Assembly (NCBI RefSeq): GCF_025460835.1
Contig: NZ_JAMXAY010000037.1
Span: 1-34,362 of the forward strand
DNA length: 34,362 nt
Direction: 5' to 3'
Origin: Parapedobacter soli
Lineage (GTDB): Bacteria; Bacteroidota; Bacteroidia; Sphingobacteriales; Sphingobacteriaceae
In this document: one piece after another, positions 1-34,362 of the stretch
Layout of the letters: each line of letters starts with the position of its first letter
How positions within the stretch are numbered: the first letter of the stretch is position 1
Position numbers and translations under genes: made by a program
The notes under the pieces: generated by a model
Told to the model about the DNA's origin: nothing
What the model saw: the letters and a program-made list of their open reading frames with translations, nothing else
Databases searched by the model: none

Positions 1-97
1 GCCCCTGAAACTAAAACCAATGCTGGTGGTGGTTTCATTCGAATAAATTGTTTTTTTAACGGATAGTAGCCATCTCGCTGGCCTGCCGTTTAGCAAC

Positions 98-131
98 TGA
101 GCACGGCCTACAGGTGATTCGGCCATGCTCA
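98..131. repeat. Imperfect 11-bp hairpin downstream of the barrel/lipoprotein pair
   Basis: Arms at 98-108 and 121-131 are complementary in 10 of 11 positions (one C/A mismatch) around a 12-base loop. It lies just past the end of the minus-strand lipoprotein gene, where a terminator would be expected, but no T-run follows on the minus strand. It is therefore at best a factor-dependent or RNA-stabilising hairpin. The rest of 1-175 holds nothing I can support. Confidence 0.35.
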
Positions 132-175
132 GCACCATTTGAGTGACTTACGTGGTTGCTTGTCACATCATCTTG

Positions 176-799
176 TTAAAACCCCAAGAAGGTGTTCGTC
201 ACATCGAACCTGCCCTCGGTAATGGCGAGTTCCGGACCGAGTCCGGTGCCGTCTGTCCGCACCTCGGTAAGGTCCATGTGAAACGTTCCAGCTAGTTTTG
301 TATAACCCCTGCCGGTGACGCCTGGAATAACGGTTTGGTCACCGATGGTGAAGTCCGTAATGGTCAGCTTACCCACGGTCTTGTCTGCCTCAGCAATGCT
401 ATAAAGGTCCATCGTTTCACCGCCTACCCCTTCCTGATAAAGTGCATAGACCAGCGGCCTGCCCCCCGTCTCGCTGTCGATCGCAACCACATCCCATGTG
501 CCTTTCGGGTTGTTGAATTGGGCTTCGGAGAACCTTATATATATGTGAAATGCATCGGTCACATCGTCGTTATTCTTAAGCCCCAACGGAGTGAAGAAAG
601 CGGTAAGTGTGACGACATAATGTTCCTCGTCGTTAATGGTCATCACATAAGCCACGTCCGCCTCACGGAGCGTACCTTCCACTTTCATGCTAAGTTTGCC
701 GGCGGTGAGATCTAATGGCTCAGGCCCCTTTGTTTTGCTGCACGATACCGCCGAGAAGATGAGTACGACAAACGAAATAAATAGATAGATCGGTCTCAT
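176..799 (-). CDS. Putative lipoprotein, 207 aa, unknown function
   Basis: The N-terminus is a lipoprotein signal peptide: MRP, then a hydrophobic run, then a lipobox ending SAVSC with the modified Cys at residue 20. The mature protein should be anchored in the outer membrane. The remaining ~185 residues are polar and beta-rich in character (many alternating T/V/Y stretches, for example around residues 45-75 and 150-180) and match no family I can name with certainty. They recall the small DUF-type lipoproteins common in Bacteroidota. The gene starts six bases after the stop of the barrel gene 806-1351 on the same strand, so the two are almost surely co-transcribed and may act together at the outer membrane. 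Confidence 0.75.
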   Translation of the reverse strand: MRPIYLFISFVVLIFSAVSCSKTKGPEPLDLTAGKLSMKVEGTLREADVAYVMTINDEEHYVVTLTAFFTPLGLKNNDDVTDAFHIYIRFSEAQFNNPKGTWDVVAIDSETGGRPLVYALYQEGVGGETMDLYSIAEADKTVGKLTITDFTIGDQTVIPGVTGRGYTKLAGTFHMDLTEVRTDGTGLGPELAITEGRFDVTNTFLGF

Positions 800-805
800 G
801 GGGAA

Positions 806-1351
806 TTAATTAAGTTGGAAATTGTATGCAATTTTTGCACCTATAAAATCGAGGCTTCCACCTGTTCCGGATACGCCTTGGAAACGGAGGCCAAGGTCCC
901 ACGGGCCTATCAGATAGCCGCCGCCGATACCGTAGCCGAGGTGGGTCGCAGATGAACTGCCTGCTAAATTGCCGAGGCCGTAGTCGTTGTCTTCGAACTT
1001 GATGGAAGTTCGCAGCACGGTCAGCCCCACTTGCCCTTCGGCATAGAGATTACCAAACCGGTGCCTATAGCCAGGCAGAAAAGGAATGAGCGTCGTAGAC
1101 CCGGAAACCAAATCACTGTCGTCTTTCATGCCAAAACGTAGAAACCCCAGCGTAAGTGTTACCTGGCCTGCTTCGCTAATCCCATATAATCCTTTGGCCG
1201 ATGCGCCAAATCCGATACCGTAACCGTCGCCGAAGTTGCCGATGGGTAGTCCGATGTCAACACCGGCTCCGATATGGATGTCGCCTTTTTGTGCCGAAGC
1301 CGTAATGTACGTGCATGTTGTGAGTGCAATGATAAATACGAGTTTTTTCAT
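806..1351 (-). CDS. Small outer-membrane beta-barrel protein, 181 aa
   Basis: A signal peptide (residues 1-20, ending ASA-Q) precedes a chain of short amphipathic beta strands. These have Gly-rich turns and aromatic girdle residues (for example IGAGVDIGLPIG, TLGFLRFGM, HLGYGIGGGYLIG), and the protein ends in an aromatic strand (AYNFQLN). This is the pattern of small OmpA-like or OmpW-like 8-strand barrels annotated as 'outer membrane beta-barrel protein' in Bacteroidota. The fold is inferred from pattern, not from a catalytic motif. It is the first gene of a two-gene unit with the lipoprotein at 176-799. It is divergent from the kinase gene at 1613, and the ~260-base gap contains no further gene. 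Confidence 0.75.
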   Translation of the reverse strand: MKKLVFIIALTTCTYITASAQKGDIHIGAGVDIGLPIGNFGDGYGIGFGASAKGLYGISEAGQVTLTLGFLRFGMKDDSDLVSGSTTLIPFLPGYRHRFGNLYAEGQVGLTVLRTSIKFEDNDYGLGNLAGSSSATHLGYGIGGGYLIGPWDLGLRFQGVSGTGGSLDFIGAKIAYNFQLN

Positions 1352-1612
1352 GATGTTTTGATGTATCAGTTAATTAATTACCTTACAAAAAGACATTAAA
1401 TGGCTTCATAACACAATAAAGAGTGAGTATACCTCAATTATGGAAGAGCAAAGCAAACTTCCGGGTTAGAATTCTTATCGGATAAGGGTAAATGCTCACT
1501 GTTTCGGGTGATTTGCTAATCGGTTCTTCCGCGATGGTTATTAAAGGCTATATTTATCGATTTAACTGACTAATCGTGTAGACACATGTTCAACTGGAAG
1601 GGTGTATAACAA

Positions 1613-3160
1613 ATGCAGGGACTGACCGAAATGCCGTACCGGACGGATATCGCGCATCAATCTGACGTTACGGGCTTGTTTTATTGTGGTGCCGTTGCCG
1701 TGTTGTTCTTTTTTGTTTCCATACTATATTTAAAGAAGCGGGAACGCATTTATCTATTTTATACCCTGTTTTTGTTATGCTCGCTCGTATACGGGTTTAT
1801 CAACATTAAATCGGCTACATGGATGGGCGACCTGTTCAGTGGTTTTTTCTCGGGGAATAGGCGCATTATTGAGCCCGTCACCTTGCTGGCATTTAGTGCT
1901 TATATCTTTTTTGCCGTCGAGCTGGTCGACCTTCGGACGCAGAGCCAGAAAGTGACTCGTATATTTCATATCTGGGGTATCGCTTGCATGCTTTATGCAA
2001 TCACCTATTTCGTGTGTTATCCTGCTATTGTGGAATACAGCTCGTATATCTTTTTAGCTGTCCGGGTAATCATATTTTCACTAAGTGCGTATTTTCTTAC
2101 GTGGATGCTTATTCACATCCAATCGCCCGTAAAAGGTCCGTTTGTTTTGGGTAGCCTGGCGTATTTTGTAGGTGCGGTGGTGGCCTCTTTGAGGTTTTCA
2201 TTTAACGATTTGCCTGTACCGTGGCTATATAACGCTACGGCACCCACTTATTTTGAAGCAGGTATTCTCGTGGAAACACTTTTCTTCGCACTCGCATTGG
2301 GGCAGCGATTTGTCCATCTTATAGAAGAAAAGCAACTGGCACAAGAAAGGCATATCGAACAGCTTGATAGGAATAGGCGGTTGATAAATGAGATGAATAA
2401 GCAGCTGGAACAGAAAGTGAAAGAAAGGGAGGAGGAAATCATTTGGGCACAAGATGAACTCAATAAGGAGGAACAAAAGCGGCTGAAAGCGGAGTTTGCG
2501 ATTGAAATGGCAAAATCCGAAATGCTGGCCCGCACCTTGCAGATCAATCCGCACTTCCTGTTCAACTGTCTCAATTCCATCACTTACTTGATTCAGAGCG
2601 GACAAAACAAAACGGCCATTGAGTACCTCGTCGTATTTAGCCGCTTCATCCGACTGGTTTTGGAGACATCACAAAAACAGGTAATACCGATTTTTGATGA
2701 GCTTACCCTTATCGAGAAATACCTCAAGCTCGAAAAAAACAGGTTTGATGATGGCTTTTCATACCGGATTAATGGCATGGAAAACCCTTCGCTGAAAGGC
2801 ATCATGGTACCCCCCATGTTGTTCCACCCCGTTGTAGAGAATGCGGTTTGGCACGGACTGATGAATAGCCCCGCAAAAAATAAGGAAATTGCAGTAGATG
2901 TAGCGCTAAGCGGCCCCGTACTTACTATTACCATCATCGATAACGGCGTAGGGTGGGAGAGCAACGGACATGGCATGGTAGCAGGCAAGTCTGGCGAACG
3001 TTTGGGACTATCACTCACCAAAGAGCGTATCAAACTTTATAATTATAGCTTCAGTGACCGTATCGATTTTGATATCAATAAGCGCAGCCAAGAAGGCAGG
3101 GCAGGGACCAAAGCGACGTTCACCATTACTTTATCTCCCCCGGTTACTGAAATTAATTAG
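1613..3160 (+). CDS. 7TM sensor histidine kinase, LytS/YehU type, 515 aa
   Basis: About seven hydrophobic helices occupy residues ~18-235 and resemble the 7TMR-DISM_7TM module. A coiled coil follows (~235-305, E/K/Q-rich), then a His_kinase domain with the phospho-acceptor in QINPHFLFN (His314). The HATPase part has an N box around residues 403-414 (HPVVENAVWHGL) and a G1 box (DNGVGW, ~445). There is no signal peptide and no periplasmic 7TMR-DISMED2 domain, unlike the kinase at 18417. Any ligand must therefore be sensed in the membrane, unless the true N-terminus lies elsewhere. The ATG at 1613 follows a purine-rich stretch (GGAAGGG). The LytTR regulator begins 11 bases after the stop, so the two form a two-component operon. 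Confidence 0.9.
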   Translation: MQGLTEMPYRTDIAHQSDVTGLFYCGAVAVLFFFVSILYLKKRERIYLFYTLFLLCSLVYGFINIKSATWMGDLFSGFFSGNRRIIEPVTLLAFSAYIFFAVELVDLRTQSQKVTRIFHIWGIACMLYAITYFVCYPAIVEYSSYIFLAVRVIIFSLSAYFLTWMLIHIQSPVKGPFVLGSLAYFVGAVVASLRFSFNDLPVPWLYNATAPTYFEAGILVETLFFALALGQRFVHLIEEKQLAQERHIEQLDRNRRLINEMNKQLEQKVKEREEEIIWAQDELNKEEQKRLKAEFAIEMAKSEMLARTLQINPHFLFNCLNSITYLIQSGQNKTAIEYLVVFSRFIRLVLETSQKQVIPIFDELTLIEKYLKLEKNRFDDGFSYRINGMENPSLKGIMVPPMLFHPVVENAVWHGLMNSPAKNKEIAVDVALSGPVLTITIIDNGVGWESNGHGMVAGKSGERLGLSLTKERIKLYNYSFSDRIDFDINKRSQEGRAGTKATFTITLSPPVTEIN

Positions 3161-3171
3161 GGTTAGAAAAC

Positions 3172-3927
3172 ATGTTTAAAATTGCATTAATAGACGATGA
3201 GCAACATTGCGTGAAAAGCCTGCTCTTGCATATCAACAATCTTTTTCCGGATTTTGAGGTGGTATTTCACAGCACCAAACCCCGTGAGGCCATTAAGGTA
3301 TTGCAGGAGGCTGTAATTGACCTTGTATTTTTGGATGTGGAGATGCCCGGCATTAGCGGCTTCGATTTACTGGACCATTTTGAACAGCCGCCGTTTGATG
3401 TGATTTTTACGACGGCCTATAGCCAATATGCTATTCAGGCATTTAAAGTGAAGGCGGTTGATTATTTGCTGAAGCCGGTTGATGAGCGGGAGCTTGTAGC
3501 GGCGGTAAACAGTTGGCGCGAGCGCCGCGATATGGAACGCGAAAACAAGCAGATCAGCGCATTGCTTGATAACCTCAAGAAAGACGGTCTGCTGGGCAAC
3601 AAGGTGGCTGTTCCTGTTTTAGATGGTTTCGAGTTTATCGATGTGAAAACCATCTTATACTGCCAAAGTGAGAATAACTATACCAACATCCATTTTGAGT
3701 CGGGCAAGACGCTGTTGATCAGCAAAACGCTCAAGGAGTTTGAAAAGGTGATGGAAAAGTTCCTATTTATCCGTACCCACCAATCGTACTTGATAAACCC
3801 ACAGTACATGCGTAAGTACGTGCGCAACGACGGCGGATATATTGTGTTGGTAAATGGCAAAGAAATTCCGGTTAGTAGCTCCCGTAAGCGATTGATTGTG
3901 GGTTTGTTTGAAGCAATAAAAAGATGA
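3172..3927 (+). CDS. LytTR-family response regulator, 251 aa
   Basis: An N-terminal CheY-like receiver has the acidic pair DDE at residues ~8-10, the phospho-acceptor Asp55 in FLDVEMPG, and the conserved Lys in LLKPVDE (~105). It is followed by a LytTR DNA-binding domain at ~145-245 (VLDGFEFIDVKTILYCQSEN, then FIRTHQSYLINP). It is transcribed with the kinase ending 11 bases upstream and is probably its phosphorylation partner. The TPR kinase that starts 42 bases downstream is a second possible phosphodonor. LytTR regulators bind short direct repeats. No such site is obvious at the operon's own promoter, so the targets are unknown. Confidence 0.93.
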   Translation: MFKIALIDDEQHCVKSLLLHINNLFPDFEVVFHSTKPREAIKVLQEAVIDLVFLDVEMPGISGFDLLDHFEQPPFDVIFTTAYSQYAIQAFKVKAVDYLLKPVDERELVAAVNSWRERRDMERENKQISALLDNLKKDGLLGNKVAVPVLDGFEFIDVKTILYCQSENNYTNIHFESGKTLLISKTLKEFEKVMEKFLFIRTHQSYLINPQYMRKYVRNDGGYIVLVNGKEIPVSSSRKRLIVGLFEAIKR

Positions 3928-3969
3928 TAAAAAAAATAAAATTGTATCTTCGTATGATAAACGCCAGTT

Positions 3970-6024
3970 ATGAAAACACGTGGCCTATGGAAGCAGATAA
4001 TCACGACAGTGGTTGGCTTCTGCATCTCCCTACCATTATCGGTATGGGGCAATCCACTGGATAGCCTGGAGCGGATACTGAAAAGTGCGCCCGTAGACTC
4101 GTCATACGTAGAAACGCAGTTAGCCGTTTCCCGGTTGTACCATCGCCAAGCACAGCATGGCGATCGTTGTATGGAACTTGCCACACGAGCAGTACAGCAT
4201 GCGGTCGACCTGGGAGACACCTATCTGTACGCGAAGGCATTGGATAACCTAGGGCTGCTTTACCGCTATCATCAGTATTATGCACAGGCCATTCCGTTAC
4301 ATAAGAAAGCCTTCGATTTGACGGAGAATCTCGATGTTCCCCCGTTGAGTAAAATGATTTTTGCTAACAATACCGGGGTAGCAGCACGGCATAATGGCAA
4401 TTTCGATGTTTCGGTGGAGTATTACCTCAAAGCACTCACCATTGCCGAAGTGGAAGCAGATAGCAAGAACCAGGAAATCGCCAATAACGGGCTTGGTATT
4501 GCATTGATGAACATTCCGGGCCGTGAACAAGAGGCATTGGCACACCTACACCGCGCGCTTGAAATTGCACAGGCTACTAACAACATGCTGGGGCAGGCGA
4601 TGAACTACCTGTCTATAGGTAGCTATTACGACGAGATCGGCAATCACCAAACCGCACGCGAGTACTTCTTCGAATTGGAGCGGTTGAATGAGGAAATGGG
4701 CGATAAAAAAGGAATTGCGATTACTTTGGAGGCAATTGGCAACAGCTACTTGATGGAGAATGAAGACCTCCAAACGGCGAGGGCTTATTTTGAACGGTCG
4801 CTGCGGCTATATGAAGAGTTGGAAAACCCGCTAGGGCGGGCCACTGTACTGAGTAGCATTGGTGACATCTTCCTGCAAAATGGGCAGCTGAGCCAGGCCC
4901 TGTCGAGTTATTCAAGGGCGTATGAAGTGGGGAGTGAGCTGCAACACTACGCTATGATACAACAAAGCGCAATGTCAATTTCAGATACCTATGAGCGGCA
5001 GGGCAATGCTAAGCAGGCGTTGGCCTATTATAGGATTGCACAGCAATATAAAGATAGCCTAGCCATACATGAACAGCAGATAGCAATTTCGGCCATCAAA
5101 CAGCAATATGATTTCGAAAGCAAAGAAGCACAGATTGAATTGCTGACCAAAGACAACCAGCTAGCCGAAGCCAAACTGCACCGCCGCAACCTGATTATTA
5201 TTGTGATGACCGGTTTGCTGGCAACGGTGGCCGCGTTCGCATTGTTGAAAGTCCGTGTCAGGAGACTGAAAAGAAGGTCGGATGAATTGATAAAGCGGCA
5301 GAAAGATGCGCGGCTGAAAGCGCTGTATGAAAAGAACCTCATGGAGGCGGAGATCATTGCTACGCGGATGCAGATCAATCCGCATTTCATGTTTAACTGT
5401 TTGGGGTCTATCCGCTTTTTGGTACAGAAACAGGAGTACGACCGCGCACTCAATTATCTGACACAGTTCAGCTACTTTATCCGCAGGGTACTCGAAATCT
5501 CACACCGTCCTGTCCACCGTGTGTGCGATGAGTTTGCATTGCTGGACCAATACTTGAAACTGGAGAAGAATCGGTTCGACGGTGAGTTTACCTACCGTAT
5601 TATTAATGAAATGGAACAATGGGATAGCCGTGATGTGATACCGGCGCTACTTTTACAGCCGTTTGTGGAGAATGCAATTTGCCATGGCCTCTCGCCGTCT
5701 GACCGGGCAGACAAACAGCTCCGGATCATTGCCAAATCATGCCCGATGGCAATACACCTTACGGTGGAAGATAACGGGGTGGGGCTGGACGAACCGAAGG
5801 TTGAGCGCACCGGGCATAAAAGTATGGGACATCGGATAACCAATAAACGGATTGAGCTTTTCAATAAGAGCTATCGCGACCATATCCAATGGAATATTGA
5901 AAACCGCATCGGTGCTGATGGTAAAGTGAACGGTACCCGTGCCCAAGTTTCTATCTTGATTGTCGACTCACCTGCTGCCGAGCAGAAAGGAGTTGTTTTT
6001 AAATCCGACTTGCAGGGGGCTTGA
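3970..6024 (+). CDS. TPR-containing sensor histidine kinase, LytS type, 684 aa
   Basis: A signal peptide (~1-26) is followed by a periplasmic array of tetratricopeptide repeats (~30-375; recurring patterns such as ALDNLGLLYRYHQYYAQAIPLHKKA and AIGNSYLMENEDLQTARAYFERSL). One transmembrane helix (~398-418), a basic coiled coil, and a His_kinase domain with QINPHFMFN (His472) come next. The ATPase N box reads LLLQPFVENAICHGL and G1 reads VEDNGVGL. There is no receiver or output domain, so it must signal through a separate regulator; the only nearby one is the LytTR protein ending at 3927. A possible own promoter element (TATCTTCG, 3945-3952) lies just upstream. The architecture is common in Bacteroidota, but the ligand is unknown. 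Confidence 0.9.
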   Translation: MKTRGLWKQIITTVVGFCISLPLSVWGNPLDSLERILKSAPVDSSYVETQLAVSRLYHRQAQHGDRCMELATRAVQHAVDLGDTYLYAKALDNLGLLYRYHQYYAQAIPLHKKAFDLTENLDVPPLSKMIFANNTGVAARHNGNFDVSVEYYLKALTIAEVEADSKNQEIANNGLGIALMNIPGREQEALAHLHRALEIAQATNNMLGQAMNYLSIGSYYDEIGNHQTAREYFFELERLNEEMGDKKGIAITLEAIGNSYLMENEDLQTARAYFERSLRLYEELENPLGRATVLSSIGDIFLQNGQLSQALSSYSRAYEVGSELQHYAMIQQSAMSISDTYERQGNAKQALAYYRIAQQYKDSLAIHEQQIAISAIKQQYDFESKEAQIELLTKDNQLAEAKLHRRNLIIIVMTGLLATVAAFALLKVRVRRLKRRSDELIKRQKDARLKALYEKNLMEAEIIATRMQINPHFMFNCLGSIRFLVQKQEYDRALNYLTQFSYFIRRVLEISHRPVHRVCDEFALLDQYLKLEKNRFDGEFTYRIINEMEQWDSRDVIPALLLQPFVENAICHGLSPSDRADKQLRIIAKSCPMAIHLTVEDNGVGLDEPKVERTGHKSMGHRITNKRIELFNKSYRDHIQWNIENRIGADGKVNGTRAQVSILIVDSPAAEQKGVVFKSDLQGA

Positions 6025-6051
6025 GCATCCCTTATTTTTTGCTTACCTTTG
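6020..6051 (+). promoter_or_regulatory. Bacteroidota-type promoter of mfd (TTG-N20-TACCTTTG)
   Basis: CTTG at 6020-6023 and TACCTTTG at 6044-6051 are spaced by 20 bases, matching the Bacteroidota -33/-7 consensus. Transcription should start near 6056-6058. That is downstream of the TTG triplet at 6049 that would give the longest reading frame, so translation must begin later, at GTG 6067. The -33 element overlaps the last codons of the preceding kinase gene. Confidence 0.75.
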
Positions 6052-6066
6052 CCCCGTTTTACGATA

Positions 6067-9000
6067 GTGGGCATAAGTGACATTTTAGCGAAATTTCGGC
6101 AGCGCGGTGAGGTTACCGCACTGGCCGAGGCATTGCAGGGCAAAAACCCGAATATTCACCTCAAAGGATTAATCGGATCAGCTGATGCAATGGTGGCTGT
6201 GGCATGCTACCAACTCCAGGAACGCCCCCTTGTTTTCGTACTGCCCACACACGAGGACGCCGCCTATTTTCTGGCCGACCTCGAAGGGCTGCTCGACAAA
6301 CAGGTGTTGTTTTTCCCGGCTTCATATCGTAAAGCGTTTGACTTTACGCAGACTGATAGTGCGCATGTATTGCAGCGGGCAGAAACATTGAGTACGCTCA
6401 ACCGTGCTCCAGATCTACCCAAGATGGTGGTAACCTACCCCGAAGCGCTTGCCGAAAAAGTCATCAACCGCAACGATCTCGAGAAAAACACACTCGAGAT
6501 AACCCAACAGGCCAATCTCGATATCGATTTCATCAACGAGTTTCTGCAGGAATATGAGTTTGAACGGGTAGATTTCGTATACGAGCCGGGCCAATATGCT
6601 ATTAGGGGGGGCATCGTGGATATCTTTTCATTCTCGAACGACCTACCTTACCGCATCGAGTTCTTTGGCAATGACATCGAAAGCATCCGGACTTTCGACA
6701 TCGAAAGCCAACTGTCCGTAAGCAATATCCACACGGTTACCATCGTTCCCAACGTGCAGGCCAAGTTCCTAACCGAGGGAAACATCTCGCTGCTGGAATA
6801 TATCCCCGCAGATGCCGTGATCTGGTTTGAGGACGTACAGTTCACCATGGATATCATCTCCCGCGGCTATAAAAAAGCTGCTGAACTGTGGTGGGCGCTA
6901 TCATCTGAGGATAAACAGCAAAACCCCGAGTGGGTGGATCCGAGATACAACTTCATAGATGAGAAGAACCTGACAGCTATCTTGCGGGATTTTGCCGTGG
7001 TGGAATTCGGGAAGCAATTCCTTTATAAAGCAGACGATACCATCGTATTTTCCCAGCGTCCGCAACCCTCTTTCAATAAAGATTTCAGCCTGCTAATCCA
7101 CAACTTCAAAGAGAACGAAAAAGCAAACATCCAGAATTGCATTTTCAGCGATTCGCCGCGACAAATCGAGCGGCTGATTACCATTCTCGACGATATGGAT
7201 AAGTCGGTCACTTTTACTCCCATTCATACCGCACTTCGTGAGGGATTTGCCGATACGACGTTGGGTGTGGCGTGTTATACCGACCACCAAATCTTTGATC
7301 GTTACTATAAATATAAACGGAAGAAAGGCTATGAACGCTCGCAAGCAATTACGCTGAAAGACCTACGTGAGCTGAAACCTGGCGACTATATTACCCACAT
7401 AGACCACGGTATCGGGAAGTACGCCGGATTGGAAAAGGTGGAAGTGAATGGTAAGATCCAGGAATCTATCCGCTTGGTGTATGCCGACAATGACCTATTG
7501 TATGTAAACATCAACTCGTTGAACCGTATTTCGAAATATACAGGTAAAGACGGTGTAGCGCCGAAAATGAATAAACTGGGTACCGACGCGTGGGACAAAC
7601 TCAAAAAAACCACCAAAAAAAAAGTTAAAGACATTGCGCGCGACCTGATTAAGCTTTATGCCAAACGGAAGGCACAGACGGGTAATGCCTTCAGCCCCGA
7701 TACGTATTTGCAAACCGAGCTGGAGGCATCGTTTATCTATGAAGATACACCCGACCAGGAGAAAGCCACCCAGGATGTGAAACAAGATATGGAATCGCCC
7801 CATCCAATGGATCGCTTGGTGTGTGGCGATGTGGGTTTCGGTAAAACCGAGGTGGCCATCCGTGCAGCATTCAAGGCGGTGGCCGACAGCAAACAGGTGG
7901 CGGTGCTGGTGCCCACCACCATATTGGCCATGCAGCACCATCGTACCTTTACCGAGCGCCTGAAAGGTTTCCCCTGCAACATCGATTACATCAACAGGTT
8001 TAAAACGAATAAGGAAATTAAGGAGACCCTGGCGCGGCTGGCCGAGGGGAAGCTCGATATCATCATCGGTACGCATCGGCTGGTAAGCAAGGATGTGAAA
8101 TTCAAGGATCTCGGCCTCATGATTGTGGATGAGGAACAAAAGTTTGGCGTGGGGGTGAAGGAAAAACTTAAACAGCTACGGGCCAATGTGGACGTGCTTA
8201 CGCTCACAGCCACACCGATACCACGCACACTCCACTTTTCGCTGATGGGCGCACGCGACCTCAGTATCATCAACACGCCACCGCCGAACCGGCAGCCCGT
8301 ACAAACGGAGTTGCACGTGTTTAACGAAACGTTGATCCAGGAGGCGGTGACGTATGAGGTCGACCGCGACGGGCAGGTCTTCTTCATCCACAACCGGGTG
8401 GCGGACCTACCGCAGTTGGGCAACCTCATTATGAAATTGGTACCCCACGCACGGGTAGGGGTGGCCCACGGTCAGCTGGAGGGCGATGCCCTCGAAGATG
8501 TGATGCTCAAGTTTGTAAACCACGAGTATGATGTGTTGGTGGCAACCACCATTATCGAGGCGGGGCTCGACATCCCCAACGCCAATACCATCATCATTAA
8601 CCATGCACACATGTTCGGGTTGAGCGACCTCCACCAGATGCGGGGCCGCGTGGGGCGATCAAACAAAAAGGCATTTTGTTATCTGCTGAGTCCGCCCCTT
8701 TCCACGCTGACAGCCGAAGCATATAAGCGCCTCAACGCTATCGAGGAGTTTTCCGAGCTGGGTAGCGGATTCAACGTAGCAATGCGCGACCTCGATATCC
8801 GCGGGAGTGGTAACCTGCTGGGGGCCGAGCAGAGTGGCTTTATTGCCGAAATCGGCTTTGAGATGTACCATAAAATACTGGACGAGGCCATACAAGAGCT
8901 GAAAGACGATGAGTTCGCGTCGCTCTTTACCGATGTGAAGCCACGTGATTTCGTGTCGTTCACACAGATTGATACCGACTTGGAAGTACTCATTCCTGAC

Positions 9001-9399
9001 GAATACGTAACCAATGTGGCCGAGCGCTACAATCTATACAATGATATTGCCAAACTGGAGGATGAGGAACAGCTCGATGGCTTCCGTCAGTCGTTGCGCG
9101 ACCGTTTCGGCCCAATACCGGACCCTGTGGAAGAGCTATTGAGCACGCTTCGGCTGCAGTGGCTGGGCAAGGAGATCGGCTTCGAGAAGGTCTCTTTCAA
9201 GAAAAATGTACTCCGTGGTTATTTTGCTACCAACCCCGCTTATTTCGAGAGCGACCGTTTTGGCAAAATCCTGCAATTTGTGCAGCAAAACCCCACCATC
9301 TGCAACCTCAAAGAAGTGAAGGGGTCGCTGCGTATCGCCTTTGAACGCGTACCCGATATCGGACATGCCATTGCCATACTGAGCGATATGGCGGCCTAG
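6067..9399 (+). CDS. mfd: Transcription-repair coupling factor Mfd, 1110 aa
   Basis: Mfd removes RNA polymerase stalled at DNA lesions and recruits the UvrA excision machinery. From the GTG at 6067 the order is: UvrB-like N-terminal domains (~1-330), a CarD-like RNA-polymerase interaction domain (~440-510, LKPGDYITHIDHGIGKY), and superfamily 2 helicase motor domains. The motor shows Walker A GDVGFGKT (587-594) and box II DEEQ (688-691). The TRG motif region follows (FNVAMRDLDIRGSGNLLG), then the C-terminal autoinhibitory domain. The length is normal for the family. I prefer GTG 6067 over TTG 6049 because the promoter's predicted start site lies between them and Bacteroidota Mfd proteins begin close to 'ISDILxxF'. 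The leader would be only ~10 bases. The gene converges on the M49 peptidase gene. Confidence 0.97.
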   Translation: MGISDILAKFRQRGEVTALAEALQGKNPNIHLKGLIGSADAMVAVACYQLQERPLVFVLPTHEDAAYFLADLEGLLDKQVLFFPASYRKAFDFTQTDSAHVLQRAETLSTLNRAPDLPKMVVTYPEALAEKVINRNDLEKNTLEITQQANLDIDFINEFLQEYEFERVDFVYEPGQYAIRGGIVDIFSFSNDLPYRIEFFGNDIESIRTFDIESQLSVSNIHTVTIVPNVQAKFLTEGNISLLEYIPADAVIWFEDVQFTMDIISRGYKKAAELWWALSSEDKQQNPEWVDPRYNFIDEKNLTAILRDFAVVEFGKQFLYKADDTIVFSQRPQPSFNKDFSLLIHNFKENEKANIQNCIFSDSPRQIERLITILDDMDKSVTFTPIHTALREGFADTTLGVACYTDHQIFDRYYKYKRKKGYERSQAITLKDLRELKPGDYITHIDHGIGKYAGLEKVEVNGKIQESIRLVYADNDLLYVNINSLNRISKYTGKDGVAPKMNKLGTDAWDKLKKTTKKKVKDIARDLIKLYAKRKAQTGNAFSPDTYLQTELEASFIYEDTPDQEKATQDVKQDMESPHPMDRLVCGDVGFGKTEVAIRAAFKAVADSKQVAVLVPTTILAMQHHRTFTERLKGFPCNIDYINRFKTNKEIKETLARLAEGKLDIIIGTHRLVSKDVKFKDLGLMIVDEEQKFGVGVKEKLKQLRANVDVLTLTATPIPRTLHFSLMGARDLSIINTPPPNRQPVQTELHVFNETLIQEAVTYEVDRDGQVFFIHNRVADLPQLGNLIMKLVPHARVGVAHGQLEGDALEDVMLKFVNHEYDVLVATTIIEAGLDIPNANTIIINHAHMFGLSDLHQMRGRVGRSNKKAFCYLLSPPLSTLTAEAYKRLNAIEEFSELGSGFNVAMRDLDIRGSGNLLGAEQSGFIAEIGFEMYHKILDEAIQELKDDEFASLFTDVKPRDFVSFTQIDTDLEVLIPDEYVTNVAERYNLYNDIAKLEDEEQLDGFRQSLRDRFGPIPDPVEELLSTLRLQWLGKEIGFEKVSFKKNVLRGYFATNPAYFESDRFGKILQFVQQNPTICNLKEVKGSLRIAFERVPDIGHAIAILSDMAA

Positions 9400-9446
9400 G
9401 CCGTTCCTGAAGACACGTTAGCATACTGATGACAAGCCTTGTGCGG

Positions 9447-11513
9447 CTAGTTGACTGCTGGTAGCAGCGAATATTCTTTGCCGTATTCCAACATCTGGCT
9501 GTAGAAATCCGTGGCATACTCCAGCTTCACATCGGTAATCTCACCGTTCTCTTCGATGGCGGTAAGTCGTGGCTGCACAAAGCCTTTATAAGGCTTAAGC
9601 TCCAGTTTGGAATAACGTGCCAACACTTCATTATGTAGGCTACGGTCCACCTTCACGCCATAGGTCTCCACAAGGTGTTTACCGGCTTCGTAGTCGCCCT
9701 CCGATTTTATACGCTGAATTTCTCGGAGCAGCTCCCCGAATAGCGTGCGTAGCTTTTCGTAATCGTTTATCTGCACGTAGGTTTTGCCTTCGATTTTCTC
9801 AAACGATACCACATCGTCCGCTTTGCCTTGTTCATATACCCAATACGCGTTGAGCGCACGGTTTCGCATGTGAGCTTCTTCGATTTGGTCGCCAGGTTTG
9901 ATACGTGTAAGCTGGGTCATCAAGCCGTTCATCATATAGCTGTCGTATTCGGCTTTGCCTACCTCCAGCGAAGGCATAACGCCTATTTCGACGAGCTTGG
10001 GGTCGAGGATGTAGTATAGTGCCACGAGGTCTGCTCTCGCCTCCTCCAGGCATGATGCGTAGCTCTTCAGTGTTTTATCTGTAGTGCCTACACCGGGATT
10101 GATCTGGCCGGATGCATGGCCGATACACTCGTGCATATCGGTATGGAGGTCGCTCGCCAGGTTGCCGTATTTTTTCATGCGGTTCAGCTTGGCGGTATCG
10201 GCCACGAATTCTTCGAGAAAGCCGCTGTTGGCGCTGCTTTCGTTATAGGCATGCACAATGTTGCTGAGCGACACCGACTTGGATCCGTACTCCTTGCGCA
10301 GCCAATCTGAATTGGGTAAGTTGATGCCGATTGGCGTGCTGGGAGCAGCATCGCCCGCCTCGGCGATAACGGTAATGGCCTTTGCGCTGATACCTTTCAC
10401 TTCCTTTTTCTTATGCTCGGGCATGAGGGGCGAGTTGTCTTCAAACCACTGGGCCTCATCGGCGATGGCCTTGATACGCTTAGTGCTTTCGAAATCTTTT
10501 AATGACAATACCGCCTCATAACTGCCTTTGATGCCCATGGCATCGTTGTACACTTCGATGAATCCATTTGCGAAATCAATGGTGCCGGAGGTGTCTTGCA
10601 CCCACACCTTATTATACTCATCCCATAAGTGTAAATCGCCGGTGCGGTAGTATTCGGTCAAGAGGTTGAGAGCCTGCTGCTGGACGGAGTTCTCAGCCAG
10701 GGGAATAGCCTTCTCGAGCCAGAAGATAATCTGGTCGACGGCGCTGCCATACATGCCGCCCGACTTCCACACTCGTTCCGCGACTTTGCCGTTTATCTTG
10801 ACGACCTTGCTGTTGAGGCCCCATTCCGGGTCACGGCCCGTATCCGGGAAAGTACGGTAAAATGCTTCAACCTCCTGTTGGGTAACGCCCTCATAGAAAT
10901 TGTTGGACGACTGCGCCACGTGGTCGATGCCTTCGGTGAGGTTGACCATCTTGGGGTCTATCGAAGGATCGAAGACAATTGGTTGGATACGGTCGATAAA
11001 TGCGGCGACACTTTCGTCTTTGAGTAAGGGAAGCACTGCGGCGTCACATGCTTCCACTAGTCCAGCGAAGTATTCGGGGCTACACTCGGGTACAAATTTG
11101 TCGTTTGAATAATGATGGTGCGCACCGTTGCTAAACCAGAATCGACCTGCATAGGTTTTGAGTTTTTCCCATTCGTCGCCGTTCTTATCCGTTTTGGGAT
11201 TGTTGAAGATGGCCTCAAGTGTTTTGCGGATGGTGAGGTTGTTTTTTCCACGCTGGTCGTAGATGATGTCTCGCCCCGATAAAGCTGCCTGATAGAGGTA
11301 GTAGGCGAGTTTCTTCTGCTGGATGGTGAGCACGTCGAATCCCGGGACTTCGTAGCGGAGTATTTCGAGGTCGGCAAATGTGTCGACCGTAACGGGCGAT
11401 GTTTGCCCATTGGCCGCAGAGCCGCTCTTGGGTGATTGGCACGATTGTGATAAGGCAGCCAAAGCTACCGAACTAGCGATGAGCATAGCGAGTTTGTTCC
11501 TTACAGTTTTCAT
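9447..11513 (-). CDS. Dipeptidyl-peptidase III family (M49) zinc peptidase lipoprotein, 688 aa
   Basis: M49 enzymes remove dipeptides from the N-terminus of short peptides using zinc bound by HExxGH and a distal Glu. Here the motif is HECIGH (residues 461-466), followed by EEARAD ~40 residues later, which carries the third ligand. Start: an upstream in-frame extension to 11660 exists, but the ATG at 11513 begins a clean export signal (MKTVRNKLAMLIASSVALAAL...SQSC) with a plausible lipobox Cys. A near-consensus -7 (TTCCTTTG on minus, 11579-11572) would also put the extension upstream of the transcript. It is divergent from the EamA transporter, with ~130 bases between starts. Known bacterial DPP III proteins are often cytoplasmic; the signal here implies a cell-envelope location. 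Confidence 0.9.
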   Translation of the reverse strand: MKTVRNKLAMLIASSVALAALSQSCQSPKSGSAANGQTSPVTVDTFADLEILRYEVPGFDVLTIQQKKLAYYLYQAALSGRDIIYDQRGKNNLTIRKTLEAIFNNPKTDKNGDEWEKLKTYAGRFWFSNGAHHHYSNDKFVPECSPEYFAGLVEACDAAVLPLLKDESVAAFIDRIQPIVFDPSIDPKMVNLTEGIDHVAQSSNNFYEGVTQQEVEAFYRTFPDTGRDPEWGLNSKVVKINGKVAERVWKSGGMYGSAVDQIIFWLEKAIPLAENSVQQQALNLLTEYYRTGDLHLWDEYNKVWVQDTSGTIDFANGFIEVYNDAMGIKGSYEAVLSLKDFESTKRIKAIADEAQWFEDNSPLMPEHKKKEVKGISAKAITVIAEAGDAAPSTPIGINLPNSDWLRKEYGSKSVSLSNIVHAYNESSANSGFLEEFVADTAKLNRMKKYGNLASDLHTDMHECIGHASGQINPGVGTTDKTLKSYASCLEEARADLVALYYILDPKLVEIGVMPSLEVGKAEYDSYMMNGLMTQLTRIKPGDQIEEAHMRNRALNAYWVYEQGKADDVVSFEKIEGKTYVQINDYEKLRTLFGELLREIQRIKSEGDYEAGKHLVETYGVKVDRSLHNEVLARYSKLELKPYKGFVQPRLTAIEENGEITDVKLEYATDFYSQMLEYGKEYSLLPAVN

Positions 11514-11646
11514 GATGGCATTATTCATTTGGTGCATGGTATCATAGCCGGATTGGTGCCCGGTATCCTTGCAAAGGAAATAAAATAAAAACATAAAACC
11601 ATTCTTTTGTTTAGTTTCGCCATGAAATTTTAATGTTAGGAAACGA

Positions 11647-12540
11647 GTGAACAGTTCCATCCGGCAGGCAGGTTACGTGATTGCAGGCACCGTGTTTGCT
11701 ATTTTGTGGGCATCGGCTTCAGCGGCCACAAAGATAGGCCTCCTGTCGGCCCAGCCCTTTGTCATTGCCATAGCGCGCTTCGGCGTGGCTTCTACCGTAA
11801 TGCTAGTTATTGCACACCTTGTAATTGGGCAGCGGCTACCAACCGGTAAGGCTTTATGGAAGCGGCTAGCCATCTATGGGTTTTTAAACGTGGGGCTTTA
11901 TTTGGGGCTATATGTGGTGGCCATGCAAGAGGTGTCGGCCGGGCTCGCGGCGTTGTTTGTGGCTACAAACCCGGTGCTTATCGCCGTGATGGGGGCATTG
12001 TGGTATAAGCAACCTGTGGGAAGGAGTATGGTGGTTAGCTTTTTGCTCTGTATTGCAGGCATGCTGTTGGCATCGTATCCGCTATTTGCTGACAGCTATG
12101 CTACCCCGCGGGGTTTGGTCGTTCTTTTCCTAAGCATGCTTTCTTATTCGGCAGGGTCGATTTACTTCGCTCAGCAAGACTGGGGCAAGTTGCATATCCT
12201 TACAATCAACGGTTGGCAAACGCTGATCGGCGGATTGTGCGTATTGCCGTTTGCCTGGTTTTTTTATGATAGCGGGGCCAACACGTTCGATGGTAAGTTT
12301 TGGGGTGCCGTGCTGTGGCTGGCCATAGCGGTATCCGTCATTGCGGTACTCCTGTGGCTATATTTGCTGCGTGACAACCCCATCAAGGCGTCGGCTTGGC
12401 TGTTTCTATGCCCCATTGCTGGCTTCGTCATTGCGGCGGCACTCATGGGCGAACCCTTATCATGGCATACTTGGGCGGGTGTGCTGCTGGTGATGGGGGG
12501 TCTGTATATCGTTCAGCGGCGACGCGCGATGGTCAAATGA
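11647..12540 (+). CDS. EamA/DMT-family transporter (10 TM), 297 aa
   Basis: The protein is almost entirely hydrophobic, with ten predicted membrane helices in two homologous EamA halves (~10-145 and ~155-292). The family signature is visible in the N-terminal half (AILWASASAATKIGL) and near the end (GEPLSWHTWAGVLLVMGGLYI). DMT transporters usually export metabolites such as amino acids or nucleotides; the substrate cannot be told from sequence. The start is GTG at 11647; no upstream ATG is in frame. The downstream remnant gene begins 17 bases after the stop. Confidence 0.9.
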   Translation: MNSSIRQAGYVIAGTVFAILWASASAATKIGLLSAQPFVIAIARFGVASTVMLVIAHLVIGQRLPTGKALWKRLAIYGFLNVGLYLGLYVVAMQEVSAGLAALFVATNPVLIAVMGALWYKQPVGRSMVVSFLLCIAGMLLASYPLFADSYATPRGLVVLFLSMLSYSAGSIYFAQQDWGKLHILTINGWQTLIGGLCVLPFAWFFYDSGANTFDGKFWGAVLWLAIAVSVIAVLLWLYLLRDNPIKASAWLFLCPIAGFVIAAALMGEPLSWHTWAGVLLVMGGLYIVQRRRAMVK

Positions 12541-12545
12541 TTTAT

Positions 12546-12553
12546 TAACTTTG
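12546..12553 (+). promoter_or_regulatory. -7 element TAACTTTG abutting the glycosyltransferase remnant
   Basis: TAACTTTG matches TAnnTTTG exactly and ends four bases before the ATG at 12558, so any transcript would be leaderless or nearly so. I see no clear -33 TTG at the right distance. Confidence 0.5.
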
Positions 12554-12557
12554 ATTT

Positions 12558-12812
12558 ATGGACGCACCGCTGGTAAAATTCCGCATTTCAAAAGGGACAG
12601 CCTTTTTATTCGGGTTTATTACTCTGAAATTTTTACTGCAGTCGGTGCTGGTGAATCCTACGTATGCAAGCGAATCACCTAGTGTGGGGATACGTGCCTG
12701 TGCCGCAACTCAATTCGCGCGCGAACAAGGGACCGTGGTTTTCGTATTCGTGGGGGCTAAAATTGACATCAACCGGCGGATAGCGGAAGAATTAACCGCA
12801 AGGGAATGATTT
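12558..12812 (+). pseudogene. Probable remnant of an ArnT-like membrane glycosyltransferase
   Basis: Residues ~10-37 (FRISKGTAFLFGFITLKFLL, then QSVLVNPTY) resemble the start of large Bacteroidota ArnT/PMT-type glycosyltransferases. In those the first helix is followed by a YDLHRDE-like catalytic segment. Here the similarity stops exactly at NPTY and the sequence jumps to an unrelated-looking stretch. The last ~35 residues (REQGTVVFVFVGAKIDINRR, then IAEELTARE) could be the C-terminal tail of the same enzyme, which would make this an internal deletion joining gene start to gene end. The family assignment comes from remembered sequence pattern and is inference. The alternative is a genuine 83-aa orphan protein. 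Confidence 0.5.
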
Positions 12813-12818
12813 TTTCCC

Positions 12819-12826
12819 TAAGTTTG
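12819..12826 (+). promoter_or_regulatory. -7 element TAAGTTTG of the trans-sulfuration gene
   Basis: TAAGTTTG is a perfect TAnnTTTG match lying 38 bases before the ATG at 12865, giving a leader of roughly 30 bases. The -33 region (about 12792-12799) has TTAA rather than TTG. It lies just past the end of the remnant gene. Confidence 0.6.
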
Positions 12827-12864
12827 TGTGGTTGTAATACAGCCCCTCTCAAATTTCACACAAC

Positions 12865-14049
12865 ATGAGTCATATAGAAACTGATTTAATCCATGCGGGA
12901 AAGTCGTTTAACGACACGAAGGCCGTGGTGCCACCCATTTACCAATCTTCAACATACTATGCCAGTGCAGATGCCGAGGCATACATGGCAGCGGCTACCG
13001 ATGCCCGGTATCCGTATTTTTACCACCGCCACGGCAATCCGGTGAGCAGCCAAGCCGCCGAGGTGGTAGCCGGCTTGGAAGGCACCGAAGCGGCTTTGCT
13101 TACCGCAACGGGTATGGCGGCCATCAGTACAGCTATCCTAACGGTGATAGAAGCGGGCGACCATGTGGTTGCCCAACAGTCGCACTATTCCGCGGCCAGT
13201 ATCCTGCTGAAAGAGCTGCTGCCTCAATTTGGTGTGGCGGTATCGTTCTTCGACCAGGGGGATAATGCCTCGCTTGATGCAGCCCTACGTGATAATACCA
13301 CGCTGATTTATCTTGAAACCCCCTCCAATCCGAATTTGGCGGTAACGGACCTGGCCCATGTGGGGAATCTGGCTAGGCAGCGTGGCATCACCACCATCTG
13401 CGACAATACATTTGCCAGCCCCATCAACCAGCGACCCGGCGATTATGGCATCGACATCATTGTACATAGCGCCACCAAGTACCTGGGCGGCCACAGTGAC
13501 CTCACCGCAGGGGTAATCTGCGGCACGGAGGATCTGGTGAACAAAGCTTGGAAAAAATTACTGTCGCTGGGTGGTTCGTTGGCACCTTTCGATGCGTGGC
13601 TGCTGCTACGCGGCCTGCGCACGCTTTCCCTCCGCGTGAACCAGATCAATGCGAATGCACTGGAGTTGGCCGTGTGGCTGGAAAAACACCCCACCATTGC
13701 CCGGGTAGGGTATTGCGGGCTGCCGTCGCACCCACAGCACGAACTGGCGAAAAAGCAGATGAAAGGGTTCACGGGAATGCTTTGCGTAGAGGTGGCCGGG
13801 GCCGACGAGCGGCAGCAGTTTACCCGGGCACAGACCGTGCTGAACCGGCTGAACATCTTTGCCAATGCGGCCAGCCTGGGCGGTGTAGAATCGCTGGCGG
13901 TACACCCGGCCAGCATGTGGGGAATGCACCACTCGCCCGAGCAGAAGCTGAAAGCCGGCATCAACGACGGGATGCTGCGCATCTCGGTAGGCATTGAACA
14001 CATCGACGACCTCATCGGCGATTTTGAACAGGCGCTGGCCGGGCTTTAA
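12865..14049 (+). CDS. PLP-dependent trans-sulfuration enzyme (Cys/Met metabolism family), 394 aa
   Basis: This is a member of the cystathionine gamma-synthase/gamma-lyase/O-acetylhomoserine sulfhydrylase family, fold-type I PLP enzymes. Visible hallmarks are the start ETDLIHAG, the Tyr-rich PLP phosphate segment YPYFYHRHGNPVSSQ, and ETPSNPNLAVTDL. The PLP Schiff-base lysine is Lys205 in VHSATKYLGGHSD, and the C-terminal section reads SLGGVESLAVHPASM. Length is typical. The exact reaction (synthase, lyase or sulfhydrylase) cannot be fixed from motifs alone; there are no neighbouring methionine-pathway genes. It has its own promoter at 12819-12826 and converges on the PorP/SprF-like gene. Confidence 0.92.
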   Translation: MSHIETDLIHAGKSFNDTKAVVPPIYQSSTYYASADAEAYMAAATDARYPYFYHRHGNPVSSQAAEVVAGLEGTEAALLTATGMAAISTAILTVIEAGDHVVAQQSHYSAASILLKELLPQFGVAVSFFDQGDNASLDAALRDNTTLIYLETPSNPNLAVTDLAHVGNLARQRGITTICDNTFASPINQRPGDYGIDIIVHSATKYLGGHSDLTAGVICGTEDLVNKAWKKLLSLGGSLAPFDAWLLLRGLRTLSLRVNQINANALELAVWLEKHPTIARVGYCGLPSHPQHELAKKQMKGFTGMLCVEVAGADERQQFTRAQTVLNRLNIFANAASLGGVESLAVHPASMWGMHHSPEQKLKAGINDGMLRISVGIEHIDDLIGDFEQALAGL

Positions 14050-14053
14050 CCGG

Positions 14054-14941
14054 TCAGAGCAGGAGTGCAAGGCCGATTTCCATATCGCCGGTGGTCATGC
14101 GGTTGATGGCCGAGGTGGCCCAACTGTAGCTGACGAAAAACTGGAAGGAATTGCTGTGGGTGAGGCCGAACCCTGCGGTGGCGTGCTGCGAGCTGTGGTA
14201 TAAACCAAACACATTGAACCGATTGGGCGTGGTGGAGCTGAAATCTACCTTCAGCCCGGCATCTACGAGGTCTCTATACGCTTTTACCCCCCGGTAGACG
14301 ACCTTGGGCTCGGTGGTGCCCCAGCTGTGGTTAAACCGGTAGCCAGCACTGGCGACCATCCACACGTAGTCGGCCTGCTTCACCTCGGTGGCGAACTGGC
14401 TCACCATATTGGCCATCACGAATTGCAAAGAGACCCGGGGCGTGCGGAGCGCCAGTCCGAAGTCGCTGTCAAAGGCGGCCCTGCGGTCGTTGGCGGCCGT
14501 GATTTCCGGATCGGTGAGGTCGCCCGAAACCCGGTTGAGCGCCAGCCGATGGCTCACCAGCTTGCCAGCCAGTCCGAAGCCCAGCACAGCGTTTGTGCTG
14601 ACAGGCAGGTGGAACGCATAGGCTACCGCTCCATTCGACTCGCTGATCAGGCCGGCGCGGTCGTGCTGGTATTGGATACCCACCCCCGATTTTTCGGTGA
14701 ATCCGTAATCAAACGAAATGGCTTGCCCCTGCGGGAATCCATCGAACCTGGGGAATTGGGTACGGGTGCCGGCGGTGAGCTTTACCGCGCGTTGGGTTCC
14801 GGCCATGGCCGGGTTGAGCAGGTACTCGTTGAAATAGTACGTGGCGCCCATGGGGCGCAGCTGTGCCACGGTGGGTGCGCTGATGCACGTGAGCAATACC
14901 ACGAGGCAGTACCGTAACCGATTATGTAGGCGAGTATTCAT
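14054..14941 (-). CDS. PorP/SprF-family type IX secretion membrane protein, 295 aa
   Basis: A signal peptide (~1-26, ending TVAQ) is followed by the family's characteristic opening MGATYYFNEYLLNPAMAGTQ and an outer-membrane-barrel pattern of strands (GVGIQYQHDRAGL, AVLGFGLAGKLVSH, TAGFGLTHSNSFQFFVSYSW). PorP/SprF paralogs sit beside T9SS substrates with type B C-terminal signals and assist their secretion or surface attachment. Here the substrate gene ends 16 bases upstream. The ATG at 14941 was chosen because it starts the signal peptide; the in-frame extension to 15187 overlaps the upstream gene and is low-complexity. Confidence 0.9.
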   Translation of the reverse strand: MNTRLHNRLRYCLVVLLTCISAPTVAQLRPMGATYYFNEYLLNPAMAGTQRAVKLTAGTRTQFPRFDGFPQGQAISFDYGFTEKSGVGIQYQHDRAGLISESNGAVAYAFHLPVSTNAVLGFGLAGKLVSHRLALNRVSGDLTDPEITAANDRRAAFDSDFGLALRTPRVSLQFVMANMVSQFATEVKQADYVWMVASAGYRFNHSWGTTEPKVVYRGVKAYRDLVDAGLKVDFSSTTPNRFNVFGLYHSSQHATAGFGLTHSNSFQFFVSYSWATSAINRMTTGDMEIGLALLL

Positions 14942-14957
14942 GGTGTCTCTTTCAGTT

Positions 14958-17039
14958 TCAATTGATGATAACGGTGATGTACGACCGGAGTATGGGCTGG
15001 CCATCGCCGGGGTCGAGTTGGTAATAATACGTGCCTTCGGCGGCGGGGACGCCGTTGATACGGCCGTTCCACTCATTTTGGTAAGGCGCAGCCGAGAAGA
15101 TGACGCGACCGGCACGATCGAAGATGTGGATGCGGTTTTGGGGGTAGTATTCGATGTTTTCGAATTTGAGCACATCGTTTTTTCCATCGCCGTTGGGTGT
15201 CAGCACGTTGTTGGCGCTCAGGGTGCGGTCGATCGCCACGGTAAACACGAACGGACTGCTGGGCATGCCTTCGTTGCCGGCCCCGTCGGTAGCAGTCGCG
15301 GCGACGGTGTGTATCCGTTCATCGAGGTCGGAGGGTGTGGTGATCCGGAAGGCACCAGAACCATCGGCGGTGACCGTGCCGATACCGATGCCGTTGATGA
15401 AGATCTCAACGGTGGCGCCAGCCTCGGCATGCCCCCTGATTTCCGGCCTCGTATTGCTGGTGGTAAAGCCGGGGGAAGGCTGTCCGTCCACTTCCACGAT
15501 TTCGGGCGCACCGGGGCTTTGGGTATCGATGCGGAAGGCAAACGGCTGCCCCATTTCGCTGCGGTTTCCGGCAGCATCCTCGGCCATCGCGGTCGCCTCA
15601 TACGGCCCGTCGGCAAGCGCACCGTCCGGCGCCCATCGGAACAGCCCATCGGCGTCGGCCGTCAAGGTAGCCACCAGCTCGCCGTTGAGGTAGAGGTCTA
15701 CCTGGCTATCCGCTTCGGCGGCACCCGTGATTTCGGGACGGCTGTTTGCGGTGGCGAATCCCGGCTCGCTACGGCCGTCGACGGCTGTGATGGCCGGGGG
15801 AGCGGGCGCCTCCGTATCGATGGTCACCTCGAAGGTGTTGCTGGCCTCACTTTCTTTACCCTGCGGGTTTGACGCGATGGCGGTAAGCAGGTAGGTGCCG
15901 TCGTCCAAGGGGCCGGGGGTGAGCACCCACGAGCCGTCGTTAGCGGACGTGGTTGCACCCAGCAGGTCGTCACCCGCAAACACCTGTACGGTGACGGCGC
16001 CTTCAGCGGTGCCCGCAATCGCAGGCGTCGCTTGGCGGGTCAGCACCGGCGACGGTTGCTGGCCATCGACCGATTGGATGGCGGGTGCGTCTGGTATGGG
16101 GTCTGCTATCGTAAATTCGCGGGCTTCAAGAAGCCCCCATCCGAATGCATTTTTTGCGCGCACATGGATGGTATGCGTACCCACTTCCAAGCCATCGGTG
16201 GCCACCTCGAAGGCCAATGTAATGGAAGAGGCGGTTGACGTGAACGGGAGCGGGGTACCGTCGCCCTGGCCGGGGTCTTCATCGATAAAGTATTCGATGG
16301 CGGTGATATCCGGCACATGAAACGGCTCTGAAATCAGAAATACGCGGCTTTCGTAAAGCCCCCAGCGGCCGGCGGCATCCCGGGCGCGGACGTGCAGGTT
16401 GTGGATGCCCGGCGAAAGCCCCTCGGTGGGGATGGTGGCGGTGAACGAGCCATTGCCGATGGCCAACGGCATCCCCTTACCCACCCCCGGATCGTTATCG
16501 ATGAAGTATTCTGCTGCTACCGGTTCCGTGCCCCCGGGACCTATGCCGGTATAAAGGAACACCCTGCTTTCATAAAACCCCCAGCGGCCGGCGGCATCCC
16601 GGGCGCGGACATGCAGGTTGTGGATACCCGATGACAACCCATCAGTGGGGATGGCCGCAGAAAACGAACCGCTACCGATGGCCATGGGCGTCCCTTTACC
16701 CACACCGGGGTCGTTATCGATGAAATATTCCGCAGCCGCGGGTTCGGAAGCGCCCGGGCCCACGGCGGTATAGAGGAATACGCGGCTTTCGTAAAGCCCC
16801 CAACGCCCCTCGTCATCCATCACCCGCACGTGCAGGTTGTGGATGCCGGTTTGGAGGCCATCCAGTGGCACGTTGAACTGCGCGCGATAGCCGCCCCCAG
16901 GATCCGATTGGAAGCCGGAAACGGATGTGGCCTTCCCCACGCCGGGGTCGGTGTTGATAAAATATTCTGCTTTCGGGGCGACCTGGGCACCTGCCGGGCC
17001 CGTCAGCAAAAGCAGCAATCCAATGAACAGCCTTTTCAT
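14958..17039 (-). CDS. Secreted repeat/Ig-like surface protein with T9SS type B sorting domain, 693 aa
   Basis: A signal peptide (1-19) leads into four related ~70-79-residue units at residues 20-98, 99-171, 172-241 and 242-314. Each has AEYFI(N/D)xDPGxGxG near its start and (I/T)H(N/T)(L/I)HVR(A/V) near its end. Three bacterial Ig-like domains follow at 315-408, 409-505 and 506-604. A CHU_C/gliding-motility type B C-terminal signal ends the protein at 605-693 (NVLTPNGDGKNDVLKFENI, then IFDRAGRVIF, ending in ITVIIN). The type B signal directs export by the type IX system. It is probably an extended adhesin or surface stalk; no catalytic motif is seen. It lies between the beta-helix gene (11-base gap) and the PorP/SprF gene (16-base gap), so all three form one operon. 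Confidence 0.92.
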   Translation of the reverse strand: MKRLFIGLLLLLTGPAGAQVAPKAEYFINTDPGVGKATSVSGFQSDPGGGYRAQFNVPLDGLQTGIHNLHVRVMDDEGRWGLYESRVFLYTAVGPGASEPAAAEYFIDNDPGVGKGTPMAIGSGSFSAAIPTDGLSSGIHNLHVRARDAAGRWGFYESRVFLYTGIGPGGTEPVAAEYFIDNDPGVGKGMPLAIGNGSFTATIPTEGLSPGIHNLHVRARDAAGRWGLYESRVFLISEPFHVPDITAIEYFIDEDPGQGDGTPLPFTSTASSITLAFEVATDGLEVGTHTIHVRAKNAFGWGLLEAREFTIADPIPDAPAIQSVDGQQPSPVLTRQATPAIAGTAEGAVTVQVFAGDDLLGATTSANDGSWVLTPGPLDDGTYLLTAIASNPQGKESEASNTFEVTIDTEAPAPPAITAVDGRSEPGFATANSRPEITGAAEADSQVDLYLNGELVATLTADADGLFRWAPDGALADGPYEATAMAEDAAGNRSEMGQPFAFRIDTQSPGAPEIVEVDGQPSPGFTTSNTRPEIRGHAEAGATVEIFINGIGIGTVTADGSGAFRITTPSDLDERIHTVAATATDGAGNEGMPSSPFVFTVAIDRTLSANNVLTPNGDGKNDVLKFENIEYYPQNRIHIFDRAGRVIFSAAPYQNEWNGRINGVPAAEGTYYYQLDPGDGQPILRSYITVIIN
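16098..16982 (-). repeat. Four tandem ~210-240-bp coding repeats
   Basis: These encode units 1-4 of the T9SS surface protein (16746-16982, 16527-16745, 16317-16526 and 16098-16316). Units 2 and 3 are close to identical over most of their length, including the run coding for YFIDNDPGVGKG and IHNLHVRARDAAGRWG. Units 1 and 4 are more diverged. The pattern points to recent duplication of the central unit and potential for copy-number change by recombination. Confidence 0.85.
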
Positions 17040-17050
17040 TTGCGCGGGGG

Positions 17051-18238
17051 TTAGTCCTGCTTAGCGGCAGTGATTTCCACGTTCAGCTCATCGCCCATAC
17101 CCAACGTGGGGTTGAGGATGTTCATGGTGGTGATGATCGGTAATCGGGAGGCCAGCGCGTTTTCCCAGTTCAATGCACCCGGCCCGCCGAATAGCAGGCC
17201 TATATCGGCGCCATCGGATGCCGCATCTTTGGCAGGACCTGCGGATACGGCAAAGTTCATTGCCACGTCGTCCTTCCCGTCGTTGACCTCGGCCTGTGCG
17301 TAGAGCTGGGGGTCTACATCGAACAGGTTATTGCCGCCGTCGATGTTGCTATTGATGCTCCAGGGCTCCGGCGTAGCCGTTGATGTGGGAAAATAGAGCA
17401 GGTTGCTGTTGAACGTGCTTTGTGCGATATGGGCTCCCGGGTCTGTATTGACAAAGATATTGTTGCTGAGCATGAGGTTGGCATGGGCGGGATTTGGATT
17501 GGTGCCACCGGGAGCACCGAATACCGGCTTCGCACCGCCGCTGCCCGCCGTGCGATAGAACAGGTTATGGTCAAAAATGAAGTTGGTCTTGTTATTGTCA
17601 ACCGGCCCCAGGTAAATGGCAAATTCTTTGAATAGGAACACGTTGTTTTGGAAGAGAAAATTGTTGAATACGTAGTTGTAGGCGAATTTGATGCCGTTGC
17701 TGTTGGAGGCGGCGTGCTCATAGAAGAAGAAGTTTTCTTGGATGATGTAGTTGCTGCAGTCGCCCCCCACACCGATTTCAAGGTCAGCCCCTGTTCCGCG
17801 GAATTCGCACCGTGCAATCCGGATGTTGTTGACACCGCCGCGTCCGCCCGAAATGTTGCGGGAGCCAAATTGCAGGCTTCGCAAAAAGACGAGGCCCTCG
17901 TAAGCGCTGCCCGAACAGGTGGCGTCGGCCGTGGCACCGGCGTTATCGATATGGCATTGGCCGTTGATGACTGCGCGCCCGGCGTTGTCCTTTTCGGGAG
18001 CCATGCCGGGGCCCACGATATACAAGCGTTTGTTTTCCTGCCTAAAGCCGTCATAATTTTTACCACTGGCCTGGATATAAATGGTATCGCCGTGCTTAGC
18101 CGCATTCACGGCTGCCTGTATGGTGGTGTATTGCGCACCGCCATTGGGCATGTTATTTACAGTAAGGACATCGGCGCGCGTAGCGAAGGCGACGAACAGG
18201 AAGCCGAACGGAACCAGGAGGAATTGCAGGGTTTTCAT
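17051..18238 (-). CDS. Secreted right-handed beta-helix protein, 395 aa
   Basis: The ATG at 18238 opens a signal peptide (MKTLQFLLVPFGFLFVAFATRAD). The mature start VLTVNNMPNGGAQYTTIQAA and HGDTIYIQASGKNYDGF is the classic entry of pectate-lyase-like/DUF1565 parallel beta-helices. Repeated short Asn-rich coils follow (NNIRIARCEF, NYIIQENFFF, NFLFQNNVFL, NFIFDHNLFY), which is the Asn-ladder pattern. No pectate-lyase catalytic residues can be assigned, so it may be a carbohydrate-binding or structural helix. The C-terminus lacks an obvious T9SS signal. It is the first gene of the cluster with the type B cargo and the PorP/SprF gene. The frame can be extended upstream to 18697, but that crosses the promoter and the divergent kinase gene. 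Confidence 0.85.
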   Translation of the reverse strand: MKTLQFLLVPFGFLFVAFATRADVLTVNNMPNGGAQYTTIQAAVNAAKHGDTIYIQASGKNYDGFRQENKRLYIVGPGMAPEKDNAGRAVINGQCHIDNAGATADATCSGSAYEGLVFLRSLQFGSRNISGGRGGVNNIRIARCEFRGTGADLEIGVGGDCSNYIIQENFFFYEHAASNSNGIKFAYNYVFNNFLFQNNVFLFKEFAIYLGPVDNNKTNFIFDHNLFYRTAGSGGAKPVFGAPGGTNPNPAHANLMLSNNIFVNTDPGAHIAQSTFNSNLLYFPTSTATPEPWSINSNIDGGNNLFDVDPQLYAQAEVNDGKDDVAMNFAVSAGPAKDAASDGADIGLLFGGPGALNWENALASRLPIITTMNILNPTLGMGDELNVEITAAKQD

Positions 18239-18273
18239 AATACGTTGATCATTTATGATGTGAATTGGTGATC

Positions 18274-18281
18274 CAAAAGTA
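18274..18281 (-). promoter_or_regulatory. -7 element TACTTTTG of the surface-protein operon
   Basis: On the minus strand 18281-18274 reads TACTTTTG, an exact TAnnTTTG match, giving a start near 18266 and a ~28-base leader to the ATG at 18238. The -33 region falls within the 15-bp-period repeats at 18290-18326, with TTTC rather than TTG. Confidence 0.65.
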
Positions 18282-18289
18282 CCTGCAAT

Positions 18290-18326
18290 CGGCCATCCGT
18301 GAAACGGCCATCCAGTGAGCGGCCGT
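18290..18326. repeat. Three 15-bp-period direct repeats (CGGCCATCC) in a divergent control region
   Basis: CGGCCATCC occurs at 18290-18298 and 18305-18313, and a truncated third copy CGGCCGT lies at 18320-18326, all exactly 15 bases apart. They sit between the surface operon's -7 element and the kinase promoter, overlapping the surface operon's -33 position. A regulator-binding array is plausible, and the divergent LytTR regulator is the obvious candidate protein (inference). Confidence 0.55.
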
Positions 18327-18367
18327 GTTGAGGCAGTAAACGACCGCTTTTCGTCAGGATTGGGCGA

Positions 18368-18396
18368 TTGCTCTCCCGCTGAAAAACAGTATCTTG
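18368..18396 (+). promoter_or_regulatory. Promoter of the 7TM kinase/LytTR operon (TTG-N19-TATCTTG)
   Basis: TTG at 18368-18370 and TATCTTG at 18390-18396 are separated by 19 bases. The -7 element is one base shorter than the consensus TAnnTTTG. The predicted start near 18402 gives a leader of ~15 bases to the ATG at 18417 and excludes the longer frame beginning at 18315. Confidence 0.5.
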
Positions 18397-18416
18397 CGAA
18401 CGTAAATCTATGTGCC

Positions 18417-20444
18417 ATGATGATTCGTTGGGTATTGTTGTGCAGCCTGCTGTGGACGGCCGGGTATGGCCGGGAGTCCGGTGGGGTGCAGCTGCTGTCT
18501 GAACTGCCGCAGGAGACCTCCATCCGGCAGCTGGCAGGCGTATACCTGGCGAAGACGGCGAAGACGCCGCATCCAGCAGATTGGGTGCCACCCGCCGCCA
18601 GCAGGTACAAGCCAATCCAGACCGAAAGCAGACACCAAGGCATAGACACGGTGTGCTGGGTACGTATGCGGCTGGCCAATGATTTCGACGTGGACACGAC
18701 CGTTTACTTCCTGGACCGGTATAACCCCGAAACCCATGCCTACCGGCTGTCTGCCGATGGTGAACCCATCCCCATCGCGTCTAGTGGCTACTTGGTGTCG
18801 AGCCGGTTGCGCAACGTCAAGCACAGCACGTCGGTCATTGCACTGCGGATGGCGGCCGGTGAGCACGCAACGGTGCTACTGCGTATCGTGCCCTTTGCCG
18901 GCTCATCGGTGTATGTAGACCCCCAGTTGCTGCAGGAGACCGGGTTCCTGGCCTATATGCTGGAAAGTTATGTGAGCAACCAGACCAACACCATCATCAC
19001 CAATGGGTTTATCTGGGCGGTGACCTGCTTGGCACTCTTCATGCTTTTTGCCTACATCCGTAACCGGCAGCACATCTACTTGTTTTATAGCGCCTACCTG
19101 CTCTGCAACGTCGTCTATGCGACCATGCATGCCGGACCCCAGACGTTGGTGGGTCTGTGGTGGGAACAGCTCCCGGGGTATTACTACAGCATCAACTACG
19201 CCATCCAGTTTGTCGGTTTTGCCCTGTACAACTATTTCGCGCGTGAGCTGCTCGACGTGAAGAAGCACGACCCCTGGATATACCGGGCCCTTAATTTTTT
19301 GGCACCTATCTACTTGGTTTTCGCAGCTATACAGGCCTCGCTCATCATGTTGCCCTTCGAGGCCGGTGCGGTAAACCTGCTGTTTCTCCTCATCCGCCTC
19401 ATCTTTATCCCCTTCAATATTTACATGGTGGTGCGCGGATTGCGGACCGTACGCACCCCGGTAATGACTTATTTTGCCATAGGGGTATCGGTATTCCTCA
19501 TTGGTGGCGGGATAGCCACCTACATGGTATACCGCCAGGTAACGCTGGACGGCGTCATGGCGGCCAGTATTTTCCAGCTGGGGATCTTGCTCGAAGTGAT
19601 TTGCTTTGCATTTGCGCTCGGGTACCGCATCAAATTGGCCGACGAGGAGCGCGCAGCCATACGCCAGCAGTACATCGGGCAGCTGAAACGTAACCACGAG
19701 CTGGAGCAAGCATATAGCAACGACCTGAAAATCGAGGTGGCAAACCGTACCCGCGAACTGCTGGACTACCGGAAGCAACTGGAAGAGCAGAAGGCCGCCG
19801 AGCTGAAGCTGCAGTATGAAAAAAAGCTGTACGAGGTGGAGAATGTGGCGCTCCGGGCGCAGATGAATCCACACTTCCTGTTTAATAGTTTAAATGCGAT
19901 CAAGTATTTCATCTTGAGTAGGCGCATCGAAGAGGCGGCCAGCTACTTGAACCGCTTTTCAAAGCTGCTCCGCATGATCCTCGAGTATTCGAAGCAGGAG
20001 CTCATCACCCTGGAAGAAGAACTGGAAGCCCTGCGGATATACCTTGAGATCGAATCGACGCGTTTCGACAGCTCCTTTTCGTATCGGCTGGAGGTGGAGA
20101 GTAACGTGCGGGCGGACCAGCTGACGGTTCCGCCGCTACTGCTCCAACCCTTTGCCGAGAACGCCATTTGGCATGGGCTCTTGCCCAAAACGGAGGGGCC
20201 GAAGACACTCGACATCCACATCAGCGAAGTAGATAAAGGCTTCTTGTTTGTGGTGGGCGACAATGGCATCGGGCGCCACCGTGCTGCGGCCATGGAGCGG
20301 AAAACATCGCGGTCTTTCGGTCGGCAAATCACACAGGAGCGCGTGGATATTTTCAATCGGACCTCGCACGCCAAGATTTACATAGACACCATAGACCTGC
20401 CCAACCATGGTGGCACGCGGGTGGAAATTACTTATGAAGTATGA
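18417..20444 (+). CDS. 7TMR-DISM sensor histidine kinase, LytS type, 675 aa
   Basis: A signal peptide (~1-19) precedes a periplasmic 7TMR-DISMED2-like sensing domain (~25-185). Seven membrane helices (7TMR-DISM_7TM, ~190-400), a long coiled coil (~410-480), and a His_kinase domain with QMNPHFLFN (His486) follow. The ATPase part shows an N box LLLQPFAENAIWHGL and G1 VGDNGIG. DISMED2 modules are thought to bind carbohydrates or similar ligands, which would suit its position opposite the surface-protein operon. The stop overlaps the ATG of the LytTR gene (ATGA, 20441-20444), so the pair is translationally coupled. The start was set at the ATG that begins the signal peptide. Confidence 0.92.
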   Translation: MMIRWVLLCSLLWTAGYGRESGGVQLLSELPQETSIRQLAGVYLAKTAKTPHPADWVPPAASRYKPIQTESRHQGIDTVCWVRMRLANDFDVDTTVYFLDRYNPETHAYRLSADGEPIPIASSGYLVSSRLRNVKHSTSVIALRMAAGEHATVLLRIVPFAGSSVYVDPQLLQETGFLAYMLESYVSNQTNTIITNGFIWAVTCLALFMLFAYIRNRQHIYLFYSAYLLCNVVYATMHAGPQTLVGLWWEQLPGYYYSINYAIQFVGFALYNYFARELLDVKKHDPWIYRALNFLAPIYLVFAAIQASLIMLPFEAGAVNLLFLLIRLIFIPFNIYMVVRGLRTVRTPVMTYFAIGVSVFLIGGGIATYMVYRQVTLDGVMAASIFQLGILLEVICFAFALGYRIKLADEERAAIRQQYIGQLKRNHELEQAYSNDLKIEVANRTRELLDYRKQLEEQKAAELKLQYEKKLYEVENVALRAQMNPHFLFNSLNAIKYFILSRRIEEAASYLNRFSKLLRMILEYSKQELITLEEELEALRIYLEIESTRFDSSFSYRLEVESNVRADQLTVPPLLLQPFAENAIWHGLLPKTEGPKTLDIHISEVDKGFLFVVGDNGIGRHRAAAMERKTSRSFGRQITQERVDIFNRTSHAKIYIDTIDLPNHGGTRVEITYEV

Positions 20445-21205
20445 AGAAGATAAAGGTTATACTGGTTGACGACGAGCGGTACTGCACGGAAACGCTGGCC
20501 ATGCAAATCAACGGGCTGGGTATGGATGTGGAGATCCTTGCCAAATTCAACGATAGCGTGGACGCACTGGCGTTTATTTCGACTACCGCTTTTGACTTGC
20601 TTTTTCTGGATATCGAGATGCCCAAGATGAGCGGGTTTGACCTCCTCTCGCGGCTGGGGGAGTTTCATTTCGACGTGGTATTCACTACGGCTTACGACCG
20701 GTATGCCATCAAGGCGTTTCGGTACAGCGCACTGAACTACCTGTTGAAGCCAATTGATGACCTGGAGCTGCGGAAGAGCTTTGAATTGCATGCACGAAAC
20801 AAGGAGAAGCACCTGAACCGGGAGTTGTTTTCGCATTTCCTCGGCCTGCTGTCGGGCGATGCGAACGTCAGTGGCAGGGTAGCCATCCCCGTTGATGACG
20901 GCTACGAGTTTATCAAGGTGGACGATATCATCCGGTGCGAGGCGGATAACTATTATACTCACCTGATTACCACGGATGGGAGCGATAAACTCGTATGCCG
21001 CACGTTAAAAGAAGTGACCAACTTGCTTAAAAATTCGGGTTTTGTACGCATCCATCAGTCGCATTTGGTCAACCCGGCACACATCCGGCGCATATCACGC
21101 CGTGATGGCGGTACGGTAATCACCATCGACAACCAAGCCTTGCGCGTATCGAAGGTCTACCGGCCGGCATTCCTCCAGCTGGTGGCACGGATAAGCAAGC
21201 TCTAG
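20441..21205 (+). CDS. LytTR-family response regulator, 254 aa
   Basis: A receiver domain (acidic DDE at ~9-11, phospho-acceptor Asp57 in FLDIEMPK, conserved Lys in LLKPIDD) is joined to a LytTR DNA-binding domain at ~150-250 (PVDDGYEFIKVDDIIRCEAD, then FVRIHQSHLVNP). The 4-base overlap with the kinase shows it is that kinase's partner. It closely parallels the regulator at 3172-3927 in layout. A 10-bp palindrome without a T-run immediately follows the stop. The likely but unproven target is the divergent operon at 14054-18238. Confidence 0.94.
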   Translation: MKKIKVILVDDERYCTETLAMQINGLGMDVEILAKFNDSVDALAFISTTAFDLLFLDIEMPKMSGFDLLSRLGEFHFDVVFTTAYDRYAIKAFRYSALNYLLKPIDDLELRKSFELHARNKEKHLNRELFSHFLGLLSGDANVSGRVAIPVDDGYEFIKVDDIIRCEADNYYTHLITTDGSDKLVCRTLKEVTNLLKNSGFVRIHQSHLVNPAHIRRISRRDGGTVITIDNQALRVSKVYRPAFLQLVARISKL

Positions 21206-21308
21206 CAAGCGCTTGTACGCAACGTTTGCAATTGCAGCATATCTTCCCGACCTTAGTTGCCTGTCTCTTGACAAACGAAAACGGAGAAGTATGAATACGC
21301 ATCTGTTG

Positions 21309-21358
21309 TTAACATTAACTTAACATCATGGAAACTATTAATACACATTAACTTCACA
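21309..21358 (+). promoter_or_regulatory. Two Pho-box-like paired direct repeats upstream of the phosphate transporter
   Basis: TTAACA-N5-TTAACA spans 21309-21325 and TACACA-N5-TTCACA spans 21342-21358. Both pairs have 11-base periodicity, and they are 33 bases (about three helical turns) apart. The 14-base segments at 21312-21325 and 21345-21358 differ at one position only. This matches the TT(A/C/T)ACA direct-repeat style of PhoP/PhoB operators, and the sites occupy the -33 region of a candidate promoter whose -7 is CACCTTTG (21357-21364). No phoB/phoR gene is in the window. Confidence 0.7.
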
Positions 21359-21391
21359 CCTTTGTGCCGTTAATGCCGTAATTTGGTTGCT

Positions 21392-23632
21392 ATGGACTAT
21401 ATGTTATTTATCGTTGCCGTATTGCTGGTTTTGGCCATCGCCGATCTGATTGTAGGCGTAAGCAACGACGCGGTCAATTTTTTGAATTCAGCGATCGGGA
21501 GCAAGGTGACGACCTACCGCAACATCATCCTTATTGCCTCTGCAGGGATTTTGGCTGGGTGTTTTTTTTCAAGTGGGATGATGGAAATAGCGCGGAAAGG
21601 GATTTTCCATCCGCAACATTTCACGTTCGATAAGGTGATGTGGATATTCCTGGCGGTGATGTTGGCCGACATTGTACTGCTCGATATTTACAATACATTG
21701 GGGCTACCTACCTCAACCACGGTTTCCATTGTTTTCGAACTGCTCGGAGCTTCGATGATCATGGGTTTCCTTTTCGCAGCCGAGAAAGGGGAGTCGATCG
21801 GTGAAGTGATGAAATACATCAATGTGGATAGTACTTTCTCCATTGTTTCGGGGATATTCCTTTCCATACTGATAGCTTTTACAGCGGGGGTTATTGTGCA
21901 GTTCGTGATGCGGGCCGCGTTTACGTTTCAATACAAAAGGCGGTTGAAAAGCTTGGGCGTGCCGTTTTCGGGTATCGGTATTGCTGTAATTATCTATTTC
22001 CTGCTTATCAAAGGGTTGAAAGGCACCACATTGGCTGAAACAGAATGGGTGGTTGCGATTCATGATAATGTGGTTATGGTGATGCTTGCCGTGCTGGTGG
22101 TGTCCGTTGGTCTTTGCTACTGGCTTCAGCGCCAGTTTGGGATGAACCCGTTGAAAATCGTGGTGCTGGCCGGTACATTTTCGCTGGCGATGGCTTTTGC
22201 GGGGAATGACTTGGTGAATTTCATCGGTGTGCCGATTACCGGATTGCTGGCCTATCAAAACTGGGTGGGAAGCGGTGTGCCGGCCGATACGCTGTACCAG
22301 GATTACCTTGCTAGGAGCGACATCATCGTGCCCACCTACATGCTGGGAATTGCCGGGGTGGTGATGGCGCTCACCCTCTGGCTGAGTGCTAAGGCAAAAA
22401 AGGTGACCGAGACCGAAATCAACCTCGGCAAACAGGGCGACGATGGAAGCGACGACCGGTTTAAGCCGAACAATATCTCCCGAAGAGTTGTGAAGACCGC
22501 GATGATGCTGGGGAATGTGTTTGATACGATAGTGCCGCGTAATGTGAAACGGCGTTACAACCTGAGTTTCCAACGGGATAAATTGCATAAAGCGACATTA
22601 GTTGGTGAACATGCGCCGGCGTTTGACCTGGTAAGGGCGGGGACCAACTTGATTTTATCCAGTATACTGATTGCTTGGGCCACCTCCCAGAAGCTGCCGC
22701 TGTCCACTACGTATGTAACCTTTATGGTGGCAATGGGCACTTCGCTGGCCGATAAAGCCTGGGGCCGTGAGTCTGCCGTTTACCGTGTGGCGGGTGTATT
22801 GAGTGTGATTGGGGGGTGGTTTATTACGGCATTCATTGCATTTTCGGTGGCTGGCTTGTTTGTCTTTATCATCTACCAAGGTGTAGTAGCTACCGCTGTG
22901 CTGATGGGGGTGGTGCTGGTTTACATCATCGTATCGCACGTTACGTTTGCCAAGAACGAGCAGAAATCAAAGACGGAGAAAAGCCGGCTCAGCTCATTGG
23001 AAGAGTCCGATCTCGATGTTTACATCCGCAGCAAGAATATGCTCGTAACGATGGTTATCGAAATATCGGGCCACTATGGGACTATTCTGAACGGGATACG
23101 CAGCGGTGACGCGTCGGCAGTGCGGAAAACCGACAAGGAGCTGATGGACCTGATTAAATACTCGTACAAACTGAAGCGGAATAGCCTGCGGGCTATCCGG
23201 AAGCTTGGCGCTGCCGACCGGCGCTCGGCCGAGGTTATTGTGCATGGAGCCGACCTGATACAGGATATGCTCCAGTCGGCAAAGTTCTTAAGCGCAGAGA
23301 GCTTGCAGTACATTGAGAATCTACATGAGTCGTTGGCGAGCGGGTTTATCGACACGTTAGAGGAGCTGGCGAGCAAGATGGATAAATTTTTCAGATTAGC
23401 CACCCATGAGCTTAACGAGGAAGATGGGCCCGACGTGCCGTTGCTGCGCTTGAGCCGCAATGAAATCCGTGAGTTTATCAATACCAGGTTTGGCAACGAG
23501 CTGGACATCATCCGCCGTAAGGATATTGGCAGCAAGCAGGCACTGCTCCAAACCAGTATATTCTTGCAAAGCCGCGACATACAAGCCGTGCTCTTCCGGA
23601 TTTGCAAACTCTACGGCCGGTTTGAGAATTAG
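21392..23632 (+). CDS. Inorganic phosphate transporter (PiT family) with C-terminal PhoU-like domain, 746 aa
   Basis: The PiT/PHO4 family moves phosphate as a metal or cation symport. Both signature repeats are present: VGVSNDAVNFLNSAIGSKV near the N-terminus and AFAGNDLVNFIGVPI near residue 275. About eleven hydrophobic helices are seen up to ~520, including LPLSTTYVTFMVAMGTSLADKAWG. After ~530 comes a soluble, charged helical region that resembles a PhoU/DUF47 bundle. Such fused PiT proteins of ~750 aa are typical of Bacteroidota. The ATG at 21392 is chosen over the TTG at 21383. Paired hexamers upstream suggest induction under phosphate limitation. Confidence 0.92.
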   Translation: MDYMLFIVAVLLVLAIADLIVGVSNDAVNFLNSAIGSKVTTYRNIILIASAGILAGCFFSSGMMEIARKGIFHPQHFTFDKVMWIFLAVMLADIVLLDIYNTLGLPTSTTVSIVFELLGASMIMGFLFAAEKGESIGEVMKYINVDSTFSIVSGIFLSILIAFTAGVIVQFVMRAAFTFQYKRRLKSLGVPFSGIGIAVIIYFLLIKGLKGTTLAETEWVVAIHDNVVMVMLAVLVVSVGLCYWLQRQFGMNPLKIVVLAGTFSLAMAFAGNDLVNFIGVPITGLLAYQNWVGSGVPADTLYQDYLARSDIIVPTYMLGIAGVVMALTLWLSAKAKKVTETEINLGKQGDDGSDDRFKPNNISRRVVKTAMMLGNVFDTIVPRNVKRRYNLSFQRDKLHKATLVGEHAPAFDLVRAGTNLILSSILIAWATSQKLPLSTTYVTFMVAMGTSLADKAWGRESAVYRVAGVLSVIGGWFITAFIAFSVAGLFVFIIYQGVVATAVLMGVVLVYIIVSHVTFAKNEQKSKTEKSRLSSLEESDLDVYIRSKNMLVTMVIEISGHYGTILNGIRSGDASAVRKTDKELMDLIKYSYKLKRNSLRAIRKLGAADRRSAEVIVHGADLIQDMLQSAKFLSAESLQYIENLHESLASGFIDTLEELASKMDKFFRLATHELNEEDGPDVPLLRLSRNEIREFINTRFGNELDIIRRKDIGSKQALLQTSIFLQSRDIQAVLFRICKLYGRFEN

Positions 23633-23634
23633 GG

Positions 23635-23895
23635 CTACGTATTCAACGATCCATCGTTTTCATCTACACGTATGCTGTACTCCTGCTGTACTTCGAGGGG
23701 TTCCCTTTTGCTTGTTTTTACTACTACGATCAAGTAAATAATACCGAATAATACCATCAGTGTGCCGTCCCACGTGCTTACCTGGCCGTCTAACGAGAGG
23801 GCGAACAGTAATATGGCTGCAAAAACCATCGTAAAGACGTCTTTTTTTATACTGTTGAGCTGTAAGGGCAGCGGGCGGATAGCGCTGAAAGTCAT
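23635..23895 (-). pseudogene. Central fragment of a Na+/Ca2+ antiporter (CaCA family)
   Basis: The 86 residues correspond to the middle of a YrbG-type calcium/sodium antiporter: end of the first exchanger repeat (SAIRPLPLQLNSIKKDV), two helices (FTMVFAAILLFALSLDG and GTLMVLFGIIYLIVVVKTSK), and the cytoplasmic loop (KREPLEVQQEYSIRVDENDG). Both alpha-repeat motifs, which bind the ions, are missing, so it cannot transport. It ends three bases from the PiT stop and lies 79 bases from the Ca2+ ATPase start in the opposite orientation. The family assignment is by remembered pattern; the alternative is a small membrane protein that kept a function. Confidence 0.65.
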
Positions 23896-23939
23896 ACTCC
23901 AAAATGTAGAAAATGTAGGTTAAAAACAAATACTATTCA

Positions 23940-23947
23940 TAACTTTA
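23940..23947 (+). promoter_or_regulatory. Possible -7 element TAACTTTA of the Ca2+ ATPase gene
   Basis: TAACTTTA differs from TAnnTTTG at the last base. It would give a start near 23953 and a ~20-base leader to the ATG at 23975. No good -33 TTG is seen. Confidence 0.35.
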
Positions 23948-23974
23948 TAGTATCGAAAAAGTTTTTCAGCCCGT

Positions 23975-26653
23975 ATGAGTGTTCCAAAAACTGGCAATCC
24001 GTTATTTCATGCCCAATCTATTGAACAGGTAATCAGTGAACTGAATGTAGATACCGATACAGGGCTTTCGCAAAATGAGGTCCAAAAAAGGTTAGACCAA
24101 TATGGGCCCAACAAACTACAAACCCAAAAGCGGAAATCCATTTTTGTATTATTCGTTTCACAATTGCAAGATGCACTGATTTATGTGCTGATAGGGGCGG
24201 TTGTCGTTACCATGTTGATGGGAGAATATATAGACGGTATTATTATCATCGCTGTGATTCTCATCAATGCCATATTGGGCGTGGTACAGGAGGTAAAGGC
24301 CGGAAATGCCATCGATGCATTGTGGGACTTAGCCACGCCAAAAGCCGTGGTAAAGCGAGATGGCCAAACAAAGGAGATCGATTCGGAAGCGATTGTACCT
24401 GGTGATGTTGTCGTCTTAGACGCAGGCCGTTATATCCCCGCCGATTTGCGGCTAATCGAGAGTGCCAACCTACAGATAGACGAGTCTGCGTTGACCGGCG
24501 AGTCTGTTGCCACGACCAAAGATGCGGATGTCGTATTTTCGGAAGAATATATTCCGCTTGGCGACCGCACCAATTTGGCGTACATGACCACCTTAGTCAC
24601 CTACGGCAGGGGGGAGGGTGTTGTTGTTGGTACGGGAAACCACACCGAGGTAGGCAATATTGCCCGGATTCTGAGTGAGGATGAAGAAACCAGGACGCCG
24701 CTGGAGATCCGTTTGGATAAACTCGGGAAAGCCCTTGGCATCGCCGCAATCGTCGTTTGTGTGGTTATTTTCTGCGTTTCATTCCTCCAAGGGCGAGATT
24801 TGGCCGAGATGTTCCTCACTTCGGTATCGTTGGCTGTTGCGGCTATCCCCGAAGGTCTGGCGGCAATCGTGGCGGTGGTACTTTCTATTGGGGTAACAAA
24901 AATGGCAAGGCAAAATGCGATTATCAAGAGGCTCCCAGCTGTCGAGACCCTAGGGTCGGTCAACATTGTGTGTTCCGATAAGACTGGCACACTCACCCAA
25001 AACAAAATGACGGTGCAAGAGCTGTATAGCTTTACCGACAAAGCCCAGCGCGTTGGCGAGGCGCTGTCTTCTGACGGTATCTTACTCGCGGAAGCCATGG
25101 TGCTGGCTTCAGATGCGACCCTTGAAAATGGGGAAGGTACGGGCGACCCAACCGAGATCGCGTTGTTGCAGATGGCGGACGACTTGGATATAAACCGAAA
25201 GAAACTACACCGAAATCAGCCCCGTATTGACGAGCTGGCATTTGACTCCGACCGGAAAATGATGTCCACCCTGAACCAAAAAGACGGAAAATACGTTGTG
25301 TATGCCAAAGGTGCAATAGACAACCTCATTCTGAAATGCTCGTCTGTTGTTGAAAATGGTAACATCATTCCGATTACCGAGGCCCACAAAGCCGCACTGT
25401 TGGCGGCTTCGGACATCATGACTGAAAAGGCACTCCGCACGTTGGCCGCGGCTTTTAAGCCGTTAGACAGCCCGATACCATCCGGTGATTTCGAAGAGGG
25501 CCTGGTGATGATCGGAGTGGTAGGCATGGTCGATCCGCCGCGGGCGGAGGTCAGAGATTCGATTGCTGTGGCTAAAGAAGCAGGTATCACCACTGTGATG
25601 ATTACCGGGGACCACAAAAACACCGCATTTGCCATTGCCAAAGACCTAGGCATCGCGGAAGATGCCTCGGAGGCGACCACCGGTGCGGCGATTAACCATA
25701 TGTCGCGATCCGAATTGCAATCCCATATCGCGGATTATCGCGTTTTCGCCCGGGTTTCACCCGAACACAAGGTCAATATTGTACGGGCGTTCAAATCAAA
25801 GGGTAATATCGTTTCGATGACAGGCGATGGCGTGAATGATGCGCCGTCGCTCAAAGCGGCCGACATTGGGGTGGCCATGGGAATAGAGGGCACCGATGTG
25901 GCCAAAAATGCATCAGATATGATTCTGGCTGATGATAACTTCGCCACGATTATCAATGCCATTGAGCAGGGTAGGAATATTTACAACAACATTAAAAAAT
26001 CGGTGGTTTTCCTGCTCTCGTGTAATGTGGGCGAAGTTGTCACGATGTTTGTCGCCATAGTTGCAGGGTTGCCCGTACCTCTTATTGCCACCCAGCTTTT
26101 GTGGATTAATCTAGTGACAGACACCCTTCCGGCGGTGGCGCTCGGCATGGATCCCGGCGATGAGGACGTGATGAGGGAAAGGCCCCGGACGGTGAATGAG
26201 AATTTCTTTTCGCATGGCGCCGGACGACGCGTTATATTGGCCGGAACACTGATTGGGCTCTTAACACTTACGGCGTTTCTTTTAGGGTATTATATCCAGG
26301 GGTACAACCCGCTGAAAAGCGGTATCCCTGAAGTTGTCCACGAGTATGCCTGCACGCTTTCCTTTTTAACCATCATTGCCTGCCAGTTGTTCTATTCGTT
26401 CAGTTTCAGGCACGAACACAAGTCCATTTTCAAAGTCGGGTTTCTCTCAAATAAATACCTTGTGGGTGCAGTTGTCCTGGGGATAGCCTTGCAATTGCTG
26501 GTGCTTTATATCCCGTTTATGCGGACGGCCTTCAAACTCCAGCCCATTGGGCTAAGCGACTGGTTGTTGGTGCTGGGACTTGGAGTAGTGCCGCTCCTGG
26601 CCAATGAAGTGGTCAAGCTTTTCGGGAGGATGAAAACGGCCCGGCCCTCATGA
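23975..26653 (+). CDS. P-type Ca2+-transporting ATPase (P2 type), 892 aa
   Basis: A cation_ATPase_N domain (~8-75) is followed by helices M1-M2, the actuator domain with LTGES (~170), helices M3-M4 with the PEGL motif (AAIPEGLAAI), and the catalytic DKTGTLT with Asp335. The nucleotide domain (including KGAID), the hinge TGDGVNDAPSLKAADIGVAM and six C-terminal helices complete it. The order, length and ion-binding sequences (PEGL in M4; NLVTD in M6) fit SERCA/PMCA-like calcium pumps. It pumps Ca2+ out of the cytoplasm at the cost of ATP. An antiporter fragment of related function lies immediately upstream on the other strand. Confidence 0.94.
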   Translation: MSVPKTGNPLFHAQSIEQVISELNVDTDTGLSQNEVQKRLDQYGPNKLQTQKRKSIFVLFVSQLQDALIYVLIGAVVVTMLMGEYIDGIIIIAVILINAILGVVQEVKAGNAIDALWDLATPKAVVKRDGQTKEIDSEAIVPGDVVVLDAGRYIPADLRLIESANLQIDESALTGESVATTKDADVVFSEEYIPLGDRTNLAYMTTLVTYGRGEGVVVGTGNHTEVGNIARILSEDEETRTPLEIRLDKLGKALGIAAIVVCVVIFCVSFLQGRDLAEMFLTSVSLAVAAIPEGLAAIVAVVLSIGVTKMARQNAIIKRLPAVETLGSVNIVCSDKTGTLTQNKMTVQELYSFTDKAQRVGEALSSDGILLAEAMVLASDATLENGEGTGDPTEIALLQMADDLDINRKKLHRNQPRIDELAFDSDRKMMSTLNQKDGKYVVYAKGAIDNLILKCSSVVENGNIIPITEAHKAALLAASDIMTEKALRTLAAAFKPLDSPIPSGDFEEGLVMIGVVGMVDPPRAEVRDSIAVAKEAGITTVMITGDHKNTAFAIAKDLGIAEDASEATTGAAINHMSRSELQSHIADYRVFARVSPEHKVNIVRAFKSKGNIVSMTGDGVNDAPSLKAADIGVAMGIEGTDVAKNASDMILADDNFATIINAIEQGRNIYNNIKKSVVFLLSCNVGEVVTMFVAIVAGLPVPLIATQLLWINLVTDTLPAVALGMDPGDEDVMRERPRTVNENFFSHGAGRRVILAGTLIGLLTLTAFLLGYYIQGYNPLKSGIPEVVHEYACTLSFLTIIACQLFYSFSFRHEHKSIFKVGFLSNKYLVGAVVLGIALQLLVLYIPFMRTAFKLQPIGLSDWLLVLGLGVVPLLANEVVKLFGRMKTARPS

Positions 26654-26690
26654 GGTGAGCTAACGGGCCCCAAGCGTTGTTATCAGGTTT

Positions 26691-27434
26691 CTATTCCAAG
26701 AAAGTCACTTTACCGGTGCTCATTTCATAAATCCCGCCGATTATTTCTATTTCTTTATTGTCTTCCATCTCTTTGAGGATGGGACTGTTCAGGCGGATTT
26801 GCTCAATGGTGTGTTTTACATTGCTTTCACATACTTCATGAACAAACTCAGGGTTGCCGGATGTCCGTTCTCCTTCATAGTTGGCTTTCTCTACAGCAGG
26901 TGTTATCTTCGAAAGCATCGCGGTAATATTACCCAGCTTTACATTGTCGATAGCCGACTTTATGGCGCCGCAATGTTCATGGCCAAGTACTAAAATCACT
27001 TTTGCTCCAGATACTTTGCACCCGAATTCCATGCTGCCGAGCAAATCTTCGTTTACAAAATTCCCGGCTATCCGCCCTACAAAAATATCTCCGATACCCC
27101 TGTCAAAAACATCTTCTACTGGTACGCGGCTGTCTAAACAGGATAAAATCAGTGCTTTTGGATACTGACCATCGGCACTGTTTCTCACTTGTGCGGAGTG
27201 ATCCCTGGCAGTTAGGTCATTGTTGACGAAGCGTTCATTACCTTCCTTAAAGGATTGTATAATTTGATTCGGCGTTAGTGCATCCCGCTGTTCTTTCGTT
27301 AAAACATTTTGAATTAATGCCTTAGGCTGTTCAGCAATTGGCTGGCTTTCTTTGATTCTGTTCTGCTGCGGGTTGTTGCAAGCCACCAGTGAGGCAATAA
27401 CAATTGAGGCAACGATAGCGTTTTTTTTGTGCAT
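26691..27434 (-). CDS. Beta-class carbonic anhydrase, lipoprotein form, 247 aa
   Basis: It catalyses reversible hydration of CO2 to bicarbonate. Zinc and active-site residues are all visible: Cys99-x-Asp101-x-Arg103 (CLDSR), and His152-x-x-Cys155 (GHEHCG), with the conserved loop RIAGNFVNEDLLGSMEFG between. The N-terminus is a lipoprotein signal (MHKKNAIVASIVIASLVAC, lipid Cys19) plus a ~30-residue tether. The enzyme is therefore exported and membrane-anchored, unlike the usual cytoplasmic beta form; this arrangement recurs in Bacteroidota. It converges on the Ca2+ ATPase gene. Upstream, 27435-27603 holds no gene. Confidence 0.92.
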   Translation of the reverse strand: MHKKNAIVASIVIASLVACNNPQQNRIKESQPIAEQPKALIQNVLTKEQRDALTPNQIIQSFKEGNERFVNNDLTARDHSAQVRNSADGQYPKALILSCLDSRVPVEDVFDRGIGDIFVGRIAGNFVNEDLLGSMEFGCKVSGAKVILVLGHEHCGAIKSAIDNVKLGNITAMLSKITPAVEKANYEGERTSGNPEFVHEVCESNVKHTIEQIRLNSPILKEMEDNKEIEIIGGIYEMSTGKVTFLE

Positions 27435-27603
27435 TTTACTCTTTTTGTTTGCCTACTTTGAAAAACGGTGTTCGGCTTGTCCGTATGTTTGAAAATTCAT
27501 GAATGTCATCAGGTACTTTCCCCATTTCGCCGCCTGAAGCAATTTCCAATAACACAAAACATAAATGCACTATTGGTGTCTGTTGTTAATTGCGTGTAAC
27601 ATT

Positions 27604-28029
27604 TCACCTCAGATATTCAGGCAATACATCATCGTTTTGTACCAGTAAGATATACTTAATTGCCATATATAAAACTCGTTTGGAAATAAGATATTTATTG
27701 GCATTAAACGGTTTGGTCATGTCCACAAAATTATATAATATGTGTTGATCTGATAGCTCGGTCCTTTGGAGTGCGAAATCAATATACCTTAAATACTGAT
27801 CTGGTTTACTTTTAATCATATTGCATTGGGCAATGTATGCAGAGTATGCAGAATCTCTACTCTTTGAATACCGTTCCGGATCTAATTCGGCATCCCTCCT
27901 GAACTTTTCGTAATCAATCTTATACGACACCAATTGGCTGAAAGTCATTGACATTGTATCATTCTCATATATTTGTGAAAACCCTGTGTGGCAGATTGAT
28001 AATAATATTATTATTACTATACTTTTCAT
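27604..28029 (-). CDS. Hypothetical secreted protein, 141 aa
   Basis: The ATG at 28029 opens a good signal peptide (MKSIVIIILLSICHTGFSQ); an in-frame ATG at 28065 would add 12 residues that weaken it. The mature part is polar, Tyr- and Asp-rich, mostly helical in character (DYEKFRRDAELDPERYSKSR, DSAYSAYIAQCNMIKSKPD), with no motif I recognise. The codon and base composition is distinctly AT-rich compared with genes before 27.4 kb, consistent with an accessory origin. It follows the 68-codon gene at 28083 on the same strand. Confidence 0.6.
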   Translation of the reverse strand: MKSIVIIILLSICHTGFSQIYENDTMSMTFSQLVSYKIDYEKFRRDAELDPERYSKSRDSAYSAYIAQCNMIKSKPDQYLRYIDFALQRTELSDQHILYNFVDMTKPFNANKYLISKRVLYMAIKYILLVQNDDVLPEYLR

Positions 28030-28082
28030 GACTATTAAGATTTTAGTGAACTTCGTCCATTTCATAATTGACTTATAGATAA

Positions 28083-28289
28083 TTACATCAGACTCCCAAC
28101 GTTCAGCAATAACGGCAACGTAAATGCTTTGCCTTTTTTCCTGAAATGTTGGAGCAACAGCCTCATCTGTTCTGGCAATAAGTCAATCGGGGGGTATTGG
28201 TATCCCAGCAGATCCGATTTAGGGTCATAAGGCCCTACCCTGCGTAATAAATCTTCCACATTGAGCGGTTCATCATTATGTTCTTCCAT
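28083..28289 (-). CDS. Short protein, possibly an FtsK-linker-like fragment, 68 aa
   Basis: Residues ~8-41 (NVEDLLRRVGPYDPKSDLLG, YQYPPIDLLPEQ) recall the segment just before the motor domain of Bacteroidota FtsK, which typically contains a 'YDPTLDL..YxxPxLDLL' stretch. What follows here (MRLLLQHFRKKGKAF, then a short hydrophobic tail) has no FtsK motor similarity. It may thus be a detached gene fragment or a small protein that reuses the motif. There is no Walker motif and no signal peptide. Function is unknown and the resemblance is inference from memory. Confidence 0.4.
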   Translation of the reverse strand: MEEHNDEPLNVEDLLRRVGPYDPKSDLLGYQYPPIDLLPEQMRLLLQHFRKKGKAFTLPLLLNVGSLM

Positions 28290-28468
28290 CGTTCAGGTTA
28301 TTCGTTTCTCTAATTGATATTGACCAGACTTCAATATTACAAAATATATTTATATCTTGCACACAATCAATTAAATAGTTGCCCAAATCTTAAACCCGAC
28401 AAGCATATGCCAAGGAACCTACCGCATTTATTTTTAAAAATTCGCAAAGGCTTTCACGTAAATTCAAT

Positions 28469-29546
28469 ATGTCTCGGAAAATCGATGAAGATAAAGTTGA
28501 AGCCCAACCAGCAGAAGTCTGCCACACTTTTAATTCAGAATTAACTATCTTTGGCCATTCTACGAAAGGCGTGGGAGGCCAGACGGAAATGCCAAAAACC
28601 AGATTACGCGAAGACCAACACACAGAATTCAAAAGCTCGTTTACCGATGGGGTTATTGAGTCGCTGACGGCTTTTGCCAATAGCAGTGGCGGCAGGGTAC
28701 TGGTGGGTGTCGATGATAACGGCAAGCCTGTAAAAGGGTTTACGTTGGGTAGCGAGTCTTTGCAGAAGTGGGTAAATGAAATCAAGAACAAAACCCAACC
28801 CAGTATCATCCCGGATGTGGATGAAATAGACTTGGTCGGAACCAAAGTCGGCGTTCTATCGGTAAAGGAATTTCCGGTCAAACCCGTTGCCTTCAAAGGC
28901 CGGTATTACAAGCGGGTAAACAATGCCAACCACCAACTATCGTTGACAGAAATCGCCGACCTGTATCTCCGCTCTTTCAATACCAGTTGGGATAGCTATA
29001 TCAATCCGGATCGGGCACTCGATGACCTGTCACTGGATAAGGTCGTGAAGTTTATCGAAAAGAACAACCAGGGCAAGGAGACGCCGCTATATTGAGTTTT
29101 TCAATCCCGGCCATCTGCCGGATACGATTACGATCGAGCAATTGCTTACTGACGAGTATTCGTCGTACTCCCGTAACCGGAAAGTTGCCGCCACCTTTAA
29201 GGAGGCTCAATTGATAGAAAAGTACGGTTCTGGGATTCGTCGAATCCGGGAGGCGTTTGAACAGTACGGGCTGAAGGCACCGAAGTTTGAAAATTTCCAG
29301 CATGGATTCCGTGTTATAGTGTATGCTGAAAGATTAGCCGACGCAGGGAAAACGTCGGGGAAAACGTCGGGGAAAATTATAGCGTATATTCACGATAATC
29401 CTGATATAACGATACCTGAACTTGCGCGACTACTGGGAATTACTGAACGTTCGGTAGAGCGCAATATCAGCCAATTGCAAAAGCACAAAAAATTACGTCG
29501 TATCGGGCCTGCCAACGGCGGCCATTGGGAAGTAATCGGCAACTAA
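28469..29546 (+). pseudogene. AlbA_2 / RecG-like ATP-binding transcriptional regulator, middle deleted
   Basis: The first frame (28469-29095; the conserved part starts at ATG 28589, MPKTRLREDQHTEFK) encodes the AlbA_2/Schlafen-like N-terminal domain up to FIEKNNQGKETPLY and then stops. From 29091 another frame continues with the family's C-terminal half: IEFFNPGHLPDTITIEQLL, DEYSSYSRNRK, LIEKYGSGIRRI, then a KTSGKTSGK linker and a winged-helix domain (IPELARLLGITERSVERNIS). Intact relatives carry an HATPase-like central domain of ~130-160 residues between these points, which is absent here. A deletion plus frame change therefore inactivated the gene. A C-terminal polypeptide starting near 29142 could still be made. 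Confidence 0.8.
29352..29375 (+). repeat. Two 12-bp tandem copies encoding KTSG KTSG
   Basis: ACGTCGGGGAAA occurs twice head to tail inside the linker before the winged-helix domain of the broken regulator. The unit is a multiple of three, so copy change keeps frame. Relatives of this family often show similar short linker repeats (from memory). Confidence 0.8.
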
Positions 29547-29566
29547 GTTTCTACTCACTACCGCAG

Positions 29567-29737
29567 CTAATTTTCGGGGAGATTACAACCGGACTTTATC
29601 TTTTGTAAATCAGTCATGAGTTTTGTCTTAAATGAGTCATCAGGAAGTTTATTCAACAGATCAATCATCTTATCAATTATGGGGTTTCTATCCTCGGCGG
29701 CTTTCTTGTTTTCTACAGCATGACTAAAGAAGTTCAA
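29567..29737 (-). CDS. Small helical protein translationally coupled to hicB, 56 aa
   Basis: The frame opens with TTG at 29737, overlapping the hicB stop as TTGA (29737-29734). It runs to TAG at 29567. The product is charged and likely all-helical (HAVENKKAAEDRNPIIDKMI, DLLNKLPDDSFKTKLMTDLQ, KIKSGCNLPEN) with no motif I know. Support comes from the tight stop/start overlap, the absence of stops over 56 codons in AT-rich DNA, and protein-like composition. The start codon is weak (TTG), and the alternative is that this is the remnant end of another antitoxin. If real, the locus is a three-gene hicA-hicB-X operon. Confidence 0.55.
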   Translation of the reverse strand: MNFFSHAVENKKAAEDRNPIIDKMIDLLNKLPDDSFKTKLMTDLQKIKSGCNLPEN

Positions 29738-30135
29738 ACCAACTCCACCGACTGTAATTCAGCCGCCAGTTTATGAAGGCCATTTTCGATTTTTCTCAGC
29801 TGGGGCTGTCGAGGCTTTTTTAGACCAGTAGAATAATGCTGTAACTGTCGCTGGTTAATTCCTGTTATTTTTTCCAAGGCCGCATTGGTAAATATACCTT
29901 TGTAATAATTCAAGAAACTTTCGGCATCGAAATGATAAATGATACCGTAATCCCCTTTAAGAAGCGAGGGAATATTATCTGGGGTATTATATTCTTTTAA
30001 TAATGCGATGCTATCCAATATGGATTGTTTTGCTTCCTCCACAGTACCCCCACCACCGTAAATACCTGGAACATTCTCTGCATAAGCACTGAACATATCA
30101 GTACTCCGCTCAATGATAATTTTCAGTGTTTTCAT
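29734..30135 (-). CDS. hicB: HicB-type antitoxin, 133 aa
   Basis: Residues 1-70 form the degenerate RNase H-like HicB fold (KIIIERSTDMFSAYAENVPG, IYGGGGTVEEAKQSILDSIA). The C-terminal ~55 residues form a helix-turn-helix (FTNAALEKITGINQRQLQHY STGLKKPRQPQLRKIENGLH). HicB neutralises HicA by blocking its active site and represses the operon through the DNA-binding domain. It follows hicA by 40 bases, the usual toxin-first order of hicAB loci. Confidence 0.9.
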   Translation of the reverse strand: MKTLKIIIERSTDMFSAYAENVPGIYGGGGTVEEAKQSILDSIALLKEYNTPDNIPSLLKGDYGIIYHFDAESFLNYYKGIFTNAALEKITGINQRQLQHYSTGLKKPRQPQLRKIENGLHKLAAELQSVELV

Positions 30136-30175
30136 AATATAAAAATGCGACGTGCGACAAATAAGAATTTGGGGA

Positions 30176-30355
30176 TTATTTCAGCCCCAAATCCTTGATG
30201 ATTTTTCTACGGAGACCTTCTCCCATTTCCTTGTTACCATGATACGGAACGGGATAAGTCCTCCCATCCTTTTCATAAATGTAATGACTACCACTGGTAC
30301 GGATATGAATCCAGCCATTCTTCCGCAGAAACCGATGGAACTCGCTCGATTTCAT
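30176..30355 (-). CDS. hicA: HicA-type mRNA interferase toxin, 59 aa
   Basis: Reading the minus strand from ATG 30355 to TAA 30176 gives a complete HicA: MKSSEFHRFLRKNGWIHIRT, then SGSHYIYEKDGRTYPVPYHG, then NKEMGEGLRRKIIKDLGLK. This is the double-stranded RNA-binding-like fold with the catalytic histidine (His24 in SGSHYIY) and the conserved (P/V)PYHG(N/S)KE motif. HicA cleaves mRNA and halts growth. It is short enough to escape ordinary length cut-offs. It is intact, 40 bases upstream of hicB, and preceded by a strong promoter at 30434-30464. Confidence 0.93.
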   Translation of the reverse strand: MKSSEFHRFLRKNGWIHIRTSGSHYIYEKDGRTYPVPYHGNKEMGEGLRRKIIKDLGLK

Positions 30356-30433
30356 AAGGAACCAATTTTAGTGTGAACGATTATTTTAAGCCGTAAATAA
30401 TAGACCTCACACCTACAGAGTCCATCAACGACA

Positions 30434-30464
30434 CAAAGGTAGTAATAATACTACTATTAAGCAA
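30434..30464 (-). promoter_or_regulatory. hicAB promoter (TTG-N20-TACCTTTG)
   Basis: On the minus strand TTG (30464-30462) and TACCTTTG (30441-30434) are spaced by exactly 20 bases, a full Bacteroidota consensus. Transcription would start near 30428, giving a leader of ~73 bases before hicA. Confidence 0.8.
30440..30456. promoter_or_regulatory. Candidate HicB operator between the -33 and -7 elements
   Basis: TAGTA (30440-30444) and TACTA (30452-30456) form an inverted repeat with a 7-base AT spacer, lying inside the promoter spacer and touching the -7 box. HicB antitoxins with HTH domains repress by binding inverted repeats at this position. The arms are short, so this is tentative. Confidence 0.4.
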
Positions 30465-30778
30465 GTGCATATTCCGAGGAAAGTGTGGCAGTCGCCGTTA
30501 TCCATAGGTCATTCTTCCCCATACACTGCGTAATGCTCTTTGATGTGTTTTCACGGAGGAAGGGAATGGAGAAAAAAGAAAGCGCCTCAACTATATGGGA
30601 AGTGCCTACTGCACTTCGGGCAATAAAATAAACAGATTGATACGTTTACATGCTTTAATCTCGCAGTTTCTGATGGTTTTGAAATTATGGATGTTGACGT
30701 ATTTGATAAAATTACACATACTGGTCGGTTAAAGCTAATTGGCTAATGAATTATCGGACACAGTTCGGCTAAAATTTT
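30465..30778. other. Intergenic stretch without a supported gene
   Basis: Between the hicAB promoter and the Rpn gene I see no coding sequence with family features. A perfect 6-bp stem with a CTACT loop (AAGTGC/GCACTT) lies at 30600-30616. A 21-codon ORF from 30566 follows a GGAGG-like sequence, but nothing else supports it. Confidence 0.4.
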
Positions 30779-30786
30779 TATCTTTG
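30779..30786 (+). promoter_or_regulatory. -7 element TATCTTTG at the Rpn gene start
   Basis: An exact TAnnTTTG match ends three bases before the ATG at 30790, so the original transcript would have begun at or just after the start codon (leaderless). No TTG is seen at the -33 position. Confidence 0.55.
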
Positions 30787-30789
30787 CGT

Positions 30790-31495
30790 ATGACCAATGC
30801 AAAAGAACCTAAAATAGGGAAATTTATAGACCCTTTAACCGACTGGGGCTTCCGCCATCTTTTCGGGTAGGAGCCCAACAAGGAGATTTTAAAAGAGTTC
30901 TTAAACGACCTCTTCCGGGGGGAGAAGCACATTGCAGAACTCGAATATGCACCCAATGAGCACGATGGCGATGACGGTGAGGATAAGCGCGTTGTTTTCG
31001 ACCTGCATTGCCGTGGCGACAATGGCGAATATTTCATCGTCGAGATGCAGCGGGTCCGGCAGGACTTCTTCAAGGATAGGGCACTTTATTATGTATCGCG
31101 GCTCATCCAACGGTTGCTGAAAAAGGGCAAGGCGTCCAATGACTATCAATTGCCGGAAGTTTATCTGATTGGCATTCTAGAATTCAGTATGGATGCGGAC
31201 GAACAGGACCGTTACTTCCACGATATAGCCTTGATGGAAAAGACGTCGGGAGAAGTTTTTTACAATAAGTTGGGTTTTAAGTTATTGGAACCCCGAAGGG
31301 CTCTATCAGGCCAAAATGAACTTATTGTCAACTGATAAATTACCTAATTTTGTAAAGGAAGAAGGTGATTTGCTGACAGATACAGACAAATGGATGTATC
31401 TGTTGAAGCATATGAGTACGCTGGATAAGGTTCCAACATTTTTGGATAAGCGGATTTTTCAGCTTATCTTTAACATATCGGAAGTAGCAAACTAA
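30790..31495 (+). pseudogene. Rpn-family recombination-promoting nuclease/transposase-like gene, broken
   Basis: This is a PD-(D/E)XK nuclease-family 'transposase' (Rpn/PF12784 type). The start KIGKFIDPLTDWGFRHLFG is typical. A TAG at 30868-30870 then interrupts what is normally LFGxEPNKEIL, probably a C-to-T change of a Gln codon. The frame continues with the catalytic core (VVFDLHCRGDNGEYFIVEMQ, RVRQDFFKDRALYYVSRLI; Asp and E-x-Q of the nuclease motif are present) to KLGFKLLE. It then shifts frame near 31280-31330; the next frame carries LPNFVKEEGDLLTDTDKWMY and KRIFQLIFNISEVAN and stops at 31493. A further C-terminal part lies downstream as a separate ORF. With a stop, a frameshift and an insertion, the nuclease is not expressed as one chain. 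Confidence 0.85.
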
Positions 31496-31575
31496 GATAA
31501 GCCTGGCGCGTGGAAGACTGGCTTATCGATCTCTCATCTGCCTTAGAAAATAGACAAGACAGATGAAAATTAAGA
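31493..31575 (+). mobile_element. Possible small inserted element with two hairpins and TAAGA flanks
   Basis: Between the codons for ISEVAN and LRKEERMAYEA, which are nearly contiguous in intact Rpn proteins, there are ~73 extra bases. They are flanked by TAAGA at 31493-31497 and 31571-31575. Inside are two stems: GATAAGCC/GGCTTATC (perfect, 8 bp) and TCATCTG/CAGATGA (perfect, 7 bp). This looks like a short palindromic insertion with a 5-bp target duplication. The duplication could be chance, and no transposase accompanies it. Confidence 0.4.
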
Positions 31576-31582
31576 AAGGAGG
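31575..31582 (+). promoter_or_regulatory. Strong Shine-Dalgarno sequence AAAGGAGG
   Basis: AAAGGAGG lies five bases before the ATG at 31588, an ideal ribosome-binding site. Such strong sites are rare in this window, where genes generally lack one. The same bases also encode KEER of the original Rpn protein, so codon choice may explain it in part. Confidence 0.7.
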
Positions 31583-31587
31583 AACGT

Positions 31588-31782
31588 ATGGCATACGAAG
31601 CAAGTTTAAAAGCCAAATGGGATACGCAGAATGCGTTTGATTCGGTAAGAAGGGAGACCACGGCCCAAATTGTAAAAAATTTATTGCTTAGCACAAATTT
31701 CTCTGTAGAAAAAATCGCATCGCTTGCAATTGTTCCCGTGGATTTTGTCTTAAAAGTCAAAGCCGAGTTGAAAGTCAAGTAG
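31588..31782 (+). CDS. Stand-alone C-terminal segment of an Rpn-family protein, 64 aa
   Basis: The product MAYEASLKAKWDTQNAFDSV, RRETTAQIVKNLLLSTNFSV, EKIASLAIVPVDFVLKVKAE is the usual C-terminal tail of Rpn-type proteins: a MAYExSLKxxxD helix followed by a small helical domain with the '(V/I)xxIAxxxxxxxxxV' pattern. It is out of frame with the preceding Rpn segment but open, and has its own AAAGGAGG. In E. coli, Rpn genes are reported to make a short C-terminal product from an internal start that inhibits the full toxin. This ORF may be the surviving antitoxin-like piece, or simply pseudogene debris. Confidence 0.5.
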   Translation: MAYEASLKAKWDTQNAFDSVRRETTAQIVKNLLLSTNFSVEKIASLAIVPVDFVLKVKAELKVK

Positions 31783-31950
31783 GCCTATTGCATTATTTAT
31801 CACCGATAGAACTGGCCCTGACTTCCAAATCTTTGGAACAGCGAGTCGCTTCTAATTCATAAAATTCTCCCTTCAAACAAAATAATCCGCTAGCTTGTTC
31901 GTTTTAGGCATAGGTTTAGGTTGATAGCCCCTAACCCCATTGGGGCGGGG

Positions 31951-32005
31951 ACCCGTTACTTTCAAAGTGACGGGTTTCTCTCAAAGTGACGGGTTTCTCT
32001 TTTTT
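31951..32005 (+). terminator. Terminator hairpin with duplicated 3' arm
   Basis: Bases 31951-31962 pair with 31964-31975 (ACCCGTTACTTT with AAAGTGACGGGT, one G-U pair). The 19-base segment TCAAAGTGACGGGTTTCTC is perfectly duplicated at 31962-31980 and 31981-31999, followed by TTTTTT. Two alternative 3' arms can therefore pair with one 5' arm. It lies downstream of the Rpn region. Confidence 0.75.
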
Positions 32006-32150
32006 AGGCGGCCTTTTGTCATCGAGAGGTCCATTTAACATTTCTCAACAAATTAATTGCAACAAAATGGACATGCCATGCGTTATAGAGTCAGTTAGTG
32101 AAATTTATAAGATTGTCTTTTCATAATTTAGGTTTATAATTGGTTAGTTT

Positions 32151-32190
32151 GAAAGCCCCGATTCTCCCCGTTTCGGGGCTTTCTTTTTTT
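32151..32190 (+). terminator. Strong intrinsic terminator
   Basis: A perfect 10-bp stem (GAAAGCCCCG at 32151-32160, CGGGGCTTTC at 32174-32183) with a 13-base loop is followed by seven T. It is orientated to end plus-strand transcription entering from the Rpn side and faces the minus-strand IS3 remnant. Confidence 0.85.
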
Positions 32191-32197
32191 GCGACCT

Positions 32198-32362
32198 TTA
32201 TCGTGCCGGAATACTGCGGACAACCTGCACGGTAATCGTCTGCCTGTTATAATCATCGATTATGTTCAGTGCCCTGAAGTTCCGTTTATTGGTCAGAACA
32301 TCGCTCATAAAATCCAACGACCACGTTTTAAGGGGCAACTCAGTTATTACCAGCGGTTCTAG
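32198..32362 (-). pseudogene. IS3-family transposase (integrase core) remnant
   Basis: The minus-strand frame reads TELPLKTWSLDFMSDVLTNK, RNFRALNIIDDYNRQTITVQ, VVRSIPAR, then stop. W-S-x-D-F-M-S-D with a following (N/V)IIDDYNRQ is the start of the DDE/rve catalytic core of IS3-group OrfB transposases, including the first catalytic Asp. Only ~54 codons remain. The second Asp and the Glu are missing, and a stop lies immediately upstream. It marks past IS3 insertion and deletion in the island; no terminal repeats are recognisable. Confidence 0.75.
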
Positions 32363-32388
32363 TTAGTCTTTAGGCTGAATATATGATT

Positions 32389-33276
32389 TTAGCTGTAATC
32401 AGTCAACTTGGAAATCTTGCCGGTTGGCGAAAACTCAAAAACGGACCTGCCTGTTAGTTGTATCTTATCGCCCTCTTTAATGCCATCCGGTAAATCCACC
32501 CCCACTATTGCTTCATAGGCAACGGTGATTTCCGTAGCATTGGGTTTGTGAGTTAGGGATAGGATTCTTTGTCGCCGCTCAGTAAAATAGGTAAGTGCGT
32601 CAATAGCTTGCTTCCTAAACTCATCGATCCCTTCCAAATGCAAGGTTACTAGGTTGTTTTCGCAATTATCAAAAACTACCGCATCAGCCATGTGAGCCAA
32701 CATACCGGGTACATCCTGTTCGTTGTAAGCTTTTACGTATTGGTAGATTATTGTAGCCCTTTCATTTAAAATGTCAAGGCTTGGAAGCATTTCGTCTTCA
32801 CCGATTGGCCCGTATATTTCTTTGAAGGTAGTTAGTAAATCATATCCCATCCCTTCAATAAAGCAGATCATTTCGATCGCTATTATACGTTTTTTATGGT
32901 CACCAAAATATTTGCTAAGCTTATTTTCGGGCATTTCAAGCTTTTTCTCCAAGCCGGCCTGCTGCTGAGCATGCTTCTTGAAAAATAATGATTCTGGGGA
33001 ATAGTCTTTAAACTCCTCTAATAAATTTGTTTTACTTCTATTTGGGAAAATCTCATCTACAGCGGTTACGAAAGCTTGGTCTGTAAGGCCTGCTTGTTTG
33101 TTTGCCACCATAACGATTTTGTAGAAATCTTCGGCATAAATTGTTCTACTACTGTCCGTCGCAAGCAAAGAAATGGTCTTTGGTTTTATGCTGATCATCG
33201 GAGCAATCTTAGAAGGACGTGCCCCTATCTTTTTTAAATACCTACCAAAACGTGTTAATTTTTTATTTTCTTCCAT
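32389..33276 (-). CDS. Fusion of two HTH-like repeats with an NTF2/SnoaL-like domain, 295 aa
   Basis: Residues ~7-75 (FGRYLKKIGARPSKIAPMIS, IKPKTISLLATDSSRTIYAE) look like an XRE-type helix-turn-helix with an extra helical tail (VTAVDEIFP). Residues ~92-153 repeat the same layout (FFKKHAQQQAGLEKKLEMPE, NKLSKYFGDHKKRIIAIEMI, LTTFKEIYGP). From ~168 on is an NTF2/SnoaL-like fold (YQYVKAYNEQDVPGMLAHMA, DAVVFDNCENNL, VFEFSPTGKISKLTDYS), typical of small-molecule-binding or dimerising domains. I know no named family with this order. A ligand-responsive regulator is a fair inference. A 12-bp palindrome lies 17 bases before its start codon. The gene is intact, although flanked by debris. Confidence 0.7.
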   Translation of the reverse strand: MEENKKLTRFGRYLKKIGARPSKIAPMISIKPKTISLLATDSSRTIYAEDFYKIVMVANKQAGLTDQAFVTAVDEIFPNRSKTNLLEEFKDYSPESLFFKKHAQQQAGLEKKLEMPENKLSKYFGDHKKRIIAIEMICFIEGMGYDLLTTFKEIYGPIGEDEMLPSLDILNERATIIYQYVKAYNEQDVPGMLAHMADAVVFDNCENNLVTLHLEGIDEFRKQAIDALTYFTERRQRILSLTHKPNATEITVAYEAIVGVDLPDGIKEGDKIQLTGRSVFEFSPTGKISKLTDYS

Positions 33277-33292
33277 TTTTGGTTAAAATATT

Positions 33293-33304
33293 TCCATATA
33301 TGGA
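33293..33304. promoter_or_regulatory. 12-bp palindrome TCCATATATGGA upstream of the HTH-NTF2 gene
   Basis: A perfect palindrome 17 bases upstream of the minus-strand ATG at 33276. It is placed where the -33 region of the plus-strand -7 element at 33315-33322 would fall, so one bound protein could control both directions. It is a candidate autoregulatory operator. Confidence 0.5.
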
Positions 33305-33314
33305 TTATTTGTTT

Positions 33315-33322
33315 TATATTTG
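33315..33322 (+). promoter_or_regulatory. -7 element TATATTTG, plus strand
   Basis: An exact TAnnTTTG match whose predicted start is near 33328, divergent from the HTH-NTF2 gene. It is not followed by a convincing ORF; the longest nearby is 16 codons. The -33 region coincides with the palindrome at 33293-33304. Confidence 0.45.
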
Positions 33323-33442
33323 TCTCGTTGATATGCGAAATTGAATGAGGGAAGTACTCTCATTTACGATGTCACTCATGCAAGAAAACCGCTAATTTTC
33401 CCCATGAGCAGACCGTGAGCTCGCCCATTTATTGAATAATGC

Positions 33443-33450
33443 TATTTTTG
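33443..33450 (+). promoter_or_regulatory. -7 element TATTTTTG just before the structured RNA
   Basis: An exact TAnnTTTG match. The predicted transcription start (~33455-33458) falls a few bases before the outer stem of the nested hairpin at 33464-33560, as expected for a dedicated RNA gene promoter. No -33 TTG is at 19-21 bases. Confidence 0.5.
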
Positions 33451-33456
33451 CAATAT

Positions 33457-33560
33457 CATATTCAGTAGGGTGAGCTTCATGTAATCCTTTGGGGGAACCA
33501 AGCTTCGGCTTGGCGGTTCTTAGCGGTACCACTTGCCAAAGCATTGAGGCTCACCCTATT
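33457..33560 (+). ncRNA. Candidate structured RNA with nested stems and a UUCG tetraloop
   Basis: An outer stem pairs 33464-33475 with 33549-33560 (12 bp, core TAGGGTGAGC/GCTCACCCTA, one G-U). An inner stem pairs 33487-33492 with 33536-33541 (CTTTGG/CCAAAG). An apical hairpin CCAAGC-UUCG-GCUUGG lies at 33498-33513, extended by GAA/UUC (33495-33497 with 33517-33519). A single-stranded stretch with UAGCGGUACC (33521-33530) is left on the 3' side. A -7 promoter element lies immediately upstream. It has no ORF and does not match tRNA, SRP RNA, RNase P, tmRNA or any riboswitch consensus I know. The opposite strand folds equally well, so strand rests on the promoter. An extruding DNA element is the alternative. 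Confidence 0.5.
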
Positions 33561-33655
33561 GGTTTATTCCAGTTCGGTTTTCTCATAGCTTATTGAGTTG
33601 ATATCGTTTACATAACCGAAAAGATTATGGAAACGACATCTGCCAAACCGCCAAA

Positions 33656-33714
33656 GTACCCGTATCGCAAGCCACTTGCGTATGATATCGCAATTTGCGA
33701 CACTAAATGGGTAC
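33656..33714. repeat. Branched inverted-repeat structure (one closing stem, two hairpins)
   Basis: GTACCC (33656-33661) pairs with GGGTAC (33709-33714) and encloses two hairpins: CGCAAG-CCA-CTTGCG (33666-33680) and TCGC-AATTT-GCGA, extendable by an A-T pair (33688-33700). Both hairpins begin with TATCGCAA. The fold is a three-way junction. It lies ~95 bases after the structured RNA candidate. Confidence 0.5.
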
Positions 33715-34066
33715 AGCCCCAATCCCTACAATCACTTTTAAAGAACGTAAAAAGAGGCCCTGTGTAGGTCCACCGAAAAATAACGCAGTCGTAGGAAGCG
33801 CGTAGGAGGGAGGTACATTAAAAAGGCCTACCCCCAAAAGCACGGCCATAAAAAAGCCCACTTCCTTGGTTGCTACCGACCCCAATGCTGATAGAAAAAC
33901 CCGCTTTTAGATCAGGTTGGAGAAGGTGTCCATTTTCGGCAATAATTCGCAATGCTAAAAGTAGGCGCTTTTTCTTATACCTGCAAATAAAATAGCGGAA
34001 AAACTCAGCATTGGTGCGTCGGTTCTAGGAATAAATTTTTCTTAAACCGTTAAAAGCCAATGCACA

Positions 34067-34362
34067 ATGAAGAGAACTTTACGCTTAGGGGATGGCTATG
34101 CCCTAGCCAAACATAAGCCGAAATGCCTAAAAATACGATACATCAGCCTCCTGGCTGTATCAATGAGCATGTGTTTGTATGCCGTGAAGCAGGTCTCCGC
34201 CCAACAGGCGGAGCCTGCGGCTACGGCAGTTGCAGACGTTATCGGCTCCAATGCCAAATCTCAATACGGCATGCTTGGTGTGCACGAAGTACGTGGAAAG
34301 CTATACCTCGAAATCCCAGATTCGCTCCTTGGCCGCGATATCCTTGCGGTAAACCGTATTGC
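34067..34362 (+). CDS. N-terminus of a zinc-dependent metalloprotease (DUF5117/DUF5118 type), truncated by the window edge
   Basis: Ninety-eight codons are visible. A basic N-terminus and a hydrophobic helix (~24-48, YISLLAVSMSMCLYAV, ending QVSAQ) form an unusually long signal peptide. The mature segment KSQYGMLGVHEVRGKLYLEI and PDSLLGRDILAVNRI is the conserved opening of the large (~800-aa) secreted zinc metalloproteases with DUF5117, DUF5118 and DUF4953 domains in Bacteroidota. There the phrase is 'GMF.VHK..D.YY.EIPDSLLGR.ILVVNRIS'. The catalytic HExxH region lies beyond the window. No promoter is clear in the bases just upstream. Confidence 0.8.
   Translation, partial: MKRTLRLGDGYALAKHKPKCLKIRYISLLAVSMSMCLYAVKQVSAQQAEPAATAVADVIGSNAKSQYGMLGVHEVRGKLYLEIPDSLLGRDILAVNRI

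Follow-up and report, generated by a model that had tools for sequence, protein, structure and literature searches.

A probable conserved leader RNA with two mutually exclusive folds near SusCD-type importer genes in Sphingobacteriaceae

The locus, its relatives and their gene neighbourhoods

The window, that is, the whole stretch of 34,362 nucleotides from Parapedobacter soli that was analysed, has near its right end a probable leader of about 740 nt, reaching from an upstream promoter (P_up) to a first downstream gene at 34067. To the left lies a divergent gene of 295 aa (32389-33276, minus strand) with a SnoaL-like C-terminal domain (SnoaL_2, E 3e-07). The first-pass annotation had mentioned a regulator with a palindromic operator next to the RNA; there is indeed a gene start at 33276 and close by a palindrome, CCATATATGG (33294-33303, an exact match), which falls between the gene start and P_up and is a candidate operator. 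All remaining features are on the plus strand. P_up has the -7 box TATATTTG (33315-33322), and the box that the same annotation had taken for its promoter, TATTTTTG, lies at 33443-33450 and is here called P_int. Further downstream come a 46-aa leader peptide ORF ending in KNVKRGPV-stop (33627-33767), a second structured domain seen by folding, D2, closed by a helix of the ACCGACC/GGTCGGT type (33875-34024), and the first downstream gene (34067-34362, continuing past the window), a met-zincin protease by its domain matches (DUF4953/DUF5117/DUF5118), with genes for a thioredoxin-like protein, SusC and SusD continuing the row outside the window. This locus (L039) has a tandem repeat of 133 bases, at 99% identity, in its first downstream gene (window 34230-34362 and contig C109:34359-34491), whose protein has two DUF5118 stretches; the tandem repeat may be biological or an assembly effect.

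By blastn, the RNA is present in 57 of the 399 genomes of the window's family. A structure drawn up on 30 places of that result has 97.8% of its cells paired, and 14 of its 36 pairs are changed on both sides, a level reached by none of 500 shuffles, so the earlier assertion that the pairing exceeds chance holds. From these 30 places we built a covariance model, R1. The check that the first-pass annotation had proposed, a custom-model search of the family, gave matches in 119 of the 399 genomes (nine of 25 genera, one to five matches per genome), and the homologues show compensatory changes. When R1 was run on 395 genomes from across the phylum (E 0.1), two matched, namely the window's own genome and one more of the same family. 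A scan of named genomes with a 16-base pattern found at least 80 loci, with many chance matches that leave it silent on spread; among the matches listed, R1 confirmed 14, of which 13 are from Pedobacter, Parapedobacter or Sphingobacterium, and one is from a metagenome bin labelled Flavobacterium sp. The species of the three named genera that were looked up belong to Sphingobacteriaceae and, given the genera of these 13 loci, the RNA family is very likely one of Sphingobacteriaceae, with the Flavobacterium sp. bin as one possible exception.

Over the window, Rfam (release 15) had no match at gathering cut-offs, and with E up to 10 the best was mir-3923 (21.9 bits, cut-off 94); 20 related 3-kb loci searched with E up to 1 gave two matches, of 25.8 and 24.4 bits against cut-offs of 80 and 50. 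Pedo-repair RNA (RF01715) is listed as a structured RNA candidate for Pedobacter in Table 1 of PMC2864571. Its covariance model matched none of six genomes, but also none of 14 controls, so that this negative is a weak one. The reported 141 bases have one copy in their own genome, 16 further matches being at chance level, and a search of plasmids, from which records near the window may have been left out, gave no match. Searches of an open-access literature library turned up no description of this RNA or of SusCD leaders in Sphingobacteriaceae.

For comparison we studied 80 loci (20 plus 60, picked from the blastn and R1 places, mostly high-scoring with some divergent ones), most of them read with 9 kb on each side; since they were chosen by hand, fractions of 80 should not be read as fractions of all carriers. 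Two of them, L114 and L121, have lost the left arm described below together with P_up, and were excluded from the alignment, A6, which thus comprises 78 loci. In one genus (g13, 24 loci), conservation spans about -165 to +505 around the hairpin.

A divergent ORF of at least 60 aa starts 140-300 nt upstream at 75 of the 80 loci, a count that comes without a chance control. The 75 proteins are diverse (mean column identity 13%), with matches to HTH_3 in 38, to HTH_26 in 30 (the two sets overlap) and to SnoaL_2 in three. The window's divergent protein matched no HTH family up to E 0.1 and is a putative regulator, by position; since its only match was to SnoaL_2, we infer a repressor role for it from its relatives. 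To the left of the divergent gene, 28469-31335 is an accessory region that encodes a protein of Schlafen/AlbA type, a fragment of a PDDEXK transposase and a HicA toxin, next to which a HicB partner may be recognised by eye. Genes that look defence- or mobile-like by eye also lie left of some of the other loci.

On the right flank, within the fetched region and on the plus strand, SusC was found at 71 of the 80 loci, SusD at 70 and a thioredoxin-like (TlpA) gene at 71, and SusC stands on the left in at most five. Of the nine loci with no SusC on the right, one owes this to a contig end. Gene clusters were named from representatives: SusC/RagA (TIGR04056), SusD, thioredoxin-like, MauE, cNMP-binding and met-zincin protease. 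After SusD we also observed MauE (28/80) and a cNMP-binding protein (26/80), as well as convergent small proteins (for example in L103, L121, L106 and L122) that form two clusters, in 23 and 17 of the 80 loci; DUF6520 matched one of these weakly (E 0.0018, under cut-off) and the other not at all. L044 and L056 are related sites, without importer genes on the right and with similar outer neighbours, at which the gene sets beside the RNA (+400 to +5700 from it) differ, being SIR2/HerA-like and ATPase/AbiH-like by eye. A D2-like domain, about 150 nt long, precedes the first gene in L045, L049, L122, L125-L127, L130, L133, L138, L140 and L151, and in relatives its closing helix varies on both sides, by eye; D2 may be a regulatory RNA in its own right.

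Downstream of the RNA, an ORF ending in K[NK][VIL]xxxPx-stop occurs at 61 of the 80 loci, as against five of 1600 shuffles and none of 80 reverse complements, and several of the loci that miss the strict motif carry near forms. This short, presumably translated ORF keeps its conserved residues at a constant spacing from the stop codon, as looked for in a leader-peptide attenuator. In the 61 peptides the proline codon is found with all four third bases, the stop codon takes three forms, the asparagine codon is always AAC, and pN/pS over the last 12 codons is 0.47; the peptides were picked by a motif that was itself written after the sequences had been seen, and this choice by itself makes the K and P columns invariant. 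NCBIfam gave no match for the six leader peptides tested. The stop-linked motif suggests an arrest or termination-stall peptide, with stalling as its presumed property.

The window's own genome has six loci of this layout, its own included. By sequence, their first genes encode proteases, thioredoxin-like proteins or a SusC, yet all six begin with the same signal-peptide stretch; in L039 and L162-L166 the shared N-terminal start reads MKxxLRxGxGYALSKHK...SAQxAEPAATAVAD, as if the 5' region may move between cassettes or be homogenised. Each of the other five has two -7 boxes, the peptide motif and a divergent gene that looks HTH-like by eye, as well as an RNA of different sequence that R1 does not report. 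Taken singly, the arm complementarity of the six leaders was matched by 18, 16, 17, 27, 1 and 5 of 100 shuffles (the last being the window's), and as it is mostly not significant at a single locus, the membership of these paralogues rests on layout. Two of the six leaders are 92% identical in DNA over 386 bases, a possible sign of exchange between loci. We also considered an expression site with silent cassettes, a reading that found no support because the five paralogues carry their own divergent genes and -7 boxes.

The reported RNA and its alternative fold

The RNA that the first-pass annotation had described is genuine: it lies at 33461-33562, is encoded on the plus strand, is conserved and has no Rfam match. 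Its closing stem, inner stem and UUCG-capped hairpin (33498-33513) are all present, the region 33443-33570 folds with a z of -4.4, and the absence of coding potential is borne out in that the sole listed frame of at least 50 aa over the RNA is a 50-aa ORF on the minus strand. The minus strand of the region folds as well (z -5.1), so the fold by itself is silent on strand. As far as sequence goes, the reading as a promoter-driven structured RNA of a family new to Rfam is supported.

In other respects the earlier picture was too small. The unit given as 33443-33560 is part of a larger one, as 33366-33607 folds at a z of -8.1, and the picture of a stand-alone promoter with its RNA had overlooked the second promoter 128 bp upstream. 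A free transcript of about 100 nt is not borne out either, although processing might still yield one. At just 13 of the 80 loci did a simple scan find a terminator-like site in the stretch from the RNA to the first gene, and with so few such sites read-through is the simplest view. The RNA is more likely one alternative fold within the leader than a separate RNA of about 100 nt.

The other fold is formed with a left arm, 33366-33434, which is complementary to the right half over most of its length and follows a small hairpin, H0 (AATGAG...CTCATT, 33344-33364, seen by sequence and fold). In what we call state I, the right half closes on itself into the reported hairpin, P1 to P4 (33461-33562, the structure modelled by R1), and the left arm has its own hairpin, H1 (CTCATG/CATGAG, 33375-33408). 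In state II, a rod, the 5' strand of the main stem is paired with the left arm instead. From the outside inwards the rod consists of S0 (33366-33372 with 33601-33607), F (GCAAG at 33380-33384 with CTTGC at 33532-33536, a place read from sequence), A (ACCGCTAA at 33388-33395 with TTAGCGGT at 33520-33527), B (TTTTCCCC at 33396-33403 with 33491-33497) and C, D and E, whose left strands (33403-33434) match by complementarity the 5' strand of the stem seen in state I. P3, the UUCG-capped hairpin at 33498-33513, is common to both. The two states exclude each other because they share columns: C/D/E overlap with the 5' strand of P1, A with P4, C with H1, and F and B with P2.

Both folds can be read from covariation across the 78 loci. 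For state I (P1-P3), 95.0% of cells are paired and 28 of 32 pairs are changed on both sides, including all six pairs of P3, and for state II 94.8% of cells are paired and 24 of 40 pairs are changed on both sides; neither result was reached by any of 500 shuffles. P4 and H1 covary too, H1 with four of its six pairs changed on both sides and a place in the RNAalifold consensus. Within the rod, C/D/E have 95.0% of cells paired, with 33 cells changed on both sides against a shuffled mean of 9.3, and S0 has 434 Watson-Crick, 28 G-U and 35 other cells out of 497. Helix A is Watson-Crick in 620 of 623 lettered cells, in forms that include ACCGCTAA/TTAGCGGT, CCGTCAA/TTGACGG and ACGACCAA/TTGGTCGT. Helix F is the most variable (87.9% of cells paired, the outer pair failing in 25 of the 78 loci); its covariation score of 0.658, against 0.153 for the shuffled, was reached in none of 500 shuffles, and across 43 of the 78 loci it takes 12 different fully Watson-Crick five-base pairs, such as GAACG/CGTTC, GAGTG/CACTC, GCTAG/CTAGC, GGATG/CATCC and GCCAG/CTGGC. 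The segment UAGCGGUACC, thought to be conserved and single-stranded, is conserved as stated, but its single-stranded state is not confirmed: the UUAGCGGU within it is complementary to and paired with ACCGCUAA (33388-33395; 99.7% of cells, 78 loci), and in the other fold P4 is made by the flanks of the segment.

Over the same loci, G-U cells outnumber A-C cells by 163 to 6 in P1, 154 to 25 in C/D/E and 28 to 9 in S0, an excess which indicates that in these helices it is the plus-strand RNA that is under selection. Helix A (1 G-U, 2 A-C) and H1 (8:7) have no strand bias. We consider a leader architecture with two folds well supported by the aligned sequences. The program used for the computations below scores nested pairs only, so that its results do not bear on a possible loop-loop form of H1 with the hairpin, in which A and F would be present together with H1 and P1.

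Two candidate start sites and the computed choice of fold

Both promoters recur. For P_up, TAnnTTTG stands between -185 and -130 in 69 of the 80 loci, with 8.3 expected from shuffles. For P_int, TAnnTT[TCA]G stands in 74 (7.3 expected) and the exact consensus TAnnTTTG in 33 (4.1 expected), with no clear -33 element by eye. In many loci the P_int box lies within a dyad, which may be RNA structure, and in the five own-genome paralogues the box was read in different surrounding sequence. Upstream of P_up, inverted repeats with a perfect arm of at least 7 occur in 43% of 75 loci, against 16% of shuffled ones (the arm of the window's own palindrome is shorter than 7), and they differ from locus to locus, as expected of exchangeable regulators that each have their own operator.

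When the RNA from S0 to S0 was folded by computation, at least 60% of helix A formed in 77 of the 78 loci and at least 60% of P1 in one, with S0 formed in 70, F in 63 and E in 70. An RNA begun just after P_int formed P1 in 75 of the 78. With either A and E or P1 forced in the full RNA, the mean difference was -17.3 kcal/mol in favour of A and E, which came out lower in energy in 76 of the 78; L044 and L145 are the loci in which state II was not favoured. The RNAalifold consensus, on the other hand, chooses H1 and P1. It is from the folding of the full as against the P_int-begun RNA, together with the kept internal box, that we read the start site as the input. In L114 and L121, which lack the left arm and P_up, the internal box is gone, and by eye so is the complementarity of A; we read these losses as decay.

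A possible switch, its rivals and its relation to known systems

These observations can be brought together in a model, which we think has an even chance of being right, in which an importer operon of RagAB/SusCD type has in its leader RNA a bistable switch with the transcription start site as its input. P_up could be repressed by the protein that the divergent gene encodes, acting via its own operator. A transcript from P_up would contain the left arm, which would pair with the right half to give the rod (state II: S0, F, A, B, C, D, E), while one from P_int would have no left arm, so that the right half would close on itself into the hairpin (state I: P1-P4). Depending on the shape, the peptide ORF and the stretch of RNA that leads to the first gene may be exposed in different ways, and expression of TlpA, SusC and SusD could be set in this manner; ribosome stalling at termination, at the peptide C-terminus K-N-V/I-x-x-x-P-x-stop, would be a second input. 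Thus homology, two covarying and exclusive folds, two -7 boxes, an ORF motif and a neighbourhood are what was observed, and on them the firing of both promoters, repression by the divergent protein, a fold-dependent output and stalling on the peptide are presumed. More tentatively, and with the odds somewhat against it, the leader may stand for a class of RNA switch in which an exchangeable repressor sets the start site and thereby one of two maintained and mutually exclusive folds, the module, each time with a regulator, a pairing sequence and a leader peptide of its own, being present at several importer loci per genome within a single bacterial family.

Other readings of the same data have to be weighed. 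The short RNA from P_int might act in trans, loops F, A and B binding the left arm of the upstream transcript, so that the left arm would be the target and the state I hairpin the regulator, as in plasmid antisense RNAs. Helix A, with one G-U among 623 cells, is as free of G-U as one expects of a loop-loop seed, P_int is conserved, and sequences differ among the loci of one genome; yet the target transcript has the same right half in cis and would compete, sites resembling terminators, at which a short RNA might stop, are few (13/80), and in G214, G205 and G217 the same A sequence is found at two loci, which argues against strict locus specificity. We regard a trans-acting RNA as unlikely. Were P_up the sole promoter, the leader could be a kinetic attenuator within a single transcript, forming H1 and P1, or the loop-loop contact, before the rod, and responding to a ligand or to translation of the peptide. 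The covariation of H1 and P1, which bar single columns is compatible with loop-loop contact through A and F, would fit such an attenuator, as would a P_int box within a hairpin-like dyad in many loci, but the TAnnTT-type box is kept in the five own-genome paralogues, some of which have no dyad, and the scan of the 80 loci found no recurrent terminator; this is, in our opinion, quite unlikely.

Selection might also act on the DNA itself, as a cruciform or recombination site that reassorts units of regulator and leader with importer cassettes. In such a case one would expect first genes of different kinds with one signal-peptide start, as in the own genome, leader DNA as similar as the 92% over 386 bases seen at two loci, and helices without strand bias, such as A and H1. 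Nevertheless, the excess of G-U over A-C in P1, C/D/E and S0 and the codon conservation of the ORF indicate RNA, and the outer repeat arms are unequal, which makes a DNA site a very improbable explanation. The reading of the RNA as the terminus of a transposable element or MITE, an outcome that the first-pass annotation had itself named as speaking against its reading, we judge the remotest of all. It is true that the outer arms are inverted and that defence- or mobile-like genes were seen by eye to the left of some loci, but carrier genomes have one to five copies (the own genome has one) and the position between the divergent ORF and the importer operon is fixed.

Non-coding RNAs beside susC homologues are known from the same phylum: as described in PMC7366714, the DonS family of Bacteroides comprises cis-antisense RNAs of 78-128 nt divergent to susC homologues. 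While the DonS RNAs are antisense and divergent, the present RNA runs in the same sense as the operon, with SusC downstream of it at 71 of the 80 loci and the plus strand favoured by the G-U excess in P1, and we do not assign it to the DonS type. Leader-peptide attenuators of the trp and tna type combine a short ORF that has a conserved end with a structured leader and mutually exclusive folds. The present leader resembles them in all three, but here the simple scan found no recurrent terminator, the alternative folds lie upstream of the ORF, and the strand segments contained in the RNA would depend on the choice between two promoters. Riboswitches, too, have two mutually exclusive folds, conserved residues and a transport operon downstream. 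The leader shares these traits, but it matched no Rfam class and is not known to respond to a ligand. In the invertible promoters and SusCD shufflons of Bacteroides, inverted arms flank a promoter that precedes genes for surface proteins. Such an arrangement is found here as well; the arms are, however, unequal, and the 71 loci that have SusC on their right all face the importer genes in one orientation, so that we reject an invertible element or promoter.

SusCD/RagAB importers are a main route by which Bacteroidota take up large nutrients, and phages also exploit these surface proteins. If the switch model is correct, the module of regulator, two-fold leader and peptide would offer a testable answer to the question of how the many paralogous importer loci of one cell are switched singly. 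It would also provide a natural example of rare clarity, with both of the alternative structures of one RNA legible from covariation.
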